Part shown: in pieces, positions 1 to 64,000 of the stretch
Position numbering within the stretch: the stretch's first letter is position 1
Layout of the letters: every line of letters begins with the position of its first letter
Assembly (NCBI GenBank): GCA_027459645.1
Contig: DAIDHQ010000006.1
Span: 186,001 to 250,000 of the forward strand
Origin: Vulcanimicrobiota bacterium
Lineage (GTDB): Bacteria > Vulcanimicrobiota > Vulcanimicrobiia > Vulcanimicrobiales > Vulcanimicrobiaceae
Direction: 5' to 3'
DNA: 64,000 nucleotides
Translations under genes and position numbers: made by a program
The notes under the pieces: model-generated
What the model saw: the letters and a program-made list of their open reading frames with translations, nothing else
Told to the model about the DNA's origin: nothing
The model's database searches: none

Positions 1-64
1 GCTATAACGATTGCTCGGCGCATACCCAAGCTATTCCCAAGCCGGGCGTGGGAAAATACGCAGT

Positions 65-544
65 ATGAAGTATCTTGCGATGATCGCTGTCATTTTTGCC
101 GGCACGCTCCTTGCCGGAACCGCTATGGCAGCAAGCGACCAAACATTCGTCAACAAAGTCCAGCAAGATCTGTTGGGCCAGTATGCGCTCGCTTCCGTCG
201 GGCAGAGTCATGCCTCCAGCGCGGCCATGAAGAAGCTGGCCTCTGAAGTCGCGGCGAACGCGGCCGCCGGCAATTCGTGGCTGAAGTCGTATGCGCCGGA
301 ACACCATCTGCGCCTGCCCGATAAGCCGTCGATCATTGCCGACATGCAGTACGGTCAACTGAAAGGCACCTCGGGCCACGCGTTCGACAAACAACTCGCC
401 CAAGATCTCATCGTCGATACCGAGGTTCGCATGGATACCCTCAAAGCCGAAGCGGCGACGAACTCAGGCCTCGGCCGCTTTGCAAAGAAGCAACTCGCAC
501 TCATGGAGAAGTTTTCCAAGGAAGCGCACAAGCTCGACCACTAG
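65..544 (+). CDS. DUF4142 family secreted protein
   Basis: 159-residue exported protein of unknown function. Residues 1-22 form a signal peptide (Lys, a hydrophobic run, then TAMAA). The rest is an all-helical DUF4142-type domain with the usual ferritin-like helical pattern. I chose the ATG at 65 over the upstream in-frame ATG at 11 because it places the signal peptide at the N-terminus. A strong terminator follows at once, so it is probably a single-gene unit. The family is abundant in soil bacteria and often linked to envelope stress, which is family knowledge and not visible here. Confidence 0.8.
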   Translation: MKYLAMIAVIFAGTLLAGTAMAASDQTFVNKVQQDLLGQYALASVGQSHASSAAMKKLASEVAANAAAGNSWLKSYAPEHHLRLPDKPSIIADMQYGQLKGTSGHAFDKQLAQDLIVDTEVRMDTLKAEAATNSGLGRFAKKQLALMEKFSKEAHKLDH

Positions 545-567
545 CACCTAGCGCCACAGATCGATCC

Positions 568-594
568 GGAACGCCCTCGCGGGCGTTCCCTTTT
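568..594 (+). terminator. Rho-independent terminator after the DUF4142 gene
   Basis: A perfect 9-bp stem GGAACGCCC/GGGCGTTCC closes a 4-nt loop and is followed by CTTTT. It lies 24 nt past the stop codon and separates this gene from the sigma-factor operon. Confidence 0.88.
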
Positions 595-674
595 ATATGA
601 TCGCCCTTTTGCGTCCGCTCCCAGGCGACCGGACGGCAGGCCGTCGAACGCTCGGGCTGATGGAGGTTCGGGGT

Positions 675-1202
675 GTGGACGAGGTTCTGTCCGCGGCGTT
701 CGCGGCAAAAGAGCCTTGGGCATTCGACGACGCATACCAGCGCTACGGTTCGCTGCTCTATTCGGCTGCGTATCAAGTGCTCGACGATCGCGAAGACGCG
801 CGCGATTGTGTGCAAGAAGCGCTTGCACGCGTCTGGCGCTCGCCCGACTCGTACACGCGGGCGCGCGGCGCGCTGCGAAGCTTTCTCGTGGTGTGTGTGC
901 GCAACGAAGCGATCACGCGTCTTCGCGCGAAGACGCGCCGGTTGCGCGTGGTCGAGCGGGTCGCGGCGCTACCCCAAGAACACGCGGAACTCGGTGACGT
1001 GGACGTGATCGAACGCGACCGCCTGCGCGCCGCGCTTGCAACGCTTCCGGCAGAACAGCGCCGCCCGCTCGAAATGGCGTATTACGAACAGAAAACGCAC
1101 ACCGAGATCGCGCGAGAGTTGGATCAGCCGCTCGGCACGGTGAAGAGCCGCATCGCATTGGGCCTACGCAAACTGGGCGCTGCACTGGGAGGTGGCCGAT
1201 GA
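675..1202 (+). CDS. ECF-type RNA polymerase sigma factor
   Basis: About 175 residues, the usual ECF length. Sigma region 2 covers roughly residues 15-60 (from AFDDAYQRYG to the DCVQEAL segment). Region 4 covers roughly 120-170, with a LPAEQRR helix and the TVKSRI recognition helix typical of sigma-70 region 4. The GTG at 675 has GGAGG 8 nt upstream; an in-frame ATG at 660 and one at 597 are alternatives with poorer ribosome binding sites. Its stop overlaps the start of the anti-sigma gene (ATGA), so the pair is translationally coupled. Target promoters cannot be read from this window. Confidence 0.88.
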   Translation: MDEVLSAAFAAKEPWAFDDAYQRYGSLLYSAAYQVLDDREDARDCVQEALARVWRSPDSYTRARGALRSFLVVCVRNEAITRLRAKTRRLRVVERVAALPQEHAELGDVDVIERDRLRAALATLPAEQRRPLEMAYYEQKTHTEIARELDQPLGTVKSRIALGLRKLGAALGGGR

Positions 1203-1795
1203 GCGAACATATCGGCGACGACGCCGCCCTCTACGCCCTTGGGACGCTCGACGAAACGGAACGCGCGAAGGTCGAGTCACACGTTGACGCGTGCGATGCA
1301 TGCAGCCGCCTGCTCGCTCAAGCGCTCGACGACGTGACCGCGGTGGTCGAAGCCGGGGTGCAAAGCCGCATGCCGCTCCCGGCGTCACGGTCGAATTGGC
1401 GGCGGTGGTTCGCGCCCGTCGCCGCAGCGATCGTGCTCGCGATCCTGCCAACCGCCTACTTGCTTCAACAGAATCTGGCCATGCATCGCGCGATGGTCGC
1501 CGAATCGCAGGCGATGGAGCGCGTCGCAACGTCCCCGCACCGGATGGTGGCTTTCACCGGGATGGACGCGAAAGTGATGTACGGAATGCACGGATCGTGG
1601 TACGTCGTGATCGTGCGTAACGCAAAGGCTCCCGTGGACGTTGCTTGGATGCATGACGGCACCAAGACGATGCTCGGCAAGGCCGAGCCACACGGCGACG
1701 TCGCTTTGCTCTATCTTCCGAAGAGTCACCGCATGGACCAGCTAGCGCTGGTCAGCAACGACCACACGATGGCCCAGGCGACCCTGGTCTATTAA
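1199..1795 (+). CDS. Anti-sigma factor, zinc-binding (ZAS) type, membrane anchored
   Basis: 198 residues. The N-terminal cytoplasmic part has the HX3CX2C anti-sigma zinc motif (HVDACDAC, about residues 29-36). A single membrane helix follows at about 69-88, then an extracytoplasmic domain resembling the RskA C-terminal domain. It overlaps the sigma gene by 4 bp, the normal arrangement for a cognate pair. By family knowledge it would hold the sigma factor inactive until an envelope or redox signal releases it; the signal is unknown. Confidence 0.88.
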   Translation: MSEHIGDDAALYALGTLDETERAKVESHVDACDACSRLLAQALDDVTAVVEAGVQSRMPLPASRSNWRRWFAPVAAAIVLAILPTAYLLQQNLAMHRAMVAESQAMERVATSPHRMVAFTGMDAKVMYGMHGSWYVVIVRNAKAPVDVAWMHDGTKTMLGKAEPHGDVALLYLPKSHRMDQLALVSNDHTMAQATLVY

Positions 1796-1814
1796 CCGAA
1801 CAACGAACGACGAT

Positions 1815-3221
1815 ATGCTGCCTTGCTTAGCCGTGGTGGGCGCGTTAATCGCAGCAGCCCCTTCGCCGCCCCCGGCACATACATTGACTGCAACAATGGC
1901 CAATCGCATCGACGCGCTGGGCCGGCGGCAGATCATGCAACATCGTACGCCGGGGCTCGCGATCGCGGTCGTCGAGGACGGGCGCATCGTCTACGCGCAC
2001 GGCTTCGGATACGCCGACATCGCGAAGCGCCGTCAGGTCTATCCGGAAACGCAATTCTATGCCGGCGGCATCGCGAAGCAATTCACGGCTGCGGCGATCC
2101 TGTTGCTGGCGCAAGACGGCAAGCTGAAGCTGGACGATCGCGTGACGAAGTACGTGCCGGAATTGCACGTTGCCGGAGATGCGACGATCCTGCAATTGCT
2201 GCAGCAGACGTCGGGGCTGCCCGACTATACGCGCGCGCCGGATTTGAAAATCGACCGCACGCATACGGTGAAACTCGCCGACGTCATCGCTGCCGTCGAC
2301 AAGATGCCTCCGGCAGCCAAGCCCGGGACGAAGTTCCAGTACAACGATTTGAACTACATGATCGCCGGTCTGATCGTCGAACGCGCGAGCGGCGTTCCGC
2401 TCTCCGATTACCTCCAGCAGAACATCTTCATGCCGCTTGTGATGAACGGCACGTTTTACGCCGGCGATCGCGGCATCTCACCCTCGCACGCCCTCGGTTA
2501 TACCGGATCTCCGGGGCACTTCCGGCGCGCTCGGGCCTGGGATCCCGCTTGGCTCTTCGGCTCGAGCGGCCTCGTGACCAACGTCTACGATCTCGCGAAG
2601 TGGGATATCGGCTTGCCGCTGCTCTTACGCGTTGACGCGGAGCGAACGATGTTCACGCCGAGCAGCGTAGACGGCGAAACGCGCTACGGCTTAGGCTGGG
2701 TGATCGACCAGCGCGGCGGAAAACGGTACGTGTGGCACGACGGCGACATTCCGGGCTATCAGGCGATGAATGCAATTCTTCCGGACGATCACGTGGCGGT
2801 CGTAGTGCTCGAGAACACCGACGGCATGCATTCCCGGGCGGTCGCGCATCCGGAAGCGATCGCGGCGCAGATTCTCGACATCGTACTGCCGCCCTCGGCG
2901 ATGCATTTGAGCAACACGGTGATGGACCAGGCTCGCGACTGGTTGAATCGGCTGGCCGACCGGCGCATCGATCGAACGCAATTGACGCCGGCGTTTTCGA
3001 AATATCTTACGGATGCGCTGGTCGCGCGTGAGAATTTCGCCGCTCTAGGAAAACCGCGTTCGCTCGTCCCCGTGGCGAGCATCGCGCAACCGAACGGCGA
3101 TACGATGTACGAATTTTTGGTGCGTTATCCGCGGGTGCAATACTATTACGAATTTACGCTCGCGAAAGACGGCAAAGTCGACGGCCTCTATTTGAGCCAA
3201 GATCTGGAGCTAGGCCACTAG
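1815..3221 (+). CDS. Serine hydrolase / class C beta-lactamase-like protein lacking the catalytic Ser
   Basis: 468 residues with a signal peptide (about 1-22). Overall similarity to the beta-lactamase/DD-peptidase (PF00144) fold is clear: the segment around residue 80 reads AGGIAKQFTAAAILLL, where active relatives have SxxK followed by QFTAAAI. The nucleophile position is Gly (codon GGC) and the Lys is kept. The YxN motif reads YND. The HxG-like motif HDG near the C-terminal half is kept. A second domain of about 100 residues follows. Catalysis by the normal route is therefore unlikely; it may bind peptidoglycan or a peptide. It stands 19 bp after the anti-sigma gene and may share its transcript. 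Confidence 0.8.
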   Translation: MLPCLAVVGALIAAAPSPPPAHTLTATMANRIDALGRRQIMQHRTPGLAIAVVEDGRIVYAHGFGYADIAKRRQVYPETQFYAGGIAKQFTAAAILLLAQDGKLKLDDRVTKYVPELHVAGDATILQLLQQTSGLPDYTRAPDLKIDRTHTVKLADVIAAVDKMPPAAKPGTKFQYNDLNYMIAGLIVERASGVPLSDYLQQNIFMPLVMNGTFYAGDRGISPSHALGYTGSPGHFRRARAWDPAWLFGSSGLVTNVYDLAKWDIGLPLLLRVDAERTMFTPSSVDGETRYGLGWVIDQRGGKRYVWHDGDIPGYQAMNAILPDDHVAVVVLENTDGMHSRAVAHPEAIAAQILDIVLPPSAMHLSNTVMDQARDWLNRLADRRIDRTQLTPAFSKYLTDALVARENFAALGKPRSLVPVASIAQPNGDTMYEFLVRYPRVQYYYEFTLAKDGKVDGLYLSQDLELGH

Positions 3222-3227
3222 CACGCG

Positions 3228-3569
3228 TTAGTCGTCGCCGTCGGTGATGCGGCGTCCGGTAGCTTCTACCACTTTGCCGAGCATCGTCACGGCTTCTGCA
3301 CGCGACGCATTGCTAAACATATAGCGCAAACGCTCGTCGGCATCTTCGACGATCAAGACGGCCCGGCGTCCCGAGCGAACTGCGGCCACGAGCGACGTCA
3401 GATAAGCTTCGTCCTCGGGCGCAAGCATCGAGTGTTCGACCGTTTCAACCGGCACTTCCAAAAGCCGTTTGAGCACGGCATCGATGTCGCGGGGTACTTC
3501 CACGATCTCCTCCATGGTGAATTCCCGCGATGCATAGCGCATCGCAGAGCCGTTCAACCCGTACCTCAA
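3228..3569 (-). CDS. Small hypothetical protein
   Basis: Up to 113 residues, rich in charged residues, with no signal peptide or membrane segment. I do not recognise the family. The TTG at 3569 overlaps the stop of the upstream NUDIX gene (TTGA), which suggests translational coupling. ATG codons at 3542 and 3515 are alternative starts; the latter gives a 95-residue protein beginning MEEIVEVPRD. The C-terminal half has a pattern of alternating hydrophobic strands and helices (AVLIVED). Confidence 0.55.
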   Translation of the reverse strand: MRYGLNGSAMRYASREFTMEEIVEVPRDIDAVLKRLLEVPVETVEHSMLAPEDEAYLTSLVAAVRSGRRAVLIVEDADERLRYMFSNASRAEAVTMLGKVVEATGRRITDGDD

Positions 3570-4126
3570 TTATCGGCACGTCCCGGCACAAGTTCACCCC
3601 CGTTTGCGCGCATCCACACAATCGTAAACGCCGTCTTCATATCGGCAATTTGCCCAGTCTCCATAAGGCTTTGCGCTTCATCGAGCGTGAAGGAAGCAAC
3701 CGTGATACGCTCGTCCTGGTCGAGCGACTGCTCGCCGGGCGAAAGGTCGAACGCGTGTACGAAATGCATGATTTCGCTGCAAAAACCAGGCGAGGTGGCA
3801 AATGCACCGAGCAAGCGCACGGACGCGGCGCGGTAGCCGGTCTCTTCGGCCAGTTCGCGACGGGCGCCGTCGGCGACCGACTCGCCCTCTTCCGCGGAGC
3901 CGGCCGGAATCTCCCATAGCGACGCGGCGACGGGATGCCGATACTGTCGAACGAGCACGATGCGCCCTTCCGGCGTCGTCGCAACGACCGCATACGATGC
4001 AGCGTGCTTTACGACGTCGACGCGATGCTCGGCGCCGTCGGCGAAACGCAGCCGCTCCCGGGTTACCGAGAACACGCGCCCTTCGAACGCGAGCGTCGAG
4101 GAAATGACTTGCGGTTCTTCGTCCAT
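3566..4126 (-). CDS. NUDIX hydrolase, ADP-ribose pyrophosphatase type
   Basis: 186 residues from the ATG at 4126; a longer in-frame extension to 4246 lacks family-like sequence. The NUDIX box GX5EX7REUXEEXGU is complete (GSAEEGE ... RRELAEETGY). The preceding segment EGRIVLVRQYRHPV and the LWEIPAG segment are typical of ADP-ribose/NDP-sugar pyrophosphatases. These cytoplasmic enzymes hydrolyse nucleoside diphosphate-linked compounds to clear toxic or surplus nucleotides. The Glu residues of the box bind Mg2+. Cotranscribed with the small downstream gene. Confidence 0.88.
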   Translation of the reverse strand: MDEEPQVISSTLAFEGRVFSVTRERLRFADGAEHRVDVVKHAASYAVVATTPEGRIVLVRQYRHPVAASLWEIPAGSAEEGESVADGARRELAEETGYRAASVRLLGAFATSPGFCSEIMHFVHAFDLSPGEQSLDQDERITVASFTLDEAQSLMETGQIADMKTAFTIVWMRANGGELVPGRADN

Positions 4127-4138
4127 AATGAACGCTTC

Positions 4139-4330
4139 GTGAAAAATCGCTCGTCGCTTCTTACGGAAATCGGCTGGCTCGCGCTGTTCCTCGCGATTTT
4201 CGTCGTGCTGGTATACGCCTTTAATCTCTTCGTCGTTCCGCATCATTTCAACGACAAGATTGCAATCGTGCTCTCGGCCATCATCGCGGGACTCGTCATG
4301 ATCGTCGCGCGCTCACGATGGCAACGGTAG
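4139..4330 (+). CDS. Small two-helix membrane protein
   Basis: 63 residues starting at GTG 4139. Two strongly hydrophobic segments (about residues 13-33 and 40-57) separated by a short His-containing loop predict a helical hairpin in the membrane, ending in a basic tail. No family recognised. It diverges from the NUDIX gene with only 12 bp between start codons, so promoters must lie in neighbouring coding sequence. Its 3' end overlaps the rRNA methyltransferase start by 13 bp, suggesting coupling. Confidence 0.55.
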   Translation: MKNRSSLLTEIGWLALFLAIFVVLVYAFNLFVVPHHFNDKIAIVLSAIIAGLVMIVARSRWQR

Positions 4331-5082
4331 CCGGAGCGCACGGCGACCGGGTTCGCCGCGTTCGGGAGTTGCAAACGGTGAAAGGCCGACGCGAACACGA
4401 GCGATTTGCCTTCGAAGGTCCCACGCTCTTGGATGAAGCGCTGCGCAGCGGCGCGCAGATCGTCGAAATCTACGCCACGGAACGCGCTTACGAAGAGTAT
4501 GCGCTCGTGCGCGAAGCGGAGAAGGGCGGGACGGCCGTCTTTTTGGTCGACGATCGGACCGCGCAACGGCTCTCGACCGTCGAAAGCGCTACCGGCATAG
4601 TCGCGGTCGCACCGTTGCGCTACGCGCCGCTAGGTGACGTGACCCGCTTGAAGCGCGTGCTCGTCTTGGCCGACCTGAACGATCCGGGGAATGCCGGGAC
4701 CCTCTTGCGCTCGGCGGAGGCATTCAACGTGCAGGGCGTCGTCTTTGGAAGCGACGGCGTCGAGCCGTATCATCCGAAGGTCGTCCGCGCCGCCATGGGC
4801 GCGATCTTCCGCCTTTCGCTCTGTATCGCCGAGCCGGCGGCGTTTGCGGCAGCCGTGCGGGAAAACCAAGGCGAGATCTTGGGGCTCGACATGGAGGGCG
4901 ACGACGTTCGCACCGTGGTGCCGGCCGAACGGTCCGCACTCGTCGTGGGTCACGAACGGCGCGGCTTGGGGCCGTGGAGCGCCTTCTGCACGCGCCGGAT
5001 CGCGATTCCGATGAACGGGCCGACGGAGTCCTTGAACGCCGCCGTGGCCGGCTCTATTGCTTTATATGCGTTAGCGCGGTAA
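4318..5082 (+). CDS. TrmH/SpoU family RNA 2'-O-ribose methyltransferase
   Basis: 254 residues. An N-terminal RNA-binding substrate domain (about 10-100) is followed by the SPOUT domain with motif 1 DLNDPGNAGTLLRSAEAF, motif 2 ALVVGHERRGL and the knot-forming motif 3 IPMNGPTESLNAAVA. It uses S-adenosylmethionine to methylate a ribose 2'-OH in rRNA or tRNA. Motif 2 has His where most relatives have Asn (GNE). A gene of this family often precedes pheST in bacteria. The exact RNA target cannot be assigned from sequence. Confidence 0.9.
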   Translation: MATVAGAHGDRVRRVRELQTVKGRREHERFAFEGPTLLDEALRSGAQIVEIYATERAYEEYALVREAEKGGTAVFLVDDRTAQRLSTVESATGIVAVAPLRYAPLGDVTRLKRVLVLADLNDPGNAGTLLRSAEAFNVQGVVFGSDGVEPYHPKVVRAAMGAIFRLSLCIAEPAAFAAAVRENQGEILGLDMEGDDVRTVVPAERSALVVGHERRGLGPWSAFCTRRIAIPMNGPTESLNAAVAGSIALYALAR

Positions 5083-5152
5083 ACGGCTTGCGCTCGTTTT
5101 TAGGTACGCAGAACGCTCGCTCGGCACGCCAAGCATTTAAGTTACCCAAGCT

Positions 5153-5187
5153 GTCAAGACAGTCATTTCCGGTCCAAAAGTCAAGAC
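5153..5187 (+). repeat. Short direct repeat with palindrome upstream of yqzL
   Basis: GTCAAGAC occurs at 5153-5160 and 5180-5187. The first copy is inside the palindrome CTGTC-AA-GACAG. Both copies are followed by a CCGG...AAAAGTC segment, so this is an imperfect tandem unit of about 22-27 bp. It may be an operator for the downstream yqzL-pheST region; no protein can be assigned. Confidence 0.4.
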
Positions 5188-5274
5188 TACCGGCCCTAAA
5201 AGTCGCATGGTAAAATCGCAACATTCCTAATGGCGCAGCCGAAATTCCGACGGCTAGAAGGAGACCCCACGAGT

Positions 5275-5376
5275 ATGGCCACCAGCGAACTTTTCTGGAA
5301 GCTCTTCGCCCAAACGGGCTCGATCAGTGCCTACCTAGTCTACCGCCGCATGCATGCCATACCGAGTCCCACCTGA
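5275..5376 (+). CDS. yqzL: YqzL-like small protein
   Basis: 33 residues: the core SELFWKLFAQTGSISAYLVY matches the YqzL family pattern (aromatic W-LF-TG-I/V-YL-Y), known from Firmicutes as a conserved protein of 40-50 residues of unknown function. It has a good ribosome site AGAAGGAG at 5256-5263, 11 nt before the ATG. A terminator-like hairpin lies between it and pheS. The alternative reading as a leader peptide for pheST is weaker, because it has only two Phe codons and they are not adjacent. Confidence 0.75.
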   Translation: MATSELFWKLFAQTGSISAYLVYRRMHAIPSPT

Positions 5377-5404
5377 GTCGAAAGAAGTCAACGAACGATA
5401 TGCG

Positions 5405-5439
5405 AACGCCCGGTATAATGACCGGGCGTTTCTCTTTTT
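5405..5439 (+). terminator. Terminator/attenuator hairpin just before pheS
   Basis: A perfect 9-bp stem AACGCCCGG/CCGGGCGTT with the 8-nt loop TATAATGA is followed by TCTCTTTTT. It ends 13 nt before the pheS start. It can terminate the yqzL transcript or act as a pheST attenuator. The loop holds a consensus -10 hexamer TATAAT, but no good -35 sits 17 bp upstream. Confidence 0.85.
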
Positions 5440-5452
5440 AGGATGATACGGG

Positions 5453-6487
5453 TTGAGTGATCTAGCGAATTCCCTTTCGGACCTCGAGCGTCGTTTTGCC
5501 GGCGCCGCTGCCCACGCTGCAGATACGCGGGAGCTGGACGCCGCGCGCGTCGCGTTTCTCGGACGCAGCGGCGAAGTCACGCTGCTGCGGCGCTCGATCG
5601 GGCAACTCCCCGCGTCGGAACGTCCGGACGCCGGCAAGGTCATCAACGCCGCGGTCGAGCGGATGGAGTCCGTCTTCGAACGAGAGAGCGCCCGCATCGC
5701 CAACCTCGCCTTTGAGGCAGAACTCTCCCGGGAGATCGACGTGACCTTTCCGTCGATCGAACCGGCCGCCGGCACGATCCACCCGATCCGCCGCGTGCTG
5801 CGCGACGCATGCGCGTACTTCGAACGTCGCGGCTTTGCCGTCGTGCTCGGCCCCGAAGTCGAGCCCGACTACTATAACTTCGATGCGTTGAACATTCCGC
5901 CAACGCATCCGGCTCGGGAAGGATTCGATTCGTTTTTCATCACCGACACGCTGTTGCTGCGTCCGCACACCTCGCCGATGCAGATTCGTACGATGCAGCA
6001 ACACGCGCCGCCGATTGCCGTGGTTGCGCCGGGGCGCTGCTATAGGCGCGACGCGGTCGACGCGCGCCATCTCTTCCAGTTCAATCAAGTCGAAGGCTTG
6101 CTCGTCGCCGAAGGCATTCATTTCGGCCACCTGAAGGGCATGCTGACGGGCCTTTGCCGCGAGCTCTTCGGAAGCGATCAACGCGTGCGATTCCGTCCGT
6201 CGTTCTTTCCGTTTACCGAACCGAGCGCCGAAGTCGATACGACGTGTCCGAAATGTAAGGCGAGCGGCGAACCGTGCAATATGTGCGGCGGCTCCGGCTG
6301 GATCGAACTCGGCGGCTCCGGGATGGTGCATCCCAACGTTTTGCGTGAGGTCGGATACGATCCCGACGTCTATACCGGCTGGGCGTTCGGCTTCGGCATC
6401 GAACGCTTGGGATTGACGCGCTACGACATCGACGACATCCGCCGCTTCGTCGACAGCGATCCCGATTTCTTGAAACAACTCGCATAG
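5453..6487 (+). CDS. pheS: Phenylalanine-tRNA ligase alpha subunit
   Basis: 344 residues with a TTG start and AGGA 9 nt upstream. An N-terminal coiled-coil (about 1-85) precedes the class II synthetase core with motif 2 around RCYRRDAVDARHLFQFNQVEG and motif 3 GFGIERLGLTRY. It forms the alpha2beta2 enzyme that charges tRNA-Phe. Between the FTEPSAEVD segment and the GGSGMVHPNV segment lies a Cys-rich insert with the pattern CPKC...CNMC, which could bind zinc; some other bacterial PheS proteins have a comparable insert. Followed 16 bp later by pheT. Confidence 0.97.
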   Translation: MSDLANSLSDLERRFAGAAAHAADTRELDAARVAFLGRSGEVTLLRRSIGQLPASERPDAGKVINAAVERMESVFERESARIANLAFEAELSREIDVTFPSIEPAAGTIHPIRRVLRDACAYFERRGFAVVLGPEVEPDYYNFDALNIPPTHPAREGFDSFFITDTLLLRPHTSPMQIRTMQQHAPPIAVVAPGRCYRRDAVDARHLFQFNQVEGLLVAEGIHFGHLKGMLTGLCRELFGSDQRVRFRPSFFPFTEPSAEVDTTCPKCKASGEPCNMCGGSGWIELGGSGMVHPNVLREVGYDPDVYTGWAFGFGIERLGLTRYDIDDIRRFVDSDPDFLKQLA

Positions 6488-6503
6488 ACTAGAGGGGACT
6501 TTC

Positions 6504-8867
6504 TTGCGCGTTCCGATCAGCTGGCTACGCCAGTACGTCGATTTGCCCGAAGATGCCGATACGATCGCCGATCGCTTGGCGATGCTCGGCTTTCCGGTCG
6601 AAGACATCGTCCGGCGTCCGCTCGTCACCGGCGTCGTCGTCGGTAAGATCGTCGCACTGGAAAAGCACCCCAACGCGGATCGTCTGCAGGTCGGGAAGAT
6701 CGACGTCGGCAGCGGCACGCCGTTGACGATTGCGACCGCCGCAACGAACGTCGCGTTGAATCAAACGATTCCGGTGGCAACCATCGGCGCGCAACTGCCG
6801 GCGATCAAGATTGAGCGGCGCAAGATGCGTGGCGTCGAGTCCGAGGGCATGATGGTCTCGGCCGACGAACTCGCGCTGCCGCCGGATTGGTTCGAAGACG
6901 GCATCATGCAACTCGACGAAGGAACGCCGCTCGGCACGAACGTCGTCGAACTCTTCGGTCTCGCCGACGACGTGCTCGACGTCGAAGTGACGAGCAACCG
7001 CGTCGACGCCATGTCGATTTTGGGACTCGCGCGCGAACTGGCCGCATCGTACGGCGTGCCGCTGCGCGCCCCGTCGTTCGACAATCCCGGAACCGGCGAA
7101 GACCCGGCGGGAACGGCGCCGAGTGTCACGTTGGAAACGGCGGACTGCACCCGTTTCGTCGCGCAGCAATTCGATAGCGTGCGGGTCGGACCGGCACCGG
7201 CGTGGATGCGCATTCGCCTGGCGCTCGCGGGCCAACGCCCGATCAACAACCTGGTCGACGTTTCGAACTACGTGATGCTCGAAACGGCGCAACCGCTGCA
7301 CTTCTACGACGCATCGCGGGTAAGCGGACGCCATTTCATCGTGCGCGATGCACGGCCCGATGAAACGCTGCACACGCTCGATGGCGAAGACCGCAAGCTC
7401 ACGCCCCAGAGTTTCGTCATCGCGGACGGGGACAAAGTGCTCGCTCTCGCCGGCCTGATGGGCGGCGCGCAGAGCGAAGTGCGGCCGGAAACGACGGCGA
7501 TCGTCTTAGAATCCGCGAACTTCAACGGCGCGCGCGTTCGCCGCATGGCGATGTCGCTTGCCATGCGCACCGAGGCGTCGTCGCGTCACGAAAAGACGCT
7601 GGCGCCCGCGCTCACCGATATGGGGGCGGCCCGCGCGGCGCAATTGCTCGTCCAGCTCGGCGCCCATGCATACCGTCCGCACCCCTTCGGAAGCAACGTC
7701 TTCGACGCCGACGTTATCACGCTCACCGTGCGCGACGTACGCCGATTGCTCGGCTTGCAGCTCGATGCCGATCGCATGAGCGCGCATTTGCGCGCGCTCG
7801 GATGCAACGTGGTGACCGCCGCCGACGTGCTAACGGTCACGCCGCCCTTGTGGCGCCGCGATCTGACGATGGCCGCCGATCTGGTGGAAGAGATCGCACG
7901 GATGGAAGGCTACGACGAAATCGAGGCGATCGAACCGTCGGTTCCGTCGCACGAAATTTCGAGCGGCCAATACCTCCTTGAAAACCGCATGGCCGACACG
8001 CTTGCGGCGCTCGGCTATCACGAGATCGCGAACTACGCGCTGCAAGGCGTCGACATGCAGCGTCCGCTCGAGCAGTCGGGCATCACGCCAAGCCATAAGA
8101 TCGTCGAAATTCGCAATCCGCTCTCCGAAGATCAACGGTATCTGCGCTGGGCGCTCGGTCCGGCGATGCTACGCTATCTCGGGCGCATCGGTGCGCCGAT
8201 GCGCGTCTTCGAAATCGGCCACGTCTTTTCGCTCGACGAACGTCCGATCGTGGAAGAAGCGGTGCTCGCCTTTGGGTTTTCCGCTCCGCGGCTGGACGAG
8301 CCGGCGTGGCGCGACTCGCATTTTCTGCGTTTAAAGGGGGACGCGGAGGCGCTCATTCGCGCCGTCTGCGGCGTGGAAGTTACGGCTGCGCGCGACGTGC
8401 GCACCGGATATCATCCGGGCAAGACCGCCGTGCTGCTGCACGACGGGCGTGAAGTCGCCACCCTCGGCCAGATCGATCCGCGCGTTGCGAGGGCATTCGA
8501 CATCGATATGCCGGTGTATCTGTCGAACATTTATCTCGACAACGTGCCGCTCTACCGGATTCCTCGCTACCGGCCGCCGTCGAAGTTTCCCTCGACCTAT
8601 CGCGATTTGGCCGTCGTCGTGGATCTCGACGTGGCCGCGGAACGCATCCGCGAGATCGTGCAGCGCGCGATCGGCGAGCTGTGCACGGGCGTGCGCGTCT
8701 TCGACGAATACCGCGGTCCCCAAGTCGGCGAAGGCCGTAAGAGCCTGGCCGTTCGCGCGACGATTCAGCGCTCCGATGCGACCATCACGGATGCGGAGGC
8801 GGACCAAGTGATGAAACGCGTGCTCGAAGCGTTACAACGGGATGTGGGAGCCTCCATCCGAGAATGA
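6504..8867 (+). CDS. pheT: Phenylalanine-tRNA ligase beta subunit
   Basis: 787 residues, normal for the bacterial type. In order: N-terminal fold, EMAP-like tRNA-binding domain (about 40-150, VGKIVALEKHPNADRLQ), B3/B4 editing domain (about 210-375), B5 domain, catalytic-like core and C-terminal anticodon-binding FDX-ACB domain (about 690-787). The TTG start has AGAGGGG upstream. It binds tRNA-Phe and edits Tyr-tRNA-Phe. The last codons overlap the cvpA-like start (ATGA). Confidence 0.97.
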   Translation: MRVPISWLRQYVDLPEDADTIADRLAMLGFPVEDIVRRPLVTGVVVGKIVALEKHPNADRLQVGKIDVGSGTPLTIATAATNVALNQTIPVATIGAQLPAIKIERRKMRGVESEGMMVSADELALPPDWFEDGIMQLDEGTPLGTNVVELFGLADDVLDVEVTSNRVDAMSILGLARELAASYGVPLRAPSFDNPGTGEDPAGTAPSVTLETADCTRFVAQQFDSVRVGPAPAWMRIRLALAGQRPINNLVDVSNYVMLETAQPLHFYDASRVSGRHFIVRDARPDETLHTLDGEDRKLTPQSFVIADGDKVLALAGLMGGAQSEVRPETTAIVLESANFNGARVRRMAMSLAMRTEASSRHEKTLAPALTDMGAARAAQLLVQLGAHAYRPHPFGSNVFDADVITLTVRDVRRLLGLQLDADRMSAHLRALGCNVVTAADVLTVTPPLWRRDLTMAADLVEEIARMEGYDEIEAIEPSVPSHEISSGQYLLENRMADTLAALGYHEIANYALQGVDMQRPLEQSGITPSHKIVEIRNPLSEDQRYLRWALGPAMLRYLGRIGAPMRVFEIGHVFSLDERPIVEEAVLAFGFSAPRLDEPAWRDSHFLRLKGDAEALIRAVCGVEVTAARDVRTGYHPGKTAVLLHDGREVATLGQIDPRVARAFDIDMPVYLSNIYLDNVPLYRIPRYRPPSKFPSTYRDLAVVVDLDVAAERIREIVQRAIGELCTGVRVFDEYRGPQVGEGRKSLAVRATIQRSDATITDAEADQVMKRVLEALQRDVGASIRE

Positions 8868-9406
8868 TCGCCGGCGTCTTGTGGCCCGACATTCTTATCG
8901 TCATTATCCTGGTGCTCGCGGGCATTAAAGGCTTCACGCGCGGTTTCGTCTCGGAACTGGGAGGCGCCGTGGCCGTCGTCGCCGGGCTCGTCGCGCCGTG
9001 GTTTTATAACGGCGCGTTCGATCCGTTTCTGGAAAACCAGGTCCATCTAGGGCCGGGATCGGCGCACGTCGTCGGCATGTTCCTTACCGGGTTTATCGCT
9101 TATGCGATCGTGCTCGCCATCGCGTGGGTGCTCAATCGCATCGCGAAACTTCCGATCGTCAATATCGCCAACTCGCTGGGAGGCGCGGCAATCGGCCTGC
9201 TCAAAGGCGCGGTGCTCGTCTGGTTCGTGCTGTTCGTGGCGCTCTATTTTCCGCTCTCGCCGGATATTCGGCGCGACCTGCACGATTCACGGCTGCCGGT
9301 GTATTTCACGCAGCCCGACGCTCAAATCGATCGCGCGATCGAATCGACGATTCCTTGGTTCGCGAGACCATTCCTCAATCCGTACTTCAAGCGCCACTCG
9401 GTTTAA
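8864..9406 (+). CDS. CvpA family membrane protein
   Basis: 180 residues with four predicted membrane helices (about 5-22, 27-45, 63-85, 100-120) and the CvpA-type start DILIVIILVLAGIKGFTRGF. In Proteobacteria CvpA is needed for colicin V production and envelope integrity; its molecular role is unsettled. It overlaps pheT by 4 bp. Its TAA stop shares the palindrome TTAA with the stop of the convergent gene. Confidence 0.85.
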   Translation: MIAGVLWPDILIVIILVLAGIKGFTRGFVSELGGAVAVVAGLVAPWFYNGAFDPFLENQVHLGPGSAHVVGMFLTGFIAYAIVLAIAWVLNRIAKLPIVNIANSLGGAAIGLLKGAVLVWFVLFVALYFPLSPDIRRDLHDSRLPVYFTQPDAQIDRAIESTIPWFARPFLNPYFKRHSV

Positions 9407-9783
9407 CGAATCGCGGTTTCCTGAGCGGAGACGGCGCGCCATTGCCCGGCTTGTAATGCAAAAACATCGGTGAAGCGCAAGCGCACCACGGTACGTCCGT
9501 GCGACGAGATCGTGTTGATGCCGCGAACGATGGCAACGGTTCCTTCGACGGTCACCGTTTCATCGCCGATTTTCTGTTGGAACGGCTTGGGTTTCGCCGC
9601 GGTCCGCAACGCTTGGTCGCGATTCTGCACCTCACCACGATAATCGATATGCACGAACTCCGGCGCGAGGATCGTCGCAACGGCCGCCGCGTCGCGCGCT
9701 GCAAGCGCTTTGACCCACGCCGCCTCCACGTTGAGGACGATCTGCGCGACCGGCGGCGGGCTCGGTGGCGGCCACGGCATCAC
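9403..9783 (-). CDS. NTF2-like (DUF4440/SnoaL) protein
   Basis: 126 residues with a GTG start overlapping the aminotransferase stop (GTGA). The cone-shaped NTF2-like pattern is visible: a helix with WVKALAARDAAAVATILAPEFVHID followed by alternating strands ending in WRAVSAQET. The fold serves as a small-molecule enzyme or binding domain; no catalytic residues can be named. Likely cotranscribed with the upstream aminotransferase. Confidence 0.75.
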   Translation of the reverse strand: MMPWPPPSPPPVAQIVLNVEAAWVKALAARDAAAVATILAPEFVHIDYRGEVQNRDQALRTAAKPKPFQQKIGDETVTVEGTVAIVRGINTISSHGRTVVRLRFTDVFALQAGQWRAVSAQETAIR

Positions 9784-10943
9784 ACGCCGGCCGCAACGCG
9801 TCCGAGCAGCACCTGCGACGCCGCCGCGACGCCCATGCCGAGCGAAACAGCCGCACCGAGATCGGCCAGCGCAAGTTCGATCGCGCCGATTGCACCAAGG
9901 AGATCGCTCTCGCTGACGTCGCCCATGGTTCCCATGCGCACGATCTTTCCGGTCAACTCGCCTTGGCCGCCGGAAAGCACGACGCCGTAGCTTTCGCGCA
10001 ACGTCTTTAACAAAGCGGAGGCGTCGACGCCGTGCGGCGGCACCGCCGCAACGACGGTGACGGAATGCGCGTCGCTACGCGAGAAGATCGAAAAGCCAAG
10101 CGTCTCAAACGCGGAGCGAATCGCCGATGCATAACGCGCGTGACGCGCGAAGTTTGCGTCGATGCCTTCGGCGTGGTAGCGCTCTAACGAAACGGCGAGC
10201 GCGTAAAACACCGAGATCGGCGGCGTCCATGCCGTCTGGCCTTTTCGTGCGAATTCGCGCGCCTTGCGCAAATCGAAGTAATAGCGATGCGCCTTCGCGT
10301 GCTCGATCGCGTCCCAGCCGCGATCGCTCACCGCGACCATTGCAATGCCGGGCGGAACGGCGAGCGCCTTTTGCGAGGCCGACACGACGATGTCGTAACC
10401 CCATGCATCCATCTCGAAACGGGTGGCGCCCAGCCCGCTTACGGCATCTACGACGCGAAGCGCCGGGTGATCGCCGATGGCTCGCGCGAGCGTTTCCATA
10501 TCGTTTTGCACGCCAGTGGACGTCTCGTTTTGCGTGAGCAGGATGCCGCGAATCTCGCGCGCGGTATCGCGCTTTAGGCGCTCGCGCAAAGCATCGGCGT
10601 CGACGCCGGCGCCGAGCGGCGTGTCGAGCTCTTCGACGGTGCATCCGAACGTGCGCGCGATATCGGCCAGACGCTTCCCGAAAGCGCCTACCGGGCACGA
10701 GAGCAGCAGGTCGCCCGGACTAAAGGCGTTGGCAACCGCCGCTTCCAAGCCGCCCGTTCCCGACGAGCCCAAGAACAGCACGTCGCCCTCGGTACCGAAG
10801 ATCGGGCGCATGCCGCGTTCAAGGCGGGCAAGCAGCTCCGCAAATTCGGGGCCGCGATGGTTGATCATCGGCCATGCCATAGCCTCGAGGACGGGTTGGG
10901 CGACCGGTACCGGGCCGGGCAAGAGAAGCAGCGTCTTCTTCAT
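9780..10943 (-). CDS. Class V aminotransferase (serine-pyruvate/alanine-glyoxylate type)
   Basis: 387 residues. PLP fold type I with the N-terminal LLLPGPVPVAQPVLEAM signature, the SSGTGGLEAA phosphate-binding segment, Asp in VVDAVSGLGA and the Schiff-base Lys in SASQKALAVPPG. These match the alanine-glyoxylate, serine-pyruvate or phosphonate-linked aminotransferases. The amino donor cannot be settled by sequence alone. It heads a two-gene unit with the NTF2-like protein. Confidence 0.88.
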   Translation of the reverse strand: MKKTLLLLPGPVPVAQPVLEAMAWPMINHRGPEFAELLARLERGMRPIFGTEGDVLFLGSSGTGGLEAAVANAFSPGDLLLSCPVGAFGKRLADIARTFGCTVEELDTPLGAGVDADALRERLKRDTAREIRGILLTQNETSTGVQNDMETLARAIGDHPALRVVDAVSGLGATRFEMDAWGYDIVVSASQKALAVPPGIAMVAVSDRGWDAIEHAKAHRYYFDLRKAREFARKGQTAWTPPISVFYALAVSLERYHAEGIDANFARHARYASAIRSAFETLGFSIFSRSDAHSVTVVAAVPPHGVDASALLKTLRESYGVVLSGGQGELTGKIVRMGTMGDVSESDLLGAIGAIELALADLGAAVSLGMGVAAASQVLLGRVAAGV

Positions 10944-11043
10944 GTTGCATCACTTCGGCAGGACGAGCGTCGCGCCTCGCGCGCCCGGATTTCGCCAAAA
11001 GTGCAACCATCGCGGCGCCCGCGAGCGTTGCGGTGAACGACGA

Positions 11044-12003
11044 ATGAAGACGCTCCTCGAACTTCCGGTCGAGTTTTCCGAACGGCTGCGCGTGACGCTC
11101 GCGCAGAGCGTCGAATTGGACACCCCGGAGCTTTTCATCGAATTCGCTGCATGGGCGCAAACGACGCTGATCTTCCGAGGCTACACGCCTGCGACGCTGA
11201 ACCGCGCGATCGAAACCCTTGCTTCCGACGCCACGCTGGTCAATGCGTCCGACCGTAAGGCCGCGCTTTCCACGGTTCAGCAGGCACGAGCAACCCTCAA
11301 CGTCGTGCGTCTCTGCGAGATGTCGCTGATCGATGCGGAAAGCGAAAGTGGAGCGGCCGCGCGGCGCTATCTCGAAGCGCTGCTGGAAGGGGACGAACCC
11401 TCGGCCGCGCGCGAAGCGCTGCTCGCGATTGCAAAAGGCCGCAAAGCTCTGGACGTCTATCAGGAAATCATCACGCCGGCGTTGCACGAAGCGGGGCGCC
11501 TTTGGCAGCGAAACGAGATCACCGCCGCGCACGAGCACGTCGTCAGCAATGCGAGCGAACGAATCCTGGCGCAGTTGATGGATCTGGCTCCGCCGCGCGC
11601 ACATAGAGATTTGAGCGTCGTGACCGCGGCGATCGGACCGGCGCAGCATCAGATCGGCGCTCGCATGACCGCCGATGCGTTTGCGATGTGCGGGTGGCAC
11701 GCGCGTTTTCTCGGCTCGGAATTGCCGACCGACGACCTGCTGCGATATGTCGACGAAATTTCGGTCGATGCCGTCTGCCTTTCCGCAACGCTTGCCTGCG
11801 ACGTCGTCGCGGTTCGCGATCTCATTCAAGAACTGGAGACGCGGCCGATCGCGCCGGTCGTTATAGCCGGCGGCCGCGCATTCGACGCGCACCCGGACTT
11901 GTGGCGAAAGATCGGCGCGGACGCCTATGCGCCCTCGCCTCTTCTGGCGGTTGCAATCGCCAACGAATTGATCTGCCACGACTGCGACGATTCCGGCGGC
12001 TGA
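11044..12003 (+). CDS. Cobalamin-binding CarH-like sensor lacking a DNA-binding domain
   Basis: 319 residues from the ATG at 11044. Residues 1-100 are an unrecognised helical N-terminal domain, not a MerR helix-turn-helix. Residues 105-185 form the B12-cap helical bundle with the CarH signature Wx9EH (W154, E164, H165). Residues 190-310 form the Rossmann B12-binding domain with H202 of the HxxG loop (QHQIG) and the GSELP and VIAGG segments. H202 should be the lower cobalt ligand. The His that follows the Trp in Thermus CarH is Gln here. The stop overlaps the MFS start, implying a linked role. Confidence 0.8.
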   Translation: MKTLLELPVEFSERLRVTLAQSVELDTPELFIEFAAWAQTTLIFRGYTPATLNRAIETLASDATLVNASDRKAALSTVQQARATLNVVRLCEMSLIDAESESGAAARRYLEALLEGDEPSAAREALLAIAKGRKALDVYQEIITPALHEAGRLWQRNEITAAHEHVVSNASERILAQLMDLAPPRAHRDLSVVTAAIGPAQHQIGARMTADAFAMCGWHARFLGSELPTDDLLRYVDEISVDAVCLSATLACDVVAVRDLIQELETRPIAPVVIAGGRAFDAHPDLWRKIGADAYAPSPLLAVAIANELICHDCDDSGG

Positions 12004-13373
12004 TGCGCGAACGCATCCGCACGAGCGAGCGCTACCGATGGTATGCGCTGGCCGTCATCATGCTCGGATCGATGATGGGTACGCTCGACGCCTCGATCGC
12101 AAACGTCGCGATTCCGAAGATCGCGCAGGTCTACCACCACTCGCTCGACGACGCCGAGTGGGTCGTGCTCTCGTTCATGCTGGTTTCGGCGTCCACGCTC
12201 GTGCTGTTCGGTCGCTTGGGCGACATGCTGGGCCAAAAGCGTATCTATCTGACCGGTTTTGCGATCTTCGGCTTGAGTTCGCTTTCGTGTGCGCTCGCGC
12301 CGTCGATCGTCTGGCTGATCGCCTCGCGCGCGGTCCAAGCGCTCGGCGCGGCGATGCTGGTGTCGTCCAACCAGGCGCTGATCGTCGACACGTTTCCCGC
12401 GCAGATGCGGGGACGCGCGATCGGTTTCAACGGCGCGGCCGTCGCGGTCGGCTTGTCGCTCGGGCCGATCATCGGCGGTGCGATCGTGACGTTCGGCGAT
12501 TGGCGCTGGATCTTCCTGATCAACGTACCGATTTCGATCGTCGCGCTCGTCGGCGCAGCGATCGTGCTAAAACGCGCGCACCACGAGGCGAGCGGCTTCG
12601 ATCCTCTCGGTGCGCTGCTTTCGATCGCCGCACTCTTTTCGATCTCGCTGCCGCTTTCGCGAGCGCACGTCTGGGGCTGGACGTCGCCTTGGACGATTGG
12701 CTTGCTGGCGGCCGGCTGCGCGTTGCTCGCGGTGTTCGTCGCCGTCGAACGCCGCGTCAAGGTGCCGACGCTGGACCTCGCGCTCTTTAAGAGCCGCGTC
12801 TTCGCCTTCTCCGTTCTCGGGGCGCTGGTGTATTTCGTCGCACTCGCCGGCCTGATTTTCATCGTTCCCGTCAGCGCGCAAACGGCGTTGCACTACTCCG
12901 CCTTCACGGCCGGCTTTCTACTGATGCCGATCACCGCACTCAACATCGTGCTCGCCCCGCTTGCGGGCGCGCTTTCGGATCGCATTCCGGTACGATACGT
13001 TTCTACGACCGGCGCGATCGTCGTCGCAATCGGACTCTTTCTGCTCTCGCGACTTCCGCCGCAACCACCGCTGTGGGAGCTCATCGCCTTTCTTGTGGTA
13101 GCGGGCGCGGGCACGGCGGTCTTCAGTCAACCCAATAATAGCGCGATCATGGGATCCGCACCGCAGAATCGCCGCGGTATCGCCGCCGGAACGCTGGCGA
13201 CCGCGCGCACGACGGGCCAACTGCTCGGCGTCGCGGTCGCAGGCGCCGTATATTTTACGGCGGAGGCGCAGTTAAAGACGCACGGCGTTTCGTTCGCACC
13301 GGCGACGCGCTACTTTTTAGTCACCGCGTGTATCATGATTTTTGTCGCCGCAATTTCGTGGATTCGCGAATAG
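12003..13373 (+). CDS. MFS transporter, DHA2 (EmrB/QacA) family
   Basis: 456 residues with 13-14 predicted membrane helices. Family motifs include the LDASIANVAIPKI segment in helix 1, GRLGDMLGQKR (motif A) and GLSLGPIIGGAI (motif C) of drug/H+ antiporters. It should export a small molecule using the proton gradient. The ATG at 12003 overlaps the B12-protein stop (TGATG), which suggests that the B12 protein controls or serves this exporter. Substrate unknown. Confidence 0.9.
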   Translation: MRERIRTSERYRWYALAVIMLGSMMGTLDASIANVAIPKIAQVYHHSLDDAEWVVLSFMLVSASTLVLFGRLGDMLGQKRIYLTGFAIFGLSSLSCALAPSIVWLIASRAVQALGAAMLVSSNQALIVDTFPAQMRGRAIGFNGAAVAVGLSLGPIIGGAIVTFGDWRWIFLINVPISIVALVGAAIVLKRAHHEASGFDPLGALLSIAALFSISLPLSRAHVWGWTSPWTIGLLAAGCALLAVFVAVERRVKVPTLDLALFKSRVFAFSVLGALVYFVALAGLIFIVPVSAQTALHYSAFTAGFLLMPITALNIVLAPLAGALSDRIPVRYVSTTGAIVVAIGLFLLSRLPPQPPLWELIAFLVVAGAGTAVFSQPNNSAIMGSAPQNRRGIAAGTLATARTTGQLLGVAVAGAVYFTAEAQLKTHGVSFAPATRYFLVTACIMIFVAAISWIRE

Positions 13374-13553
13374 CAGCGTGAACTGGATCGCGCGCACGTG
13401 CTTATTGCATGAGCGTTTTCCAATCACAGCGCTTTCTCGCACTTCCCGCCGCCCTTAGTGCCGGTGCGACGAAATGCTGAGAGCTACGAAGCCCAATCGA
13501 TTCCGGTGTTGCAAAAAGATCTCGACGCGCTAAAGTACACTTCTCGGAAAAAG

Positions 13554-13587
13554 CAACGAGCCCGGCGGATTCCCGTCGGGCTCGTTG
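13554..13587. terminator. Bidirectional terminator between the MFS gene and lon
   Basis: An 11-bp stem CAACGAGCCCG/CGGGCTCGTTG with T-rich sequence on both sides (TTTT on the + strand, CTTTTTCC on the - strand). It serves both convergent genes. The rest of the 234-bp gap (13374-13607) shows no gene. Confidence 0.85.
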
Positions 13588-13607
13588 TTTTGATGCGGCG
13601 CAGACCG

Positions 13608-16070
13608 TTAGCGCTTGCGGGCCGGACGGCGATGCGCGACCGGGCGAGGCGCGCGTTTGACGGCCCCGTCGTTCGAGCGGCGCATCGGCACCACGTTATT
13701 CGCGCGTCCGTCTTCGCCGAGCGCGACCGGCGAGATCACCCGCTTGCCCAGCGCGTGATGCAGCACTTCGCTGATCTCTTCGACGGGCACGAACGTCATC
13801 GTGTCGCGGACTTCCTTCGGAATGTCGTCCAGATCCATCTCGTTGCGTTTCGGGAAGATGATCTTCGAGATGCCGGCACGTTTTGCGCCGAGCACTTTCT
13901 CCTTCAGCCCGCCGATCGGCAGCACTTGCCCCGTTAGCGTGATCTCTCCCGTCATCGCGAGATTCGGATCGACCTTCGTTCCCGTCAGCATCGACGCAAT
14001 CGCCGTCGCCATCGTGATGCCCGCCGAGGGACCGTCCTTCGGCGTCGCGCCTGCCGGCACGTGAATGTGGATGTCGTGCTTCGCGAAGTAGTCGTCGGCA
14101 AGCTCGAGTTCGTTCGAGCGCGAGCGCAGGAACGACACAGCCGCTTGCGCGCTCTCCTTCATCACGTCGCCCAACTGACCGGTCAATACCAGCTTGCCGG
14201 TTCCCGGCATAGACGTCGCTTCGATAAAGACGATGTCTCCGCCGACCGACGTCCACACCATCCCCGTCGCAACGCCGACCGAGGCGACCCGCTTCTTGAC
14301 TTCGTTGAAGAAGCGCGGCTTGCTGAGGTAATCCGCGAGATTCTCCGGCTTTACGCGCGCTTTGAAACGCGCGCTCTCCGCGATCTTTCGCGCGACCTTG
14401 CGGAAGACGGTACCGATCTCGCGATCGAGATTACGCACGCCCGCTTCGCGGGTGTAATCGACGATGATCGCGCGTAACGCGGCGTCGCTGATCTGCGCTT
14501 GCGTTTCCTTCAAGCCGTTCGCCTCGCGCTGTTTTTTGAGCAGGTAGCGTTTGGCGATTTGCAGCTTTTCGAGCTCGGTATAGCCCGCCAGCTGGATGAT
14601 CTCCATGCGATCGCGTAACGGCGGCGAGATCGTGTCGAGCGAGTTTGCCGTACAGATGAAGAGCACTTGCGAGAGGTCGAACGGCAAATCCAAATAGTGG
14701 TCGCGGAACGTAGAGTTCTGTTCCGGGTCCAACACCTCGAGCAACGCCGACTGCGGATCGCCGCGGAAATCCGCGCCGACCTTGTCGATTTCGTCGATCA
14801 TCATGACCGGATTCTTCGTGCCGGCATCGCGCATCGCGCGGATGATCGTACCGGGCATCGCGCCGATGTACGTGCGGCGGTGGCCGCGAATCTCAGCTTC
14901 GTCGCGAACGCCGCCGACCGAGAGACGCACGAACTTGCGTCCCATCGCGCGCGCGATCGACTGCCCGAGCGACGTCTTACCGACGCCGGGAGGTCCGACG
15001 AAGCACAGGATCGGGCCGGTCAGTTTCTTCTTGAGTTTGCCGACCGCCAAATACTCGATGATGCGATCTTTGATCTTCTCGAGATCGTAGTGATCCTCGT
15101 CGAGAATCTCGCGCGACTTTCGAATGTCAATGTGATCGGCAGTCTCGTTGTGCCACGGCAACTGCACGAGCCAATCCAAATACGTGCGAATGACGCTGTA
15201 TTCCGGCGACGCTTGCGGCACCTTCGAAAGGCGATCCAACTCGCGCTCCGCCGCCTTATGCACCTCTTCGGGCATCTTGGCTTCGTCGATCTTTTGCCGC
15301 AATTCGTTGGTTTCGGCTTGCTGCGGATCGACTTCGCCGAGCTCTTCCTGAATGGCGCGCAGTTGCTGGCGCAAATAGAACTCGCGCTGATTCTTTTCCA
15401 TCTCGCGCTGAATGTCGCTCTGGATCTTGTGGCCCAGTTCGACGACTTCGAGTTCCTTCGTCAGCAGCAGCGTGAGCTTGCGCATGCGCTTGGCTGTATT
15501 GCGTTCTTCCAGCACCGCTTGGCGGTCGGCCGTCTCCAGCCGCATCGTGGATGCGACGAAGTACGTCAACACGTTGGGATCGGTGATGTTCTGAACTTCC
15601 ATCTCCATCTCGCGCGGCGCTTGCGGCAAGTAGGAGAGCAATTTCTGGAACAGACCCGCGAGATTCCGTTGCATCGCGAGTAGTTCTTCGTTTTCGATGG
15701 TCTTGTCGGGAAGCTCCGTGTAGGCCGCCACCATGTACGGCTCGGTCTGCGTGAACTTCTCGATCTTGAAGACGCTCTGCCCGGCCACGATGCAGCGAAT
15801 CGTGCCGTCCGGCACCTTCAACATCTTTTGAATGACGCCGACGGTTCCGACCGCGTGCACGTCCCCCGGACCGGGATTTTCGGTCTCACGATCCTTGAGC
15901 ACCGTCAGACCGATCGGCTTGCCTTCGCGCAGCGCTTCTTCCACCAGCTGAATGCCGGGTTTTTTCACCACGGCCAGCGGAATGACGGTGTTGGGGAAAA
16001 GCACCGCTTCTTGAAGCGGCAGGATGCCGATCAAATTCGCGGGCACGGTGCTTGATTTTTTCTCGGGCAT
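13608..16070 (-). CDS. lon: ATP-dependent protease Lon
   Basis: 820 residues. N-terminal substrate-binding domain (about 12-210), coiled-coil linker, AAA+ ATPase with Walker [10 protein letters not shown] (about 355) and Walker [11 protein letters not shown], then the proteolytic domain with catalytic Ser in PKDGPSAG (about 680) and Lys in GAKRAGI about 43 residues later. It degrades misfolded and regulatory proteins in the cytoplasm. The C-terminal 35 residues form an Arg-rich tail beyond the normal end. It starts 1 bp after the hsp20 stop, so both belong to one heat-shock operon. Confidence 0.97.
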
Positions 16071-16071
16071 T

Positions 16072-16473
16072 CTACGAAAGCGTCCTCTTGAGGATCATGC
16101 GAATCTCGGTACGGGTCGGCGGCAAAAACGCGGTTGCCGATATCGGCAGCGCGATCACCAGCATCCCGTCGTGGTATGTGGCAGCGGCTTCGCCCAAGAA
16201 ATCGACCGCGACCGGCAGGTGCACGCGCTTAGCAAAGCTGCCGTAGGCGATCTCTTTTTGGCTCCACGAGCCGCGCCGGAATCGAACCCCCTCGGCCCGG
16301 CGTCCCGTGATCAGCAGGTCGCGGTCGTCGACCGCCACCCGCAGGCTCTCGGCGTCGGCTCCGGCGAGCTCGACGGTTACGACCATCTGCCCCCGCTCTT
16401 CGTCGACAAAGACGTCGGCGTTGGGCTCAAACCCCAACCGGGGCCTCACCACAAAGTCCATATGGTAGCTCAA
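16072..16473 (-). CDS. Small heat-shock protein Hsp20
   Basis: 133 residues. The alpha-crystallin domain spans about 15-115 with the YGSFAKRVHLP strand and the DGMLVIALP segment, whose usual GxLxI/V pattern is intact. The C-terminal IxI-like tail is weak. TTG start with AGGAG 7 nt upstream; ATG 16461 is an alternative. It holds unfolding proteins for refolding or for Lon, the next gene. A CIRCE-like element covers its ribosome site. Confidence 0.92.
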   Translation of the reverse strand: MSYHMDFVVRPRLGFEPNADVFVDEERGQMVVTVELAGADAESLRVAVDDRDLLITGRRAEGVRFRRGSWSQKEIAYGSFAKRVHLPVAVDFLGEAAATYHDGMLVIALPISATAFLPPTRTEIRMILKRTLS

Positions 16474-16483
16474 ACCCGCACTC

Positions 16484-16510
16484 CTAGCACTCGGATGCGC
16501 AATCTGCTAA
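16484..16510 (-). promoter_or_regulatory. Probable CIRCE (HrcA operator) for hsp20-lon
   Basis: The + strand reads CTAGCACTC, 9 nt, ATCTGCTAA. Against the CIRCE consensus TTAGCACTC-N9-GAGTGCTAA this is 8/9 plus 6/9, with the exact 9-nt spacer. It overlaps the AGGAG ribosome site of hsp20. Confidence 0.6.
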
Positions 16511-16626
16511 TTCACGCCCCGCCCAGCGGCTCCCTGTGGGCCGCTTATCCTATACTACCCCGCTTGTGGGATGAGTGGAAAACGCCGATATCAAAAGGCA
16601 GGCCGCTTGTTTGAGGGAGGTTCGAT

Positions 16627-17685
16627 TTGTACGTTGCCGTCGTGGACGACCAAGATGCGTCCCTCGCGGGCTTCGCGCAAATCCTGAAGCGCATTTCCGA
16701 CATCGACGCCGTCTGCTTCAAGAAGGCGGCCGATGCGCTGCATTGGCTGGGCGGCGTCGAGCCGGCCTTCGTGGTGGCAAATAACACGCTCTCGGATATC
16801 GCCGGCATCGATTTCATCCGTCGCCTGCGGTTGGTCCCGGGCCGCGAAAGCACTCCCATCATCTTCACGACCGGCAAAGCGGGCGATCGTGACCTGCGGC
16901 GCGCCGCCTTTGACCTGAACGTTCGCGCTTACCTGGAGAAGCCGATCAACCCGTCGGAGTTTCTGGTGCACGCGATGCACATCGTCGATATGTCTCGCGA
17001 GCGCGCCGACATTCAAAACCGGCTGAAAGAAGCGTCGCGGCGCGCGGAGCACATTCAATCCGCAACGGCGAGCGGTGACGACGGCGCGCTGATCGACACG
17101 ATGCTCGACGTCGCGTCGCTGCACGATCCCACGATCGTCGCGCATCACAATCTCGTCGCAAACCTCTCGCAAATCCTGGGACGCGACGCAAACCTCACCG
17201 GCGAAGAGATGAGCGTGCTCCACGATGCCGCCCGTATCTACGACATCGGTAAGGTGGCGATTCCGCAACGTATCTTGGAAGCGAAGGGGCCGCTCTCCGT
17301 GGCCGATCGCGCGATCGTCGAACGGCATTGCGACGTGGGCACCCGTCTGCTCGCGGGGCGCGAGACCCCCGTTTTGCGGGCGGCAACGGTCATCGCGCAG
17401 ACGCACCACGAACGCTACGACGGCACCGGCTACCCGCGCAAATTGCGCGGCTCCTCGATTCCGATTTTGGGCCGCGTGGTCGCGGTTGCCGATACGCTCG
17501 TCGCGCTGCTGCGTCCGCGGGCAGACCGTCCGGCACTTTCACTCGCGCAAGCGATGGAAGCCATAACCAAAGCCTCGGGCGGCGCGTTCGACCCAGTCGT
17601 CGTGAATGCGATGCGCAGCGGCCTCAGCGACATCTCGCGTTTCGTGCACGAGGCGCAGCAAGAACTCAACAAACAGGCGAGCTAG
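16627..17685 (+). CDS. Response-regulator-like HD-GYP protein, degenerate in both domains
   Basis: 352 residues, TTG start with GGGAGG upstream. Receiver domain about 1-120 with the acidic pair VDD and the Lys of EKPIN, but the phospho-acceptor Asp is Asn (N52 in VVANNTLSD). HD-GYP domain about 145-340 with HHERYDGTGYP intact, but the HD dyad reads YDIGKV (Y205-D206). HD-GYP proteins normally hydrolyse cyclic di-GMP with a metal centre to which the HD His contributes. This one is probably regulatory or catalytically altered. It stands alone with its own upstream region. Confidence 0.88.
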   Translation: MYVAVVDDQDASLAGFAQILKRISDIDAVCFKKAADALHWLGGVEPAFVVANNTLSDIAGIDFIRRLRLVPGRESTPIIFTTGKAGDRDLRRAAFDLNVRAYLEKPINPSEFLVHAMHIVDMSRERADIQNRLKEASRRAEHIQSATASGDDGALIDTMLDVASLHDPTIVAHHNLVANLSQILGRDANLTGEEMSVLHDAARIYDIGKVAIPQRILEAKGPLSVADRAIVERHCDVGTRLLAGRETPVLRAATVIAQTHHERYDGTGYPRKLRGSSIPILGRVVAVADTLVALLRPRADRPALSLAQAMEAITKASGGAFDPVVVNAMRSGLSDISRFVHEAQQELNKQAS

Positions 17686-17817
17686 AGCGATCGCTCCCTG
17701 CGCGCTGCGCGACGGAACGAACGGCAGCTTATCCGCAACCATTTCGCCTCCTAAGGCCATTGCGGATACGAGCAACGCCGATCGAGCGTACGCATTCATA
17801 GCGAAGAAAGGTTCCCA

Positions 17818-18864
17818 TTGAAAGCAACGGTCTATCAGGGCACCAGAGACGTTCGGCTGGAGGACGTTCCCGATCCGGTGTTGCGCGAGCCCGGCGATGC
17901 GATCGTGCGCGTCGTCCGCGCCGCGATCTGCGGTTCGGATCTTTGGTTCTATCGCGGCGTCACGCCATGGGAGCCGGGAGAACGCACCGGGCATGAATTC
18001 ATAGGCGTCGTGGAAGAGACGGGCCCGGACGTGCGCACGCTTCGCAAGGGCGATTACGTGATCGCGCCGTTCGTTTCCAGCGACGGAACGTGCGAATTCT
18101 GCCGCGCGAATTTGCAAACGTCGTGCGTGCATATGACGAATTGGGGCGACGATGCGAACGGCGGGCAAGCCGAAGCGGTGCGCGTGCCGTACGCCGATGG
18201 AACGCTCGTCAAAATGACCCCGGGCATGGAAGCGGATCCGCGTAAGCTCGCGTCGGCATTGACCCTTGCGGACGTGATGAGCACCGGACACCACGGCATC
18301 GTCAGCGCCGCAACGGCGCCCGGTGCAACCGTTGCCGTCATCGGCGACGGCGCGGTCGGTCTGTGCGCCGTGCTTTCCGCCGCGCGCGTCGTCGGGGCCG
18401 AACGGGTCATCGCGATCGGCCATAACGACGAACGCCTTGCGCTCGCGCGCGCGTTCGGCGCCACGGAAACGTACAACTCGAATCGCGACGGCGTCGCGCA
18501 AGAGATCGTCGAATCGACGCGCGGCGGCGTTACGTCCGTCGTGGAGGCGGTCGGCAATCAAGCGAGCATGGATATGGCGCTGGAACTCGCGCGTCCGGGC
18601 GGCACCGTCAGCTTCGTCGGCGTGCCGCACAACGTCGAGGCGCTTCCGCTGCGGCCGCTCTTCGTGAAAAACGTCGCGCTTCGCGGAGCGCTCGCGCCGG
18701 CCCGCGCCTATATCGAACCGCTCATGGCGCACGTGATGGCGGAACGTATCGATCCCTCGCGCGTCTTCAATCTGCATTTGCCGCTCGAGGAGGTGGCGCA
18801 AGGATACGCGGCCATGGACGAACGGCGTGCGGTCAAGGTGATGCTTGCGACAGGCCTACACTGA
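17818..18864 (+). CDS. Zinc-dependent medium-chain alcohol dehydrogenase
   Basis: 348 residues, TTG start. Catalytic zinc ligands in AAICGSDLWF and TGHEFIGVV; NAD(P)-binding Rossmann motif VIGDGAVGL (about 177-185). The structural zinc loop reads SDGTCEFCRANLQTSC, with three Cys and Asp or Ser at the first position, as in some relatives. It oxidises an alcohol or polyol; the substrate is unknown. The gene overlaps the hydrolase gene by 20 bp and leads a four-gene run with two permeases. Confidence 0.88.
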   Translation: MKATVYQGTRDVRLEDVPDPVLREPGDAIVRVVRAAICGSDLWFYRGVTPWEPGERTGHEFIGVVEETGPDVRTLRKGDYVIAPFVSSDGTCEFCRANLQTSCVHMTNWGDDANGGQAEAVRVPYADGTLVKMTPGMEADPRKLASALTLADVMSTGHHGIVSAATAPGATVAVIGDGAVGLCAVLSAARVVGAERVIAIGHNDERLALARAFGATETYNSNRDGVAQEIVESTRGGVTSVVEAVGNQASMDMALELARPGGTVSFVGVPHNVEALPLRPLFVKNVALRGALAPARAYIEPLMAHVMAERIDPSRVFNLHLPLEEVAQGYAAMDERRAVKVMLATGLH

Positions 18865-19597
18865 GTTCGGCGACCGCCGCAACCCGTCGATCCTCTTTCT
18901 TCACGGCATCCGGCTCGGACGCGACATCTGGACGCCGCACGCACGCGCGCTCGTCGGCCGGTATCACGTCGTCGCGGTCGATCTTCCGGGGCACGGAGCG
19001 CTGGTCGACGTGCCGTTCACGAAGGAGAACGTGCGCGATGTCGTAAGCGAAACGATCCGCACCACGTGCGCTTCGCCGCCGCTGCTCGTAGGATATTCAC
19101 TCGGCGGCTACGTCGCGATGGAGTATGCGGCGCATCATCCCGGAGAAACGTCGGCGCTGTTGCTTGCCGGATGCCTGATGGATTACGCGGGCTGGAAGCG
19201 TTGGCCGTACGAGATGAGCGCGCGCCTCTCGCAGATGGTGCCGGACCCCGTGCTCGACGTGTTCGCCCACGTTTCGCTTCACGCGGTGCTGCCGCGCGCC
19301 ATCGCCCACAGCGTCGAACAGATTCCGTTCAATCGCCGAACGTTCGGCGCAACCGCGGAGGTCGCGCGTTCGAACGGCGAACGCTTCAGCGACGTCCTCG
19401 CAACGTACCGGAAGCCCGTGCTCTTCCTACAAGGCGAATACGACGTGGTTTTTCGTCTGGACGAGCAGCGCTTTCTCAAGCGCGTTCCGCAAGCACGCCT
19501 GAAGCTGATACGCCACACCGATCACACGGCGCCGCTTCGGCGCCCACAGGAATTTACGAGCATCGTCGCCGACTTTGCCGCCAGCGTATTCCGCTAA
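18845..19597 (+). CDS. Alpha/beta hydrolase
   Basis: 250 residues, TTG start inside the 3' end of the ADH gene. Oxyanion-hole segment FLHGIRLG, nucleophile elbow GYSLGG (Ser about residue 83), acid in EYDVVF and His near the C-terminus (HTDHTAP). The catalytic triad is thus complete. Cytoplasmic esterase, lipase or C-C hydrolase type; substrate cannot be assigned. A good AAGGAGG follows for the permease 9 bp downstream. Confidence 0.85.
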   Translation: MRQAYTEFGDRRNPSILFLHGIRLGRDIWTPHARALVGRYHVVAVDLPGHGALVDVPFTKENVRDVVSETIRTTCASPPLLVGYSLGGYVAMEYAAHHPGETSALLLAGCLMDYAGWKRWPYEMSARLSQMVPDPVLDVFAHVSLHAVLPRAIAHSVEQIPFNRRTFGATAEVARSNGERFSDVLATYRKPVLFLQGEYDVVFRLDEQRFLKRVPQARLKLIRHTDHTAPLRRPQEFTSIVADFAASVFR

Positions 19598-19606
19598 GGA
19601 GGCCTG

Positions 19607-20917
19607 TTGGTACGACGGCTCGGCGTCCTCGATCTCACGCTCATCACGATCGGCGCCGTCATCGGCTCCGGCATATTTCGAACGCCCGCCATCGTTGCGG
19701 CGCGAGCGCATTCCGGCTGGCTGATTACGTCGTGCTGGGTCCTCGGCGGCCTGATCGCCCTGATCGGCGCATGCATTTATGCGGAACTAGCCGCGCGCCG
19801 TCCGCTCGACGGCGGGGCTTACGCCTACTTGCGCGAGGCTTTCGGCCCGCTCGTAGCATTCTTGCTGCCGTGGCAATTGCTACTGCTCTCCTACACCGGG
19901 AGCACGGCGCTCTCCGCGGTCCTCTTCGCGGATTACGCGCTTCCGCTTACGGGCTTGCATTGGGATCCGCGCATAGTCGCGGTTGGTGCGATCGTCTTTG
20001 TCACGCTCGTGAACGTGCTCGGCGTACGGCAGGGGAGCGTGTTGCAAAATCTGCTCGTCGCACTCAAAGTGCTCGGCATCGGCGCCGTTATCGTGGCAGG
20101 CGTCGCGATTGCACACCCCGGCGCATTTTCGGGACCTCACCTGGCATCGTTCCATTCGCCGCTCGCGCTCTTGACGGCAATCGGTATCGCCATGCTGCCG
20201 GTGCTCTTCTCGTATAACAACTTTCAATCGACAGCGTTCGTCACCGGCGAGACCCGGAATCCCGTGCTGACGGTTCCGCGCGGTTTGATCGCCGGCGTCC
20301 TCGCCATCATCGCGATTTACGTGCTTGCAAGTTATGCGTATCTGCACGTGCTCGGCGCCGACGGCCTGGCCGCATCAAAGACGCCTGCGGCCGACGTTAT
20401 GCGCGCAGCCTTCGGACCGTTCGGCGCGACGATCGTCGCCGCTGCGGTCGCGATCTCCACGCTAGGCTTCTTGAGCACCGCGGTCTTGCTCGCGCCGCGC
20501 GTGTACTTTCAAATGGCCGACGACGGCTTGTTCTTCAAACATATGGCGTGGATCAGTCCGCGAACGAAAGTTCCGGTCGTCGCCATCGCCCTGCACGGCG
20601 CAATCGCAGCCATCTACGCGAGCACCGGCTCATACGAATTGATCCTCAACTGGATCGCCGCGTGGATCTGGCTCTTTTCCGCATTGGCAGCCGTTTCGAT
20701 TTTCGTCTTTCGAAAACGCGACGCCGGCGCGCGAACGCGCTTCATGGTGCCGCTGCATCCTTGGTCGACGCTGCTCTTCATCGGGGTCATCATGGCTATC
20801 TTCGTCGCAAGCTTCGCGCAATATCCGATCGACACGTCGATCGGTGCTCTCGTCAATATCGCGGGCATCATTTTCTACCTGATCTGGAACCGCCGCCGTG
20901 CCGCAGTTGCTGCGTAA
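19607..20917 (+). CDS. APC family amino acid permease (first of a tandem pair)
   Basis: 436 residues with about 12 membrane helices. Helix 1 has the APC signature IGAVIGSGIFRTPA; helix 2/3 has the YAELAARRP segment of the LAT-like branch. TTG start with AAGGAGG upstream. It probably imports or exchanges an amino acid or amine. Its paralogue follows with a 20-bp overlap. Confidence 0.88.
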   Translation: MVRRLGVLDLTLITIGAVIGSGIFRTPAIVAARAHSGWLITSCWVLGGLIALIGACIYAELAARRPLDGGAYAYLREAFGPLVAFLLPWQLLLLSYTGSTALSAVLFADYALPLTGLHWDPRIVAVGAIVFVTLVNVLGVRQGSVLQNLLVALKVLGIGAVIVAGVAIAHPGAFSGPHLASFHSPLALLTAIGIAMLPVLFSYNNFQSTAFVTGETRNPVLTVPRGLIAGVLAIIAIYVLASYAYLHVLGADGLAASKTPAADVMRAAFGPFGATIVAAAVAISTLGFLSTAVLLAPRVYFQMADDGLFFKHMAWISPRTKVPVVAIALHGAIAAIYASTGSYELILNWIAAWIWLFSALAAVSIFVFRKRDAGARTRFMVPLHPWSTLLFIGVIMAIFVASFAQYPIDTSIGALVNIAGIIFYLIWNRRRAAVAA

Positions 20918-22238
20918 ACTCGGCGTTCGCGACGCCGCGTTGATCGTGATGGGCGGCATCGTGGGCTCGGGCATCTTCGTCAACCCTTCGACCGTCGCAA
21001 AATACGTCCACACGGCGCCGCTCATGATGCTCGCATGGTGCATCGGCGGCCTCATCGCATTGGTCGGAGCCGGAATCTTTGCCGAACTCGCCGCGCGACG
21101 CCCACAGAACGGTGGCGTCTACGCCTACATGCGCGACGCGTACCATCCGGTCATTGCGTTCTGCTACGGGTGGACGCTGCTGCTCGTTTCGCAGAGCGGC
21201 GGCGCCGCCGCTTCCGCCATGACATTTGGGTTCTATCTGCCGGTGATGTTGGGGATTACGCTCACCAAGGTCGAGCAGACGGGCATCGCGGTCATCGTGA
21301 TCGCGCTCTTCACGATCGTCAATTGCCTTGGCGTGCGTCAGGGTGCGTCGACGCAAAACGGGTTCATGATCACAAAAATTCTCACGATCGTTGCCGTGAT
21401 CGTGGTCGGCGTTTTCGCGATCTCGCACGCGCACGCTCAAAGCCCGGCGGTGGTTCCACCGTCGTTCAATCCATTTTTTGCAATCGGGCTCGCACTCGTG
21501 CCCGTGCTCTTCTCGTACAGCGGCTGGCAAACGTCCAGCTTTATGGCGGGCGAAATGCGGGACCCGCATCGCACGCTGCCGCGGGGCATGCTCTACGGCG
21601 TGCTCGGCGTCATCGCGCTCTACCTGGCGATGAACGCGGTCTCGATCGTCGCACTGGGTGAATCGCAGCTCGCCGCAACCACTACGCCTGCCTCCGATGT
21701 CGTGCGCGTGGTCTTCGGCCCGATCGGTGCCCGCATCATGGCCGCAATTGTGGCGCTCTCGACGCTCGGCTTCGTAACGAATCAGATTCTGACCGCGCCA
21801 CGCGTGTACTATCAGATGGCTGAAGACCGCACGTTCTTCGCAGCGCTCGCGTACCTCAATCCGCGTACGCACGTTCCGGTCATCGCGATCGGGTTGCAGG
21901 GACTGTTCGCCATCGCGCTCGCACTCATCGGCAGATACGAAACGATCCTCAACTGGGTGACCAGCGTCGACTACGTCTTCTTCGGCCTGGCGGCGCTCGC
22001 TCTGATCATTTTCCGCACGCGCGATCGCGAGAGCAATGCGCCCAAGCCGTTCTTTTCGATGCCGCTGCATCCGTGGTCGACGCTGCTTTTTCTTGTCGTC
22101 GCGTGGGGCATCGTTGCCGACGTACTGCTCAAGGACCCGCGCGGAACGTTCCTCGGCATCGCGATTCTGCTGACCGGCATTCCGGTCTACGCGATCTTCG
22201 CGTGGCTAAACGCTAGACGCGGCGGTGAAACGTCATGA
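20898..22238 (+). CDS. APC family amino acid permease (second of a tandem pair)
   Basis: 446 residues, GTG start. It is plainly paralogous to the previous gene: MGGIVGSGIFVNPS in helix 1, the FAELAARRPQNGG segment and the FSYSGWQTSSFMAGE region align along the full length. About 12 membrane helices. Its 3' end overlaps the convergent gene by 26 bp. Substrate unknown; the pair may differ in specificity or work as a heteromer. Confidence 0.88.
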   Translation: MPQLLRKLGVRDAALIVMGGIVGSGIFVNPSTVAKYVHTAPLMMLAWCIGGLIALVGAGIFAELAARRPQNGGVYAYMRDAYHPVIAFCYGWTLLLVSQSGGAAASAMTFGFYLPVMLGITLTKVEQTGIAVIVIALFTIVNCLGVRQGASTQNGFMITKILTIVAVIVVGVFAISHAHAQSPAVVPPSFNPFFAIGLALVPVLFSYSGWQTSSFMAGEMRDPHRTLPRGMLYGVLGVIALYLAMNAVSIVALGESQLAATTTPASDVVRVVFGPIGARIMAAIVALSTLGFVTNQILTAPRVYYQMAEDRTFFAALAYLNPRTHVPVIAIGLQGLFAIALALIGRYETILNWVTSVDYVFFGLAALALIIFRTRDRESNAPKPFFSMPLHPWSTLLFLVVAWGIVADVLLKDPRGTFLGIAILLTGIPVYAIFAWLNARRGGETS

Positions 22239-22704
22239 TCCAGTTCGTCTCCCACGAAGCGCCGCCGTTGAGCGAAAATGCTTGCTCGAATCGCGCGCAG
22301 CGCATCGACCGTTCGCGCGTCCAAATGAAGCGGCAGACGATCGGCCTTCCTTCGTAGACTTCCTCGTCCAAGAACATGCCCACGCCGTCGTCGTCGAACG
22401 CGCCGACGGTTGGCACCGTGACGAGGCCGCCTGCATCGGTCGCCCAATAGATCTTCCACTGATTTTTTGTCGCGTCGTACATGCGCAACGCGAAGCCGTT
22501 GAGTCTTCCGGTCGGGCTGTCGAGCGTCATCTCTTCCAGATTCGCCAAGCCGCCCCATAAGGGCCGTTCGATCGACGTGCCGCCGAACTCGTACCAATCG
22601 TCGCACCCGCTCAGGGGATGACGCCGGCGACGATGATGCACGCGCCAGGTGCCGTAGAGAAAGTCGAAATCGTGCCGTCCGTCACGCGTCGTCTGCGTTT
22701 CCAC
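22213..22704 (-). CDS. DUF1579-like protein
   Basis: 163 residues, GTG start. It begins with HDFDFLYGTWRVHHRR and contains W/GGLANLEEMTLD and WKIYWATDAGG, a pattern seen in lipocalin-like DUF1579 proteins. No signal peptide. Function unknown. Convergent with the second permease and overlapping it by 26 bp. The assignment rests on pattern only. Confidence 0.65.
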   Translation of the reverse strand: METQTTRDGRHDFDFLYGTWRVHHRRRRHPLSGCDDWYEFGGTSIERPLWGGLANLEEMTLDSPTGRLNGFALRMYDATKNQWKIYWATDAGGLVTVPTVGAFDDDGVGMFLDEEVYEGRPIVCRFIWTRERSMRCARFEQAFSLNGGASWETNWIMTFHRRV

Positions 22705-22830
22705 ACCCTAAAAACAACCGAACGCCTCTCGATGTGACGGTCCCTTGCCGGCGTACGAGTGCAAGCGTGCGTGGCCGGCCCCAGAACGAGACCGGCTGCC
22801 TACGCACCTCCGCTCCGCAACGCGCTATTG

Positions 22831-23292
22831 CTACGAAGGACCCTGCATTACGGCGTTGACCGCCGCATCTTTCGCATTTTCGATCGTATCCTGAACGCGA
22901 TCCGTCATGCGATCTTTCATGTCGTCCACCATCGGCTTGACGTTCTCGCGTTCGAAATCCGTCACCGGAAGCAGCGAACCGATTAGGAACCCCATCGCTG
23001 CCATTCCAAAAAACAATCCGAGCGGGTTTTCTCTGACCGAATTGACGGCGCTCATCGCTCCCGCTTGCACGTCGCCCATGTCGGGAAGACTACTGCTGGC
23101 GTTCGACACCGCGCGTTTGGCTTTACCCACCGTGCCGGTGATTGCCGATTTCATCGAATCGACGCGGTCGCTCACGGCGTCCTTCATTCGATTCGGAACG
23201 TCCGCTTTATACGCAAGCGCATCCGCGGTGTCGCCCATGCGTTCGCGCGTTTCCGCTATCTCCCGGCGGAGCTCGTCCGCGTCTTTGCCCAT
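22831..23292 (-). CDS. DUF3618 protein with one membrane helix
   Basis: 153 residues from the ATG at 23292, preceded by AGGAGG. The N-terminal DUF3618 signature is clear (DELRREIAETRERMGDTADAL), followed by an amphipathic helical stretch, one membrane helix near residue 105-120 (LGLFFGMAAMGFLIGSLL) and a second helical region. It overlaps the holin-X gene by 37 bp. Family members occur in envelope-stress operons with the same neighbours. Confidence 0.82.
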   Translation of the reverse strand: MGKDADELRREIAETRERMGDTADALAYKADVPNRMKDAVSDRVDSMKSAITGTVGKAKRAVSNASSSLPDMGDVQAGAMSAVNSVRENPLGLFFGMAAMGFLIGSLLPVTDFERENVKPMVDDMKDRMTDRVQDTIENAKDAAVNAVMQGPS

Positions 23293-23675
23293 TCTACATC
23301 CTCCTTCACTGTTTCGATCGTTTGTTTTGGAACGGGTGGTTGCAGGTCGTCGAAGCGATGCTTGCCGCTCACGGCCAGAACGGCCGCGACGATGCCGTAA
23401 GCAACGGTCACGATGAGCGCCGCCACCCAAGCCGGCATCACCATAGCGAGCAACAGTATGACGGTTGCGCTCAAACCCATCAGCGCGAGCAATCCGCAGA
23501 TGGCCGCCGCCGACAACATTCCCGCGCCTTCACCGGCCTGCGCAACCGCGCGTTTCGTTTTCTCCGTCATCTCCGTGCGGAAGAGTTCGAACTCGTCGCG
23601 AATCAGCAGCGTCATGTCGCCGCTCAACCGCTTGAGCAATTCGCCCATCGACGCGTCGCGCAGATCAGGATCCAT
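23256..23675 (-). CDS. Holin-X (phage_holin_3_6) family membrane protein
   Basis: 139 residues. An N-terminal helix with the family pattern LLKRLSGDMTLLIRDEFEL is followed by two membrane helices (about 50-75 and 80-105). Named after actinobacterial holin-like proteins, but not phage-linked here; it sits with DUF3618 and another one-helix protein, a common chromosomal trio. Adjacent stop and start with the upstream gene (both at 23675). Confidence 0.82.
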   Translation of the reverse strand: MDPDLRDASMGELLKRLSGDMTLLIRDEFELFRTEMTEKTKRAVAQAGEGAGMLSAAAICGLLALMGLSATVILLLAMVMPAWVAALIVTVAYGIVAAVLAVSGKHRFDDLQPPVPKQTIETVKEDVEWAKTRTSSAGR

Positions 23676-24052
23676 CAGCGTACTCCGTACGTGCTGAAGC
23701 GCTCGTAGCGTTCGGCGGCGGCGGATTTCAGCAAGCGGGCTGCAGTCAAGCCGGCAATGAGTCCGACCGCGGCGGTTGCGAGCGGCTGACTGCGCGCCAA
23801 TTGCTCCAAGTCGTGCACCATGCGATCGCCGTCGGTGTTCGTCAGATATGCAGAGACGCTATATGCGCGCTCGGCTGCCATATCGACTAAGCGAGCGGTA
23901 TGGTCGTGTCCTTGGCTGCGAAGCGACTCGCTCACGTTTCGCAGATTCGCGACGTGTTCGCCGACCGTGTTTCCGAGATCGGTCGAACGGCGATCGATCT
24001 GATCCATAACGACGCCGCGCGCCGTATCCTTCAGTTCACCCACGTTAGCCAC
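23675..24052 (-). CDS. Small helical membrane-associated protein of the holin-X operon
   Basis: 125 residues from the GTG at 24052, chosen because AGGGAG lies 8 nt upstream; longer in-frame starts up to 24133 lack one. A long amphipathic helical region (about 1-80) precedes a membrane helix (LATAAVGLIAGLTAARLL) and a short polar tail. It resembles YtxH/DUF883-type stress proteins in layout. First gene of the three-gene operon. It diverges from the downstream HD-GYP gene with 148 bp between them. Confidence 0.7.
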   Translation of the reverse strand: MANVGELKDTARGVVMDQIDRRSTDLGNTVGEHVANLRNVSESLRSQGHDHTARLVDMAAERAYSVSAYLTNTDGDRMVHDLEQLARSQPLATAAVGLIAGLTAARLLKSAAAERYERFSTYGVR

Positions 24053-24200
24053 GTCTAATCTCCCTTCGGTAAGCATCATTACCCACGGCACGAAGGGGTC
24101 CAACATAATGCGCTTTTGACGGGCCCTTAACACGCGCGTTGCAAACTGTTATCGAAGCGATAAGCAGAAAGCAATCGCATTCACCGACACTTATAGACAG

Positions 24201-25190
24201 ATGAATCGCGTAGTTCTCGTCGACGACGACGAACCAATCCTGAAGCTCTACTCCGCCGTGGTCAAGCGCGTGCTCGGAGAAGATCCCATTTCGTTCAGCG
24301 ATCCGGTCGAAGCACTCGAGCGCCTCAACGATTTGAGGCCGTCGCTCGTCATCGTCGATTATCAGATGCCGGAGATGGACGGCGTAGCATTCGTTCAGCA
24401 GCTTCGCGACAAGGCTCCGCACGCGTTCACGCCGATCGTGATGCTCACCGCCCACGGCGAGGAGTCGTTGGGGCAACGGGCGCTCGATGCCGGCGCGACG
24501 CTGTTCCTGGCAAAACCGCTCGCGCTCAGCGATCTAACCGCACATTTACGCCATTTCTGCGGACGGTCCGAACCGCGCACCACCTTCGGCGAAATCGTCA
24601 TGCCGACCGACGAACGCGACACGATCCTGCGGCTGCACCGGGCGCTTCAAGCCTATAGCACGGCAATTGCCGCCCATAGCGTGCAGGTGCGCGACCTGGC
24701 GGTGGAAATCGCAAACGCGATGCACCTCTCGAGCGACGAGATCGAGGCGTTGCGGATCGGCGGCCTGGTCTACGACATCGGCATGCTGGCCGTACCGGAA
24801 AAGGTCCGCGAGTTGCCGTCGTCGCTTCCCACGCGGTGGCGTTCGGTCGTCAACGGCCACGTCGACGCGGGTGCCGCGATCTTGGGCGACGGACGGCGCC
24901 CCTTGATGCGGGCCGCCGAAACGATGGCTCGCTACCATCACGAGCGTTACGACGGCACCGGGTATCCCGAAGGCCTTTCCGGCGAGATGATTCCGCTGCT
25001 TGCCCGCATTATCGCGGTCGCCGACACGTACGTCGCGCTCGTCTCCGAGCGCCCGCATCGCGTCGAGTTTACGAGTTCCCACGCTCTGTCGCAAATCGTC
25101 GGCGAAAGCGGGCGAGCCTTCGATCCGAACGTCGTCGCCGCATTCGAAGGACTAAAGGACCAACTCCCCAGATTCCCTCGCTCGGCCTGA
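24201..25190 (+). CDS. Response regulator with HD-GYP domain (altered HD motif)
   Basis: 329 residues. The receiver (about 1-125) is intact: acidic pair VDDDE, phospho-Asp in IVDYQMPEMDG, Thr in MLTAHG, Lys in AKPL. The HD-GYP domain (about 145-325) has HHERYDGTGYPEGL, but the HD dyad is Y191-D192 (YDIGMLAVP), and the following Lys is Met. It is a paralogue of the protein at 16627-17685 and shares the His-to-Tyr change. By family it would link phosphorylation to cyclic-di-GMP turnover, but catalysis is doubtful. Confidence 0.9.
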   Translation: MNRVVLVDDDEPILKLYSAVVKRVLGEDPISFSDPVEALERLNDLRPSLVIVDYQMPEMDGVAFVQQLRDKAPHAFTPIVMLTAHGEESLGQRALDAGATLFLAKPLALSDLTAHLRHFCGRSEPRTTFGEIVMPTDERDTILRLHRALQAYSTAIAAHSVQVRDLAVEIANAMHLSSDEIEALRIGGLVYDIGMLAVPEKVRELPSSLPTRWRSVVNGHVDAGAAILGDGRRPLMRAAETMARYHHERYDGTGYPEGLSGEMIPLLARIIAVADTYVALVSERPHRVEFTSSHALSQIVGESGRAFDPNVVAAFEGLKDQLPRFPRSA

Positions 25191-25261
25191 CGGAAAGTCT
25201 ACCAGCGTTCTCGAAACCTCCCCTTGCGAAGCAGTCAACCCCTATCTGTTAGGAGGTTCTC

Positions 25262-25603
25262 GTGATCGACTCTCAACCGGCGCAAGAGGATCGGACCGCA
25301 GCCATACTCACCCACCTTAGCGGGATCTTCTTCGGGTTTATCGTCCCCCTCATCGTGTGGCTCGTCGCGAAAGATACGAAACCGTATCTCACGACGGAAG
25401 CCAAAGAGGCACTCAATTTCCAGATCACCATCGCCATCGCGTATGTCGCGGCCTGGGTGCTTACACTCGTCACGTTTGGATTCGGCGCGGTCCTATTCTT
25501 CGTGCCCATGATCGCCAATCTGGTGCTGTGCATCATCGCGGCCGTCAAGACCTCACAGGGCGAACAATACCAGTATCCGCTGACGCTACGCCTCATCAAG
25601 TAG
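25262..25603 (+). CDS. DUF4870 membrane protein
   Basis: 113 residues, GTG start with TAGGAGG 7 nt upstream. Family pattern ILTHLSGIFFGFIVPLIVWL, then TEAKEALNFQITI and two further membrane helices, ending in QYPLTLRLIK. Three to four membrane segments. The family is common in Gram-positives and soil bacteria; function unknown. Probably monocistronic, with a palindromic repeat 8 bp after the stop. Confidence 0.88.
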   Translation: MIDSQPAQEDRTAAILTHLSGIFFGFIVPLIVWLVAKDTKPYLTTEAKEALNFQITIAIAYVAAWVLTLVTFGFGAVLFFVPMIANLVLCIIAAVKTSQGEQYQYPLTLRLIK

Positions 25604-25611
25604 CGCGCGGG

Positions 25612-25638
25612 GTCATCCTCCGACAAGCTCGGGATGAC
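25612..25638. repeat. Palindromic dispersed repeat (REP-like), copy 1
   Basis: GTCATCC ... GGATGAC arms of 7 bp enclose the core TCCGACAAGCTCG. The same core (CTTCGACAAGCTCAGG) recurs twice at 35.5 kb. Intergenic, just after DUF4870. Confidence 0.7.
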
Positions 25639-25661
25639 ACGCAAGCCCGGCATACACGATC

Positions 25662-25688
25662 GAAGGGGCGGCTGCGTGCCGCCCCTTC
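25662..25688 (+). terminator. Hairpin, terminator-like
   Basis: A perfect 11-bp stem GAAGGGGCGGC/GCCGCCCCTTC with loop TGCGT. It is followed by ATATTT, so the T-tract is poor. It probably ends the DUF4870 transcript. Confidence 0.6.
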
Positions 25689-25760
25689 ATATTTCCCGGC
25701 CTCTTCCAAGGAATGGCCGTTACCTTCATGACCTGAGCTCTCGGGGAAACGGCATTTCTG

Positions 25761-27224
25761 ATGATGCGCTTCGGCACGATACTATCGCCGGTCATTGCAT
25801 TCGTCACTGTCGCGGCTAGTGCGGCCGGAATCATAGGTGTTGTTGGGGGATCGAACGCCACCGAACTTGCGCTGCGGCAAGCCGGCTTGTCGAGCAACAC
25901 CGTGCTTCGCGAGCAGCTCGACCAAGAGACAGATCTTCAGGCCTATGCGGCTACCGTAAACCCGATTTTTCTGCAGCCGTACGAGGCTGCGCGAACGCGA
26001 TTCGAGGCCAGCGTCGCTCGGACGCGCAGGCAATTCGTTGATCTCCACGATCGCACGGCGTTGCAAGCTCTTTCTAACGAAGAGAACATTCATCGGTCCT
26101 GGCTGAAGTCGATCGCCGCGCCCTTACTGCAGAATCCCCGACAAGCGGGCGCGCTCGCGCTGCAGCTTCGCGAAAAACATCTCGTCGATCGCTTCCGAGA
26201 CAACAACGATCGCATCATTCGAGCGCTGAACATGGATGCTACGATCCTTGAACGGCGGCAGCAACGAACGATCGCGACGCTCGTAGCAGGCGGTTTTGCG
26301 CTCGGTACGATATTCGGCACGTTGGCCTATTTTTACGAGAGCAGGCGCACTCGTTTGGAAAGGGATTCCCGCCGGCATCAGTTGCTCTTCGAACGAGAGC
26401 GCGAGATCGCCGACCGTCTCCAACGCGCGGTCATGGATCGGGAAGGCTTCGTGACGGAGGGCGCATCCGTATGCGTCTATTATCAAGCGGCGAGCGACAT
26501 CGAGCGCGTCGGCGGCGATTGGTACGACGTTTTCAAACTCGCGGATGGCCGGCTGCTGATCATCATCGGCGACGTCACGGGTCACGGCCTCACCGCGTTC
26601 GTCGCGATGCGCGATGCGCGCCTGGCGATTTTGGGCGCCGCGCTCGATGAAAAAGAACCGGGACTGATTCTGACGCTAGCAAATCAACGTATGCTGGAAA
26701 AGAACCAGTTGCACCCCGTTGCAACCGCGCTTTGTGCCGTTCTCGATCCGACGAGCGGTCATCTGCGGTTTGCCTCAGCCGGTCATCCTGCTCCCGTCCT
26801 CGTTCATGGATCCGGCGCGGCGCGCCTCGAACATGCGGGCGATCTACCGCTCGGCATACAACGCAACGACTACGACACGCACGCATTCGATCTGCCGCCC
26901 GACGCGCGGCTCGTCTTTCACACCGATGGGCTAACGGACTTCGCGCATGATCCGATCGAAGGCGAATGCCGGTTGATGCGATCCGCGACGAGCGCGTTCG
27001 AGCGTTCGGCTGGAAACCCGGCACAAGCGATCGCTCGCGCCGTGCTCGGCGGCGTCGCGCCCATGGACGACATTGCCGCCGTGACGGTAGAGACGACGAC
27101 GATCTTCGCCTCACGCTGCGGATCAACCGGAGAAGAGCGCGCTCCACTCGCTACGGGAGATCCGCAAATCCTCTTCGCCCAAGTCCTTGAGCGGCGTTTG
27201 CACCATTTTCTCTCGTTCGCATAG
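25761..27224 (+). CDS. Membrane sensor with SpoIIE-type PP2C phosphatase domain
   Basis: 487 residues. Membrane helix about 8-28, a helical periplasmic sensor of the CHASE3-like kind (about 35-170), second membrane helix (about 175-195), then a SpoIIE/RsbU phosphatase domain with GGDWYDVF and IGDVTGHGLTA metal-binding Asp motifs, FASAGHPAP and FHTDGLTD. Such proteins dephosphorylate anti-anti-sigma factors to switch on general stress sigma factors. The last 33 codons run antisense into the korB 3' end. Confidence 0.88.
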   Translation: MMRFGTILSPVIAFVTVAASAAGIIGVVGGSNATELALRQAGLSSNTVLREQLDQETDLQAYAATVNPIFLQPYEAARTRFEASVARTRRQFVDLHDRTALQALSNEENIHRSWLKSIAAPLLQNPRQAGALALQLREKHLVDRFRDNNDRIIRALNMDATILERRQQRTIATLVAGGFALGTIFGTLAYFYESRRTRLERDSRRHQLLFEREREIADRLQRAVMDREGFVTEGASVCVYYQAASDIERVGGDWYDVFKLADGRLLIIIGDVTGHGLTAFVAMRDARLAILGAALDEKEPGLILTLANQRMLEKNQLHPVATALCAVLDPTSGHLRFASAGHPAPVLVHGSGAARLEHAGDLPLGIQRNDYDTHAFDLPPDARLVFHTDGLTDFAHDPIEGECRLMRSATSAFERSAGNPAQAIARAVLGGVAPMDDIAAVTVETTTIFASRCGSTGEERAPLATGDPQILFAQVLERRLHHFLSFA

Positions 27225-28133
27225 ATCCTGACCGTTCGGATCGACAAAGAGCAGCCCGGTGACGAATTCCCCTCGATCGCGCGTTTCGTGAATCGTTTTG
27301 AGAGCGCCGATCCGATCGGTTGCGTCGTAATCGTGTCCGACTTTGCGCAATAGCACGTGTGCGCCGTCTTCCAGCCGCACTTCCTGAACCATGCCGGGTT
27401 CGTAATCCACGGTCACTTCCTCTGCCGGGCGAATGAAATCCGGCATGTTCGCGACCATCTCGTGATCTTTCACGTACGCGTAGCTCTTCGTGGAGCCGGC
27501 GTGATCGTTGAAGGTGACGCACGGGCTGATGATGTCGAGAATCGAGGTGCCGCGATGCGAAAACGCCGCCTGCAGCAGCGGAACGAGCTGCTTCCCGTCG
27601 CCCGAGAAGGAGCGCGCGACGAACGTCGCGCCCAATTCGATTGCGAGGCCGCAAACGTCGATCGTCGCGTATTCGTTCGGCGTGCCGTTCTTCAAGGTGG
27701 AACCGACGTCGGCCGTCGCGGAGAACTGGCCCTTCGTCAGACCATAGACGCCGTTGTTCTCGACGATATACACCGCGTCGACGTTGCGCCGCACCATGTG
27801 CGCGTACTGCCCGAGGCCAATGCTGGCGGTATCGCCGTCGCCGCTGATGCCGAGCACCAGCAGATCGCGATTGGCAAGCTTGGCACCCGTCGCAGCCGAA
27901 GGCATCCGGCCGTGCACGCCATTGAATCCGTGCGCTTGCTCGACGAAATAGGCCGGCGTCTTCGAGGAGCAGCCGATGCCGCTCATCTTCGCCAAACGGT
28001 GGGGCTCGACGCCGTATTCGTAGAGCGCTTTGATCAAATGATTGGTGATCGAGTTGTGGCCACATCCGGCGCATAGCGTCGTCGGCAAGCCCTTATAGAC
28101 GTCGCGGCCGAGGCCGATCAGATTCACGGTCAT
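27123..28133 (-). CDS. korB: 2-oxoacid:ferredoxin oxidoreductase, beta subunit
   Basis: 336 residues. The TPP-binding motif GDGDTASIGLGQYAHMVRRN and VENNGVYGLTKGQ are characteristic of KorB, as is the CAGCGH segment near the N-terminus. With KorA it oxidises 2-oxoglutarate (or a related 2-oxoacid) to the acyl-CoA with reduction of ferredoxin. No separate ferredoxin-domain subunit is present. It overlaps korA by 4 bp. Confidence 0.93.
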   Translation of the reverse strand: MTVNLIGLGRDVYKGLPTTLCAGCGHNSITNHLIKALYEYGVEPHRLAKMSGIGCSSKTPAYFVEQAHGFNGVHGRMPSAATGAKLANRDLLVLGISGDGDTASIGLGQYAHMVRRNVDAVYIVENNGVYGLTKGQFSATADVGSTLKNGTPNEYATIDVCGLAIELGATFVARSFSGDGKQLVPLLQAAFSHRGTSILDIISPCVTFNDHAGSTKSYAYVKDHEMVANMPDFIRPAEEVTVDYEPGMVQEVRLEDGAHVLLRKVGHDYDATDRIGALKTIHETRDRGEFVTGLLFVDPNGQDLCEREKMVQTPLKDLGEEDLRISRSEWSALFSG

Positions 28134-29947
28134 TCTGCTACCACCGCCGGTTTACGCTCGGCAGCGAGGATGGGTTCGATGACGGCGCGCGCATCGATGG
28201 GCACGCCGTTGTAGTGGCGCACGGAGTGCAGCCGCGAGATCAAATGGTTGGGTAATTCCGCTCGAAGAAGCCCGTAGAGCTGCCCGTCGCGATTCTGCTC
28301 GATCACGTAGACGCGATCGTGCCGCGCGATAAACGCCGCTACGTCGAGCGAGAACGGAAGCGCGCGCACGCGCAGGTAATCGACTTCGAGACCGTCTTCC
28401 CGGAGCACGTCGCGTGCCTCGACGACGGCGTGATGGGTCGTGCCGTAGGCAAGAATCCCAATCGGCGATTTGTTTTCCTCGGCGATCGGCTGCGGCACGA
28501 CCGTGCGTGCCGTGTCGTGCTTCCGTAGCAAGCGATCGAGGTTGCGTTGCCACACTTCGGGCGATTCCGAATAGCGCGCTTCTTCGTCGTGTCCCGTGCC
28601 GCGCGTGAAGTATCCGGCACCCGAGTGATTCGTGCCCGGCAGCGTGCGATACGGAACGCCGTCGTGATCGACGTCGCGATAACGGCCCCACGATTCGAGC
28701 TTGTTCAGATCTTTTTCGCCCAACACTTTACCGCGGTCGAACGGTTTCTCGGGATACGGCAGCGGTTCGGTAATCCACGAATTCATGCCCAGGTCGAGAT
28801 CGGAGAGCACAAAGACCGGCGTTTGAAAGCGATCGGCAAGGTCGAACGCGTCCATCGCCATCTCGTAGGCTTCGCGAATCGTCGCGGGAAGCAGAACGAT
28901 GTGCTGCGTGTCGCCGTGCGAGAGATGGTATGCAAACGACACGTCCGCTTGCATCGTGCGCGTCGGCAAGCCGGTCGACGGCCCGGCGCGTTGCACGTCG
29001 AAAATGACGGCCGGCACTTCGGCATAATAGCCGTAACCCGCCCATTCGGCCATCAACGACACGCCCGGTCCCGACGTCGACGTCATCGCACGCGCACCCG
29101 CCCAACCGGCGCCAATCACCATTCCGATCGCCGCAAGTTCGTCTTCGGCCTGGACGATGGCAAATTTCTTTTCGCCCGTCTCTGCATCGACGCGGTGTTT
29201 TTCGCACAGCGCGATGAAGGACTCGCAGAGCGACGACGACGGCGTGATCGGATACCACGCGGCGACCGTACAGCCGCCCATCAAACACCCAAACGCCGCG
29301 GCGCGATTACCGTCCATGAAAATCTTGCCTTCCACCTTGCCACTTGTCCGCTCTAGGTGGAAGGGATCGCGTTTTTGCACGTGCTCGCGAACGTGTGCAA
29401 ACCCGAGCCGCACCGCGTCCATGTTGCTCGTTACTGCGGCCGGCTTACGCTTGAACTGCCCCGCAATCGACGCTTCGATCGTCGCTTCGTCGATGCCGAG
29501 CAATTCGGCAATGACGCCGACGTACATCATGTTGAGCAGATACTTGCGCAGCGCGCCGTCCTTCACGTGCGCCTTGGCCATCTCGTTGAACGGCACCGCG
29601 TAATAGACGAGGTCGTCGCGCACCGCGTCGCCCGTGAGCGGATAACTCGCCTCGTGTATGACGACGCCGCCCGGTCTGACGTCGGCCACGTCGGTGCGCC
29701 ATGTCGCGGCATTGAGGGCCACCAAAATATCGACGTCGCGCGTTCGGCACTGGTAGCCGCGTTCGGTCACCCGCACGTCGAACCAAGTCGGCAACCCTTC
29801 GATGTTCGACGGGAAGACGTTCTTGGGCGCGACCGGGATGCCCATGCGGAAGATCGCGTTGGTCAACACGAGATTGGAGGACTGACTGCCCGACCCGTTG
29901 ACCGTTGCAACCCGGATAGTGAAATCGTTGACGAACCGTTGCTGCAT
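28130..29947 (-). CDS. korA: 2-oxoacid:ferredoxin oxidoreductase, fused gamma-alpha subunit
   Basis: 605 residues. The gamma domain (about 1-190) begins with FTIRVATVNGSGSQSSN. The alpha domain (about 205-600) has AAFGCLMGG, YPITPSSSLCES and ATSTSGPGVSLM-like segments. This fused form is the usual bacterial/actinobacterial KorA. Good AAGGAAT ribosome site. Together with citrate synthase at 42.3 kb it fits a ferredoxin-linked TCA cycle; the direction of flux cannot be told. Confidence 0.93.
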   Translation of the reverse strand: MQQRFVNDFTIRVATVNGSGSQSSNLVLTNAIFRMGIPVAPKNVFPSNIEGLPTWFDVRVTERGYQCRTRDVDILVALNAATWRTDVADVRPGGVVIHEASYPLTGDAVRDDLVYYAVPFNEMAKAHVKDGALRKYLLNMMYVGVIAELLGIDEATIEASIAGQFKRKPAAVTSNMDAVRLGFAHVREHVQKRDPFHLERTSGKVEGKIFMDGNRAAAFGCLMGGCTVAAWYPITPSSSLCESFIALCEKHRVDAETGEKKFAIVQAEDELAAIGMVIGAGWAGARAMTSTSGPGVSLMAEWAGYGYYAEVPAVIFDVQRAGPSTGLPTRTMQADVSFAYHLSHGDTQHIVLLPATIREAYEMAMDAFDLADRFQTPVFVLSDLDLGMNSWITEPLPYPEKPFDRGKVLGEKDLNKLESWGRYRDVDHDGVPYRTLPGTNHSGAGYFTRGTGHDEEARYSESPEVWQRNLDRLLRKHDTARTVVPQPIAEENKSPIGILAYGTTHHAVVEARDVLREDGLEVDYLRVRALPFSLDVAAFIARHDRVYVIEQNRDGQLYGLLRAELPNHLISRLHSVRHYNGVPIDARAVIEPILAAERKPAVVAE

Positions 29948-30024
29948 CGGTGGAATTCCTTTTCTGCCTGCTTATCCTGCGGCGAACTAGAGACCTTTGC
30001 CAAACGTTACCGATATAGTAGGTA

Positions 30025-31476
30025 ATGCGTCTTCTCACTCGCGCGTTTGCCGTGTTTCTCGCGGCGATCTTTTCATGTGCCGGCGCCCTTTTTGCGGAGG
30101 CACCGCCGACCTTTGGCGACGCCGGTACGGCGGCCGCCGGAGCGTTGCTGCGCGATTTCTACGCCGGCGGCGGCAAGTGGCGCACCTGCGACCGCAGCGG
30201 CTGCAGCAGGACGAACTCGGATTGGGGAGCCGACGCGGCAACCGGCGCGCTCTACCTGCGGTGGCGGGCGCTGCACGAAGCGGTGGTAACGGCCACCCTA
30301 GATGAGCTCGAGGCAACCCAACCGCATTACGGCCGCCCGTGCACGCGCACGGCCTGCGCGCATTGGAGCGATACGCCGGCTTGGGACGCGGTCGCGGCCA
30401 TGCGCGCGTATGCGGTCACGGGCCGGGCGCGCGACCTGCGCCGTGCCAAAGCGGCGCTCGCGTACGCGCAACAATCGCCGTCGCTCGATCGCGGCGCATG
30501 TCCGTCGATTCCGTACCAGCACCCGCCGCAGGATGGCGTCTTCGTCAAGACGCTCGAAACGACGGCAAACGCCGTCAAAGGCGACTTGCTCGTTTATGAA
30601 GCCACGCGCGATCCGCGGTATCTCGCGCAAGCGGAGGCGGGCTACGCCGCGGCGCGCGCGACTTTTTTGGACCCGGCGCTCCCGCTGTACACCGTGCACG
30701 TCATCGACGACGGTGTCACGTGCGCGCAGGTGAAGCGCCGCTTCTTCGCTTCGGTCAACGGCGACATGATTTGGAACGGCGTGCATCTGGCGCGCGCGAC
30801 GGGCGAGCAAGCGTACGCGAACGACGCGCTGCAAACGGCACGGGCCGTCGACGACGACCTCTCGGACGCGCGCGGCGTCTTCGCCGACGTGCAAGGCGAG
30901 AACGACGTCGTCGAACCGTTGGTCGAGGCGATGCTGGAACTGGCTCCCACGCATCCCTTCGCGCGGACGTGGATCTTGCGCAACGCCGCAAGCGCGCTCT
31001 CCGCACGCACCGCCGACGGCAGCTTCCCCAGATTCTTCGACGGACCGCCGCAACGGCGGACATCGATCTGGCAGGCAAACGGCGGGTTCGCCCTCGAGAT
31101 TGCGGCCGCAGCCCTCGCACCCGACGGCGTCGCGATGCTGCCGGGCTCGCGGTGGGGCGGCACCGAGACTTCGACCGCCATCATTACGTCGCTCCCGGCC
31201 ACGATTACCGTCACGGGGACCGGCGTCGCCCTGGTAGGCACGATGAGCAAGCTCTGCGTGCACGGACACGTCGCGGTGCTGATCGACGGCAAACCGCTCA
31301 CCGACCGCACCGGCCTCTGGCAGAACCCCTCCATGCCGCAAGGGCCGGGCGTCCTTTTCGCGTGGCGGTGGGTCGAACCGGGCACGCACACCATCACCCT
31401 CGAGCCGGGTAACCCCGCATCCGCGCTCTCCAGCGCCAATCCGCTCGACCTCCGCGAGGTACTGACGCGCGACTAG
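30025..31476 (+). CDS. Secreted alpha/alpha-barrel glycosidase-like protein
   Basis: 483 residues with a signal peptide (about 1-24). Residues 30-340 show repeating helix pairs with conserved Trp and Asn, as in six-hairpin glycosidases such as GH76 or epimerase-like folds (GDMIWNGVHLARATGEQAYAN). Several Cys pairs (CDRSGC, CTRTAC) may form disulfides in an extracytoplasmic protein. The last 110 residues are strand-rich and resemble a carbohydrate-binding beta-sandwich. No catalytic residue can be assigned. Divergent from korA. Confidence 0.6.
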   Translation: MRLLTRAFAVFLAAIFSCAGALFAEAPPTFGDAGTAAAGALLRDFYAGGGKWRTCDRSGCSRTNSDWGADAATGALYLRWRALHEAVVTATLDELEATQPHYGRPCTRTACAHWSDTPAWDAVAAMRAYAVTGRARDLRRAKAALAYAQQSPSLDRGACPSIPYQHPPQDGVFVKTLETTANAVKGDLLVYEATRDPRYLAQAEAGYAAARATFLDPALPLYTVHVIDDGVTCAQVKRRFFASVNGDMIWNGVHLARATGEQAYANDALQTARAVDDDLSDARGVFADVQGENDVVEPLVEAMLELAPTHPFARTWILRNAASALSARTADGSFPRFFDGPPQRRTSIWQANGGFALEIAAAALAPDGVAMLPGSRWGGTETSTAIITSLPATITVTGTGVALVGTMSKLCVHGHVAVLIDGKPLTDRTGLWQNPSMPQGPGVLFAWRWVEPGTHTITLEPGNPASALSSANPLDLREVLTRD

Positions 31477-31490
31477 CCAAGCGGCGAGTC

Positions 31491-32120
31491 ATGACAAACG
31501 CTACTTTTCGCAGACTGGCGCTCGCGCCGGCCGTTCTGCTCGCCGCCGTGTCGTTCGCGGCCTGCAGCCACAGCTCGAACGTCAGCACCGCTTCCTCCAC
31601 TGCAGCGTCCTCGAGCGCCGCGCCCGGCGCGGCGTCGGCAACGGTGATCGTTCCCGCCGGAACGGTCTTCCGCGGCAAGCTGCAACAAGAGATCGGCACG
31701 AGGATCGACGTCAACGGCGATCGCTTTAGCATCGTCGGTCCGCACGGCGAGACGGTGAACGGCCACGTGGATAACGTCCACAAGGCGGGACTCGCAAGAA
31801 AGCCTTCGATGACGATCGTGTTCGACAACGTGCGCATGGCCGACGGTACGATCGGGCAACCGGTGACCGTCAAGATCGAGAACATGGGCATCTTCAATGC
31901 GAAATCGCATCATCTGCGCACGATCGGTATGATGATCGGCGGCGCCGTTGCCGGCCACATGGCCACGCACAAAGTCCCGATGAAACACGGGGCACTCGCA
32001 GGTGCGGCCGCGGGTTACGTGCTCTCGCAAGAGATGAAGACCGACGTGGACGTCAAGAAGGGCACGACCGTCGTCCTGAAGTTCACGAAGCCGGTTCTTA
32101 GCACAGCGGGACAGCCGTAA
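31491..32120 (+). CDS. Lipoprotein with glycine-zipper segment
   Basis: 209 residues. Lipobox SFAAC places Cys25 at the mature N-terminus, followed by a Ser/Ala/Thr-rich linker. A strand-rich domain (about 50-135) precedes a Gly-rich hydrophobic segment (MIGGAVAGHMATHK ... GALAGAAAGYV), similar to glycine zippers of envelope proteins. Family not recognised. It ends at a strong terminator and starts 14 bp after the previous gene, so the two are likely cotranscribed. Confidence 0.7.
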   Translation: MTNATFRRLALAPAVLLAAVSFAACSHSSNVSTASSTAASSSAAPGAASATVIVPAGTVFRGKLQQEIGTRIDVNGDRFSIVGPHGETVNGHVDNVHKAGLARKPSMTIVFDNVRMADGTIGQPVTVKIENMGIFNAKSHHLRTIGMMIGGAVAGHMATHKVPMKHGALAGAAAGYVLSQEMKTDVDVKKGTTVVLKFTKPVLSTAGQP

Positions 32121-32126
32121 CGCGTT

Positions 32127-32169
32127 CGTGTCCTCGTATCCGCTTGCGGATACGAGGGCACGTTTCTTT
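32127..32169 (+). terminator. Strong Rho-independent terminator
   Basis: A 17-bp stem (CGTG-T-CCTCGTATCCGC with its complement, one T-G pair) with a 2-nt TT loop, followed by TTTCTTT. It lies 6 nt after the lipoprotein stop. Confidence 0.9.
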
Positions 32170-32189
32170 CCGGCGGGTACAAAGAACGC

Positions 32190-32471
32190 ATGACGACCAA
32201 GAAGTGGTCGGGCCGCGTGACCCGTACCAGCAACGCCCTAGATTTGGAACAAGGCGTGTTCGAGAAAGACGATCCGCATGCGATCGCGCTTTCGTTGAAG
32301 CGCTCGGCCGAGCATAGCAAACGCCGCAAAAGCTCGCCGTACCGGTCGGCGATGTCGATGCTGACGTTTTATATCAATCGCGCCGGAAAGAATCTGCCGA
32401 AAAAGCAGCTCGCGATTCTGGAACGTGCCAAAGACGAACTGCGCGACGTCTTCGGCCGCGAACCACGCTAG
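32190..32471 (+). CDS. DUF3175 protein
   Basis: 93 residues. Near-complete match to the DUF3175 pattern: KKWSGRVTRTSNALDLE at the start, VFEKDDPHAIALSLKRSAE, SAMSMLTFYINRAGKNL and a final AKDELRDVFGR. Basic, cytoplasmic, no known function; often found in soil and acid-tolerant bacteria. It stands alone between a terminator and a convergent gene. Confidence 0.9.
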   Translation: MTTKKWSGRVTRTSNALDLEQGVFEKDDPHAIALSLKRSAEHSKRRKSSPYRSAMSMLTFYINRAGKNLPKKQLAILERAKDELRDVFGREPR

Positions 32472-32496
32472 CGGTTAGAGCACGTGAGAAGCGGGC

Positions 32497-32847
32497 CTAG
32501 CCGCGGGTTATGTCCAGCGTGTTGTTATTCGCCCAGTGGCCTTTGCAGCCGTGGTTGTAGTTCCTGGTGATCTCGTAGTGCCAGCCGGCGCCTAAATGCC
32601 CGCCGGAAATGCGGATGTCGCATTCTTTCCTGTCCAGGTTCCAGTGTGTGGAAATGGCCGTGAACGATCCCGGTCCGGAGCATCGGATAACCGCGGCTTT
32701 GTCGTTACTCCACGCGTGCACGCAATTGTGCCCGAGATCCTTCGGATTGAATCCAAAGAGATTGATGTAGACGTCGGCGCGCGCTGCGAGCGGCGCGCCG
32801 AACGCTACGATGCCGGCAAACAATCCTGCGATGAGGCGGGACCGCAT
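32497..32847 (-). CDS. Small secreted hypothetical protein
   Basis: 116 residues from the ATG at 32847, preceded by GGGAGGAA. Signal peptide about 1-24 ending in ARA. The mature part has three Cys and several Trp and Asn, with strand-rich character. Unknown family. It starts 1 bp after the stop of the metalloprotease gene, so it is probably translated from the same transcript. Confidence 0.65.
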   Translation of the reverse strand: MRSRLIAGLFAGIVAFGAPLAARADVYINLFGFNPKDLGHNCVHAWSNDKAAVIRCSGPGSFTAISTHWNLDRKECDIRISGGHLGAGWHYEITRNYNHGCKGHWANNNTLDITRG

Positions 32848-32848
32848 A

Positions 32849-35368
32849 CTACATTCCTCCCTTCGCCGACGCTGGGACGACGATGCGCGCCGAGAGCGCG
32901 CGTTGCGCAAGGGTACCGAGCAACTCAAGGTGCGCGCGCGTCAACGTGTCGAGGTTCCGGCGTTGAAGCGCGAGCGCAACGTTGTGGCGCAGTCCCTGGA
33001 GTTCGAGACGCGCGAGCGCCTGTGCATCGCTCGGCACGCCCGGCGCCGGTGCGGTAACCATCCCGCCGAGCATCTGCGCGTAGGTCGTTTGAAGGTTGCG
33101 CCGCACGACGTTTGCATTCGCGATATTGCCGAAGATGCTCGATTGCGCCCACGTGAAGAGGTCGGCCATCGTCATCGTTCTTCCGCGACCGTAGCGCAGC
33201 GAGAATTCGTCGATGCGCTGCAGGCGTAAGGGAGAGAACAGCTCGCGCAGCACCATATTCTGTGCTCCGGAAGCATATTCCGCAACGCTGACGTCGTGAC
33301 GGTGCGGCGGGTTATATGCCCACTTTGCGCTCGTGAATTCGCTGTATTCCGAGTAGGTCAGCGTGTCGAGCACCTGCGGGTTGAAATGCCATGCCTGTTC
33401 CGAGAACAAGCCGTTTGCCATCTGCGACCAAGCCGCGCGCTCCTTCGCAAGCGGAACCGGCTGAATCGGAGCGCCTGCACCCGGGTCGCCGCGTTGCGCG
33501 CGCGAGAGATATTCGCCGCCGATGGTGTGCGCTGCGTCGGTCGCACAACGGACGTACTGACGCATCGGCGTCAAGAACGCCGAACGCGCTTCGTCGTACG
33601 GAACGCCGGGTTCGGGGAAATGCGCGTTGACGGTATTCATCACGCCGTGCAGCATCTTCATCTGCACCCCGCACCACGCGATCGGGTGGTCGGTCAAGTT
33701 GAACTGCACCACGCGCGGATCGATGGAATGACCGCTCGCAAATTCGTCGGCATCTTCGTCGCTGGCGAACCGGTACCGCGGATTCGCCCAGCGTGACGCC
33801 CAGCGGTTCAACGTCGATTGTTCTTGCTGGGGCGTTTGCGCGCCCGGAATATACCCGTAGCCGTAGTTCACCGCATAATAATCATACGGTCCGAGCACTA
33901 ATTGGTTGTAGTCGCCTTGGGGAGTTCCGCGCGGCCACAGATTGATCGGCGCGTACTCCATGACGGAGCTTGCGATGCCGTATTTTGCCGTGAACGCCTT
34001 GCTTTGAAGGTCGCGCGCGGTGTAGGCTTCGTGACCGATGAAATTGTGTTGCAGTCCAAGATCGTGCCCGGATTCGTGCAGGATGACCGAGCGAATGAAC
34101 GAGTCGGCGAAGGCTTTTTCCGCGGCGGGCGTGTCGGGCAGACCTCGTGCGGGCGCCACTTCATACTTATAGAGAAGGCGCGCGCCGATGCCTTCGATCG
34201 CATCGAAGTTCACGCCGACGTTGAGTTCCTCGCCCGTGCGCGGATCGCTCAGGATGAGCGCTTCGGCACCGTATTGCGGATCGCTCGTATCGACCCAACG
34301 AATCATGTTGTGGCGAATATCGTCCGAATCCCACGTCGAACCGGCCGGCTGCTGCTCGACTTTAACCGCATTGAGGATGCCGATTTTCGCAAACGCGTCG
34401 TTCCAGGTGAGCAATGCAGCGCGCACGGTCGCACGATATTGATGCGGGATGTCGTCGGCTAAGTAAAAGACGATGGGATTGGCGGCTTGCGCGGGCGCGG
34501 CGGAATTGCGTGGTCCGAAATTCCAGCGCGTGATGTAATGCACGGCGCGTTGCAGGCCGTTGTCGTTCGAAAAATCGAGCAGCGGCTGCGAGAAATAGCC
34601 GACGCGCGGATCGGCGATGCGGGGCACGAAGCCGTCGTGCGGCGCGGCGATAAGGTTGTAGGTAATCTTCACTTCGACGTTGCGCGCATCGGGAGCGTTG
34701 TCCAAGCGGTCGGGTTGCGCCGACGTCCAGGTCTGATCGACGCGCAGCACGTCGTTTTTCGGAAACGCCTTGGTTGCCAAGAAGAACGACTTCGACATAT
34801 CCAGATGATAGGCGTGGCTTTCAGCTTTTACCGCAGCACGAAGCGCCGGCGCGAGATCGGCAACGTCGCCGAGAAAGGGCTTTGCCGGAATGACCACGCG
34901 CGTGCCGTCTTGCGCGGCGATCGGCACGACCGCAATAACGGAACTGGGCAGCGAGCGATCCACGCCCGCACGTTCGGGCGTATTCGGATTGGTCGAAGCA
35001 TACGTGTTCGGCCAGCGAAGGACGACGTCGTTGCCGTAGCGTTCGAATCGCAGGATGCGCGCGGGTGCCACGTACGGCTCGCCCTGCGCCGGTCCGAAAC
35101 CGCCGAGGCCGCTATAGGGAACCGCGGTTTCGATAAAATCGGCGCCTAGTTGCGAGGTCTGCACCTCGAGATAGACGTTCCCGTCTTTTTCGATCACGGG
35201 CAGCAAGCCCGGTTCGACCTTCGCGCCCTCGATGAATTTCGCGTACGGCGCGGGACCGTGCGCATTTGCCGCAGGAGCGGCGGGTTTCGTCTGCGCTTGA
35301 GCCATGCCCCCGCAGAGTAATGTGGCGAGGGCGAGTGCCGAAACGGCAGCAATACGAGAGCGCAGCAT
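32849..35368 (-). CDS. Secreted zinc metalloprotease (DUF5117/DUF4953 family)
   Basis: 839 residues from the ATG at 35368, with GGAGG 7 nt upstream. Signal peptide about 1-26. N-terminal DUF5118/DUF5117-type domains (about 45-330) precede a metzincin-like catalytic site HESGHDLGLQHNF (HExxHxxGxxH, about 450), then a C-terminal DUF4953 domain. It is expected to cleave proteins outside the cytoplasm; known relatives are little studied. The small secreted protein gene follows it directly. Confidence 0.88.
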   Translation of the reverse strand: MLRSRIAAVSALALATLLCGGMAQAQTKPAAPAANAHGPAPYAKFIEGAKVEPGLLPVIEKDGNVYLEVQTSQLGADFIETAVPYSGLGGFGPAQGEPYVAPARILRFERYGNDVVLRWPNTYASTNPNTPERAGVDRSLPSSVIAVVPIAAQDGTRVVIPAKPFLGDVADLAPALRAAVKAESHAYHLDMSKSFFLATKAFPKNDVLRVDQTWTSAQPDRLDNAPDARNVEVKITYNLIAAPHDGFVPRIADPRVGYFSQPLLDFSNDNGLQRAVHYITRWNFGPRNSAAPAQAANPIVFYLADDIPHQYRATVRAALLTWNDAFAKIGILNAVKVEQQPAGSTWDSDDIRHNMIRWVDTSDPQYGAEALILSDPRTGEELNVGVNFDAIEGIGARLLYKYEVAPARGLPDTPAAEKAFADSFIRSVILHESGHDLGLQHNFIGHEAYTARDLQSKAFTAKYGIASSVMEYAPINLWPRGTPQGDYNQLVLGPYDYYAVNYGYGYIPGAQTPQQEQSTLNRWASRWANPRYRFASDEDADEFASGHSIDPRVVQFNLTDHPIAWCGVQMKMLHGVMNTVNAHFPEPGVPYDEARSAFLTPMRQYVRCATDAAHTIGGEYLSRAQRGDPGAGAPIQPVPLAKERAAWSQMANGLFSEQAWHFNPQVLDTLTYSEYSEFTSAKWAYNPPHRHDVSVAEYASGAQNMVLRELFSPLRLQRIDEFSLRYGRGRTMTMADLFTWAQSSIFGNIANANVVRRNLQTTYAQMLGGMVTAPAPGVPSDAQALARLELQGLRHNVALALQRRNLDTLTRAHLELLGTLAQRALSARIVVPASAKGGM

Positions 35369-35498
35369 CCACAAACCTCCGAGAGCGTGCAAGCCCTCGG
35401 AGGTTTGGTTGCGATAAGGCTACGTCCTCTCTCGCACTTGAAAGTAAAGGCCCCGCATTTCTTGCGAGGTCTTCGTGCGATGCGATCCTTCGTCTGCG

Positions 35499-35534
35499 CA
35501 GTGTCGCCCTTCGACAAGCTCAGGGTGACACTGC
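35499..35534. repeat. Palindromic dispersed repeat (REP-like), copy 2
   Basis: CAGTGTC-GCCCT and AGGGT-GACACTG arms enclose the core TCGACAAGCTC. A partial copy (CGCTCAGGATGACA) follows at 35537-35550. The 312-bp gap 35369-35680 holds this, copy 3 and the groEL terminator; I see no gene in it. Confidence 0.7.
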
Positions 35535-35547
35535 TCCGCTCAGGATG

Positions 35548-35584
35548 ACAACAAAGAAAAAGGGCGGCGCATCAGCGCCGCCCT
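35548..35584 (-). terminator. Terminator of the groES-groEL operon
   Basis: A perfect 10-bp stem AGGGCGGCGC/GCGCCGCCCT with a 4-nt loop; on the - strand it is followed by TTTTCTTTGTTG. It lies about 100 nt after the groEL stop. Confidence 0.85.
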
Positions 35585-35593
35585 CCAATGCAT

Positions 35594-35615
35594 CCTTCGA
35601 CAAGCTCAGGATAAC
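35594..35615. repeat. Dispersed repeat, copy 3
   Basis: CCTTCGACAAGCTCAGGATAAC, the same core as copies 1 and 2; its left arm is degraded. It lies between groEL and its terminator. Confidence 0.6.
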
Positions 35616-35680
35616 TCCGCGGATCGGGCGAAGCCCGAACGCGAAGGGTGGCTCGCGGTGCGACGCACCGCGAACACCCA

Positions 35681-37671
<1,991 letters not shown>

Positions 37672-37712
37672 GAAAACCTCCAAAATGCTAAAACAGACGC
37701 TTGATTGGGTTC

Positions 37713-37739
37713 TTGGCACTCACAGCAGAAGAGTGCCAG
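37713..37739 (-). promoter_or_regulatory. CIRCE element (HrcA operator) upstream of groES
   Basis: TTGGCACTC-N9-GAGTGCCAG on the + strand: 15 of 18 positions match TTAGCACTC-N9-GAGTGCTAA, with the exact spacer. The A-to-G change in the left arm is matched by T-to-C in the right arm, keeping the symmetry. It sits immediately downstream of the promoter. Confidence 0.9.
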
Positions 37740-37746
37740 CCATGGA

Positions 37747-37775
37747 ATCTTAGCAGACTCCTATGGCGAGTGCAA
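37747..37775 (-). promoter_or_regulatory. Housekeeping sigma promoter of groES-groEL
   Basis: Read on the - strand: -35 TTGCAC (37775-37770), 17-bp spacer, -10 TAAGAT (37752-37747). Transcription should start at about 37740, the upstream edge of the CIRCE. Confidence 0.7.
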
Positions 37776-37781
37776 GCGCTC

Positions 37782-38054
37782 TTAGAGGGTGGAGGCGAGG
37801 AAGAACGCGGCCGGCAAAACGGCCGCGGAGACCCAGAGAAACAGCCGCGCGTTGCCGGCCTGAGAAAGACCGACGAGCGCCAGCCCGGCGCCCATTGAAA
37901 CGACGCCCGCGGCAAGGGCCGGGGGATGGCCCACGGCGCGGCCCTGGAGGGCCAGCACGGTGCCGACGATCGCGGCAACGACTACGGCGCCCGCCAGCGC
38001 GAGCGCGGAAGACAGCATGCTGCCGGACAGCTTCGAATCGCGGATTCCGATCAT
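37782..38054 (-). CDS. Small membrane protein (paralogue of the next gene)
   Basis: 90 residues with three predicted membrane helices (about 13-35, 45-63, 68-88). No family recognised. The segment AAGVVSMGAGLALVGLSQAG aligns with LGVVMLGGGLALLGMAIEN in the upstream gene, so the two are paralogues. No clear ribosome site. It ends close to the groES promoter. Confidence 0.5.
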   Translation of the reverse strand: MIGIRDSKLSGSMLSSALALAGAVVVAAIVGTVLALQGRAVGHPPALAAGVVSMGAGLALVGLSQAGNARLFLWVSAAVLPAAFFLASTL

Positions 38055-38084
38055 CGAGCGGATGGTACCCGCTTTGGCTTAAAG

Positions 38085-38381
38085 CTAGCCGAGGATCGCT
38101 GAAAAAGCCGGGCCGCCCAGGAAGACGGACGCAACGAACGAGGCGCAGGCGACCCAGAGGCAGACGCGCATGACGCGATTCTCTATGGCCATCCCGAGCA
38201 GCGCCAGACCTCCGCCGAGCATGACCACGCCGAGCGCGAGTTCGGGCGCGGAGGTATCCATGCCGTTGAACTGCGACCAGAGCGCGAACGCAGCCCCGAT
38301 GCCGCTCGTCACTCCGAGCAGCCATGCAGCACTCCAAATGATGACATCATCCGGTCCGGAGACCGGGCGGCTTCCCATCAT
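38085..38381 (-). CDS. Small membrane protein (paralogue of the previous gene)
   Basis: 98 residues from the ATG at 38381 (ATG 38378 and TTG 38399 are alternatives). Three membrane helices (about 16-37, 49-67, 73-92). Same layout and related sequence as 37782-38054, 30 bp apart and in the same direction. Probably a duplicated gene pair of unknown function. Confidence 0.55.
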   Translation of the reverse strand: MMGSRPVSGPDDVIIWSAAWLLGVTSGIGAAFALWSQFNGMDTSAPELALGVVMLGGGLALLGMAIENRVMRVCLWVACASFVASVFLGGPAFSAILG

Positions 38382-38455
38382 GCCCACAGCGTAGGGCAAC
38401 CACCTGGACGGCTGCTTAGAACGAAACGACGACTTACCGGCGAAGAACGCGCCCC

Positions 38456-38908
38456 ATGACGCAGAGTCGCAACTGGGGACTGATCGTTCGCCAGGCCATT
38501 ATCGCGGGCTTTATCGGCGGGCTCATTATGGAAGCCTACCTGCTGATCGTCGCGCACACGAATCCGATTCCGGCGTGGCAGTGGATCGCATCGGCTGCAA
38601 TCGGCGACGTCGCGCTCACCAGCACATCGTATGCGTGGCTTGGACTGCTCGTGCATTTCATCGTGAGCATGGGATGGGCCGGCGGATACGCCTATCTCGC
38701 GCACGACCGGCCGTACATGAACCAGCGTTGGTTGATTTCGGGGCTCGTCTACGGCCTCGTCGTATACGTTTTCATGGATTTGGTGCTGCTCGGCGCGCGC
38801 AAACTCGTTCCGCCGTCGCCGGTCGAATTCATCAGCGCGCTCGTCGCGCATTGCCTCTTCTTCGGCGTGCCGGTCGCATTTGTAACGGCGAAGCTCGACA
38901 AGCGCTAG
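38456..38908 (+). CDS. Four-helix membrane protein
   Basis: 150 residues with four membrane helices (about 10-32, 45-75, 95-115, 122-143). Family not recognised; the layout resembles small YetJ- or DUF1440-type membrane proteins, but no diagnostic motif is seen. Rightward gene between leftward small genes and the tRNA. Confidence 0.6.
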   Translation: MTQSRNWGLIVRQAIIAGFIGGLIMEAYLLIVAHTNPIPAWQWIASAAIGDVALTSTSYAWLGLLVHFIVSMGWAGGYAYLAHDRPYMNQRWLISGLVYGLVVYVFMDLVLLGARKLVPPSPVEFISALVAHCLFFGVPVAFVTAKLDKR

Positions 38909-39029
38909 AATGACGAAGCGCCGCATTGCTGCGGCGCTTCGCGCGTTTCGAGATGTTTCTGCGGGCCTGATACACAGCGAGAGTAACACATCGCCAACGC
39001 CTTCGCAACGTCGGGTGATTCGTCGCGGC

Positions 39030-39101
39030 TGGAGCGCCCGGGAATCGAACCCGGAGCTGCAGGGTGTATCAGACCCGCAGTCGACACCATCGAAACGCCC
39101 C
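39030..39101 (-). tRNA. Atypical tRNA gene, anticodon uncertain (best reading GAT, Ile)
   Basis: 72 nt, discriminator A, no encoded CCA. Acceptor GGGGCGT pairs with GCGCTCC over 7 bp (two G-T pairs). The T-arm is perfect: CCGGG-TTCGATT-CCCGG. The D-arm is odd: a TCGA/TCGA stem with only 5 loop nt (TGGTG). The anticodon region folds either as CTGATAC with a stem of only 4 bp (anticodon GAT), or as a 7-bp stem CTGCGGG/CCTGCAG with a 10-nt loop. A strange but probably real tRNA; possibly a decayed or specialised one. Confidence 0.55.
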
Positions 39102-39165
39102 AGCGAAGAACCCTTCACGACGAGGCCGTGGGACAACAAGGGTGCGGCAACGAAGCGCAGGCGCA

Positions 39166-40299
39166 ATGATCGGTTCCCTCAAGATTTCGCTACCGGCGCT
39201 CCGGCATAACGCCGAGCGGCTGCGCGATCTGATTGCACCGGCACAAGCGGCCTTCGTCGTCAAAGGCAACGCGTACGGGCACGGATTGATCGAAGTTGCG
39301 CTCGCCATCGAGTCGCTCGCCGCAAAGCTGTGCGTCTTTTCGCTCGATGAAGCGATCGCGCTGCGCGACGGCGGGATCACCAAGCCGATTTTGGTGCTCG
39401 GGCCGATTGCACCCGACGCGCTTGGCGACGCGATGCAAACACGCGTCGAAACGACGCTCTGGAGCACGGGCGAATACGTGCGAAAACTCACCGCTGCGGC
39501 ACAAAAAGCGCACGCTCGCGCCAAGGTGCACGTGAAGATCAACAGCGGGCTCAACCGCTTGGGTTTGGAACCTGCGGAACTCGCGGACGCGGTCGAAGAC
39601 TACTCGCGCATGAGCGATCTGGAAATCGTCGGCATCTTTTCGCATCTCGCGTCGGCCGAAGAGATCGATTCGCCGTACACCATGCTGCAGCTCGAACGTT
39701 TCGTGGGCGCATACGCGCAAGCCGAACCGACGCTGGCAGCACGGGGCAAGCTGCCGACGCGCCACATTGCGGCCTCGGCCGCCGGCATGTTGTGGCCGCA
39801 AACGCGATTGGACATGGTGCGTTTCGGCATCGCGCTCTACGGCCTGTGGCCTTCTCCCGCGACGCGTGAAGCGATGAACGGAGGACGCCTGCCGCTGCGC
39901 CCCGCCCTTTCGTATACGAGTGAGTTGATCACGACGCGCAAGCTCGCCGCGGGCGAACCGGTCGGGTACGGCACGACCTTTCACGCGCCCCGCAGCATGC
40001 GCATCGGCGTCCTGCCGCTGGGCTACAGCGACGGCATCCCCCGTTCGTTTTCGAACAAGGGGGCGTTTCTGGTCGACGGTTCGCGCGCTCCGATCGTAGG
40101 ACGGGTCGCGATGAATCTCACCGTTCTGGATCTCTCGCACGCGCCCGAAGCACGCTCCGGGGCAACGGTCACCCTGATCGGGCGCGACGGCGAGAACGAA
40201 ATCAGCGCCGACGACTGGGCCACCTGGGACGACACCATCAACTACGAGGTGGTGACGCGCCTGCCCGCGGCGCTCACCCGTCGCTACGACGACGCTTGA
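39166..40299 (+). CDS. alr: Alanine racemase
   Basis: 377 residues from the ATG at 39166; upstream in-frame sequence is antisense tRNA. The PLP Lys is in VVKGNAYGHG (residue about 29-38); the catalytic Tyr is in VGYGTTFHAP, and GYSDGIPR and GRVAMN follow in the usual order. It converts L- to D-alanine for peptidoglycan, feeding Ddl at 47.9 kb. GRVAMN replaces the common GRVCMD segment. Confidence 0.95.
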   Translation: MIGSLKISLPALRHNAERLRDLIAPAQAAFVVKGNAYGHGLIEVALAIESLAAKLCVFSLDEAIALRDGGITKPILVLGPIAPDALGDAMQTRVETTLWSTGEYVRKLTAAAQKAHARAKVHVKINSGLNRLGLEPAELADAVEDYSRMSDLEIVGIFSHLASAEEIDSPYTMLQLERFVGAYAQAEPTLAARGKLPTRHIAASAAGMLWPQTRLDMVRFGIALYGLWPSPATREAMNGGRLPLRPALSYTSELITTRKLAAGEPVGYGTTFHAPRSMRIGVLPLGYSDGIPRSFSNKGAFLVDGSRAPIVGRVAMNLTVLDLSHAPEARSGATVTLIGRDGENEISADDWATWDDTINYEVVTRLPAALTRRYDDA

Positions 40300-40346
40300 A
40301 GCATCGAACGAATGCCTCGTAGAACACGTTCTCTCTTTAAAGAGAT

Positions 40347-41552
40347 ATGATGCAAACGCCGCCGCCGATCCGCGTCGCAGTGAACGACCGTCAGCTCCCC
40401 GTCGTTGCCGTGCTCGAACACGGCCGGGTGCTCGTGCCGCTCCGCGCCATCGTCGAAGCGCTGCACGTACATCTTCGCGACATCAAGCTGCCGCTCAGAC
40501 CGCCCGCGCGCATCATCGCTGGGCGCTGGTACGCTCCCGTTCGCGCGATGGCCCGCCTGGTGCATGCGCGCATCATGTACGACGGCCGCGTAAAACTCGT
40601 CGCGGTGTATACGACATCCCCGCAGACCGTTGCCGCATCACCGGCGCCGAGCGCGCAACCCGTTACCGTTCGCGGACTCGAGCCCGCAGCCAACAGCCGC
40701 GTGGGCTCGGCTTATCCTACCATCGCCGCGAGTCTCGATTTGCCGAACGGCTCCTCGATTCGGAGTCTGACGCTGTTACTGGACGGCATCGATCAATCGA
40801 TGAACGCAACCTATCAAGGCACGTTCGTCACCTACATTCCGCGAGCGCCGTTGCCGCCGGGAAATCACACCGTGCAGATCAGCGGGACCAGCAGCAGCGG
40901 CGTGCCGTTCGATACCTCGTGGTCGTTCGAAACTACGCAAGCGCCGCCACCGCCCGATACGAACACCGGCGGACTTCCGTACTACTACAACAACAATTAC
41001 GTGCAGCTCACCGTACCGGGTACGCAATTCATGGGCGGCGCGGCCGTCCCCGTGGAGCTCGTTGCGCCGCCGGGCGGCAGCGCCTTCGCATTTATTTGCA
41101 CGTCATCGTGGCAATACGAACTCTTCAGCGCGCCCCAGTCGCAATTTTATTCGGGAAGCGTGCCCACGCCCGTCGTCAATTCGATCATAAACTGTCCGAT
41201 CACCGCGATGTACGTTGCGCCCAACGGCGCCGTAACCTACGCCGCATATCCGCAGTTCGTGCAGTTGCTGCCGATTGCGACGCCGCAACCGACGCCCACG
41301 CCGGTACCGGTCCCAACGCCCTCGCGCATTCCCGCGCCGACGCCGATTGCAACTCGCACGCCGGCGCCGTCACCGACGCGCACGCCACATCCGGTCCCCA
41401 CGCACAACCCGATACCGCGGCCGCCAATACCGCATCCGCCGGCGCCGAGGCCGACGATTCCGCCGCGCCCGGCGAATACGCCTGCGCCGCACCGCATACC
41501 GCTGGTACATCACACGCCGAAGCCGAAACCAAAGCCTACGCCGCCGGCGTAG
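40347..41552 (+). CDS. Copper-amine-oxidase-N-like domain protein with Pro-rich tail
   Basis: 401 residues. Residues 8-92 look like the copper amine oxidase N-terminal-like stalk domain (VAVNDRQLPVV, VLVPLRAIVEALHVHL). An Ig-like/beta-sandwich segment (about 110-200) and a second strand-rich region follow. The last 110 residues are a Pro/Thr-rich repeat with the pattern PTPxP. No signal peptide precedes the first domain, which is unusual for this group. Possibly surface-linked; unsure. Confidence 0.6.
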   Translation: MMQTPPPIRVAVNDRQLPVVAVLEHGRVLVPLRAIVEALHVHLRDIKLPLRPPARIIAGRWYAPVRAMARLVHARIMYDGRVKLVAVYTTSPQTVAASPAPSAQPVTVRGLEPAANSRVGSAYPTIAASLDLPNGSSIRSLTLLLDGIDQSMNATYQGTFVTYIPRAPLPPGNHTVQISGTSSSGVPFDTSWSFETTQAPPPPDTNTGGLPYYYNNNYVQLTVPGTQFMGGAAVPVELVAPPGGSAFAFICTSSWQYELFSAPQSQFYSGSVPTPVVNSIINCPITAMYVAPNGAVTYAAYPQFVQLLPIATPQPTPTPVPVPTPSRIPAPTPIATRTPAPSPTRTPHPVPTHNPIPRPPIPHPPAPRPTIPPRPANTPAPHRIPLVHHTPKPKPKPTPPA

Positions 41553-41560
41553 ACGTTGCG

Positions 41561-42283
41561 TTACGTTAGAGCGCCAAGCGCTTCGTCGAGTTTGATCGTG
41601 CCTTTATAGACGGCGCTGCCGACGATGCATGAATCGACGGCGGCCGGCGCGTCTTTCTTCAGAAGCTTCAGGTCGTCAATCGTGCGCGCGCCGCCGTTTG
41701 CCGTGAATGTAATTTCCGGCGCCGCATCGGCGATTTCGCGCAACGCTTGAATGTCGTAGCCTTCGCCCATGCCGTCGCGGCGAATCTCGGTGAAAACCAC
41801 GCGCTGCACGCCCCACCCCGCCACGCGTTTCACAAGAGAGTCGCGATCGACCGGCGTGCTTTCCTGCCAGCCGTGCGTGGCGACCTGTTTGCCGCGCGCA
41901 TCAATGGCAGCGATGATTTTTTCCGGAAACTGGCCGATGATGTAACGCGCGACGCGTTCGTCGTCGACCAGCACCGTGCCGAGAATCACTTCCGACGCGC
42001 CCGCGTCGAGTCGCGCTTGTACGTGCTGCCCGATGCGAATGCCGCCGCCGACTTGCACCGGCACGCTTACCGCCCGGCAAATATCGCGAATGACGGAGAG
42101 GTTGTTCCCGCGGCCGAGTGCGGCGTCGAGATCGACGACGTGCAGCCGCTTTGCGCCGGCCTCAACGAACGCCTTGGCCTGCGCGACGGGATCGTCGGCG
42201 TACACCGTCTCCGTTGCGAGGTCGCCGCGTTCCATACGGACGATCTTGCCCCCGCGAAGGTCGAGGGCCGGAATTACAATCAT
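41561..42283 (-). CDS. hisA: Phosphoribosylformimino-5-aminoimidazole carboxamide ribotide isomerase
   Basis: 240 residues, one (beta/alpha)8 barrel. Catalytic acids D8 in PALDLRGG and Asp in AAIDARGKQVATHGW, phosphate loops VQVGGGIR and TANGGAR. It catalyses the Amadori-type fourth step of histidine synthesis. FTEIRRDGM has Glu where YTDI/FTDI is usual. No other his gene is nearby. It overlaps the upstream citrate synthase gene by 4 bp. Confidence 0.93.
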   Translation of the reverse strand: MIVIPALDLRGGKIVRMERGDLATETVYADDPVAQAKAFVEAGAKRLHVVDLDAALGRGNNLSVIRDICRAVSVPVQVGGGIRIGQHVQARLDAGASEVILGTVLVDDERVARYIIGQFPEKIIAAIDARGKQVATHGWQESTPVDRDSLVKRVAGWGVQRVVFTEIRRDGMGEGYDIQALREIADAAPEITFTANGGARTIDDLKLLKKDAPAAVDSCIVGSAVYKGTIKLDEALGALT

Positions 42284-43458
42284 GCGCTCCCCACGGTTGA
42301 AGTCTGCCGCTTGTCGATCGGCACGAACGGTCCCGGCGGCGGGCCGACGTACGTCGCTTGCGGACGGATCAAGCGATTATCGTGCAGTTGCTCGAGGACG
42401 TGCGCGGTCCACCCCGCGACGCGCCCGCACGCGAAGAGACACGTAAACTCATCGCCGGGCATGCCGAGATCGGCGAGCACCGGCGCGGTATAGAAATCGA
42501 CATTCGCGTAGATCTTGCGATCGGGCTTTTCTTCGGCAAGAATGCGCTGGCTCTGATTTTCGAGTTCCCGCGCAATGGCATACCACTTCGTGTTGCCTTG
42601 GTGTTCCGACAATTTTTTCGCGATCGCTTCCAGATGCTTCGCGCGCGGATCGCGCACGCGGTATTCGCGATGGCCCATGCCCATGATGCGGTGGCCTTTC
42701 GAAAGTTCGTCGCGTACGAACTTTTCGGCATTCTGCGGGGAGCCGATCGCCACCAAATTGTTGTAAGACGCGCTCGCGGCGCCTCCGTGCAAATCGCCGG
42801 TCAGCGTTGCAAGCGCGGCGGTAATCGACGCGTACAGATCCGCGCGCGTCGATGCGGTGACCCGCGCCGAAAACGTGGAGGCGTTGTAAGAATGGTCGGC
42901 GAGCAGCACGAGATATGTGTCGACGGCGTCCTCTTCCATCTCTGTGGGCACCTTGCCGGTGCGCATGTACAGGAAGTTTGCCGCCTGCGAAAGATCGGCG
43001 CGCGGCTCGATCGGTTCGAGTCCGCGACGAATGCGATCCCATGCGGCCAAAATCGTCGGCAGCTTCGCGATCAACTCGATTGCCGAGTGTATGTCGGAAA
43101 CGTGCTCACCCTTGTTGTTCACCGGCGAGAAGAGCGCGAGACCGCTTACGATCGTACGCATCACGTCCATCGGCCATGCGGTTTTAGGAACGGCTTGCAT
43201 CGCCGCAACGAGCGGCTCGGGCAGCGTCCGGCGCGAACCCAGTTCGCGTTTGAGCGAAGCGAGTTCTTCGGCCGTCGGCAGATGTCCGTAGAGCAGCAGG
43301 TGAACGATCTCTTCAAAACACGCGTTCGGCGCGAGATCGTCAATGTCGTAACCGCGATAGGTCAGCCGTCCGACCTGCCCTTCGACATTGCTAAGAACCG
43401 TAGACCCGACGACGACGCCCTCGAGCCCGCGGTCGACAACCGTACCAGTGGTAGACAA
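42280..43458 (-). CDS. gltA: Citrate synthase
   Basis: 392 residues from the TTG at 43458, with GGAGG 5 nt upstream; the longer reading to 43557 is unlikely. Conserved RGYDIDDL, LYGHLPT, DHSYNASTFSARVTAST, LHGGA, catalytic His in GMGHREYRVRDPRA and the DFYTAPV segment. It condenses acetyl-CoA with oxaloacetate. A 2-methylcitrate synthase role cannot be excluded by sequence. Divergent from the DUF5069 gene. Confidence 0.94.
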   Translation of the reverse strand: MSTTGTVVDRGLEGVVVGSTVLSNVEGQVGRLTYRGYDIDDLAPNACFEEIVHLLLYGHLPTAEELASLKRELGSRRTLPEPLVAAMQAVPKTAWPMDVMRTIVSGLALFSPVNNKGEHVSDIHSAIELIAKLPTILAAWDRIRRGLEPIEPRADLSQAANFLYMRTGKVPTEMEEDAVDTYLVLLADHSYNASTFSARVTASTRADLYASITAALATLTGDLHGGAASASYNNLVAIGSPQNAEKFVRDELSKGHRIMGMGHREYRVRDPRAKHLEAIAKKLSEHQGNTKWYAIARELENQSQRILAEEKPDRKIYANVDFYTAPVLADLGMPGDEFTCLFACGRVAGWTAHVLEQLHDNRLIRPQATYVGPPPGPFVPIDKRQTSTVGSA

Positions 43459-43547
43459 GTGTTCCTCCAACGAGCCACCCTCGCCGTGCGAGGGGGTTAT
43501 AAATGTTTGGTGAGGCAACGAAACGGGCCTCCCTCCAAAGGAGCTAC

Positions 43548-43970
43548 GTGGAACCACTCGATCTGACGCAACGGCCGCCGCGGAAACCGACTGATGTCCT
43601 AGGCGGCGTGATTTTTATGGCGCGCACCGTGGACAAGCTGCGCGCGAGCCTGCCCGGCGGCAACCTTGGTGCATACAAAGTGGCCGGATTCAGCACGCGC
43701 ATGCTCGAGACGCTCGGGCTGCACGAGGACGACCTGCTGGCGGTGGTCTCGATGGCCGGCAGCGACGACGAGGTCGCCGACTGGGTGCTGCGACATACGA
43801 CGCAGGAGGCACGCGACAAAGCCAACGCCTCGCTCTCGGCCCCCGCGATTCGCGACCGGATGGATCGCCCCGATTTCTTCGATCGCTATCCGGTCGCGCG
43901 CGAGTTGGATCCCGATACGCCGCTACTCGAAATGCTCGAGTACGACGATCTCTCGACGTTCAGCGCCTAG
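43548..43970 (+). CDS. DUF5069 protein
   Basis: 140 residues from the GTG at 43548 (AAAGGAG just upstream); ATG 43503 is an alternative. DUF5069 hallmarks: LDLTQRPPRKPTDVLGG, then MARTVDKLRASLPGGNLG and DDLLAVVSMAGSDDEVADWVL. Cytoplasmic, no known function. Its TAG stop shares the CTAG palindrome with the stop of the convergent M61 gene. Confidence 0.88.
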   Translation: MEPLDLTQRPPRKPTDVLGGVIFMARTVDKLRASLPGGNLGAYKVAGFSTRMLETLGLHEDDLLAVVSMAGSDDEVADWVLRHTTQEARDKANASLSAPAIRDRMDRPDFFDRYPVARELDPDTPLLEMLEYDDLSTFSA

Positions 43971-45826
43971 TGTTTTGCCTGCGGCGCATGCGGGCGCATG
44001 ATCTGCGCGAGCATGTCCTTCGTTCCAGGCAAACGCACCAGGTGCGGGTACTTCAAGCCGTCGTGATAGTCGAGTAAGACGGTTTCGAAATACGAACCGT
44101 GGTTGACGAGCAGTCGAATCGGCGCCTTCGACGTTTTTGCCGCATTCATTTCGGTCTTCCAAACCGGCGCGGAGAACTTACGTCCGTTGACCGCCACGAC
44201 GGTTTCGGTTGGCGAGAGCCCGGCTTTCCATGCCGCGGAACCTTCGCGCACGTCGAAGATGATGCCGCGGCTCGAGAGCGACATGCCGCTTGCGTACCAG
44301 TCGTTCACGCCGCCCTTCATGCGCCCGCTCACATAGATGTTCGGTTTGTCGGTGAAGACGAGTTTGTAGCCTGCCCGCGCGAGTTCGCCCGTCGGCGGCT
44401 GGGGTGCGATCGAGTAGATGTACTTCTGGAAGAATCCGTGCCAATCGTAGGGCACGACCTGATTCAAGTACGACTCGATGTCTTGGCGGGTGTAGGTGAC
44501 GACCTTCGGTCCCGAAACGCCGCCCGCAAAGAGCCGCGTGTAATCGTCGAGCGATTTCTGGCCGTGCGTCTTCGTGCGAATGATCGTATCGATGTCGAGC
44601 CAGATCAACTCACCTTCACCGTAAAAGTCGCCGGCAGAACGGCGAAGACTCGGGTACCATCCGCGCGCATCCGTATAATAGTACGGCGCGCCCGTCGTCG
44701 TATCGATCAACGGCGTCGTGTTTCTGCCCGGCTCGTAGGCGTAATGCGCGTAGAGCGCCGCGAGCTGTTCGGGATAGTCCTTCGGGTTGCGAATGCCCGC
44801 ACGGTACGAAAGCATGTCGCCCATGTACTGGTTCATGCCCTCGTACTGCCATAACAGTTCGGTGCGTTCTGGGAACGGAACGTTGTAATTGGGTTGCTGA
44901 AGATCGAACGGGCGGCGATACTTGCCGTTCCACGAATGTGAAAACTCGTGCGGAATCAAGTCGCCGTCGAGCTTCTGCATCAACGGATCGGTCATGAAAT
45001 CGTCCGGCGCGCGGTCGTCGCTCGATTGATGGTGCTCGATGCCTTCGAAGCCGATCGCGTCGCTGAGCGTCAGTTCGGCATGATAGACGTTCCAGTGGCG
45101 ACCGCCATAGAGGGCCATCGCTTCGGGCGTCAGGCGCTTATAGGCGTCGATCACTTTCGGCTTGATGACGAGATCTTCGGGCGCGTCGGCAAACATGTCG
45201 AGATAGGTGTGTGTTCCATCACCCGTCCACGTCGTAACGTGCTTGACGTAACGGCCCATGTCGGTCGGCGAATCGACGAGCGTTTCGAGCGTGACTGTGC
45301 CGAAATCCACGCGGTTTCCCGAACGCGAAACGACGGGAAGGGCCGAAGCGAAATCCCAGCCGGGCGGCATGATCATGCTCGCCTTCACGAAGTATTTCGT
45401 GTTGTCGATCTTGCGCTGGTAGAGAACGTAGCGATTCCAGTTCGTGACCATGATGTTGCGCGTCGCCATGGTACCGGCCGAATTGACGAGCGCCGTGAAA
45501 TCGACGGTGACGTCGTTCGTGTTCGGCGGAACGTCGATGTGGAACGCGTACATGTCGACCTGGTCGCGATGCCACGCGATCGGTTTACCGTTTGCCGTAA
45601 TGCGCAGTTCCGACATCGTATTGAGGGGACCGCTCGGCGAATGCTCGCCCGGAATCCATTCGGGAAAATCGAGCGTGAACGGTCCCGGCTTAACCGGAAT
45701 CGTCATGTGGGTGGTTGCGAGCCCGCGCGGCGCGTTGGTCGCGTCGAGCACGACCGTCATCGGATGATCTTGCGTCGCCAGGCTGGGGTTGAGCGTAAGA
45801 GCGGCGGCAAAGAGTAGATGCAGCAT
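43967..45826 (-). CDS. M61 family peptidase with PDZ domain (second of a pair)
   Basis: 619 residues. Short signal peptide (about 1-17). N-terminal beta-domain (about 20-230), zinc site HEFSHSWNGKYRRP (HExxH, about 300) followed by a downstream Glu in YEGMNQY, and a PDZ domain (about 515-600, GIIFDVREGSAAWKAGL). M61 enzymes are glycyl-type aminopeptidases acting outside the cytoplasm. Its paralogue lies 11 bp upstream. Confidence 0.93.
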   Translation of the reverse strand: MLHLLFAAALTLNPSLATQDHPMTVVLDATNAPRGLATTHMTIPVKPGPFTLDFPEWIPGEHSPSGPLNTMSELRITANGKPIAWHRDQVDMYAFHIDVPPNTNDVTVDFTALVNSAGTMATRNIMVTNWNRYVLYQRKIDNTKYFVKASMIMPPGWDFASALPVVSRSGNRVDFGTVTLETLVDSPTDMGRYVKHVTTWTGDGTHTYLDMFADAPEDLVIKPKVIDAYKRLTPEAMALYGGRHWNVYHAELTLSDAIGFEGIEHHQSSDDRAPDDFMTDPLMQKLDGDLIPHEFSHSWNGKYRRPFDLQQPNYNVPFPERTELLWQYEGMNQYMGDMLSYRAGIRNPKDYPEQLAALYAHYAYEPGRNTTPLIDTTTGAPYYYTDARGWYPSLRRSAGDFYGEGELIWLDIDTIIRTKTHGQKSLDDYTRLFAGGVSGPKVVTYTRQDIESYLNQVVPYDWHGFFQKYIYSIAPQPPTGELARAGYKLVFTDKPNIYVSGRMKGGVNDWYASGMSLSSRGIIFDVREGSAAWKAGLSPTETVVAVNGRKFSAPVWKTEMNAAKTSKAPIRLLVNHGSYFETVLLDYHDGLKYPHLVRLPGTKDMLAQIMRPHAPQAKH

Positions 45827-45837
45827 CGGCGTTCCCT

Positions 45838-47745
45838 CTATTTCGCGTGGGGCCGCACGATGTCGGCCAGCATGTCGGGCGTTCCTGGGATTCGCACCAA
45901 GTGTGGAATCTTCGGACCGCCGCGGTAGTTCAGATTGACCTTCTTATAGTTCTCGTCGTGCTGCACGATCAGCGCGATCGGCCGCGTCGACGCGGAGCTA
46001 TTCTTGACCGCGGCACGCCACAACGCCGGCGTAAACTGCCGGTCGCCGATTGCCACGATCGTCTCGCCCGGCGCGAGGCCGACGTTCCAAGCGGCGCTGT
46101 TCTGGCGCACGCCTTCGATGCGGCCGGTATCGGAGAGATTGACGCCCACGTCGAACCAGGACGAGATGAACTTGCGCAGCTTCTCTTCCGCGCTCAGGTA
46201 TTTGTTGGGTTTCGCGTTGAGCACGAAACGGTAGCCCGCGCGCGCCAACATACCGCTCGGCGGTTTTGGCGCGATGGAATAGACATACTTTTGGAAGAAC
46301 CCGTGCCAGTTGTACGGCGTTACTTCACCCAGATATCTTTCGATGTCGCTACGCGTATAGGTGACGACCTTGGGTCCGGAAACGCCCCCGGCGAAGATAT
46401 GGCAGTAGGTGTCGAGCGATTTCTTTCCGTGCGTGCGCTGACGAATGATGGTATCGGCATCCAGCCACATCAGCTCGCCTTCGGTGTAAAAGTCGCCGGC
46501 GCCGCGCCGCATGTCGTGATACGGGCCGCCGTTCGCGTAATAGTACGGAGCACCGGTCGTTAGATCGATGATCGGCGTCGTATCGCGTCCGGTTTCGTAG
46601 AGCATGTTGGCGTAGATCAGCGCGAGATACTCGGCGTAATCCTTGCTGCCGGTGCCTTTAATCCCCGTGCGGAACGCAAGCAGATCGCCGATGTACTGAT
46701 TCATGCCTTCGTACTGCCACAGCAATTCGGTGTGTTCGGGGAAGGGTTCGTTGAAGTTCGGCTGCTGCAGATCGAACGGCCGGCGGTATTTTCCGTTCCA
46801 CGAGTGCGAGAACTCGTGCGTCAAGAGATCCCCGCCGGTGAGCTGCCGCAACGGATTGGTCACGAAGGTATCGCCCGCGCGGTCGTCGCTGGACTGATGG
46901 TGTTCGATCCCTTGGCCGGGGATCAAATCGCTGAGCGTGAGCTCCGAATGATAGACGTTCCAGTGACGGCCGCCGTAGAGCGCCATCGCCTCCGGCGTCA
47001 TCCGCTTGTACTCCGCGATTTCTTTGGCGGGCATCTTCAGATCTTCAGGATGGTCGGCGAAGAGATCCAGCCACGTCGTCGCCTTGCCGTCGCTCCACGT
47101 CTTGATGTGACGGTAGTAACGGCCGGAATCGGTCGGGGAATCGACGAGCGTTTCGAGCGTGACCGTCTTAAAATCGATGCGCGCTCCGTGGCGCGCCGCA
47201 ACGGGAAGCGCGCTCGCATAATCCCAGCCCGGCGGCAGAATCAAGCTCGCCCGCACGTAATAATGCTCGTTGTTGATGTCGGGCTGGTAGAACAAGTAGC
47301 GGTTCCAGTTGCCGACCATGATATTGCGCGTCGCCAGCTGCCCGTCGGTAAAATTATTCGCCGTGTTCAGCAACACCGTGAAGTCGACGTCGATCGTGTT
47401 GACGCCGGGCGGCACGTCGATGTGGAAGGCATACATGTCGACCTTGTCGCGCCGCCACGGAATCGTTGTGCCGTTCGCCTTGACGACGAGTTCGGAGATG
47501 TCGTGCAGCGGCCCGGTCGGCCCGTGCTCGCCCGGAATCCATTCCGGGTAGACGATGGTGAACGGCCCCGGCTTCACCGGGATCGTCATATGCGAATACG
47601 CGAGGCCGCGCGGGGCGGGGCGCTCGTCGAGAACGATAGTCATCGGGTTCGACGCCGTCGCGAGGGACGGTGCGAGCGGCGAAGCCGCAATTAAGCCGAA
47701 AAGCGCGCACGACAACAGCGCCGCGCGCAAGCGGAACTCACTCAT
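45838..47745 (-). CDS. M61 family peptidase with PDZ domain (first of a pair)
   Basis: 635 residues from the ATG at 47745 (GGAGG 4 nt upstream). Signal peptide about 1-30. Same layout as its downstream paralogue: beta-domain, HEFSHSWNGKYRRP zinc site, YEGMNQY, and C-terminal PDZ (RIEGVRQNSAAWNVGLAPGE). The two genes align along their whole length. The pair is likely one transcript of secreted or periplasmic peptidases. Confidence 0.93.
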   Translation of the reverse strand: MSEFRLRAALLSCALFGLIAASPLAPSLATASNPMTIVLDERPAPRGLAYSHMTIPVKPGPFTIVYPEWIPGEHGPTGPLHDISELVVKANGTTIPWRRDKVDMYAFHIDVPPGVNTIDVDFTVLLNTANNFTDGQLATRNIMVGNWNRYLFYQPDINNEHYYVRASLILPPGWDYASALPVAARHGARIDFKTVTLETLVDSPTDSGRYYRHIKTWSDGKATTWLDLFADHPEDLKMPAKEIAEYKRMTPEAMALYGGRHWNVYHSELTLSDLIPGQGIEHHQSSDDRAGDTFVTNPLRQLTGGDLLTHEFSHSWNGKYRRPFDLQQPNFNEPFPEHTELLWQYEGMNQYIGDLLAFRTGIKGTGSKDYAEYLALIYANMLYETGRDTTPIIDLTTGAPYYYANGGPYHDMRRGAGDFYTEGELMWLDADTIIRQRTHGKKSLDTYCHIFAGGVSGPKVVTYTRSDIERYLGEVTPYNWHGFFQKYVYSIAPKPPSGMLARAGYRFVLNAKPNKYLSAEEKLRKFISSWFDVGVNLSDTGRIEGVRQNSAAWNVGLAPGETIVAIGDRQFTPALWRAAVKNSSASTRPIALIVQHDENYKKVNLNYRGGPKIPHLVRIPGTPDMLADIVRPHAK

Positions 47746-47857
47746 GAAGCCTCCACAAAGCTGGCTACTCAAGTAGGCGTACCCGCTTCGCTTTTCCTTG
47801 CGCTCGCCTCAGCGAACGCGCATCAAAAGTTCTTCAAAACCCGGCGCGCGAACGGGG

Positions 47858-48796
47858 CTAGGCCACGTCGCGCACGTCGCCGCGCGCAACGGCATAGCCG
47901 ATCAACCGGTCGACGAGCGCTTCGTACGTAATGCCGATCGATGCGGCGGCGTCGGGCAAGTTGCTGGTGGGGGTGAGCCCGGGGAGCGCGTTGATCTCGA
48001 GGATGTAGGGACGCCCCTCTTTGGTAACGATGAAATCGGTACGCGAGCAGTCGCGCAGGCCGAGGAGCCGGTGCGTCGAGAGCGCGAGCATCTGCAGCCG
48101 GGCCGAGAGATCGTCGTCGATGCGCGCCGGCGTGACGTGGGTACTGCCGCCGGGCGCGTATTTGGCCTCGAAGGTGTAGAACTCGTCGCGGTTCGGCAGG
48201 ATCTCGACGACCGGCAGCGCTTCTTCGCCAAGAATGCCGACCGTGAACTCGCGGCCGTCGACGAATTCTTCGGCGAGGATCTGCGAGTAGTTTTTCGCCG
48301 CATGAATCATCGCGCTCGTCCACTGTTCGTGCGTCTTGACGATCGCGACGCCGAGCGCGCTACCCTCGAAACGCGGTTTGATCACGAGCGGTAGATCGAG
48401 CGAACCCGGCAACAGCGGCAGCGTGCCGCCGGAAAGGTCGAAGAGATCCCATGCCGCGGTCGGCAGGCCTTCGGCCGCAAGCAGCTTCTTCGTCAAATGC
48501 TTGTCCATCGAGAGCGCGCATGCTTCGACGCCGCTTCCGGTATACGGAATGCCCAGAAAATCCAGCAGCGCCTGCACGTGTCCGTCTTCGCCGCCCGGCC
48601 CGTGCAGCGCGTTGAAGACGACGTCGGGCGCAAGATCGCGAATCGCGTCGAAGAAGCGACGGTCGTAGTCGAGCGACTGCGCTTCGTATCCGAGCGTTTG
48701 CAACGCGCGCATGACGCCCGATCCGGTTTGGATCGAGATCTCGCGCTCCGCGCTGCTGCCGCCCATAACGACGGCGACCTTCGCATTCCGTTTCAT
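47858..48796 (-). CDS. ddl: D-alanine-D-alanine ligase
   Basis: 312 residues. ATP-grasp fold: VMGGSSAEREISI at the start, HGPGGEDGHVQ, the LVIKPRFEGSALGV segment, ATP/Mg loop EILPNRDEFYTFEAKY and the final EINALPGLTPTSNLP. It joins two D-Ala from alanine racemase for MurF. Last gene of the division/cell-wall operon; it overlaps murB by 4 bp. Confidence 0.96.
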   Translation of the reverse strand: MKRNAKVAVVMGGSSAEREISIQTGSGVMRALQTLGYEAQSLDYDRRFFDAIRDLAPDVVFNALHGPGGEDGHVQALLDFLGIPYTGSGVEACALSMDKHLTKKLLAAEGLPTAAWDLFDLSGGTLPLLPGSLDLPLVIKPRFEGSALGVAIVKTHEQWTSAMIHAAKNYSQILAEEFVDGREFTVGILGEEALPVVEILPNRDEFYTFEAKYAPGGSTHVTPARIDDDLSARLQMLALSTHRLLGLRDCSRTDFIVTKEGRPYILEINALPGLTPTSNLPDAAASIGITYEALVDRLIGYAVARGDVRDVA

Positions 48797-49761
48797 TCTT
48801 TCGTCCACGTTTCGTCGATAAAGACGCCGACCAAGTGCACTTCGGGTTGCAATTCCACGCCGAACTTCTCGTGAACCGCTCGCCGGACGCGAGCCAAAAG
48901 TATCGCGACGTCTCGAGCGGTTGCACCGCCGATGTTGTTGATGAAGTTCGCGTGCAGGGGCGACACTTCCGCGCCGCCTTCCCGCCATCCCTTAGCGCCG
49001 GCCGCTTCGATCAGACGCGCCGCCTTGTCGCCTTCGGGGTTGCGGAAACAGGAACCGGCGTTCGGGAGAGCGATGGGCTGCGTGCTCTTGCGGCGCACCA
49101 AGCGCGCCTGCATCTCCTCGCGCACCGCTTTGGGGTCGCCGCGCTCGAACGCGAGGGTGACGCGCGAGACCACCGCATCGCGCGCGAGGGTGGTATGACG
49201 GTAGAAGTACTGCACCGTGATCGAATGCGGGTCGGGTTTCGTGGGCGATTGGACCCAGACGCTTCGCACGAAATCGCCCATCTCGCGGTCGGTTCCCGCG
49301 TTCATCCGAAGCGAGCCGCCGACCGTTCCGGGAATGCCCGCGAGCGAACCGATGCCCACCGCCCCCATCGTCGCCGCCTTGGCCGTGAGGGCCGCCATGC
49401 CGGCCGATGCGCCCGCTTCAACGATGACCTCGTCGCCTTCGGCGTGAGCCTCGATCTCCGCAAACGCGCCGCCGAGCCGCACGACGATGCCGCGCAGTCC
49501 GCCGTCGCCGACGAGCACGTTGCTGCCGCTTCCCAAGACGAACCACGGCAGCTTGCGTTTGAAGCACAACCGCATTGCGGCGGCAAGTTCGTCTTCTCGC
49601 TCGACGATCGCAAACGCATCGGCGGGACCGCCGATTTTCCACGACGTGTAGGCCGCAAGCGGCTCGTCGAAGTGCACCCGTTCGCCGAAGATTTCGCGCA
49701 GTTGCGCGCGGTCGTCCTCGCGCAGGAGCGACGCAAGAGCGGCCTGCGTCGTCAGGCTCAT
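48793..49761 (-). CDS. murB: UDP-N-acetylenolpyruvoylglucosamine reductase
   Basis: 322 residues. FAD-binding domain with YTSWKIGGPAD, LGSGSNVLVGDGG and GSLAGIPGTVGGSLRMNAG, then the substrate domain with catalytic Ser in NAGSCFRNPEGD and the C-terminal HANFINN and Glu. The Tyr-loop layout indicates the short type IIb form. It reduces enolpyruvyl-UDP-GlcNAc to UDP-MurNAc with NADPH. It overlaps murC and ddl by 4 bp each. Confidence 0.96.
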   Translation of the reverse strand: MSLTTQAALASLLREDDRAQLREIFGERVHFDEPLAAYTSWKIGGPADAFAIVEREDELAAAMRLCFKRKLPWFVLGSGSNVLVGDGGLRGIVVRLGGAFAEIEAHAEGDEVIVEAGASAGMAALTAKAATMGAVGIGSLAGIPGTVGGSLRMNAGTDREMGDFVRSVWVQSPTKPDPHSITVQYFYRHTTLARDAVVSRVTLAFERGDPKAVREEMQARLVRRKSTQPIALPNAGSCFRNPEGDKAARLIEAAGAKGWREGGAEVSPLHANFINNIGGATARDVAILLARVRRAVHEKFGVELQPEVHLVGVFIDETWTKE

Positions 49762-51131
49762 ACGCGCGCGGCCGTATCTTCCACGCGCGCAGCTAAACGC
49801 GCCGCCGCATCGGTGATCGTCCCGGCGCCAAGCATCAGCACGAGCGCGCCTTCCGGCGCCTCGCCGAAGATGCGTGCGTCGGCTTCGTCGATCGACGCAA
49901 GATATACGACCGGCGTACCCGACCCGGCGAGCGGCTCGCCGATCGAGCGTTCGCTCACGCCCGGAACCTGCGGCTCCGACGCCGCATAGATCGGCGCCAG
50001 ATACACGCGGTCGGCATCGCGCAGCGCGCTTGCAAAATCTTTCGCTAGATACGCCGTTCGCGAATAGCGGTGCGGTTGGAACGCAACGATCACGGGGCCT
50101 TGATGGTACGCGCGAGCCGCGGCGATCGTCGCACGCACGGCCGTCGGATGGTGCGCGTAGTCGTCGACCACGATCATGCGCGGGCTGCGGGTGAGAATAT
50201 CGAAGCGGCGGCGCACGCCTCGAAACGCGCGCAGTCCCTCGGCGATACGCGGGAACGGCACTTCCAACTCGCGTGCGACCGCGATAGCGGCAAGCGCATT
50301 TTCGACGTTGATGTTGCCGGGTACGTGCAGTTCCACCGTACCCAGACATACGCCGCCGGCGATCACGTCGAACGACGTCTGCAAACCTTCTTGGCGCACG
50401 TTTGCCGCGCGCACGTACGCGCTCGCATCGAAACCGAAGGTCACGGTTTTTGCCGCGCGTTCGGCATGCGCGAGCGATGCGGAGTGTGCTTCGTCGACGC
50501 CGACGATCGCCGCACCGTCGGGCGGAAGCTTGCGGAGAAACTCGTCGAACGCCGCGACCAAGTTCGGCAGGTCGTCGTCGCTCTGCAAGTGATCGTTCTC
50601 GATATTCGTGACGATCGCGATCGCCGGGTCGAGCAACGCAAAGGATCCGTCGGACTCGTCGGCTTCTGTTACGAACCATTCCGACGTTCCCGCGTGCGCG
50701 TTGGTGTCGATCACGCTGTCGATGCCGCCCAACACCAGCGACGCATCGATTCCGCTCCCGCGCAGCACCGCGTGCACCATCGCGGTCGTCGTCGTTTTAC
50801 CGTGCGTTCCGCACACGGCGATGCCGCGCCGCTCGCGCACCAGCCGAGCCAGCATTTCACCGCGATGAATCACCGGCAAACCGGCCTGCTGTGCCGCAAC
50901 GTACTCGGGATTGTTTCGATCGATGGCGGAACTCACCACGATCGCTTCCGCGTCGCCGATGTTACGCGCGTCGTGACCGATCGTCACGGGCACGCCTTCG
51001 TCGCGCAACCGCCCGATCAGCGGCGTTTCCTTTACGTCGGAGCCGCTGATCCGTTCGCCGCGCGCGATCAACAAGCGCGCGATCGCGCTCATGCCGATGC
51101 CGCCCACGCCGACGAAATGGAAGCTCCCCAT
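49758..51131 (-). CDS. murC: UDP-N-acetylmuramate-L-alanine ligase
   Basis: 457 residues from ATG 51131. N-terminal UDP-binding GVGGIGMSAIA, ATP-binding GTHGKTTTTAM, central NIENDHLQSD and YAHHPTAVRAT in the C-terminal domain are all typical of MurC. It adds L-Ala to UDP-MurNAc, using ATP. It starts 1 bp after the murG stop and overlaps murB by 4 bp. Confidence 0.96.
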   Translation of the reverse strand: MGSFHFVGVGGIGMSAIARLLIARGERISGSDVKETPLIGRLRDEGVPVTIGHDARNIGDAEAIVVSSAIDRNNPEYVAAQQAGLPVIHRGEMLARLVRERRGIAVCGTHGKTTTTAMVHAVLRGSGIDASLVLGGIDSVIDTNAHAGTSEWFVTEADESDGSFALLDPAIAIVTNIENDHLQSDDDLPNLVAAFDEFLRKLPPDGAAIVGVDEAHSASLAHAERAAKTVTFGFDASAYVRAANVRQEGLQTSFDVIAGGVCLGTVELHVPGNINVENALAAIAVARELEVPFPRIAEGLRAFRGVRRRFDILTRSPRMIVVDDYAHHPTAVRATIAAARAYHQGPVIVAFQPHRYSRTAYLAKDFASALRDADRVYLAPIYAASEPQVPGVSERSIGEPLAGSGTPVVYLASIDEADARIFGEAPEGALVLMLGAGTITDAAARLAARVEDTAARV

Positions 51132-51132
51132 G

Positions 51133-52242
51133 CTAACGCGCCCTCTTCTTTGCGAGCAGCGTGTCAACCCGGGCGAGAATAGTCGCAAGGGGATCGCCCT
51201 CGCGCGTCCGCTCGGCTGCCGCGGTTAATGCGGCAAAGCGGGCGGGCCGGGTGACGTCGGCGAGGATGCCGCGAAGCTTGCCGGCCGAGAGCTCGCGGTC
51301 GTCCACCACGACGGCGGACCCCGTGCTCGCGACCGCTTCGGCGTTGGCGCGCTGATGGTCGTCGGCCGCGTGCGGGTAGGGCACCAGAATCGAGGGCCGT
51401 CCGATGGCCGCCAGTTCACCGAGCGTGGAGGCGCCCGCGCGCGCCAGCACCAGATCGGCGGCGGCGTACGCGTCGGTCAGATCGTGCAGGTACGGACGCA
51501 TCGCGTGGTCGCTCACTGCCTCGGGGCGCGCACGCTGCAACGCGGTGCGCACGCGATCGTACTCTTTTTCGCCCGTTACGTGAATCAGTTGCCAGCCTTC
51601 GGGCAACCCGTCGCTTGCAACCAGCGATGCCAGCGCATCGTTGATCGAACGCGCGCCCTGACTTCCGCCCATCGCAAGCATCGTGCGCCGCTTCGGCGAG
51701 AGCCCCAAGCGCGCCAGCGCTTCCTCGCGCGCCGGTAACGCGCGCAGCGCCGCGCGGACGGGAATGCCCGTGTGCACGTATTTTCCGGCAAAGCGCGGAT
51801 CGGCGGCGTCGAAGGCGCCCCACACTTCGTCGACGAGGGGTGCCAACAAACGATTCGTCAAGCCGGGATGAGCGTTGGGTTCCAGCAGCGCGACGGGATG
51901 CGCTCTTACGAGTCGCGCCGCAACGACCACCGGAAAGCACACGTAGCCGCCCGTTGCAATCACGATATCGGGTTTGAAGCGGCGCAGGATGCGCGCGGCC
52001 ATCGCTACGCCCGAAACGTTTGCCGACGCCATGCCGAGAAACGACCAGGACAAACGGCGCGTCAACGGACGTGCGGAGATCGTTTCAAGGGGGTATCCGG
52101 CTTTCGGAATGAGCGTTGCTTCCATGCGATCCGCGGTGCCGATGAAGAGCGCTTGGGCACCGCGTTCGCACAGCGCATCCGCCATCGCAATTGCGGGATA
52201 CACGTGACCGCCGGTGCCGCCTCCGGTAAACGCGATCTTCAT
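51133..52242 (-). CDS. murG: Lipid II synthase (UDP-GlcNAc transferase) MurG
   Basis: 369 residues, GT28 glycosyltransferase. Two G-loops: GGGTGGHVYPA at the start and GGSQGARSIN in the C-terminal half, plus the AGASTLGEL acceptor/UDP-binding loop and PYPHAADDHQ. It adds GlcNAc to lipid I at the inner membrane face. It overlaps the DUF2332 gene by 4 bp. Confidence 0.96.
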   Translation of the reverse strand: MKIAFTGGGTGGHVYPAIAMADALCERGAQALFIGTADRMEATLIPKAGYPLETISARPLTRRLSWSFLGMASANVSGVAMAARILRRFKPDIVIATGGYVCFPVVVAARLVRAHPVALLEPNAHPGLTNRLLAPLVDEVWGAFDAADPRFAGKYVHTGIPVRAALRALPAREEALARLGLSPKRRTMLAMGGSQGARSINDALASLVASDGLPEGWQLIHVTGEKEYDRVRTALQRARPEAVSDHAMRPYLHDLTDAYAAADLVLARAGASTLGELAAIGRPSILVPYPHAADDHQRANAEAVASTGSAVVVDDRELSAGKLRGILADVTRPARFAALTAAAERTREGDPLATILARVDTLLAKKRAR

Positions 52243-53252
52243 TCGCGCCAGACGATTCCTTGCGCGTGACCGTCGCTCGTCGAAACGAGCGTGTCGCCGC
52301 CGCTCGGCCACAGCGTTACGCGCGTCTCGTACGTTCCGCGGGCGTCTTCCATGCGCAGCCACGCAAATGGCGCATCCGGCGTCGCCTCCACGGCGAGCGC
52401 GCGAATCGCCGCTTCGATGCCGTCGCGCACGCCGGGCGACAGATGTTCGAACATTGCCGAGTGCATGACCACGGTCACGCGCTCGCGTTGCAACGTCAAT
52501 CGGCGCAGCCACTCGCGCGCATCGGCGCGATCGATCGTCAGCCGAATGCGCGACGCCGCTTCGAAGGCCAGACGCAGCCGTTCGAAGCGCTCGGTTTGAT
52601 CGGCCCAGACGTACGATTGCAAAAAGCGGCGATCGCGTTCGTCGCCGATGTCGCGCGGCTCCACATCGCACGCGCGCCGTTCCACGATCTGGAGCGCCAC
52701 GTCGAGGTGCTTCGGCATCCCCGATGCGATGCGATTGCGCAGCACGAGCGGCGACGCGGGATCGCCGAAGCGCCACCCTTCACCTTCGTATGCGTAGGCG
52801 TCCAAACGCGCGTTCAGACCCGCGCTCGCACCGATCTCGAACAAGCGCACCGGCTTGTGCGTTGCAGCCACGGCATGCAGCAAGCCGGCGAGCAGCACCA
52901 TCGAACGCGCCGGTTCGTTCGTTTGCGGAACCGCGTCAAAGAGCGCGGCGACGTCGTCGAATTTTCGCGTCAAAGCATCGCGCGCGGCGTCCCATGCCGC
53001 ACGCGCATCGCCGTCCCCGCCGCACGACGGGAAATGCGCCGCGAGGGCGGGTTCGCTGCCGGAGAGCGCGAGATTGTGCAACGGCGCCATCAAGCGCACG
53101 CCAAGGCGGCTGCTTGCGCCCCGCTCTGCATCGAGTATCCGCGCCACGATGCCACCCGCTTCCGCATCGTCAGCCGCATAGCCGATCAACTCTCCGTAGA
53201 ACGGCGAGCCCATCGCGCGCATGGTTGCGGCGGCTGCGCGCAGAGCGCTCAC
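52239..53252 (-). CDS. DUF2332 protein inside the cell-wall operon
   Basis: 337 residues, GTG start. Matches the DUF2332 pattern: SPFYGELIGY-type opening, PLHNLALSG, central RLFEIGASAGLNARLDAY and the VVMHSAMFEHL segment. The EIGASAGLN motif looks like a Rossmann methyltransferase SAM loop, so a methyltransferase-like role is possible but unproven. It overlaps ftsW and murG by 4 bp each and must be cotranslated. No standard division cluster gene corresponds to it. Confidence 0.85.
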   Translation of the reverse strand: MSALRAAAATMRAMGSPFYGELIGYAADDAEAGGIVARILDAERGASSRLGVRLMAPLHNLALSGSEPALAAHFPSCGGDGDARAAWDAARDALTRKFDDVAALFDAVPQTNEPARSMVLLAGLLHAVAATHKPVRLFEIGASAGLNARLDAYAYEGEGWRFGDPASPLVLRNRIASGMPKHLDVALQIVERRACDVEPRDIGDERDRRFLQSYVWADQTERFERLRLAFEAASRIRLTIDRADAREWLRRLTLQRERVTVVMHSAMFEHLSPGVRDGIEAAIRALAVEATPDAPFAWLRMEDARGTYETRVTLWPSGGDTLVSTSDGHAQGIVWRE

Positions 53253-54427
53253 GCCAGATCGCGAACGCGCCGGTGACGGCCGACGTTCATGATAAACGCG
53301 ACGGCGATCAAGTTAACGATCAGCGAACTGCCGCCGAACGAGATGAACGGGAGCGGAACGCCGGTCACCGGCCAGGACGACGTTACGACGCCGATGTTCA
53401 CGAAGGCTTGGATGACGATGACCGCCATCGACCCGATTACGAGAAAGAATCCGAAGCGGTCCGGGGCGGCGATCGCAACCTTGACCGCGCGATAGGCAAA
53501 GACCAGGAAGAGCACGACGACGGCGAGCGCGCCGATCAACCCGAGCTCCTCACCGATCACCGAGAAGATGAAGTCCGTGTATTGCTCGGGCAGATAAAAG
53601 TATTTCGCGCGCGACGCGCCGAGCCCGACGCCGAAGAGTCCGCCGCTGCCGATGGCCAGCAGCGATTGCACGATGTGGAAGCCGGTATTTTCCGGATCCT
53701 TCCACGGATTCAAGAAGACAAAGACGCGCGCGCGTTGATACGGGCTCGCGATGATCGCCAAGATTGCCGGCGGCGCGGTCGCGAGCAAGATGGCGGCAAG
53801 GTGCGGTAGCCGCGCGCCCGCGGCGAAGAACATCGCGAACGAAATCATCACGATCAAGCTCGCGGTTCCCATGTCGGGCTCTTTCATGATCAACACGGCG
53901 ATCAGAAAGACCGGAATGCAGAGCGGGAAGAGTCCCTTCACGAGCGTGCGAATGCGGTCGCCACGGTTTGCCAGCATCGCGGCGAGATAGATCACGATCG
54001 AGAGCTTTGCAAACTCCGACGGTTGAAATTCGAGCGCCGAAAAGCCAATCCACCGCCGCGCGCCGTTGACAACGTATCCGACGTGCGGCACGAGCACGAG
54101 TACCAGCGAGAGCACGGAACCCGCCAGCAGATACGGTGCCGCCGCCTTGAGCTTGTGGTAATCCATGCGGTAAGCGAAGAACGCGATGGCCAGCCCAACG
54201 ACGAGCCAGACGAATTGACGCTTCGCGTAATAGGCGACGTCGTTGTGTTCGGCGTAGGCCGTCGCACTCGAAGCCGAAAAGATCATGACGAGGCCGATGC
54301 CGACGAGCGCGGCGACGGCGGCGAAGAGCATCGTGTCGGGCGGCGTCGAGACGTACGAGCGGACGGGTTGCGACTCGCGCGCTTCGAAGCGGGCGCGTTC
54401 GGCGCGAGCGACGCTGCGCTGACTCAT
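53249..54427 (-). CDS. ftsW: Peptidoglycan glycosyltransferase FtsW (SEDS family)
   Basis: 392 residues from ATG 54427; ten membrane helices. SEDS signatures: GARRWIGFSALEFQPSEFAKL, KEPDMGTA and the C-terminal PLPFISFGGSSLIVN. It polymerises lipid II at the division site together with FtsI. Overlaps murD by 4 bp and DUF2332 by 4 bp. Assigned FtsW rather than RodA from its place in the division cluster. Confidence 0.95.
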   Translation of the reverse strand: MSQRSVARAERARFEARESQPVRSYVSTPPDTMLFAAVAALVGIGLVMIFSASSATAYAEHNDVAYYAKRQFVWLVVGLAIAFFAYRMDYHKLKAAAPYLLAGSVLSLVLVLVPHVGYVVNGARRWIGFSALEFQPSEFAKLSIVIYLAAMLANRGDRIRTLVKGLFPLCIPVFLIAVLIMKEPDMGTASLIVMISFAMFFAAGARLPHLAAILLATAPPAILAIIASPYQRARVFVFLNPWKDPENTGFHIVQSLLAIGSGGLFGVGLGASRAKYFYLPEQYTDFIFSVIGEELGLIGALAVVVLFLVFAYRAVKVAIAAPDRFGFFLVIGSMAVIVIQAFVNIGVVTSSWPVTGVPLPFISFGGSSLIVNLIAVAFIMNVGRHRRVRDLA

Positions 54428-55821
54428 GCGCCCGCCTTTTCGTGCAACGCCCGCACCGCCGTGACGAACATCTCGCCACGATGTTCTGCCGAGCGAAACA
54501 TGTCGAACGACGCGCAACCCGGCGATAGCAAGACGACGTCGCCCGCTGCGGCTGCTCCGCGCGCCTTGGCGACCGCGTCTTCCATCGAGCCGGCGCGAAT
54601 GACCGGCACCGCGCCGGCGTGTTCGGCAATCTCCGCCGCCGCCTCACCGATCAGCACCATCGCCTTTGCGCGATGGCGCGCCGCGACGCCGAGTTCGATG
54701 AAATCGGTTCCTTTCGACCGGCCGCCGGCGATTAACACGATGGGCCGGTCGAACGCGAAGAGCGCCGCCACGACCGAACCGGGATTGGTCGATTTCGAAT
54801 CGTCGACGTACAGGACGCCGTCGATCTCGCCGACCGGTTCGAGCCGATGCGGCATCGGACGGAACGTCTTTACTGCATCGCGCAATCGCGCGGGATCGCA
54901 ACCGACGGCGAGCGCCGCAAGCAGCGCCGCCATGACGTTCTGCACGTTGTGCGCACCGGCGAGCGGAATCTCTCGGCGATCCAACAGCTTCACCGGGCGC
55001 GGATCTCCGGCGATCGGCGCATAGGTAATCGCGCCGCCCTGCAGATACATCGTCGCGTTGTCGTGCCGTTCGTGCAGCGTGAACCACAGTTGGCGCGACT
55101 GCATGCGCGTCGTCTCGCCGCGTCCGGTTTCAAGCATCGCGATGCGTTCGTCGTCGAGATTCCCGACGAAGAAATCGTTGAACGATTGATTGGCGAAGAT
55201 GCGAAATTTCGCTTCGGCGTACTCGTCCATCGAGTGATAGCGATCCAGATGGTCGGGCGCGATGTTCAGCAGAACGGACACCCGCGGCTTGAACGCGCGA
55301 ATCGTCTCGAGCTGGAACGACGAGACCTCGGCGACCAGCCAATCGGTCGCGCGCATCTCGGGAACTTCTTTGATGAGCGGATTTCCGATATTGCCGCCCA
55401 CGCGAACGCTCACGCCGCACTCGCGCAGCAGGTGCCCGATCAATGCCGTGGTGGTAGATTTGCCTTTCGTGCCTGTGACGGCGACGATCGGCGCCTTGCA
55501 CAGACGAAACGCGAGTTCGATCTCACCGAGTACCGGAACGTTACGCGCCTGCACGGTGCGCACGACCGCCGAGGTGAGCGGAACGCCCGGAGAAAGGATC
55601 GCGGAGCTCAACGCGCCGACGATCGGTTGTAGCGCATCGGGCGCGACGAATCGCGCGCCCTGAGCTTCGATCGTTGCAATTGCGTCCGCGAGTTCGACCG
55701 CGGGCTTTTCGTCGGTGGCATACACGGTCGCGCCGCGCGAACGCAGCACCTCGACCGACGCGAGTCCACTCTTGCCCAACCCGATGACAAGCACCGTTTC
55801 ACGAGCATCGAAGGTCATCAT
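54424..55821 (-). CDS. murD: UDP-N-acetylmuramoyl-L-alanine-D-glutamate ligase
   Basis: 465 residues. IGLGKSGLASVEVL opening, ATP loop VTGTKGKSTTTALIG, NIAPDHLDRYHSMDEYAEAK, and DDSKSTNPGSVVAAL in the C-terminal domain. It adds D-Glu to UDP-MurNAc-L-Ala. The ATG at 55821 overlaps the mraY stop (ATGA); a second ATG lies at 55818. Confidence 0.96.
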   Translation of the reverse strand: MMTFDARETVLVIGLGKSGLASVEVLRSRGATVYATDEKPAVELADAIATIEAQGARFVAPDALQPIVGALSSAILSPGVPLTSAVVRTVQARNVPVLGEIELAFRLCKAPIVAVTGTKGKSTTTALIGHLLRECGVSVRVGGNIGNPLIKEVPEMRATDWLVAEVSSFQLETIRAFKPRVSVLLNIAPDHLDRYHSMDEYAEAKFRIFANQSFNDFFVGNLDDERIAMLETGRGETTRMQSRQLWFTLHERHDNATMYLQGGAITYAPIAGDPRPVKLLDRREIPLAGAHNVQNVMAALLAALAVGCDPARLRDAVKTFRPMPHRLEPVGEIDGVLYVDDSKSTNPGSVVAALFAFDRPIVLIAGGRSKGTDFIELGVAARHRAKAMVLIGEAAAEIAEHAGAVPVIRAGSMEDAVAKARGAAAAGDVVLLSPGCASFDMFRSAEHRGEMFVTAVRALHEKAGA

Positions 55822-56777
55822 CGCACGAGCACCCATCCCAGAAGTGAAAGCAGCGCCGAGGCCGCCCAGAAGCGCAGCGTCACCTTCGTTTCAGGCCAGC
55901 CGCCGAGTTCGAAGTGATGGTGCAGGGGCGACATGCGCAGAATGCGCTTTCCGCCCGTCGCTTTGAAATACGACACCTGCAGAATCACCGAGAGCGCTTC
56001 GGCCACAAAGACGCCGCCGATCAAGATGAGCAACAGCATCTCGCCTTCCAGAATCGCCACGCCCGAAAGCAACGCACCGAGCGCAAGCGAGCCGGTATCG
56101 CCCATGAACATCTTTGCGGGGTGGCGATTATAGACCAGAAATCCGAGGCAGGCGCCGATGCCGAGCAACGATGCGATCCATCCTGCATGCACGTGCATCG
56201 CAAAGCCGAGCGCCGCCAAGACGACGAGCGGAGGCAGCATGGTGCCGGTCGCCAATCCGTCCAGGCCGTCGGTTAAATTGACGGCGTGAATCGTTCCGGT
56301 CACGGCAAGAATGCCGAGTAGCAGCCACAGCCAATGCGGCACGATCAGCGCGTAGCTTCCGGCGTGAAAGAGCACGTCGCGCGGAAACAGGCGCGTTGAG
56401 TCGCTGATTTCGCGCAGAAAGACGACGGCGATGAGCGCCGTTGCCAGGAACTTCGTGCGCGCGCGCAAGCCGCGATTGCGTCCGGCACGAATGCCGATCA
56501 TATCGTCGACGAAGCCGACGAGCGCGCAGAGCACCACGAGCGACAGCATCGCGACGGCGAGCGCGTCGTGCGAGGTGGCGAGCAACGGCAGCATCGCAAG
56601 CGCGAAGAGCACGCCGCCCATCGTCGGCGTGCCGGTCTTCTTCTGATGGGTCTCGGGCGCGTCTTCGTACGCATGCTGCTTGAACTGCAAACGTTTGAGC
56701 AGCGGCAGTACCGCCAAACCGCCTAATGCGGCAATCGCAAAGCCTGCCACAAGGTACGCGATCGTCGTCATTGCCAC
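55818..56777 (-). CDS. mraY: Phospho-MurNAc-pentapeptide transferase MraY
   Basis: 319 residues with about ten membrane helices. Conserved KTGTPTMGG, GFVDDMIGI, NLTDGLDGLA, FMGDTGSLALG and the C-terminal SPLHHHFELGGW HHH motif. It transfers phospho-MurNAc-pentapeptide to undecaprenyl phosphate, giving lipid I. Start GTG 56777 overlaps the CofE-like gene by 10 bp (ATG 56771 gives 4 bp). Confidence 0.96.
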   Translation of the reverse strand: MAMTTIAYLVAGFAIAALGGLAVLPLLKRLQFKQHAYEDAPETHQKKTGTPTMGGVLFALAMLPLLATSHDALAVAMLSLVVLCALVGFVDDMIGIRAGRNRGLRARTKFLATALIAVVFLREISDSTRLFPRDVLFHAGSYALIVPHWLWLLLGILAVTGTIHAVNLTDGLDGLATGTMLPPLVVLAALGFAMHVHAGWIASLLGIGACLGFLVYNRHPAKMFMGDTGSLALGALLSGVAILEGEMLLLILIGGVFVAEALSVILQVSYFKATGGKRILRMSPLHHHFELGGWPETKVTLRFWAASALLSLLGWVLVR

Positions 56778-57463
56778 AGCGGGTTAAGTCCTTCGCCGCG
56801 CCATTTCAGCACCACGATCGGCGTCTGTTCGTCGCCGTTGCCGTGCGGGTTGTCCAACAGCGCCTTCTCGACGACGCCGCGGTTCACGTCACGGGATGCG
56901 CCGAGCACCTTCGCTTTCTCCAAATCGTTTGCGTCGACGACCGTGCAGCCGCAGCCCGTGCGATCGGCAACCGCTTGCGAAAACTCGTCGGGCTCGCGCG
57001 GGGCGAGCACGATCGCGCGCTCGTACGGCGGCAGCGTGCCGGTATAGCCGTCGATCGCGGTGATCGCTTCGCCCATGATTTCGTAGAACGCACCGCGTTT
57101 GCCGCGCAAGCGTCCGAACACGTGCATCGCGGCCGCATACGCGACCTTCCACGGCCCGACCGCATCGATGACCAACTGCAGCGACTCGGGCTGGTTGATC
57201 GTCGCGAGCGCACCCGCGCGGCGCGAGAGCACGTACGCGAGTTTCGAGGGACGAATGTGTTCGGCTACCACGAACTCGCCTTGCGCGATCGCGACGGCGG
57301 TTTCCGAAACGGCGAGCACGTCGCCGGGCCGCGCGATGCCCGCGACGGCGTCCGCCACGAGCGAGACCAAGTCGTCGCCGCTACGCACCAAACGCGTGCG
57401 TACCGGGATTGCAACGATTCCCGTTGGAACTTCCGTGCGCGCTACCGCAAGCGATGGCATCAT
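56768..57463 (-). CDS. CofE-like (F420-0:gamma-glutamyl ligase family) protein within the cell-wall operon
   Basis: 231 residues from ATG 57463, overlapping the murF stop by 4 bp (ATGA). Family features: IPVRTRLVRSGDDLVSLV near the N-terminus, GDVLAVSETAVAIAQG, the AIDGYTGTLPPY segment, VVDANDLEKAKVLG and DNPHGNGDEQTP near the C-terminus. The group includes coenzyme F420-0:glutamate ligase, a GTP-dependent amide ligase with a fold unlike Mur ligases. This gene has no F420 genes beside it; the position between murF and mraY suggests a peptidoglycan-precursor substrate. That is inference. Confidence 0.8.
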   Translation of the reverse strand: MMPSLAVARTEVPTGIVAIPVRTRLVRSGDDLVSLVADAVAGIARPGDVLAVSETAVAIAQGEFVVAEHIRPSKLAYVLSRRAGALATINQPESLQLVIDAVGPWKVAYAAAMHVFGRLRGKRGAFYEIMGEAITAIDGYTGTLPPYERAIVLAPREPDEFSQAVADRTGCGCTVVDANDLEKAKVLGASRDVNRGVVEKALLDNPHGNGDEQTPIVVLKWRGEGLNPLWQ

Positions 57464-58839
57464 GCGCGTAATTCCTCGACGATCTCTTCCAAGCGATATT
57501 TTCGCGAACCCTTGAGCAAAATTGCATCCCCGCGGCGTGCGTTCTCGCGCACCCACTGCGCCGCCTGAGCGTTCGTCGCGAAGGGCACGATGCGCTCCGA
57601 GGAGAGGCCTTCGCGAAGCGCGCCGCTTGCAAGCTCGGCGGCAAACTCACCGCCCACAAGCATCACATCGACATTCGTGCGGGCGGCGTGACGCCCGACG
57701 CGTTCGTGAAGCGCCGCCGCTTCTTCGCCGAGTTCCGCCATACTGGCCAGCAGAGCGATACGCCGCCCGCTCGCTTCGTTTGCAAACGTCGAGAGCGCCG
57801 CCATCATGCCCGCCGCGTTTGCGTTATATGCGTCGTAGATCAGCACGACGCCCGAGGGAAGCGGCATGCGTTCGTAGCGGCCGGCCGGCAGAGTAAGATC
57901 GGGAATCGCCTGCACGATCGCATCGAGATCGACGTCCAATTCGAGCGCGCCCGCGATCGCGCCGGCCAGGTTCGCCCGGTTGTGATCGCCCGGAAGGCGT
58001 ACGTCGACGGCGCGCGTGGTGACGACGCCCGCATCGATATCCTGTAGCAGCGACGTTCCCGCAAGCGCCGTAACGCGGCCGTTGGTCGGAATGTCGCCGT
58101 CTTCGCGTGTGGCGAGATACCAATGCACGCTTCGCTGCAGCGACGGAGCGCGGCGAATCGAGGCTTCGTCCGAGGCGTTGAGTATCGCACGCGCGCCGCC
58201 GGAAAAGAGTCCCCACTTCGTCTCTTCCAGACGTTCGCGGGAGCCCATCACTTCGACGTGCGCGTCACCGATGTTGGTCAGCACGCCGACGTCGGGTTTC
58301 GCGATCTCTACCAAGTTTGCGATATCGCCGAAATGGCGAGCGCCCATTTCAACGACGAGCACGTCGTGATCGGCGTTGTTTGCGTTGAGCAACAATTTGC
58401 TCACGCCGATTTCGTTGTTCTCGTTCGCCGGGGACGCGAGCACCCGCGTTCCGTACTTGAGCGCGAGCAATTGCGCCGCCAGCACCTTCGTCGTCGTCTT
58501 CCCGGCGCTTCCGGTGATCCCAAGTACGCGGCCGCTGAAGCGGTCGCGCGAGAGGCCGCCGAGCTTCATGTAGGCACGCAGCGTGTCGGGAACGACGAGC
58601 GCGGTGACGCCGTCGACGAGCGCGTCACGGTCGGTCACGACGAGCGCCACGGCGCCCTTCTCGACCGCTTGGCGCGTGTAGTCGTGGCCGTCGAATTTCT
58701 CACCCCTCAACGCGAGGAACGTGTCGCCGCGTTCGATCGAACGCGTATCGGTCGTCACGCGAACGTTCTGCGGCGCGCGTTCGCCGTTGACCACGCAGGC
58801 GCCGAGCGCCGCGACGACGTCGTCGAACGACAGCGTCAT
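57460..58839 (-). CDS. murF: UDP-MurNAc-tripeptide-D-alanyl-D-alanine ligase
   Basis: 459 residues. N-terminal DTRSIERGDTFLALRG, ATP loop GITGSAGKTTTK, central NEIGV, NIGDAHVEVMGS and C-terminal IYDAYNANAAGM. It adds the D-Ala-D-Ala dipeptide made by Ddl to complete the pentapeptide. Overlaps murE and the CofE-like gene by 4 bp each. Confidence 0.96.
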   Translation of the reverse strand: MTLSFDDVVAALGACVVNGERAPQNVRVTTDTRSIERGDTFLALRGEKFDGHDYTRQAVEKGAVALVVTDRDALVDGVTALVVPDTLRAYMKLGGLSRDRFSGRVLGITGSAGKTTTKVLAAQLLALKYGTRVLASPANENNEIGVSKLLLNANNADHDVLVVEMGARHFGDIANLVEIAKPDVGVLTNIGDAHVEVMGSRERLEETKWGLFSGGARAILNASDEASIRRAPSLQRSVHWYLATREDGDIPTNGRVTALAGTSLLQDIDAGVVTTRAVDVRLPGDHNRANLAGAIAGALELDVDLDAIVQAIPDLTLPAGRYERMPLPSGVVLIYDAYNANAAGMMAALSTFANEASGRRIALLASMAELGEEAAALHERVGRHAARTNVDVMLVGGEFAAELASGALREGLSSERIVPFATNAQAAQWVRENARRGDAILLKGSRKYRLEEIVEELRA

Positions 58840-60293
58840 ACGCGCGCCCTCCGCGCGCGAATCGCCGCCTGCGCGACCTCGACGTCGTCGAAAGGCAGTA
58901 CCCGGTCGCCGACGATCTGATACTTTTCGTGACCTTTGCCCGCGATTAACACAATCTCGCCGGGCTCCGCTTCGTCGATCGCACGTTCGATCGCACGCCG
59001 CCGATCGAGCTCGACCACGTGATCGTGCGCGCCGATGCCTCGTTCGATCGCTTCGATGATGGCGAGCGGATCTTCGGTGCGCGGGTTGTCGCTCGTGACG
59101 TAAATGCGCCGCGCGTGCTGCGCCGCGATGCGGCCCATCTCTTCGCGTTTGCCGCGATCGCGATCGCCGCCGCAGCCAAAGACGAGCGCCACGCCGTTGG
59201 TCGCTTCGCGGAGAGACCACAGGGCCTGATACAGCGCGTCGGGCGTGTGCGCGTAATCGACGACCGCGTTCACGACGCCGTCGCCGACGTATTCCATGCG
59301 GCCGGGAACGTTCGCCATGCCGAGCAGCGCCTGCGCGCTCGTTTCGTCGGAGATGCCCAGGTGCCGCGCCGCACCGATGGCAGCCAGCGCGTTTGCAACG
59401 TTGAACTTGCCGGGAAACCGCACGACGAATTCGCGCCCGTCGAGGTCGAAACGGCTCTCTTTGGCGTTCGTCGTCACGTTCTTCGCGATCAGATCCGCGT
59501 GCGTACCTTCGTGCATCGAATAGGTGAGGGTCGGCACGCGTCCCCGAACCTCTGCCGCCCAACGCTCGCCATGTTCGTCGTCGGCGTTGAGCACGGCGGT
59601 TTCACCCATCGTGAAGAGGCGGTGCTTCGCAGCCGCATAGGCTTCGATCGTTCCGTGAAAATCCAAGTGATCGCGCGTGACGTTGGTCAAAGCGGCAACG
59701 CGGAAGCGCACGTCTTCCACGCGATCGAGCGCGAGCGCGTGCGAGCTGACCTCCATTGCGACGACCGCCGCGCCCTGGGAACGCATGCGCGCGAGCAGGC
59801 CTTGCAATTCCGGCGGAAGCGGCGTGGTGTTCGAAAGCGGCCACTGCTCGTTCCCGAGAATGCCGCCGACGGTGCCGATGATTCCGCTCGAACGTCCGGC
59901 GGATTGTGCGATCGCCGCCATCATGTGCGTGGTCGTCGTCTTGCCGTTGGTTCCGCTGACGCCGACGACGTCCATATGGTGCGACGGGTCGCCGAAAAAC
60001 GCGGCGGCGATCGACGAAAGCGCGCGGCGCGAATCGGGAACGAAGATCAGCGTCGCGTGCGCCGCGGATTCGTTTGCATGGCCTGCCTCTGCGACGACGG
60101 CGATGGCGCCCCGTGCAATGGCGTCGCCGATGTAGGCGTGTCCGTCGACGTGTTCGCCTTTGATCGCAACGAAGATCGCGCCCGGTTGAACCTTTCGCGA
60201 ATCGATTTCGAGCGAGAGCAGATCGCGCTTCGCATCGCCGATGACTTGCGTGCTAGCGGGCAGGCGCGGCAGAAGCTCGGCGAGCGCGATCAT
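58836..60293 (-). CDS. murE: UDP-MurNAc-L-alanyl-D-glutamate-2,6-diaminopimelate ligase
   Basis: 485 residues. N-terminal DSRKVQPGAIFVA, ATP loop GTNGKTTTTHM, MEVSSHALALDRV, TRDHLDFHG and the DNPR motif (SDNPRTEDP), which marks meso-diaminopimelate rather than lysine specificity. It therefore predicts Gram-negative-type mDAP peptidoglycan. Overlaps ftsI and murF by 4 bp. Confidence 0.96.
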   Translation of the reverse strand: MIALAELLPRLPASTQVIGDAKRDLLSLEIDSRKVQPGAIFVAIKGEHVDGHAYIGDAIARGAIAVVAEAGHANESAAHATLIFVPDSRRALSSIAAAFFGDPSHHMDVVGVSGTNGKTTTTHMMAAIAQSAGRSSGIIGTVGGILGNEQWPLSNTTPLPPELQGLLARMRSQGAAVVAMEVSSHALALDRVEDVRFRVAALTNVTRDHLDFHGTIEAYAAAKHRLFTMGETAVLNADDEHGERWAAEVRGRVPTLTYSMHEGTHADLIAKNVTTNAKESRFDLDGREFVVRFPGKFNVANALAAIGAARHLGISDETSAQALLGMANVPGRMEYVGDGVVNAVVDYAHTPDALYQALWSLREATNGVALVFGCGGDRDRGKREEMGRIAAQHARRIYVTSDNPRTEDPLAIIEAIERGIGAHDHVVELDRRRAIERAIDEAEPGEIVLIAGKGHEKYQIVGDRVLPFDDVEVAQAAIRARRARV

Positions 60294-62023
60294 TTCGGCA
60301 ACACCCCGGCGTGCAGCATCGCCGCGCGCGCGATGGTATCGAACGCGGGCGCCGCAACTTCGCTGCCGTAGTACGAACCGATCGGATGTTCGACCTTGAC
60401 GTAGATGACGTAACGCGGATGGTGATAGGGAACCATCCCGATGAACGACGCTGCGTACCAACCCGGCGCGTAGACGCCGTTGATGACCATCTGTCCCGTA
60501 CCGGTCTTACCGGCGGTCGTGTAGCCTTTGATCTGCGCCGCCGGATCGCCGGTGCCGCGAACGACGACCGCGCGCAAGAATTGACGCAGTTCGCTCGCGA
60601 CCTTCGGTGAGAAGACGCGGCGTTCGACTTCCGGCGGATAATGATAGAGTACTTGGCCCGACGGTTCGTCGATCGCGCGCACGATGCGCGGCCGCATCAG
60701 CAATCCGCCGTTGGCGATCGCACAGTAGTAGCGCGCCATCGAAAGCGGCGTGACCGAAACGCCTTGGCCGAACGACATTGTCGCGAGCGACGACGCGCTC
60801 CAATCCTTGGGCGGCGGGACGATGTCGGGGCTTTCACCCGGCAGTTCGATGTCGGTGACCGAGCCGAAGCCCGCCTTGCGTTCCATCGCGTAAAATGTTT
60901 TAGCGCCGATGCGCATGCCGACTTCGGCGGCGCCGACGTTGTGCGAATACGCGATAATGTCTTCGAGTGTTTCGGTGGGGTTGGTGTTCGGCATGCCGTC
61001 TTCGGCGTTGTGAATCACGTGGCCGCCGACTTCCAATGCATCGAGCGCCGGAAAGCGCGATTGCAGCGTGACCTTCCGCGACTCCAGCGCAGCGGCGGCC
61101 GTCACGAGCTTGTAGGTTGAGCCCGGTTCGTACACGTCGGTGACGGCACGATCGCGACGGTCGGCGTCGTTGAATTTCCAGAAACGATTCGGATCGAAAT
61201 CGGGGACGTTTGCCATGGCCAAAACTTCGCCGGTCCACGGATCCATCACGATCGCGGTCCCGTCGAGTGCATGATATTTCGCGACCTGCGTGCTCAGCGC
61301 TTCCTCGGTCACGTATTGCAGATACGAATCGATCGTGAGCTGCACGTTGAGCCCCGGCACGGCCGGCTTCACGATCGTTTCGTGACCGAAGGGAATCGGA
61401 CGGCCGAATTCGTCGGTTTCCAGTGTTTCGCGCCCGGAACGTCCGCGCAGCAGCGAATCGAGCGAGTATTCTAGGCCGTCGAGCCCGTTTTCGTCGGTTC
61501 CGACGAATCCGATGAGCGTTGAGGCCATCTTGCCGACCATGTCGACGCGACGGCCGGTCGTTTCTTGCTTGAGCTGCACGCCGGCAAGATGCATGTCGCG
61601 CAGCCGGTCGGCGGTTTCAGCCGGAATCTTGCGCGCGATCCAATAGAACCAGAGCTTCTTGTCGTGGAGCGCGGCGACGGTGTCGGGCGAGAGCTTCCCG
61701 AAGATTTTCTGCAGCGCGGCGATCGTGCCGGGCACGTCGGTGATGTCGTGCGGGACCGCATACACGCTTTCCGAGGGAAGCGAGCGCACCAGCACGTTGC
61801 CGTCGCGGTCGGTGATGCTGCCGCGGCGCGCAAAGAGTTCGACGGTGTCGGAACGCTGCGCGAGCGCCATGCTGGCGAGCTTCTTGCCCTGCAACACTTG
61901 CACGTCGTAGAGCCGCCAGGTCAAATAGAGCCCGATCGCCAGCAGGCAATAGAAAAAGACTTTCGCGCGCATCGGGCCGACGCGCGCGAACTGTCGCTGA
62001 TGGGCGAGGCTCCGAGACGCCAA
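60290..62023 (-). CDS. ftsI: Division transpeptidase FtsI (class B penicillin-binding protein)
   Basis: 577 residues. Membrane helix about 20-37, PBP dimerisation domain (about 60-230), transpeptidase domain with SxxK in YEPGSTYKLV, SxN in YSHNVG and KTG in AGKTGTGQ. It crosslinks septal peptidoglycan. No PASTA repeats. Start TTG 62023 follows directly on the ftsL stop; ATG 61972 is an alternative nearer the membrane helix. Confidence 0.95.
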   Translation of the reverse strand: MASRSLAHQRQFARVGPMRAKVFFYCLLAIGLYLTWRLYDVQVLQGKKLASMALAQRSDTVELFARRGSITDRDGNVLVRSLPSESVYAVPHDITDVPGTIAALQKIFGKLSPDTVAALHDKKLWFYWIARKIPAETADRLRDMHLAGVQLKQETTGRRVDMVGKMASTLIGFVGTDENGLDGLEYSLDSLLRGRSGRETLETDEFGRPIPFGHETIVKPAVPGLNVQLTIDSYLQYVTEEALSTQVAKYHALDGTAIVMDPWTGEVLAMANVPDFDPNRFWKFNDADRRDRAVTDVYEPGSTYKLVTAAAALESRKVTLQSRFPALDALEVGGHVIHNAEDGMPNTNPTETLEDIIAYSHNVGAAEVGMRIGAKTFYAMERKAGFGSVTDIELPGESPDIVPPPKDWSASSLATMSFGQGVSVTPLSMARYYCAIANGGLLMRPRIVRAIDEPSGQVLYHYPPEVERRVFSPKVASELRQFLRAVVVRGTGDPAAQIKGYTTAGKTGTGQMVINGVYAPGWYAASFIGMVPYHHPRYVIYVKVEHPIGSYYGSEVAAPAFDTIARAAMLHAGVLPK

Positions 62024-62479
62024 TTACCGGACCTTGGGCGCTGGTGCTTTCGTGAACCAGCCCGCGATGGAATCAAAGACGGGGAAGTTCGACCTCGCTT
62101 TCGCCGGTGGATCGACGCGCACGACCGCAAAGAGCTGCGCTTGATGCATGCCGAGTTTCTTTGCAATCGCCGCAAGACGCTCGTCGGAACGCATCGTCGC
62201 GATCTTGTCGTCGAGACGCGCCGTTTGTTCGAGCAGTTTATCTTTTTGCTTCTCCGCCCGAGCGACGGAGTAGGTGAGCGACGTGATGTTCGACGTGAGC
62301 ATCACGTAGGCCATCAGGCCGGTAAGCACGAGCCCGAGAACCGCCCCGACTTGCATCAAGCTGCGATAGCGCGCGCGCGAGTTTTTCGTGATGCGCGTCT
62401 GCGTGGCATTACGCGCGCGGCGCGGATTCGCGATACGCGGCGGCGCTTGCGGTGCGTATTTTGGTTGGGCTAACGCCAT
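62024..62479 (-). CDS. ftsL: FtsL-like division protein
   Basis: 151 residues. A basic N-terminal tail (about 1-40), one membrane helix (about 43-62), then a coiled coil (LTYSVARAEKQKDKLLEQTARL) and the SDERLAAIAKKLGM segment typical of FtsL. FtsL pairs with FtsB to activate FtsWI. Assignment rests on this layout and on its position between rsmH and ftsI. The C-terminal 35 residues are extra. Confidence 0.85.
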   Translation of the reverse strand: MALAQPKYAPQAPPRIANPRRARNATQTRITKNSRARYRSLMQVGAVLGLVLTGLMAYVMLTSNITSLTYSVARAEKQKDKLLEQTARLDDKIATMRSDERLAAIAKKLGMHQAQLFAVVRVDPPAKARSNFPVFDSIAGWFTKAPAPKVR

Positions 62480-62482
62480 GGA

Positions 62483-63352
62483 CTAACTCGCCTTCCGTTG
62501 CGCTGCACGCAGCTTGGCGCTGCGCGCTCGTGGATTCTCGGCCATCTCGCGCTCGCTCGGCACGATCGGCTTTTTGGTGATGATCGACAGACGCTCGTCG
62601 CCGCGAAACGTTTGTTTCGCGATGCGATCTTCGAGCGAATGAAAGCTGATGACGACGATGCGTCCCGCACCGCGCAAGCTACCGATGGCCGCCGCAAGGC
62701 CTTCGCGCAAGGCTTCGAGCTCGTCGTTGACGGCGATGCGCAGCGCTTGAAAGACGCGCGTTGCCGGATGGATGCGCTCGCGCTTGCCCGGACGATGCAC
62801 GACGCCCGCGACGAACTGCGCGAACTCCGTCGTCGTGGAAGGAAGCTTGCCGGCGGCGCGCCGTTCCACGATTGCGTGCGCGATGCGCCGCGCCGCGCGC
62901 TCTTCGCCGTACTGAAAGAAGATGTCGGCGAGTTCGCGTTCGCTTGCGGTTGCAAGTACGTCGTAGGCGCTTCGGCCGGCGTACGGATTCATCCGCATGT
63001 CCAGCGGAGCCGATTCGCGGAACGAAAATCCGCGCTGCGCGTCATCGAGCTGCATCGAAGACACCCCCAAATCGAAGAGCACTCCATCCACCGACTCGAC
63101 GTTCTGCTCGTCGAGCACGCGACGGAGTTCCGAAAAGTTGGCCGGGACGAAGGTGAACGACGGATCTGCGAATGCCGCCGCGCGCGGCGCCGCTTCCGGG
63201 TCGGCGTCGATCGAGATCAGGCGCCCACCATGCAGGCGCTCCAAAATCGCACGGGAGTGACCACCCGCTCCAAAGGTGGCATCCACGTAGATGCCCTGCG
63301 GCTGGATCGCCAGATACTCGAGCGACTCCGCAAGTAAGACCGATTGGTGCAT
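62483..63352 (-). CDS. rsmH: 16S rRNA (cytosine-1402-N4) methyltransferase RsmH (MraW)
   Basis: 289 residues. HQSVLLAESLEYL opening, SAM loop DATFGAGGHSRAIL, FDLGVSSMQLDDAQRGFSF, and HPATRVFQALRIAVNDEL in the C-terminal half. It methylates C1402 in the ribosomal P site. It starts 15 bp after mraZ. Confidence 0.96.
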   Translation of the reverse strand: MHQSVLLAESLEYLAIQPQGIYVDATFGAGGHSRAILERLHGGRLISIDADPEAAPRAAAFADPSFTFVPANFSELRRVLDEQNVESVDGVLFDLGVSSMQLDDAQRGFSFRESAPLDMRMNPYAGRSAYDVLATASERELADIFFQYGEERAARRIAHAIVERRAAGKLPSTTTEFAQFVAGVVHRPGKRERIHPATRVFQALRIAVNDELEALREGLAAAIGSLRGAGRIVVISFHSLEDRIAKQTFRGDERLSIITKKPIVPSEREMAENPRARSAKLRAAQRKAS

Positions 63353-63367
63353 TATGCGCGCAGCCCA

Positions 63368-63811
63368 TCAGTAGAGCCCAAGGCTGGCCATGAAATCGGC
63401 CGCCTCGCCTTCCGGCATGGCATGGTCCGCGTAGCGTTCCTTCGCCCAAATCTCGACCCGGGTGAGGGAGCCGATGGAAATGACCTCGCGCTCGATGCCG
63501 GCGTAGGCCCGCAGGGTGGCGGGGATGACCAGCCGGCCCTGGGCGTCGCACGCGACTTCCTCTGTATTGGCGAACATGTAGCGGACGAACCGGCGGAAGG
63601 CTTCATTTTTGACAGGAGCCTCCTCCAGCCGCTTGCAGATGCCGGCCCACGTGACCGAGGGATAGAGGGCAAGGCATGGGTCAGGACGGGCGATCGTTAT
63701 GACGAAGCCCGCGCCAAGCCGTTCCCGAAAGCGCGCAGGGACGATGAGACGCCCCTTTTCGTCGAGGGCGTGCTCCACCGAACCCGTAAAGCGCGGCTGC
63801 TCCGCCTGCAA
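63368..63811 (-). CDS. mraZ: Transcriptional regulator MraZ
   Basis: 147 residues from the TTG at 63811, chosen because GGGGAGGGG lies just upstream and the boxes for MraZ binding at 63827-63851 then sit in the leader. Two AbrB-like SpoVT repeats: ALDEKGRLIVPARFRE (about 15-30) and ACDAQGRLVIPATLR (about 90-105). MraZ is a DNA-binding repressor that controls its own operon. The GTG at 63832 is a longer alternative. Confidence 0.94.
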   Translation of the reverse strand: MQAEQPRFTGSVEHALDEKGRLIVPARFRERLGAGFVITIARPDPCLALYPSVTWAGICKRLEEAPVKNEAFRRFVRYMFANTEEVACDAQGRLVIPATLRAYAGIEREVISIGSLTRVEIWAKERYADHAMPEGEAADFMASLGLY

Positions 63812-63826
63812 GACCCCTCCCCACGG

Positions 63827-63851
63827 CACCACCTAACACCACTTTGCACCA
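63827..63851 (-). promoter_or_regulatory. Three MraZ boxes
   Basis: TGGTG repeats (CACCA on the + strand) at 63851-63847, 63841-63837 and 63831-63827, each separated by exactly 5 nt, a 10-bp period. This matches the TGGG-N5-type direct repeats bound by MraZ. They overlap the -10 box and the start region. Confidence 0.85.
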
Positions 63852-63879
63852 CTATACGCCCCAGGATTCCCTAAGGCAA
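63851..63879 (-). promoter_or_regulatory. Promoter of the mraZ-ddl operon
   Basis: On the - strand: -35 TTGCCT (63879-63874), 17-bp spacer, -10 TATAGT (63856-63851), start expected near 63844. The first MraZ box overlaps the -10, so binding should block RNA polymerase. Upstream, 63880-64000 shows no gene. Confidence 0.75.
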
Positions 63880-64000
63880 GGCGGGCTGATGTTGGCGGGC
63901 CGAGCGCCTGTGTGAAGATCGGGAGTCGGTGCGACCGGACAGAAGAGAACGCCACTCCACAGCGGTTAAGCGACCAGGACGGGGGGTCACCACCTTATGA

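Follow-up and report, generated by a model that had tools for sequence, protein, structure and literature searches.

What does a protein sense, and on what does it act, when a CarH-like B12 domain is joined to an N-terminal segment of another kind and encoded directly in front of an exporter gene? The question is posed by an open reading frame at 11044-12003 (+) of the window (the whole stretch of 64,000 nucleotides analysed here), in which the original prediction had seen a CarH-type photoreceptor signature preceded by about 100 unrecognised residues. Judged from its sequence, the product is probably a soluble adenosylcobalamin (AdoCbl) photosensor that derives from a photocobilin and has lost the biliverdin site, and an AdoCbl-only light sensor acting by protein contact appears to be the most likely description of it.

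The frame is free of stop codons, translates into 319 residues and is conserved, with 45-55% identity, in six further genomes. Its overall layout and the features of its B12 domain are as follows.

11044-12003, + strand: whole open reading frame, a truncated photoglobin followed by a CarH-like B12 domain, 319 aa
11359-11577, + strand: four-helix B12-binding_2 domain, residues 106-178 (Pfam PF02607, 2.7e-15)
11614-11949, + strand: Rossmann B12-binding domain, residues 191-302 (Pfam PF02310, 3.1e-13)
11503-11538, + strand: W154-x9-E164-H165 motif, with Q155 following the Trp (W, E and H invariant in 11 of 11 homologues)
11641-11649, + strand: A200-Q201-H202, containing the predicted lower axial His ligand, with no acidic residue at position -2

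Both Pfam matches are far above chance, and W154, E164, H165 and H202 lie exactly where they had been predicted, H202 being likewise invariant in the 11 aligned homologues. The W-x9-EH motif is the one that caps the adenosyl group in CarH and photocobilins, and all 10 genomes examined for cobalamin adenosyltransferase encode it. In a search of solved structures, the best relatives of the protein were the dark and light structures of SasPcob (8J2W/8J2X, 1.9e-25), followed by CarH (~1e-14). The CarH model scores 69.2 bits (cut-off 400) and aligns only from model position 82 onward, and no MerR or other helix-turn-helix match was obtained for the protein, which bears out the expectation that this domain is missing. 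The Gln at residue 155, where CarH has its light-state His, is also confirmed; it is not the oddity it had been taken for, since SasPcob carries Gln and AbDPcob Tyr at this position (PMC11796333). Within the subfamily of seven, the residue is Gln in five members and Glu in the other two (the G007/G077 pair).

The surroundings of the His ligand depart from the standard pattern. The acid of the E/DxH motif, two residues before the cobalt-ligating His, is kept in CarH, SasPcob, the host's own MetH, a B12-domain fusion from the same bacterial family (G009) and relatives from Azospirillum, Skermanella, Ilyobacter and Streptomyces, and it is absent from all seven members, which read A/G/S-x-H and retain the His itself. 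The SignatureFinder signature for light-responsive B12 proteins consists of four elements (GxxW, EH, GxxH and GxxxP), of which GxxW, EH and GxxxP occur in the subfamily, the last being present in the window protein and invariant across divergent members, whereas GxxH is displaced by one, with Gly four residues before the His. The lost acid and the displaced Gly lower confidence in standard photochemistry, and AdoCbl affinity or photochemistry may differ.

The N-terminal segment is, contrary to the original prediction, recognisable as part of a photoglobin. In a phmmer search of solved structures, the N-terminal 98 residues alone matched only SasPcob (8.7e-5); a profile of seven homologues found SasPcob at 4.6e-6, aligned to chain positions 268-323; and hhalign related the domain to five full photoglobins at an E-value of 1.4e-6 over 71 columns. 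The solved-structure search with the whole protein gave a second match to SasPcob, which placed query residues 19-60 on its C-terminal biliverdin-binding globin. These matches imply a domain order of globin followed by B12, the reverse of SasPcob and common to the Azospirillum, Skermanella and Ilyobacter relatives; the B12 domain lies at either end in different photocobilin groups (PMC10979010).

11083-11250, + strand: residues 14-69, homologous to the C-terminal half of the SasPcob photoglobin (biliverdin-binding) domain (8J2W/8J2X)
11152-11154, + strand: W37, equivalent of SasPcob Trp296 by ungapped alignment (six of the seven subfamily members have Trp)
11074-11076, + strand: F11, ungapped counterpart of SasPcob Asp270 (the other six members have Ile or Leu)

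In SasPcob, Asp270 holds biliverdin and Trp296 contacts both its D ring and the corrin; anchored on the His ligand, which is numbered 108 in the paper and 103 in the chain, these residues correspond to chain positions 265 and 291 of 8J2X. All five full photoglobins aligned contain an ED pair whose Asp lies 26 residues ahead of the Trp. In a gapped MAFFT alignment, all seven members share a deletion of about 30 residues, CVED among them. Under either alignment the biliverdin-holding Asp is gone. The missing stretch covers a helix together with the CxxD/ED motif. Consistently, the Pfam Phycobilisome model matched two full-length Azospirillum relatives, in A. thermophilum over the full length of the domain (residues 6-122, 3.7e-9), and none of the seven. 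That the missing helices are encoded upstream was considered and ruled out: the gap from the start codon to the divergent upstream gene is about 100 nt in the window, about 71 nt in G102 and about 71-105 nt in several members, and an in-frame extension ahead of the start spans only 7-24 codons in G001, G101, G102 and G103. An AlphaFold2 model built from two sequences (mean pLDDT 47) was too poor for testing the fold. A search restricted to the heme oxygenase family PF01126, with positive controls in three known genomes, found no such gene in the host (96.6% complete) or in ten relatives.

The N-terminal domain was found in 7 of the 149 genomes searched in the phylum, all belonging to one family, and no relatives were detected in viral contigs scanned with an 11-row profile. 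On a tree of the B12 domain, the seven members form a single clade (support 98/99), whose join to other photocobilins that tree does not resolve. Pairwise dN/dS is about 0.05-0.24 for the B12 part and about 0.2-0.57 for the N-terminal part, rough values given that dS is about 1 in the more distant pairs; being below 1 in both halves, they indicate selection on each of them.

The sensor gene is embedded in a conserved locus with the following neighbours.

12003-13373, + strand: DHA2/EmrB-family MFS exporter gene, start overlapping the sensor stop by 1 nt (TIGR00711, 258.6 bits; cut-off 230.2)
9780-10943, - strand: divergent class-V aminotransferase gene, about 100 nt upstream of the sensor, flanking the conserved locus

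The predicted overlap with an MFS exporter thus holds, the exporter ATG at 12003 beginning on the last base of the sensor stop codon. Conservation of the pair, which had been proposed as a check, holds in one direction: sensor and exporter are adjacent in all seven genomes (junction -4 to +5 nt), but 17 of the 24 genomes with a close exporter relative lack the N-terminal domain. Synteny extends over the whole block: PheT, CvpA, the divergent aminotransferase, the sensor and the exporter follow one another in this order in six of the seven genomes, the contig of G007 being too short upstream. Other genomes have the exporter at this place but no sensor: in G011 and G012 the aminotransferase gene directly adjoins it, and in G057 (L043:7324-8364) a gene with an AIRS domain (selenophosphate-synthetase-like) lies in the sensor's slot between aminotransferase and exporter. 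The sensor was therefore probably added to an older locus. Of the NCBIfam models, that of the aspartate-glyoxylate aminotransferase BhcA fits the aminotransferase best, with a score half of the cut-off. A search of the 64,000-nt window for Rfam RNAs, riboswitches included, found none. The operon-like coupling is suggestive of a joint function with the exporter and is no proof of it.

While the B12 domain and its cap motif, the photoglobin homology, the loss of the bilin site and the co-linear coupling to the exporter can be read from the sequence, we infer AdoCbl binding, photolysis, the oligomer change and the partner, and with them every photochemical statement made here. In the dark, AdoCbl would be bound base-off with His202 as the lower ligand, and W154 together with E164-H165 would cap the adenosyl group at the interface of a head-to-tail dimer. 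On illumination with green or blue light, the Co-C bond would break, whereupon the adenosyl group would depart, the EH helix shift and the dimer open. With Gln at position 155, a residue shared with SasPcob and thus indicative of the photocobilin mode, the resulting light state would contain a water-ligated cobalamin; the light structure of SasPcob is monomeric and carries water or hydroxide on cobalt (aquo/hydroxo-cobalamin) rather than a bis-His arrangement (PMC11796333, PMC10979010). The leftover globin helices, devoid of a biliverdin pocket, may cover the corrin edge and relay the change to another protein; the most plausible partners are a signalling protein and the co-translated exporter. 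Action by protein contact is a reasonable assumption by analogy: in vitro experiments have demonstrated it for standalone photocobilins (PMC10979010), and it fits with the observation that photocobilins elsewhere adjoin or are fused to signalling proteins, including HisKA kinase, GGDEF, PP2C/STAS and HATPase_c_2 proteins. A bolder version, in which a bilin-free "half-globin" photocobilin acts directly on the translationally coupled exporter and light thereby gates efflux through a B12 sensor, strikes us as improbable.

The reading as an AdoCbl photosensor has to be weighed against others that account for part of the same evidence. The protein may sense B12 levels rather than light, or serve as a cobalamin-binding scaffold that signals cofactor status, light function having disappeared together with the bilin pocket and the His-adjacent acid. 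The main argument for this is the lost acid combined with the displaced Gly of GxxH, both shared by all seven members, which have lost the bilin site as well; the weaker constraint on the N-terminal domain points the same way, as does the annotation of the conserved locus, in which no light-related gene was seen adjoining the sensor. However, the adenosyl-capping Trp and EH and the GxxxP motif are invariant across divergent members, as expected if capping is still selected, and we regard a B12-level sensor as possible yet rather unlikely. At the other end, a full photocobilin would still bind biliverdin in the remnant globin through a different geometry and respond to red light. It could appeal to the Trp296 equivalent in six of seven members and to AbDPcob, in which His replaces the Asp and biliverdin is nevertheless weakly bound with a red-light response (PMC10979010). 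Given that the missing helix and CxxD/ED motif are not hidden upstream, and that the heme oxygenase search was negative in all 11 genomes, this strikes us as very improbable.

A corrinoid methyl-carrier protein of the MtbC/MtgC/MtaC type, serving a methyltransferase, is hardly credible. Models of such proteins do match, at 2.1e-10 at best, but all scores fall far below their cut-offs (40.5 versus 350 bits, and others likewise), the acidic residue of the DxHxxG motif is absent, no methyltransferase is found among the annotated genes of the conserved locus, and the Trp/EH adenosyl cap would be left without a role. Two established identities were also tested by their defining features and rejected: a CarH would have a MerR-type DNA-binding domain and a His after the Trp, neither of which is present, and a true photocobilin would have Asp270 and the E/DxH acid, which are likewise lacking. 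The putative AdoCbl photosensor is for this reason classed as neither, although its sensor core is predicted to work like that of a photocobilin or of CarH.

The 2024 description of photocobilins presents them as sensors with two pigments. The present clade has kept the B12 cap and shed the biliverdin site; if the AdoCbl-photosensor reading is true, this would mean that the globin can be used as a pigment-free mechanical element, and such a clade would test whether B12 alone drives the output. The published four-element light signature, strictly applied, would miss relatives such as these seven.

Among known systems, CarH of Thermus thermophilus (5C8A-5C8F) shares the B12 domain and the W-x9-EH cap with the window protein, which differs in lacking the MerR helix-turn-helix, in carrying Gln for the light-state His and in having a globin segment instead. 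The photoglobin-B12 proteins of Azospirillum, Skermanella and Ilyobacter (L030-L033) resemble it in domain order and cap motif at 20-35% full-length identity, but have E/DxH and a longer N-terminal domain, which contains CVED in Azospirillum and Skermanella; the Azospirillum and Ilyobacter genes, moreover, neighbour a kinase or GGDEF gene and no exporter. On two Azospirillum plasmids (L030:7812-10181 and L031:7839-10133), a full photoglobin-B12 gene has a histidine kinase gene close behind it, forming a candidate light-signalling pair, and on a plasmid of Ilyobacter polytropus (L032:7809-9852) the end of a photocobilin-like gene overlaps the start of a GGDEF gene, an arrangement resembling the published photocobilin-cyclase fusion divided into two genes. 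The G009 fusion mentioned above (L042:8929-10503, - strand), a relative of the window protein, combines HATPase_c_2 (an anti-sigma-type kinase domain) with a middle region and a B12 domain in which ER replaces EH after the Trp.

Closer parallels are provided by the solved photocobilins. The photoreceptor domain of AbDPcob (8J2Y; PMC10979010), with its replaced Asp and weak biliverdin binding, offers a precedent for drift away from bilin, although it retains a complete globin scaffold along with a GGDEF output domain. SasPcob from Saccharothrix syringae (8J2W/8J2X; PMC10979010) has a CarH-like B12 domain, the Trp/EH cap, Gln after the Trp and a homologous globin segment with the Trp296 equivalent, and is likewise a standalone protein without a DNA-binding domain; by contrast, the window protein is globin-first, its globin is about 30 residues shorter and without Asp270, it lacks the E/D two residues before the His ligand, and its host yielded no heme oxygenase gene. 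By homology, the nearest precedent is therefore the photocobilins of 2024 and not CarH. What is unusual, as far as these comparisons go, is a derived clade without the bilin-site stretch and the -2 acid, represented in seven genomes and syntenic within one bacterial family.
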